Of a DNA stretch of 11,605 nt, positions 1-11,605 are shown piece after piece. The notes under the pieces are model-generated. The model was not told where the DNA came from. It worked only from the letters and a program-made list of their open reading frames with translations, and searched no databases. The stretch spans positions 1 to 11,605 of the forward strand of contig QMWA01000033.1 in assembly GCA_003661385.1 (NCBI GenBank), written 5' to 3'. The first letter of the stretch is position 1; each line of letters opens with the position of its first letter. The translations under genes and the position numbers were made by a program. This DNA is from Thermoproteota archaeon (lineage in GTDB: Archaea; Korarchaeota; Korarchaeia; B14-G2).

Positions 1-3
1 CAA
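1..3 (-). CDS. Start of the gene after the ABC permease (cut by window edge)
   Basis: Only the start codon is inside the window. On the minus strand the permease stop TGA lies within the string GGTGAAAGCTTG, so GGTGA would be the SD and TTG (positions 3-1) the start. The same layout (GGTGA, a short spacer ending AGC, then TTG) starts the gene at 9682. In this transporter family the next gene is normally the ATPase (WtpC/ModC); that identity is inference from gene order only. A GTG at 11-9 is an alternative start. Confidence 0.35.
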
Positions 4-7
4 GCTT

Positions 8-787
8 TCACCTCTCTGACAGCCTTATCAAAGTGAACACTAGTATGCATAGGGCTAGCAGGGGTATGGTCAGGGCTTTAGCGTAGGCTAGCCCATAGGT
101 GTTGAACCACTCTACTATCAGGATGTTCACTGTCTTCGGGTAGTATGCTACGATGAGCAAGGCTCCAACCTCGCTTACTGCTCTAGCCCAGCTCAGGAGG
201 GCCCCGGTGGCTATGCTCCTCCCGGCTAGGGGGAGGCTTATGTAGGTGGACACCCTGAGTGGTGTTGCACCTAGGGTTCTGGCTACGTGCTCTAGCATGG
301 GGTCTATGGACTTGAAGCCGTCCTTAGCTGAGTCGACTAGGAATGGAGCTGACACGTAGGCCATCGCTAAGACCACGCCAGCTAGCCTGTCTTCTATCGC
401 TAAGCCAGCTTGAGCTAGCAGCGAGCCCACTGGAGCTCTGGAGCCATAAGCTACTAACACCAGGACTCCTGCTACAGCATGCGGCAGAGCTAGGGGGAGG
501 TCTACTATGGCCTCCACTAGCTGCCTCCCCTTGAACTGGCATCTAGCTAGGAGGTATGCTAGTGGGACGCCTACTGCTGTCAGGACTAGGGTGGAGAGAG
601 ATGCCGCTACCAGGGTGTTGGCGAAGGCCTCTAGCACCTCTCTCTTGGCTACTGAGCTCGCTACAAGCTGGTAGTCTGCTGTCACAGCTGTAAGCAGCAG
701 AGGAGCTAGGAGGAAGAGGACCACCAGGGAGCCTGCTGTGGAGAAGAGTACTAGTGTGGTCTTGTCTAAGGTCAGCTGCACCACCAT
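8..787 (-). CDS. wtpB: ABC transporter permease, tungstate/molybdate (WtpB/ModB) type
   Basis: Membrane subunit of an oxyanion importer; partners would be a substrate-binding protein and an ATPase. From ATG 787 the protein has 259 residues, usual for the family, with about six membrane segments (roughly 12-34, 57-80, 96-115, 138-152, 193-213, 236-256). Residues 166-186 hold the EAA loop that docks the ATPase (EHVARTLGATPLRV, then ISLP), followed by WARAVSEVGALLIVAYYPKT, highly typical of WtpB. The frame is open up to 868, but the extra 27 residues are not permease-like. GGGAG abuts ATG 787 and a TATA-like box lies 22 nt upstream, so I prefer 787; GTG 784 is possible. No binding-protein gene precedes it here. 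Tungstate versus molybdate cannot be told from this subunit. Confidence 0.85.
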   Translation of the reverse strand: MVVQLTLDKTTLVLFSTAGSLVVLFLLAPLLLTAVTADYQLVASSVAKREVLEAFANTLVAASLSTLVLTAVGVPLAYLLARCQFKGRQLVEAIVDLPLALPHAVAGVLVLVAYGSRAPVGSLLAQAGLAIEDRLAGVVLAMAYVSAPFLVDSAKDGFKSIDPMLEHVARTLGATPLRVSTYISLPLAGRSIATGALLSWARAVSEVGALLIVAYYPKTVNILIVEWFNTYGLAYAKALTIPLLALCILVFTLIRLSER

Positions 788-805
788 CTCCCTGCGTGCT
801 AGAGG

Positions 806-812
806 ATTATAG
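806..812 (-). promoter_or_regulatory. TATA-like box of the permease gene
   Basis: CTATAAT on the minus strand, centred about 22 nt before ATG 787 and 25 nt before GTG 784. It suggests the permease has its own, nearly leaderless promoter and does not depend on the gene to its right. The interval 869-999 upstream shows no convincing gene. Confidence 0.4.
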
Positions 813-999
813 CTCTTGTCTACTGAGGTACAGCAGAGCGCATACTGAGTGGTACTCTCACCTATCATCTCAGCTGCCTTCAGCTCTCCACGATCCCCGT
901 GTACGTGGCCTGCACCGCGATGAGCTGCCGCCTGTGGCCACTATGTCTACTCCACCTCAGCTCCTCGGATGGTGGGCATATGCCAGGCAACTGAGCTAC

Positions 1000-1794
1000 T
1001 CAGCTCCATAGCCACTTGATCTTGTAGCTTGAGGCTGCTTCAGCTATGGCCTTGGCTCTAGCTGGGTCTACTGGGTTCTCTGTCTTGGCTTCTTGCTTGG
1101 CTGCAGTCCCCACTATGGCTCCATCACATATGCTCAGGATCTCTTGGATGTTTGAAGCTGTCACCCCGCTTCCAGCCAGCACAGGCCTGCTCACAGCACC
1201 CTTCACTACTCTGGCGGCCTCTAGGCTAGGTGGCTCCCCTGTTGCCTCCCCGGTGACTATTATGGCGTCAGCTAGGCTCCTCTCAGCTAGGTCTCTGGCT
1301 GAGTGCTCCAGCGGCCTCTCCACTAGTGGCCTGGCGTGCTTGACCCTGATGTCAGCTAGGACCTTGATGTCAGCTTGGAGGCTACGCCTCATCCTCATGA
1401 GCACATGGGCTTCAGGCTCGATCACGCCCTGGTCTGTAGCGTAGGCCTCAGATAGCACGTTCACCCTGATGAACTCCGCTCCAGCTGCAGCAGCTACAGC
1501 TAAAGCTGCTAGGGAGTCGTTCCTTAGGACACTCACCCCAACTGGGATGCTGACCTCCTCAGCTACCCTGGCTACGACCACGCTCATCGAAGCCACTGTC
1601 TCAGGTGGCACTCTACGAGGGTAGTAGGGCTTGTCACCGTAGTTCTCGACTAGGACTGCTGTGAATCCTGCTTCAGCGTACTTGAGGGCGTCGCCTACAG
1701 CTCTCTCAGCTATCTCCCTCACACTCATGCTCCAGAGCGGAGCACCAGGTAGTGGAGGGAGGTGGACTACACCGATCAAGGCCTTCAACAGCAC
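1000..1794 (-). CDS. BtpA/SgcQ family protein (TIM-barrel-like)
   Basis: A 264-residue protein of full family length. Landmarks: IGVVHLPPLPGAP (7-19), VENYGDKPY (49-57), DIRVKHA (148-154), TGEATGEPP (181-189), VLAGSGVT (205-212) and DGAIVGT (224-230). The glycine-rich strand ends near the C-terminus are typical of a phosphate-binding TIM barrel. The cyanobacterial namesake BtpA is needed for photosystem I accumulation; SgcQ sits in a sugar operon. Archaeal members have no established reaction, so I give no substrate. The start is GTG 1794, 25 nt from the centre of a TATA box, which fits a leaderless transcript; TTG 1788 is an alternative start. It diverges from the HD-domain gene at 1845. Confidence 0.85.
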   Translation of the reverse strand: MLLKALIGVVHLPPLPGAPLWSMSVREIAERAVGDALKYAEAGFTAVLVENYGDKPYYPRRVPPETVASMSVVVARVAEEVSIPVGVSVLRNDSLAALAVAAAAGAEFIRVNVLSEAYATDQGVIEPEAHVLMRMRRSLQADIKVLADIRVKHARPLVERPLEHSARDLAERSLADAIIVTGEATGEPPSLEAARVVKGAVSRPVLAGSGVTASNIQEILSICDGAIVGTAAKQEAKTENPVDPARAKAIAEAASSYKIKWLWS

Positions 1795-1815
1795 CCCCAG
1801 AGCTCTAGCCCATGG

Positions 1816-1824
1816 CTTAAATAC
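1816..1824. promoter_or_regulatory. Shared bidirectional TATA box (BtpA gene / HD gene)
   Basis: CTTAAATAC on plus reads GTATTTAAG on minus, so either strand offers an archaeal TATA element. Its centre (about 1819.5-1820) is 25-26 nt from GTG 1794 on one side and from ATG 1845 on the other. With the usual TATA-to-start-site distance in archaea, both transcripts would begin at or next to the start codon. No other TATA-like box lies in the 50 bp between the two starts. Confidence 0.65.
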
Positions 1825-1844
1825 AAGCAGCTATGTAGCTGGGC

Positions 1845-2504
1845 ATGCTATTCGAGAGGGACCCGAGGTTCAGGAGGGTGGTTGCAGCAGCTAGGGAAAG
1901 GTACCCTAAGCTAGCTTCACATGGCTTCAGCCACGCACTCAGAGTGCTGGGGAACGCGATGGCTATAGCTGAGAGGGAGGGGGGAGATAGGCTTGTGCTC
2001 GCTTTAGCAGCCATACTACATGACATAGCCTACTCAAGAGAGCTCAAGGAGGGCGTAGACCACGCTGAGGAGGGAGCTAAGGAGGCTTATAGGCTGCTCC
2101 AGCAGGCAGGATACAGCAGGGAGGTGGCTGAGAGGGTTGCTGAGGTGATAAGGGAGCACAGGTTCAGCTCCAGAGCTAAGCCAAGCAGCCTTGAGTCAGC
2201 TATACTGCAAGATGCTGACAGACTGGATGCAATAGGGGCAATAGGCATAGCTAGGGTGTTCGCTAAGGCCGGGGAAGACGCTAGGGAGATATATGACCCA
2301 AGTGAGAAGCCTGGAGAGTACACCAGGGGAAGAAAGACATCTGCCGTGACGCACTTCCACGAGAAGCTCCTCAAGATAGCTAGCAGCCTGAACACCAAAA
2401 CCGCTAGGGAAATCGGGGAGAAGAGGCATGAGTTCATGCTCCAGTTCCTAAGGCAGCTTGAGGAGGAGGTTAAGGCAGCTAAGTGCATGCAGCTAGCCCT
2501 CTAG
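1845..2504 (+). CDS. HD-domain metal-dependent phosphohydrolase
   Basis: 219 residues. The HD superfamily signature is clear: SHGFSHALRV with H30 as first metal ligand, ILHD (H59-D60), EHRFSS (H105), and DADRLDAIGAIGIAR with D125. This is the pattern of small cytosolic HD phosphohydrolases (YedJ-like, COG1418-type), which cut phosphate esters of nucleotides or related compounds; the actual substrate is unknown. No membrane segment or signal peptide is seen. ATG 1845 is chosen because it lies 25 nt after the TATA box centre, giving a leaderless message. The charged tail (EKRHEFMLQFLRQLEEEVKA) is probably a long helix. It shares its promoter region with the BtpA-family gene, so the two may be co-regulated. 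Confidence 0.88.
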   Translation: MLFERDPRFRRVVAAARERYPKLASHGFSHALRVLGNAMAIAEREGGDRLVLALAAILHDIAYSRELKEGVDHAEEGAKEAYRLLQQAGYSREVAERVAEVIREHRFSSRAKPSSLESAILQDADRLDAIGAIGIARVFAKAGEDAREIYDPSEKPGEYTRGRKTSAVTHFHEKLLKIASSLNTKTAREIGEKRHEFMLQFLRQLEEEVKAAKCMQLAL

Positions 2505-2721
2505 CAGCCTGGAGGATGGCAGCAATCCTGGGACGCTAGCAGCCTCCAAGGACGATATCCCACGCTCCAGAGCTCGAGGCTACAAGGGCACGGTGCTAGT
2601 TCACGGTGGAGTATACTAGGAGAGCCTCCTCATAGAGAAGTCGGGGGCTCTGATACCGTTGGACGCCGTGGAGAATGAGACTGTGGCGTTGGATGAGCAG
2701 ATAGGTCCTCAAATGGCATAG
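2497..2721 (+). pseudogene. Broken reading frame, 74 codons with one internal TAG
   Basis: After the HD gene the plus strand holds a frame that is open from 2497 to TAG 2719-2721 except for one TAG at 2617-2619. It reads sensibly on both sides: GYKGTVLVHGGVY, stop, then ESLLIEKSGALIPLDAVENE. The even mix of residues is more protein-like than the other frames. There is no obvious start codon or SD. I do not recognise the family. It may be a remnant of a gene lost by decay, or chance. Confidence 0.3.
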
Positions 2722-2765
2722 AGCTGAGCAGATCAGGCTAGCTTAGCAAGCTGAACTAAGGGCAG

Positions 2766-3200
2766 CTACTTCACCCTCTTCAGGACTATAGCTGGGACTA
2801 TCCTTGAGACCCCGTCTATCTTGCTGTACTTTGTGTATATGAGCTTTGTCAGCTGGGTTGTGTCCCTGGCCCATACCTCTATGATCAGCATGTGCTTCCC
2901 TGTCGCAGTGAAGACTTTTCTGACCTCATCGAACTCAGCTAGCTTCCTCGCTACATCCATACACTTGCTGGGCTCGGTGTCCACCCCTATGAGGGCTACA
3001 GCCTTGTAGCCCAGCTTCTCTGGGTCAACGTCTATAGTATACCTCTTGATCACCCCCTGGCTCTCAAGCTTCCTGACCCTCTTCCTCACAGAAGACTCGC
3101 TTATCCCAAGCCTCCTAGCTATCTCGACGTAAGGCGTGCGAGCATCTGACTCTAGTATCCTTAAGATGACATGGTCTCTGCCATCCATCCCAATCTCCAC
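2766..3200 (-). CDS. Lrp/AsnC family transcriptional regulator
   Basis: 144 residues, normal for the family. A winged helix-turn-helix occupies about 9-55 (ILRILESDARTPYVEIARRL, then GISESSVRKRVRKLESQGVI), followed by the ligand-sensing RAM domain (about 66-143, with TGKHMLIIEVW and IVPAIVLKRVK). Such proteins form dimers or octamers and bind DNA in response to amino acids or related metabolites; which ligand is not visible. GTG 3200 is preferred as start because a TATA box is centred 26 nt upstream, giving a leaderless message. ATG 3188 would remove only four residues. A small inverted repeat just upstream of the promoter could be its own operator. No target gene is identifiable from context. 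Confidence 0.9.
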   Translation of the reverse strand: MEIGMDGRDHVILRILESDARTPYVEIARRLGISESSVRKRVRKLESQGVIKRYTIDVDPEKLGYKAVALIGVDTEPSKCMDVARKLAEFDEVRKVFTATGKHMLIIEVWARDTTQLTKLIYTKYSKIDGVSRIVPAIVLKRVK

Positions 3201-3221
3201 TCTTAGGTACTATACCCAAGC

Positions 3222-3230
3222 ATTATAAAC
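3222..3230 (-). promoter_or_regulatory. TATA box of the Lrp/AsnC gene
   Basis: GTTTATAAT on the minus strand, centred near 3226, 26 nt before GTG 3200. The spacing matches a leaderless transcript and supports the GTG start over ATG 3188. Confidence 0.6.
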
Positions 3231-3242
3231 ATGACCCTAATA

Positions 3243-3255
3243 CGGTGTGATACCG
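3243..3255. promoter_or_regulatory. Possible operator: short inverted repeat upstream of the Lrp/AsnC promoter
   Basis: CGGT-GTGAT-ACCG, with a second nested pair GGTG...CACC reaching 3259. It begins 13 nt beyond the TATA box of the Lrp/AsnC gene, a place where an autoregulator could bind. The arms are only 4-5 bp, so chance is a real alternative. Confidence 0.25.
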
Positions 3256-3415
3256 CACCCCAGCCAACGATCTCAAAACGAATACAGCAGGCAATGCTGG
3301 GATAGAGCAGGCTGAGCCCATTGAGCTGCTTCAGCTATCTGCTGCATACGTACAGGCTGGCTAGCAGACAGCTGGCTGCGGGCGCAGAAAGCCTAATAGG
3401 GGCTGTATGGTGCTT

Positions 3416-3451
3416 CTCCAACTAAGCCTCAAGGCTATGGCTTAGGGGGAG
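3416..3451. repeat. Stem-loop, 11 base pairs with a 2x2 internal loop
   Basis: CTCC-AA-CTAAGCC, a 10-base loop TCAAGGCTAT, then GGCTTAG-GG-GGAG. The inner AGCCT/AGGCT can also pair with itself, giving a competing small hairpin. It lies 28 nt before the doubtful ORF at 3479. It is not followed by a strong T-run, so it is not a clear terminator. It could be part of an untranslated leader or a small RNA. Confidence 0.3.
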
Positions 3452-3478
3452 CTTTGTGTAAGGCTTGAGTTCAAGCAG

Positions 3479-3679
3479 GTGCTTGAGGCTCTTGCTCAGA
3501 AGCAAAGTTTAACTATGGTGGTGTTGGAGCCTATGCTCATGTTCGCTATAAGCTTCATACTGTTCATGGCATACTTTACATCTGCTAGGATAGGCAGGAG
3601 CAGAGTTGGGCCTGTGGGGGCTTATAGCATGGCTTTCAGGGGGGTGCGTTTCCGTGGCTCTAGCTCAGGTTGCAGCTGA
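3479..3679 (+). CDS. Doubtful small ORF with one predicted membrane helix
   Basis: 66 codons from GTG 3479. The middle (LMFAISFILFMAYF) would form one membrane helix followed by a basic stretch (SARIGRSR), as in small inner-membrane proteins. The tail is low in information (FRGVRFRGSSSGCS). A TATA-like TTTAAC at 3508-3513 precedes ATG 3533 by about 22 nt, so a 48-residue form from 3533 is possible. No family is recognised, no SD is convincing and the surroundings look decayed. It may be a real small protein or a fragment. Confidence 0.3.
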   Translation: MLEALAQKQSLTMVVLEPMLMFAISFILFMAYFTSARIGRSRVGPVGAYSMAFRGVRFRGSSSGCS

Positions 3680-3782
3680 GGCCTTGGCTTCGCCTGAGGC
3701 ATGCAGTAGGGGAGCTGGGCTAGCCTTGGCTTTGGCTGTAGCCTGGCGTGTAGTCGGCCACATGAGGGGGCATGGTGGTTAG

Positions 3783-4466
3783 TTGGCTAGCATATACCTC
3801 TATGCTGTGGCTGTGAAGAACATGAGGGGAGTCCTCTACTCTAGGAGCTCAGCTAGCGAGCTCAGGGAGAAGGCTAGGTGGCTAGCGAGGAGGTTCAGGT
3901 ATAGGAGCATTGGGGTGACGAAGTGGCTCCTCAGGGAGTACAGCGACGTTGCTGAGCTCAGGAGGAGGCCCTTTAAGGCCATCAAGCCCCCTACAGCTGA
4001 GGCTAAGAGGGTCCTTGAGGCAGCTGGGAGGCTTGGGCCTGCAGTTGAGCACGCTGTAGCAGCCTCACTGTATGTATCCCCTTTGATCATAGCTGGAGAG
4101 GAGGGGTTAGGGGAGCTCAAGCCCTACGTGGTAGCTGAGGTCAAGTGTAGCAGGGAGCTCTCTGATCGGGAGTGGAGGCTTCACTTCAGGATAGCAGACT
4201 ACGCTGTGCTAGATATGGCAGAGTGGGCTATTGAGAGCACTAGGAGGGCAGTTGAGGGCATTAGATCTGGTGGGGGTTTAAGTGAGGTTGTTGAGGAGAG
4301 GAAAGCCAGGGTTCAGAGGGACTTGAGGAGGTACTGGAGGATCTCCGAGGAAGAGGGGAGGACTGTCGTAGCCTACATAGACCTGCTAGCTGCCTGCAGG
4401 AAGCTTCCCCTCGACTTGGAGTGGGCTACACCTGCTCTCTCTGTTGTGGCAGCTGTCATAGTGTAG
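3783..4466 (+). CDS. Hypothetical protein, 227 residues, unrecognised
   Basis: I do not recognise a family. The protein is soluble-looking and rich in Arg, Glu and Ala. An N-terminal strand (IYLYAVAVKN) is followed by basic helices (ELREKARWLARRFRYRS), a central segment around YVVAEVKCSREL, and long charged helices (about 160-190) that might be a coiled coil. The last residues (ATPALSVVAAVIV) are hydrophobic and may form a strand or anchor. TAG directly precedes TTG 3783, so the frame cannot extend upstream. A GGTGG lies a few bases before TTG; ATG 3822, about 28 nt after the TATA-like CATATA, is an alternative start. Codon use matches the neighbours, so I believe it is a gene. Its end overlaps the end of the convergent ZIP gene by 11 nt. 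Confidence 0.7.
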   Translation: MASIYLYAVAVKNMRGVLYSRSSASELREKARWLARRFRYRSIGVTKWLLREYSDVAELRRRPFKAIKPPTAEAKRVLEAAGRLGPAVEHAVAASLYVSPLIIAGEEGLGELKPYVVAEVKCSRELSDREWRLHFRIADYAVLDMAEWAIESTRRAVEGIRSGGGLSEVVEERKARVQRDLRRYWRISEEEGRTVVAYIDLLAACRKLPLDLEWATPALSVVAAVIV

Positions 4467-5214
4467 AGTCGAGGTATAGCATGAGTATGAGGCCTGCTAT
4501 GAGCCCGTAGCTTGCAGCCCTCTCCCTACCTAGCCTGTGCGTCTCTGGTATGATCTCATCACTTACTACGAACAGCATGGCGCCAGCAGCAAAGCCCATT
4601 GCATATGGCAGCAGAGCTCGCGCTGCTGACACTGCTATGGCGCCAGCTAGGCTAAGTGGAGCCTCGACAAGCCCTGATGCCACAGCTATCATGTAGGCTC
4701 TAGGCCTGCTCTCCCCCTCTGAGAGCATGGAGAAGCCTACAGCCAGGCCCTCTGGGATGTTCTGCAGCCCTATAGCCGCCATCACCGCTAGCGCCACATG
4801 TGTGCTGCCGGATGCGAAGGCTACACCCACAGCTAGCCCCTCCGGCATGTTGTGTAGCGTCATGGCTAAAGCCAGCATCCACGTCGAGCTCAGCCTAGAT
4901 GGCAAGCCCTCTCTGCCTATCACTACATGGAGGTGGGGTGTCACATAGTCTAGCAGGCTCATGGCTAGTGCTCCAGCTAGCACACCAGCTAAGGCAGCTG
5001 CCACGCCTCCAGCCTCTATTGCAGGCTGGATTAGGCTTGTGAAGCTTGCTGCGAGCATAACTCCAGCTGCAAAACCCAGGCCAGCGTCACTTAGCCTCCT
5101 CGGTGGAGCCTTCAAGAGCAGCACAGGCGTAGCCCCCATGGCATTGAGAGCTGAGGTCACCAGCCCAGCTAGCAGAGCTCCAGCTAAGGGGTGCTCGAGA
5201 ACTCTAGGCAGCAT
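4456..5214 (-). CDS. ZIP family divalent metal transporter (GufA/ZupT-like)
   Basis: 252 residues with about eight membrane segments. The metal-path motifs of the family are present: HNMPEGLAVG (H121, P124, E125) in the fourth helix and QNIPEGLAVG (Q151, P154, E155) in the fifth. Glutamine in place of the first histidine of the second motif is usual in the GufA branch. VEAP (E184) and SDEIIPETH (E220, H226) follow. The family moves zinc, iron or other divalent cations into the cytoplasm; the substrate here is not determined. A loop near 92-105 has HLH, a possible metal-binding site. ATG 5214 is the start, 25 nt from a TATA centre, so a leaderless transcript is likely. It diverges from the radical SAM gene and converges with the 227-residue ORF. 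Confidence 0.88.
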   Translation of the reverse strand: MLPRVLEHPLAGALLAGLVTSALNAMGATPVLLLKAPPRRLSDAGLGFAAGVMLAASFTSLIQPAIEAGGVAAALAGVLAGALAMSLLDYVTPHLHVVIGREGLPSRLSSTWMLALAMTLHNMPEGLAVGVAFASGSTHVALAVMAAIGLQNIPEGLAVGFSMLSEGESRPRAYMIAVASGLVEAPLSLAGAIAVSAARALLPYAMGFAAGAMLFVVSDEIIPETHRLGRERAASYGLIAGLILMLYLDSTL

Positions 5215-5233
5215 ACGTGGGTTTGGGGCCAGC

Positions 5234-5242
5234 TTTTATAAC
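5234..5242. promoter_or_regulatory. Shared bidirectional TATA box (ZIP gene / radical SAM gene)
   Basis: TTTTATAAC on plus, GTTATAAAA on minus. The centre (about 5238.5) is 25 nt from ATG 5214 and 25.5 nt from TTG 5264. The two start codons are 50 nt apart with this single TATA box in the middle, the same layout as at 1816-1824. Confidence 0.65.
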
Positions 5243-5263
5243 TGGGTGGTGGTCTGCTATGGG

Positions 5264-6976
5264 TTGCGGGCTGTAGTACTGGATGGATATAGTGATGAGC
5301 CAGCTGGGCTAGGTGTCCCCCCATACCTGGATGTCTACTCTAGGTACGTTGCTGGAGCAATCTGGTCTGTCGAGCATGCAGCTGAAGTCCTATACTTCAC
5401 CGTCGACCAGGCTAGAGCTGACTTCAGTAGGTTCGCCAAGGCGGCTAGCAGAGCAGACCTCCTAGTTGTCGTAGCTGGGGTATGTGTGCCAGGGAAGTAC
5501 CTTGGTGGAGAGCCCATCAGGCTTGAGGAGCTCAAGGCATGGAGCAAGCTAATAAGGGGGCCTGTTAAGGTGCTTGGTGGGCCAGCTGCCAAATTCGGCT
5601 TCGGAATTGAGGGAGGTAGGGTAGCTAAGCTGCCATCAGAGGCCTCTGAGGGCTTCGACCTGGTTGCAACAGGCGACGTTGAGGCTGTAGTCTATAGGCT
5701 GCTCCAGGAGAATCTCAGAGCTGAGGCAGTTGACCCAGGCGAGGAGAGGCCAAGCCAAGGGTTCATAGCTGAGCTAGCAGTCCGTGGAGCTAAGCTCGTG
5801 GTCCAGCACCCATGCTATAGGAGGAACCTGATATGTGAGATAGAGACGTATAGGGGGTGCCCTAGAGCTGTAGTCGGTGGGTGCAGCTTCTGCATCGAGC
5901 CCCTCAGGGGGCTTCCCCAGTTTAGGGAGCCGAGGGATGTGGTCAGGGAGGTTGAGGCCCTGTATAAGGCGGGGGTGGAGTTCATAAGGCTTGGGAGGCA
6001 GCCTGACTTCTTCACATACATGGCTAGAGGCGTAGGTGACCTTGAGTTCCCTGAGCCTAGGCCAGAGGAGATAGAGAAGCTCCTCGCTGGGATCAGGGCC
6101 ATGGCCCCTGGGCTGAGGACGCTGCACATAGACAACGTGAACCCTGGGACAGTATACCACCACCCAGAGGAGTCTAGGAGGATAGCTAAAATACTGCTTA
6201 AGTACCATACGCCAGGAGATGTGGCAGCCTACGGGATTGAGTCAGCTGACCCAAGGGTAGTCAAGCTGAACAACCTCAAGGTCATGCCAGATGAGGCCTT
6301 TGAGGCCATAAGACTGCTCAATGAGGTGGGGGCAGTTAGAGGCTGGAATGGGCTGCCGCACCTCCTTCCTGGAGTCAACTTCGTCTATGGGCTGATAGGT
6401 GAGACCAAGGAGACATACGGGCTCAACCTGGAGTTCATGAAGAGGGTGCTAGAGGAAGGGCTGATGGTCCGGAGGATAAATCTCAGGCAGGTCATGGCCT
6501 TCCCAGGCACAAGGATGTGGAGCTACGGGGACCAGGTCATCAGAAGGCACAGGAGGCTTTTCCAAGCCCACAAGCTCAGGATGAGGAGGGAAGTAGACCT
6601 CCCTATGCTGAGGAGAGTGGTGCCAGCTTGGACCATCCTCAGAGAGGTGTACGTGGAGAAGGCTGGGAGAAACCTGACCTACGCTAGGCAGGTTGGAGCA
6701 TACCCTATCCTAGTCTGCTGCAGGGAGAAGCTTGAGCTAGGCAGGTTCATGGACTTCACGGTTGTAGCCCACGGCTACAGGTCTGTGACAGGCATCCCAC
6801 ACCCACTTGACCTGAACAAAGCTTCAAGGAGGCTCCTAGAGGACATCCCACTGATAGGCAGGAGGAGAGCATACAGGATAGCAGCCAGGAGGCCTATAAG
6901 GAGCCTAAGTGAGCTGGCAGAAGCCCTAGGCAGCAGGAAGGCAGCTGAGAAGCTCAAGCCCTACATAAAGCTTTAA
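5264..6976 (+). CDS. Radical SAM protein with C-terminal helix-hairpin-helix region (COG1031-like)
   Basis: 570 residues from TTG 5264. The first 150 or so residues (AVVLDGYSD, VVAGVCVPGKYLGGEP, VKVLGGPAAKFG) resemble the Rossmann-like, B12-binding-type domain found in YgiQ-like radical SAM enzymes. The iron-sulfur motif is C199-x7-C207-x2-C210 (YRGCPRAVVGGCSFC), a wider first gap than the classic Cx3C but typical of this archaeal group. GIESADPRVVKLNN and GLIGETKETYG fit the SAM-barrel core. From about 515 on, LDLNKASRRLLEDIPLIG and the next 37 residues look like a ComEA-type helix-hairpin-helix, suggesting nucleic acid contact. The reaction is unknown. The frame is open for another 101 codons upstream, but that part is antisense to the ZIP gene. 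TTG 5264 sits 25.5 nt after the TATA centre, so I take it as the start. Confidence 0.85.
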   Translation: MRAVVLDGYSDEPAGLGVPPYLDVYSRYVAGAIWSVEHAAEVLYFTVDQARADFSRFAKAASRADLLVVVAGVCVPGKYLGGEPIRLEELKAWSKLIRGPVKVLGGPAAKFGFGIEGGRVAKLPSEASEGFDLVATGDVEAVVYRLLQENLRAEAVDPGEERPSQGFIAELAVRGAKLVVQHPCYRRNLICEIETYRGCPRAVVGGCSFCIEPLRGLPQFREPRDVVREVEALYKAGVEFIRLGRQPDFFTYMARGVGDLEFPEPRPEEIEKLLAGIRAMAPGLRTLHIDNVNPGTVYHHPEESRRIAKILLKYHTPGDVAAYGIESADPRVVKLNNLKVMPDEAFEAIRLLNEVGAVRGWNGLPHLLPGVNFVYGLIGETKETYGLNLEFMKRVLEEGLMVRRINLRQVMAFPGTRMWSYGDQVIRRHRRLFQAHKLRMRREVDLPMLRRVVPAWTILREVYVEKAGRNLTYARQVGAYPILVCCREKLELGRFMDFTVVAHGYRSVTGIPHPLDLNKASRRLLEDIPLIGRRRAYRIAARRPIRSLSELAEALGSRKAAEKLKPYIKL

Positions 6977-7175
6977 GGCATAAACCCAGGCTCCACCCTC
7001 AGCAGCATCTGCCCACACGCAGCCAACTCAGGAGAGCAGCATCTTCTACTGAGCTCAACTGGACACTGGAGCCGAAAGCCCAGTCCACCAGGCCTTAGTA
7101 AGCATCCTGAAAGCTGAAGCAAGACGCCTTGAGGAGCTAAGGCTAATCCCATCCTCAAATAGCATTGATAGCATC

Positions 7176-7183
7176 CTTAAATA
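7176..7183 (+). promoter_or_regulatory. TATA box of the vapBC operon
   Basis: CTTAAATA, centred near 7179.5. The expected transcription start is about 7205, 13 nt before the vapB ATG, so unlike its neighbours this operon would have a short leader containing an SD. Confidence 0.6.
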
Positions 7184-7206
7184 CTGGCTGTAAGTGATAG
7201 GTTATG

Positions 7207-7212
7207 GGTGAT
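7207..7212 (+). promoter_or_regulatory. SD site of vapB
   Basis: GGTGAT, the full anti-16S match expected in Crenarchaea, 5 nt before ATG 7218. It decides the vapB start. It also lies inside the out-of-frame mini-ORF 7204-7242. Confidence 0.6.
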
Positions 7213-7217
7213 GAGCT

Positions 7218-7424
7218 ATGGTGGCTACCACCATACCTGTAAGCATTGAGACCAAGAGGGAGCTTGAGGCAGTTAAGGGAGATAGGACATGGGATGAGGT
7301 TATCAGGGAGCTCCTGCACGTGTATAGGAGAGAGAAGGCCAGGAAAGCCCTGATGGAGCTGAGGAAGATCCCATTAGACATGGAGTACAGGGAGGTGAGG
7401 CTGAAATTAGGCTTAAGAGAGTGA
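7218..7424 (+). CDS. vapB: VapB-family antitoxin
   Basis: 68 residues. The N-terminal half (TTIPVSIETKRELEAVKG, then RTWDEVIRELLHVY) fits a DNA-binding ribbon-helix-helix or similar dimerisation domain: a short strand followed by two helices. The C-terminal half (ARKALMELRKIPLDMEYREV) would be the tail that wraps and blocks the toxin's active site. The stop TGA overlaps the start of vapC, so the pair is translationally coupled. Antitoxins of this type also repress their own operon. The gene has a decayed relative at 8677. Confidence 0.85.
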   Translation: MVATTIPVSIETKRELEAVKGDRTWDEVIRELLHVYRREKARKALMELRKIPLDMEYREVRLKLGLRE

Positions 7425-7813
7425 TGCTCGACACCGATGTCGTGATAGAGGTGGATAAGGGGAGGCTGGAGCTGCCTGATGCCGCATGCTACATCTCAGC
7501 CCTAACCCTCTACGAGTACATCAGGGGGAAGAGGGACTACAGGAGAGCTAAGGAGCTAGCTGAGCAAGTGTACTATGTGCTGCCAGTCAGCAACAAGGTG
7601 CTGCTCCTCGCGTCAGGGATCTGGAGAAAGCTGAAGACAGCTGGCATGCTAGTAGATGACAGAGACCTCCTGATAGGCGCCACAGCAATAGCCCATGAGC
7701 TGCCGCTATACACCCTCAACAGAAGGCACTACGAGAGGCTACTGGAATACGGGCTCCAGCTCTGGCCTCAAACACCTAGAGGACAAGCAAAACCTAGCTC
7801 CAAGCCTACATGA
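7421..7813 (+). CDS. vapC: VapC-family toxin, PIN-domain ribonuclease
   Basis: 130 residues, usual PIN size. Acidic metal ligands are visible: D4 in MLDTDVV, E32 in LYEYIRG and D82 in VDDRDLLIGATAI. The late motif TLNRRHYERL (98-107) has histidine where many PIN domains have aspartate, a variant common in VapC. Such toxins cut RNA in a magnesium-dependent way when VapB is lost. GTG 7421 overlaps the vapB end by 4 nt; ATG 7424, with a 1-nt TGATG overlap, is an equally good start and changes one residue. The last 15 residues (PQTPRGQAKPSSKPT) are polar and probably disordered. All of the catalytic set is present, so it is probably active. Confidence 0.88.
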   Translation: MMLDTDVVIEVDKGRLELPDAACYISALTLYEYIRGKRDYRRAKELAEQVYYVLPVSNKVLLLASGIWRKLKTAGMLVDDRDLLIGATAIAHELPLYTLNRRHYERLLEYGLQLWPQTPRGQAKPSSKPT

Positions 7814-7952
7814 GAGCACACAGCTACCAGTCTACAGGCTACAACAGACCTGCTAGAGCCTGACATGGAGGAGCTCCACTTGAGCTTAAGCCCACTACTG
7901 GCATCAGCTGGATGCCTCAGGAATCTTCCTGTGGCCAGCATTAACAAGCTCT

Positions 7953-7957
7953 AAAAA
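7953..7957 (-). terminator. Possible T-run terminator after the MNT gene
   Basis: Five T on the minus strand, about 60 nt after the MNT stop codon, where an archaeal U-rich terminator could act. The interval 7814-8018 shows no gene and no other clear signal. Confidence 0.2.
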
Positions 7958-8018
7958 TGGGCGCCGGCTGTAGTTGAGCTGCCCTGCGGGGATTAAAGCT
8001 AGAGATGAGCTGGCATTA

Positions 8019-8456
8019 CTATCCTGCTAGAGAGAACTCTAGAGCTCCATTTCTCCTCCTAACCCTCACTTTACCTCGAACACCCTCCTCATAGAGCTTT
8101 CTCAGCTTGCTCCAGAAGCCATCATCATGGATGACTACACCAAACTCCATAGCCTCTATGATGGTGGTGTCAGCCTTCTCCAAGGCATCTATAGCCTCCC
8201 TCACAGTGTAGGGCTTCGGATCCACAGTACCCAAGCCAGGAGCCTCTAGGACAGGCCTAATATCCCTCCTGCTCCCCAGAACCAAGACCAAGTCTATGTC
8301 ACTATGAGGCCTCCATCCTCCTCTAGCCCCCGACCCTATAACGACAGCAGCCTTCACATCAGCCCCAGCCTCGATAAGAGAAGCCACAAACTCCTCAGCT
8401 ACAGCTCTAGCAGACCTCCCATCCCAGAGCTCACCTAACAAGCTTACCAGCCTCAC
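8019..8456 (-). CDS. MNT-domain nucleotidyltransferase (HEPN/MNT pair)
   Basis: 145 residues with the minimal nucleotidyltransferase signature GSGARGGWRPHSDIDL (41-56): the GS motif followed by the metal-binding D53 and D55. A third acidic residue may be D79 or lie near HDD (110-112). In HEPN/MNT toxin-antitoxin pairs (type VII) the MNT protein is the antitoxin and inactivates the HEPN ribonuclease by adding AMP. Here a short HEPN-like ORF lies just upstream and overlaps by 26 nt. The start is GTG 8456. The basic C-terminus (GKVRVRRRNG) could touch RNA. Because its partner looks truncated, this MNT gene may be an orphan that has outlived its toxin. Confidence 0.8.
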   Translation of the reverse strand: MRLVSLLGELWDGRSARAVAEEFVASLIEAGADVKAAVVIGSGARGGWRPHSDIDLVLVLGSRRDIRPVLEAPGLGTVDPKPYTVREAIDALEKADTTIIEAMEFGVVIHDDGFWSKLRKLYEEGVRGKVRVRRRNGALEFSLAG

Positions 8457-8610
8457 TCCAGATAGCCTTCATCACAGCAATGCACTCCTCGGCTACACTC
8501 CTACAGTATACCACACCAAGCCTCTTAGCTGCATTAGGGTACCTGGAGGCATAGTAGTGTACTGACAGCTTCCTCAAGTCTCCTCCGTTGACAGCTACGC
8601 CGCGCGCCAT
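8431..8610 (-). CDS. Short HEPN-like protein, probably truncated
   Basis: 59 codons from ATG 8610 to TGA 8431. It ends like archaeal HEPN proteins: DLRKLSVHYYASRYPNAAKR followed by a helix RSVAEECIAVMKAIWSE. RKLSVH (13-18) fits the R-x4-H pattern of HEPN ribonucleases. Full HEPN proteins are about 120-140 residues, so the N-terminal half is missing. TAG stands directly before the ATG, and I found no SD. A TATA box at 8654-8662 could give a 22-nt leader. It may be a remnant of the toxin whose partner is the MNT protein, or a short active form. The family call rests on motif resemblance only. Confidence 0.55.
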   Translation of the reverse strand: MARGVAVNGGDLRKLSVHYYASRYPNAAKRLGVVYCRSVAEECIAVMKAIWSEAGKLVR

Positions 8611-8653
8611 CTAGAGAAGGCAACCAGACACCACCAGTATGTGACCAGAACCT

Positions 8654-8662
8654 CTTAAAATA
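8654..8662. promoter_or_regulatory. TATA box between the HEPN-like ORF and the vapBC remnant
   Basis: CTTAAAATA on plus, TATTTTAAG on minus. It could serve the minus-strand HEPN/MNT pair (48 nt before ATG 8610) or be the former promoter of the decayed vapBC copy (about 19 nt before ATG 8677). Neither distance is the leaderless 25 nt seen elsewhere. Confidence 0.35.
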
Positions 8663-8676
8663 CCATAACACTGGCT

Positions 8677-9107
8677 ATGGCAGCTATAGCCATCGACGTG
8701 GAGTAGGATTACCTGAGGCAAAGTGTTTGGATAAAAGTGTCAAAGAGACCCCACACACGTACAGGGAGGAGGCTAGAGAAGCCCTCAAAGAGCTCAAGAG
8801 GATACCACTAGACATGGGATACGAGGAGATGAGACCGAAATTAAGCTTGAGAGAGCAATGCTATAGTGAAGTGAATAAGAGCAAGCTGAAGCTACCTGAT
8901 GCCACACTCTACACTCCAGCCCCCAAAGAGTTCATGGAGAGAGCTAGGGAGCTAGCCGGGCAGGCGTATTATGAGCTAGCAACAGGATGATGTCTCCTCA
9001 CATCAGGGCTAGCAGGTGACAGAGGCTAGTAGGTGCTACAGCTATTAGCCTTGAGACGCCGGCTGCACACCTCTGGTAGACATTATGGGCTCCAGCTGTG
9101 GATTTAG
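8677..9107 (+). pseudogene. Decayed second copy of vapBC
   Basis: The stretch parallels the intact vapBC at 7218-7813. ATG 8677 starts a damaged VapB N-terminus with TAG at 8704. EALKELKRIPLDM and PKLSLRE match ALMELRKIPLDM and LKLGLRE of VapB. The vapB stop TGA is changed to CAA, which joins the two genes in one 87-codon frame (TTG 8727 to 8990). About six codons holding the catalytic DTD of VapC are gone, and so is part of the region around E32. NKSKLKLPDA and RARELAGQAYY still match VapC. Beyond 8990 the match goes on in broken frames to YGLQLW just before TAG 9105-9107. It cannot make a working toxin; a fused antitoxin-like peptide is possible. Its end touches the stop codon of the convergent Fe-S gene. 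Confidence 0.8.
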
Positions 9108-9682
9108 AGCCCTAGGGAGCTTAAGGGCACTCCACTTAGCTTCAAGTTGCCCTTCAGGTGGGGGCAGTTTGCTAGCTTGGCTTCCCCCTGGTATACCGCG
9201 ACTGCGAAGGCTGAGCAGGTTTGGTAGCCGCAGTCTCCGCAGTCAAGCTTAGGTAGAGTGTGGTATATGTCCATCCACGTGAGCTTGGCCTTAGCCTCCA
9301 GCTCTCTTCTCGTAGGCTTGCCTCTCCTCCGGTACTCTAGGTACGCCTCGTTTAGCATCCTCCTGATCTTCTCTGTGATCTCCTTAGCCTCCCTGATGTC
9401 TCTCGTGTTGGTGACAGCTATCTTCCCTGATGGGAAGAGGGTTATCAGCCTGTTGTACATCCTGAGTGTCAGGATGTTCTCTTCAATGGAGTAGCTGGCT
9501 CTCCCAGGTGGTGTTCTGAGGAAGACGATGGGTATGAGCTCTGAGAGCTCCCTGTCTGCCTGAGCTATGAACCTGATGTACCCTGGTGTGGTGAAGCATG
9601 GTAGGACCTCTCTGATCTCTATCCTCTTCACATAGGCTCTCTTCTCCTCGGACTCGACTAGCAGCTTGTATATGTCAACCAA
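9104..9682 (-). CDS. 4Fe-4S protein with a TBP-like N-terminal region, last gene of a sulfur operon
   Basis: 192 residues from TTG 9682. The C-terminal part (about 135-175) carries C148-x2-C151-x4-C156-x16-C173 (KLDCGDCGYQTCSAF), the single-cluster Fe-S domain (PF04060 type) also found in corrinoid and electron-transfer proteins. The N-terminal part (about 33-113) has ASYSIEENILTLRMYN, LITLFPSGKIAVTNTRDI and then a long helix. This recalls one half of the TATA-binding-protein fold, whose hallmark is IFSSGKMVCTGAKS plus helix. That resemblance is my reading and needs a structure check. TTG is preceded by GGTGAG, which overlaps the stop of the DsrE-family gene before it, so translation is coupled. 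Function unknown; electron transfer for the sulfur relay is an inference from context. Confidence 0.75.
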   Translation of the reverse strand: MVDIYKLLVESEEKRAYVKRIEIREVLPCFTTPGYIRFIAQADRELSELIPIVFLRTPPGRASYSIEENILTLRMYNRLITLFPSGKIAVTNTRDIREAKEITEKIRRMLNEAYLEYRRRGKPTRRELEAKAKLTWMDIYHTLPKLDCGDCGYQTCSAFAVAVYQGEAKLANCPHLKGNLKLSGVPLSSLGL

Positions 9683-9690
9683 GCTCTCAC

Positions 9691-10032
9691 CTAGAAGACT
9701 AGCACCCAGCTTGCCTCCATGGCAGCTTTAGCTATCTCCTTCTGGTCAGCGACCTTAGCGTGCTCTACGAGCTCATCTCTTCGGATGCCCCTCTCCTCCA
9801 TGGACTTCCCGTCGACTAGGAGCTTTACATCAGGGTAAGATGCGTACAGCAGGTCCTCTATGCTGGGGCCCTGGGGCCTCTGCCCTCTCATTGCAGCGTA
9901 GACGCCGTCTCCGACTAGCAGTAGAGTAGAGGAGATGCCCTTTTCAGCGCAGGCTAATGCAGTGTAGGCTGCTCCAAGCGCGTCCTCCCTCCCATATGGT
10001 GGCTTGGTGAGCACTACCAGCAAGCTACTCAC
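9691..10032 (-). CDS. DsrE-family protein, DsrF/TusC-like (no relay cysteine)
   Basis: 113 residues from GTG 10032. The opening TKPPYGREDALGAAYTALAC and LLLVGDGVYAAMRGQ (38-51) resemble DsrF/TusC subunits of the sulfur-relay hexamer. At the position where the two sister proteins have the relay cysteine (Cx6RG) it has aspartate: D74 with R81-G82. It may therefore be structural and not a sulfur carrier; C28 is its only cysteine. TTG 10023 is an alternative start with the better-spaced GGTGAG, but GTG 10032 gives an N-terminus that aligns with its sisters. GTG 10032 overlaps the end of the previous gene by 8 nt, so they are co-translated. Confidence 0.75.
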   Translation of the reverse strand: MSSLLVVLTKPPYGREDALGAAYTALACAEKGISSTLLLVGDGVYAAMRGQRPQGPSIEDLLYASYPDVKLLVDGKSMEERGIRRDELVEHAKVADQKEIAKAAMEASWVLVF

Positions 10033-10378
10033 CTAGCGCTATGAGCTTAGCTCCACTCTTAAGCAGCTCAGGTAGCTTGTATATGCTCGAGACCTCTACT
10101 CCATGCACGTATCCGCTGCTTCCATAGCCTCTCGCACCGGCACACCTAGCACATGAGAAAACCCTGAGCCCTCTAGCTATGAGAGTGGACAGCCTCCTCT
10201 CAGCGTTAGGTAGGCACAGAGGCCTCTGCCCTCTCTTAGGTAGGTGCACTCCATCCATGTACAGGAAGAGGCAGACATCATAGCCCTTATCAAGGGCTTT
10301 CTCACAGATGTCGAGAGCTATCTCAGCTAGCTGCGAGGTGTACGGTGGAGCAGCCAGGTACACGACAAGCCGCTTCAA
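10025..10378 (-). CDS. DsrE-family sulfur-relay protein (cysteine-bearing)
   Basis: 117 residues from TTG 10378, preceded by GGTGGG that overlaps the stop of the gene before. Fold landmarks of the DsrE family: an opening strand RLVVYLAAPPY, a helix, and CLFLYMDGVHLPKRGQ (36-51). C76 with R83-G84 (SCARCAGARGYG) is at the active-cysteine position of DsrE/TusD, and C79 stands nearby as a second thiol. Such proteins accept and pass on persulfide sulfur, usually in a DsrEFH/TusBCD complex with a TusA partner. No tusA is in the window. The two extra cysteines (C36, C55) are unusual and could bind metal or form disulfides. Confidence 0.75.
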   Translation of the reverse strand: MKRLVVYLAAPPYTSQLAEIALDICEKALDKGYDVCLFLYMDGVHLPKRGQRPLCLPNAERRLSTLIARGLRVFSCARCAGARGYGSSGYVHGVEVSSIYKLPELLKSGAKLIALGE

Positions 10379-10388
10379 GCAGGCCCAC

Positions 10389-10715
10389 CTACACTGAGAC
10401 TACGTGGCTACACCTCTCCACTGCATCCTCCACAAGCTGAAGGTAGAAGTCCTCTAGCACCCTAACCCCATCCAGCAGGCTGCTCTCCTTGACTCCACGA
10501 GCCTCAAGGTCCTTCCTGCACACATACACCTCACAGCCAGCTGAAGCGAGCATCTTGACTGTTCTACACTGCCTCCTTGCAGCCAGCACAGCATCGCTGG
10601 CTAGGTACAAGGCGACCTCACCTCCACTTCTCTTCACCTCAGTAGCGAGCTCCAGGACCCAGGTGAGCTCACCTAGCCTTGACGGGGGCTTAGTGGCTAG
10701 TATCAGGAGCCTCAT
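10389..10715 (-). CDS. DsrE-family sulfur-relay protein (cysteine-bearing)
   Basis: 108 residues from ATG 10715. RLLILATKPP opens the protein and EVALYLASDAVLAARR (33-48) matches the second strand and helix of the DsrE fold. C66 with R73-G74 (VYVCRKDLEARGV) is the candidate sulfur-carrying cysteine; C61 is close by. The end (ERCSHVVSV) is typical of the last strand. ATG overlaps the stop of the TauE/SafE gene by 4 nt (ATGA), showing one operon. Which of DsrE, DsrF or DsrH it matches best cannot be settled by eye. Confidence 0.72.
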   Translation of the reverse strand: MRLLILATKPPSRLGELTWVLELATEVKRSGGEVALYLASDAVLAARRQCRTVKMLASAGCEVYVCRKDLEARGVKESSLLDGVRVLEDFYLQLVEDAVERCSHVVSV

Positions 10716-11602
10716 GGCAGCAGCTTAGGCCTACCTGTGAGCTGCAGCAGCCCATTTAACACAAGCCTCACTCCAATGTACGTGTAGACTAGGGCAAGTA
10801 GAATCTTGAACCTCGCTGGAGGGGTTCTGTGAGCTAGCTTAGGGCCGAGTTGAGCAAGCAGTACGCTTGGAACCCCTATGCTTAGCCAGGCTATCAGGTT
10901 AAACCAACCGAAGCTCAGTGGAGGGTATTCACTAGGGTGCTTAAGCTGATCTATCCTCCCTAGCACAGCAAAAGACGACGCCCCTATTGACGAGCCTACA
11001 ACCATCGTTGCCAGCGAGATGGGGACAGCTATGTGGACTGGTATATGTAGTAGCGCATTAAGTACAGGCATGTATACTATCCCACCGCCGATGCCTATGA
11101 AATTCGCTATCACACCAGATAGCACACCTCCACTAGCGAACTTCATGACATCAAGCTTTGGCATCTCAGTTGCTGGCAGAGGCTTGGCTTTCATGAACCT
11201 ATATGCTCCAAACAGGCAGAAGAAGCCGAATAGGGTCTTCATAGCTAGGCCAGCGTGAGCTCTGAAGCTGCTGAAGAAGACGAAGGCCATGAGGGAGCCT
11301 AGGAAGCTTCCTACCCCGACAGGTATGGCGAAGCTTAGGTAGTGCCTCACTGGAAACCTCATGCTTTTCCTACGGAGCTCTCCTCTATGCCTAAGCAGCC
11401 CACTGAGTGATGTTGGAACCACTACAGCCATGTTCGTCCCGAAAGCTATCAGTGGAGATAGCGACGCGGAGACACCCATGAACTTCTCAAAGTAGTACAT
11501 CATCACAGGAACCATGATGAAGCATGCGCCGACACCGAAGAAGCTGCTCACAAGGCCGACTAGAGCGCCTGCTATAGCCATCAGGACTATTGGAGTAGCC
11601 AT
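10712..11602 (-). CDS. TauE/SafE family permease (sulfite/sulfonate-type exporter)
   Basis: 296 residues with about eight membrane segments and the family's internal duplication: GALVGLVSSFFGVGACFIMVP near the N-terminus (about 12-32) and SGGVLSGVIANFIGIGGGIV in the second half, each with the glycine-rich FGVG/IGIGGG turn. The loop ASLSPLIAFGTNMAVVVPTS fits the same family. Members export sulfite, sulfoacetate or other sulfur-containing organic anions, or move thiosulfate-like compounds. The gene heads an operon with three DsrE-family genes and an Fe-S protein, so a sulfur anion is the likely cargo; direction is not shown by sequence. ATG 11602 is the likely start, but only three bases lie upstream, so promoter and SD are out of view and an upstream start cannot be excluded. 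Confidence 0.85.
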   Translation of the reverse strand: MATPIVLMAIAGALVGLVSSFFGVGACFIMVPVMMYYFEKFMGVSASLSPLIAFGTNMAVVVPTSLSGLLRHRGELRRKSMRFPVRHYLSFAIPVGVGSFLGSLMAFVFFSSFRAHAGLAMKTLFGFFCLFGAYRFMKAKPLPATEMPKLDVMKFASGGVLSGVIANFIGIGGGIVYMPVLNALLHIPVHIAVPISLATMVVGSSIGASSFAVLGRIDQLKHPSEYPPLSFGWFNLIAWLSIGVPSVLLAQLGPKLAHRTPPARFKILLALVYTYIGVRLVLNGLLQLTGRPKLLP

Positions 11603-11605
11603 TAG

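Follow-up and report, generated by a model that had tools for sequence, protein, structure and literature searches.

Two neighbouring genes in an archaeal draft genome, encoding a ZIP metal transporter and a radical SAM protein, diverge across a gap of 49 nt, which raises the question of whether a single TATA element between them can serve both. The window analysed here is the whole contig (C33; 11,605 nt) of a 1.74-Mb draft genome of 206 contigs. The ZIP start codon ATG 5214 (CAT at 5212-5214, minus strand) and the radical-SAM start codon TTG 5264 (plus strand) lie 50 nt apart. A first-pass annotation of this DNA had given both positions, and TTTTATAAC at 5234-5242, exactly in coordinates and in sequence; its identification of the two genes also holds, as both proteins carry genuine domains of the families named (PF02535 and PF04055). 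At its C-terminus, the radical SAM protein additionally shows a weak helix-hairpin-helix match that stays under the family cut-off (PF12836, 6.4e-05). We consider it quite likely that the gap acts as one bidirectional BRE-TATA-BRE promoter, predicted to fire two leaderless mRNAs (Table 1). Elsewhere in the window, three TusB/C/D-like genes and a gene with an Fe-S domain stand in series on the minus strand (9104-10715), possibly as a sulfur-transfer operon. The window also holds a VapB/PIN-like gene pair (7218-7813), of which 8727-8990 resembles a decayed copy (RIPLDMGYEEMRPKLSLRE vs KIPLDMEYREVRLKLGLRE).

Table 1 Features of the two close divergent gene pairs in the window.
Feature	Position	Strand	Evidence
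ZIP metal transporter, ATG start, predicted leaderless	4456..5214	-	PF02535, 7.9e-24
Radical SAM protein, TTG start, predicted leaderless	5264..6976	+	PF04055, 2.6e-11
Shared TATA box TTTTATAA, predicted two-way use	5234..5241	.	Window-unique octamer; score with tandem-trained matrix
Candidate BRE CCAGC, toward radical-SAM gene	5229..5233	+	Position in motif aAaGcTTtaAA; BRE part 2.5-3.1
Candidate BRE region CCCAGT, toward ZIP gene	5241..5246	-	BRE part negative except in one register (1.9)
Gap between BtpA (-) and HD (+) starts, 51 nt; TTAAAT 1818-1823	1794..1845	.	Weak shared-promoter support

The gap between the ZIP and radical-SAM genes has a G+C content of 55%, and its sole AT run, TTTTATAA, is also its sole TATA element. 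The centre of this element is no further than about 1.5 nt from the midpoint between the two starts, which bears out the single central TATA box described in the first-pass annotation. Its TTATAA core (5236-5241) is a perfect palindrome centred on 5238.5, next to a start-to-start midpoint of 5239. The arrangement had also been called mirror-symmetric, which is true of this core but less so of the wider segment 5229-5245, where only 12 of 17 bases agree with the reverse complement. A scan of the gap for sigma-70 promoters and terminators returned no matches. We give next to no weight to the possibility that an AT-rich octamer merely happens to lie between two mis-called starts. The gene starts are indeed predicted and the octamer inherently scores both ways, but the 11.6-kb window holds a single copy of TTTTATAA, where shuffled sequences lead one to expect 0.03, and the genome-wide placement signal described below is missing from shuffles.

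To place this element within the promoter grammar of the genome, genes were called on 869 kb, half of the genome, yielding 823 genes and 133 divergent pairs. The gene caller included a coding model for membrane proteins; otherwise, the ZIP region was merged into an extended radical-SAM frame. A motif search upstream of the genes, seeded with TATA-like hexamers, recovered aAaGcTTtaAA, a BRE-plus-TATA element, in this half-genome sample. The distances from TATA centre to start codon peak overall at ~25 nt and ~34 nt; in close divergent pairs, the best TATA lies 23-27 or 33-35 nt from the in-frame start. Shine-Dalgarno-like sequences were found in 44 of 69 starts of the ~34-nt class vs 12 of 37 of the ~25-nt class (Fisher p=0.002). 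Being poorer in such sequences, the ~25-nt class behaves as leaderless transcription would predict, and the ~34-nt class behaves as if it carried a short leader. Both distances recur in two relatives of the same class, G005 and G003, the latter belonging to a different genus with 63% G+C. The two-distance pattern is absent in G027, a genome from another class, where an AaGGaG-type motif stands ahead of the gene starts. In the present genome (G000 sample), G003 and G005, the ~34-nt class implies many leaders of just ~8-9 nt, often with the Shine-Dalgarno-like motif near the 5' end. The TTTTATAA site lies 26.5 nt from TTG 5264 in the plus direction and 22.5 nt from ATG 5214 in the minus direction, and with start codons standing in for transcription starts, both distances fall inside the 22-28 nt leaderless class.

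The predicted layout depends on TTG 5264 being the start of the radical-SAM gene, and the gene calls were made in this analysis. The frame also offers GTG codons at 5246 and 5249, of which the gene caller chose 5249. GTG 5249 is only ~11 nt from the TTTTATAA TATA and would thus lie upstream of any transcript arising from it; an mRNA starting at this codon would require a TATA near 5215-5224, where the sequence contains none. The alignment with the best orthologues, ~50% identical and found in G026 and G027 from a different class of the phylum, begins at the TTG-5264 residue, which a few additional residues precede. Moreover, TTG is used at 5 of the 37 leaderless-type starts in the genome sample. 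Judging from the TATA distance, the orthologue alignment and this use of TTG elsewhere, TTG 5264 is the better start.

How might one element serve two genes? TBP would bind the near-palindromic TTTTATAA, TFB would dock on either side of it, and RNA polymerase would initiate ~25 nt away in either direction. Transcription would then begin no more than about 3 nt from ATG 5214 and from TTG 5264, and with starts so placed both mRNAs would be leaderless. Although TTTTATAA is predicted to be used in both directions, a complex would presumably assemble in just one of them at a time. Symmetric binding by TBP, with TFB setting the direction, is established elsewhere, and we infer by analogy that it applies here. 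What can be read directly from the DNA is the single TATA, its distances, the strength of the motif both ways and the genome-wide enrichment of the layout.

Alternatively, the TATA might be a one-way element, probably for the radical-SAM gene, its central position being a by-product of tight packing and ZIP transcription being weak or arising at another site. Directionality, set by TFB, is found in many archaeal promoters (PMC6640164), and the BRE part of this promoter is moderate, register-dependent and better in the plus than in the minus direction (2.5-3.1 vs -1.9 to 1.9). Yet the full motif is about equally strong both ways: with a matrix trained on tandem promoters, the site scores 9.7 in the plus and 9.5 in the minus direction, where the 99th percentile of coding DNA is 8.8. 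Furthermore, no other TATA is within reach of ATG 5214, and shared promoters as a group retain a strong second side (see below). We therefore judge a one-way element unlikely and favour the bidirectional promoter.

Support for the bidirectional promoter comes from the genome at large. Among 29 divergent pairs whose starts are 40-80 nt apart, 17 have their best TATA 22-37 nt from each start, against a mean of 3.6 and a maximum of 8 in 300 dinucleotide shuffles. A slightly wider set of such pairs gave a similar picture (17 of 31 sharing their best TATA; shuffles 3.6, maximum 9). Training the matrix on tandem promoters only, with no divergent genes, removes circularity and still left 15 of 31 pairs sharing a TATA (shuffles 4.1, maximum 8). 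Near-palindromic TATA boxes inherently score both ways, and thus two-way scores alone are no proof of two-way use. In a like-for-like comparison, however, the weaker direction of shared promoters scored higher than the weaker direction of tandem ones (p=0.005 in the present genome and 0.02 in G005), which is supportive rather than decisive as the matrix was trained on both groups. Nor were shared promoters weaker than tandem sense promoters when compared in this way. A first comparison of the BRE part had the opposite outcome and was dropped, as its tandem sites had been picked by the full motif and its shared sites by the TATA only. The sequence comparisons suggest selection for two-way use beyond the inherent symmetry of the TATA box.

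Is the spacing of 50 nt itself special? A scan proposed in the first-pass annotation, for starts 48-53 nt apart with a TATA no more than 2 nt off the midpoint, returned 5 of 7 pairs vs 0.53 in shuffles (maximum 3). This central placement is what speaks for a genome-wide design particular to 48-53 nt and selected for exact mirror symmetry. Such a design is nonetheless very improbable: divergent pairs number 6, 6, 6, 5, 5, 5 and 8 per 6-nt bin from 48 to 89 nt, with no spike at 48-53 nt, also when three genomes are pooled. Pairs with both sides leaderless number 7, where 6.6 are expected if the sides are independent, and pairs 54-69 nt apart, in which one or both genes have a short leader, show sharing just as well. 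The spacing of 48-53 nt is thus not itself a design. Instead, 50 nt is 25+25, one sum of the two-mode TATA-to-start distance, and the same rule gives ~59 and ~68; it is about the smallest gap that lets one TATA serve both genes. Of the standing design suggested earlier, the sharing of TATA boxes survives, at 15-17 of 29-31 close pairs against 3.6-4.1 in shuffles, whereas the 50-nt spacing, having no peak, does not. That two pairs with ~50-nt spacing fall in the same window is mildly unusual (P 0.008-0.04, calculated post hoc).

The other of these pairs, BtpA and HD, had been described as having the same geometry. The spacing between BtpA 1794 and HD 1845 agrees with this, but the TATA is weak: with the tandem-trained matrix, TTAAAT reaches only 5.0 in the plus direction, short of the coding-DNA 95th percentile of 7.4, and the gap holds no matching site in the minus direction. 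In the stretches examined, BtpA was never found beside HD relatives.

We also looked for conservation of the ZIP/radical-SAM neighbourhood in class-level relatives, of which there are 25. ZIP relatives are present in 16 other genomes of the class; in no class relative does a ZIP gene stand beside a divergent orthologous radical-SAM gene, and the radical-SAM orthologues in G026 and G027 have other neighbours. Thus, conservation does not back this individual promoter, and co-regulation of the two genes is unsupported; compaction is enough to account for their arrangement. As a separate observation, the radical-SAM orthologue in G027 follows a metal ABC-transporter permease-like gene and lies near a metal P-type ATPase-like one, as judged by reading the sequence (L181, 3417-4280 and 2-871). 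Together with the ZIP gene here, these metal-transport-like neighbours would be compatible with a possible metal-related role for the radical-SAM family. Furthermore, most genomes of the class contain a distant radical-SAM relative (L023-L037) with a minus-strand frame of ~540-650 nt just upstream, mostly at a distance of at most ~115 nt, which is possibly another conserved divergent pair.

Taken together, these data offer a sequence-level promoter picture for the class, probably Korarchaeia, with two TATA-to-start classes and about half of the close divergent pairs sharing a TATA. As to the lineage, a query with RNA polymerase B brought up only distant matches of 45-49% identity, most of them from Bathyarchaeota. 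The two classes improve the annotation of start codons, as in the case of TTG 5264 over GTG 5249, and the shared promoters provide natural cases in which a symmetric promoter would yield a pair of mRNAs instead of one mRNA plus noise. More tentatively, and with doubts outweighing our confidence, the Korarchaeia as a class might bring divergent genes as close together as a single two-way TATA allows when it has to serve both mRNAs, whether these are leaderless or carry leaders of ~9 nt, their expression being reciprocally coupled. If true, two unrelated genes would compete for one TBP-TFB complex, and this competition would couple them. Our non-exhaustive literature search found neither a promoter study for Korarchaeia nor a prior account of such a promoter in this group.

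Among known systems, symmetric promoters of bacteria and archaea that transcribe divergently were reportedly described by Warman et al. (2021, Nat Microbiol 6:746). The likeness lies in a symmetry of core elements that permits initiation both ways; the difference is that their work was experimental and in other species.

A closer counterpart is known from Pyrococcus furiosus, which has bidirectional BRE-TATA-BRE promoters with a shared TATA and starts ~50 bp apart; at PF1918, with starts 49 bp apart, a bidirectional TATA promoter was demonstrated in vitro (PMC6640164). There, the second transcript analysed was an antisense RNA in head-to-tail genes (PMC6640164). The mRNAs of P. furiosus are mostly leadered. 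The ZIP/radical-SAM gap likewise has one near-symmetric TATA between starts ~50 bp apart, with codons standing for transcription starts, but in contrast to P. furiosus its predicted outputs are two leaderless mRNAs. As to leaderless transcription, 72% of protein-coding starts are leaderless in Haloferax volcanii (PMC4983044), and both there and in Saccharolobus solfataricus (PMC11698992) transcription begins at or adjoining the start codon. The predicted transcription starts at or beside the start codon resemble both systems. In what these sources say on leaderless starts, shared divergent promoters do not come up, and the present genome mixes leaderless starts with leaders of ~8-9 nt. By analogy, the ZIP/radical-SAM promoter is a predicted member of the known bidirectional archaeal TATA kind, with two leaderless mRNAs as its outputs.
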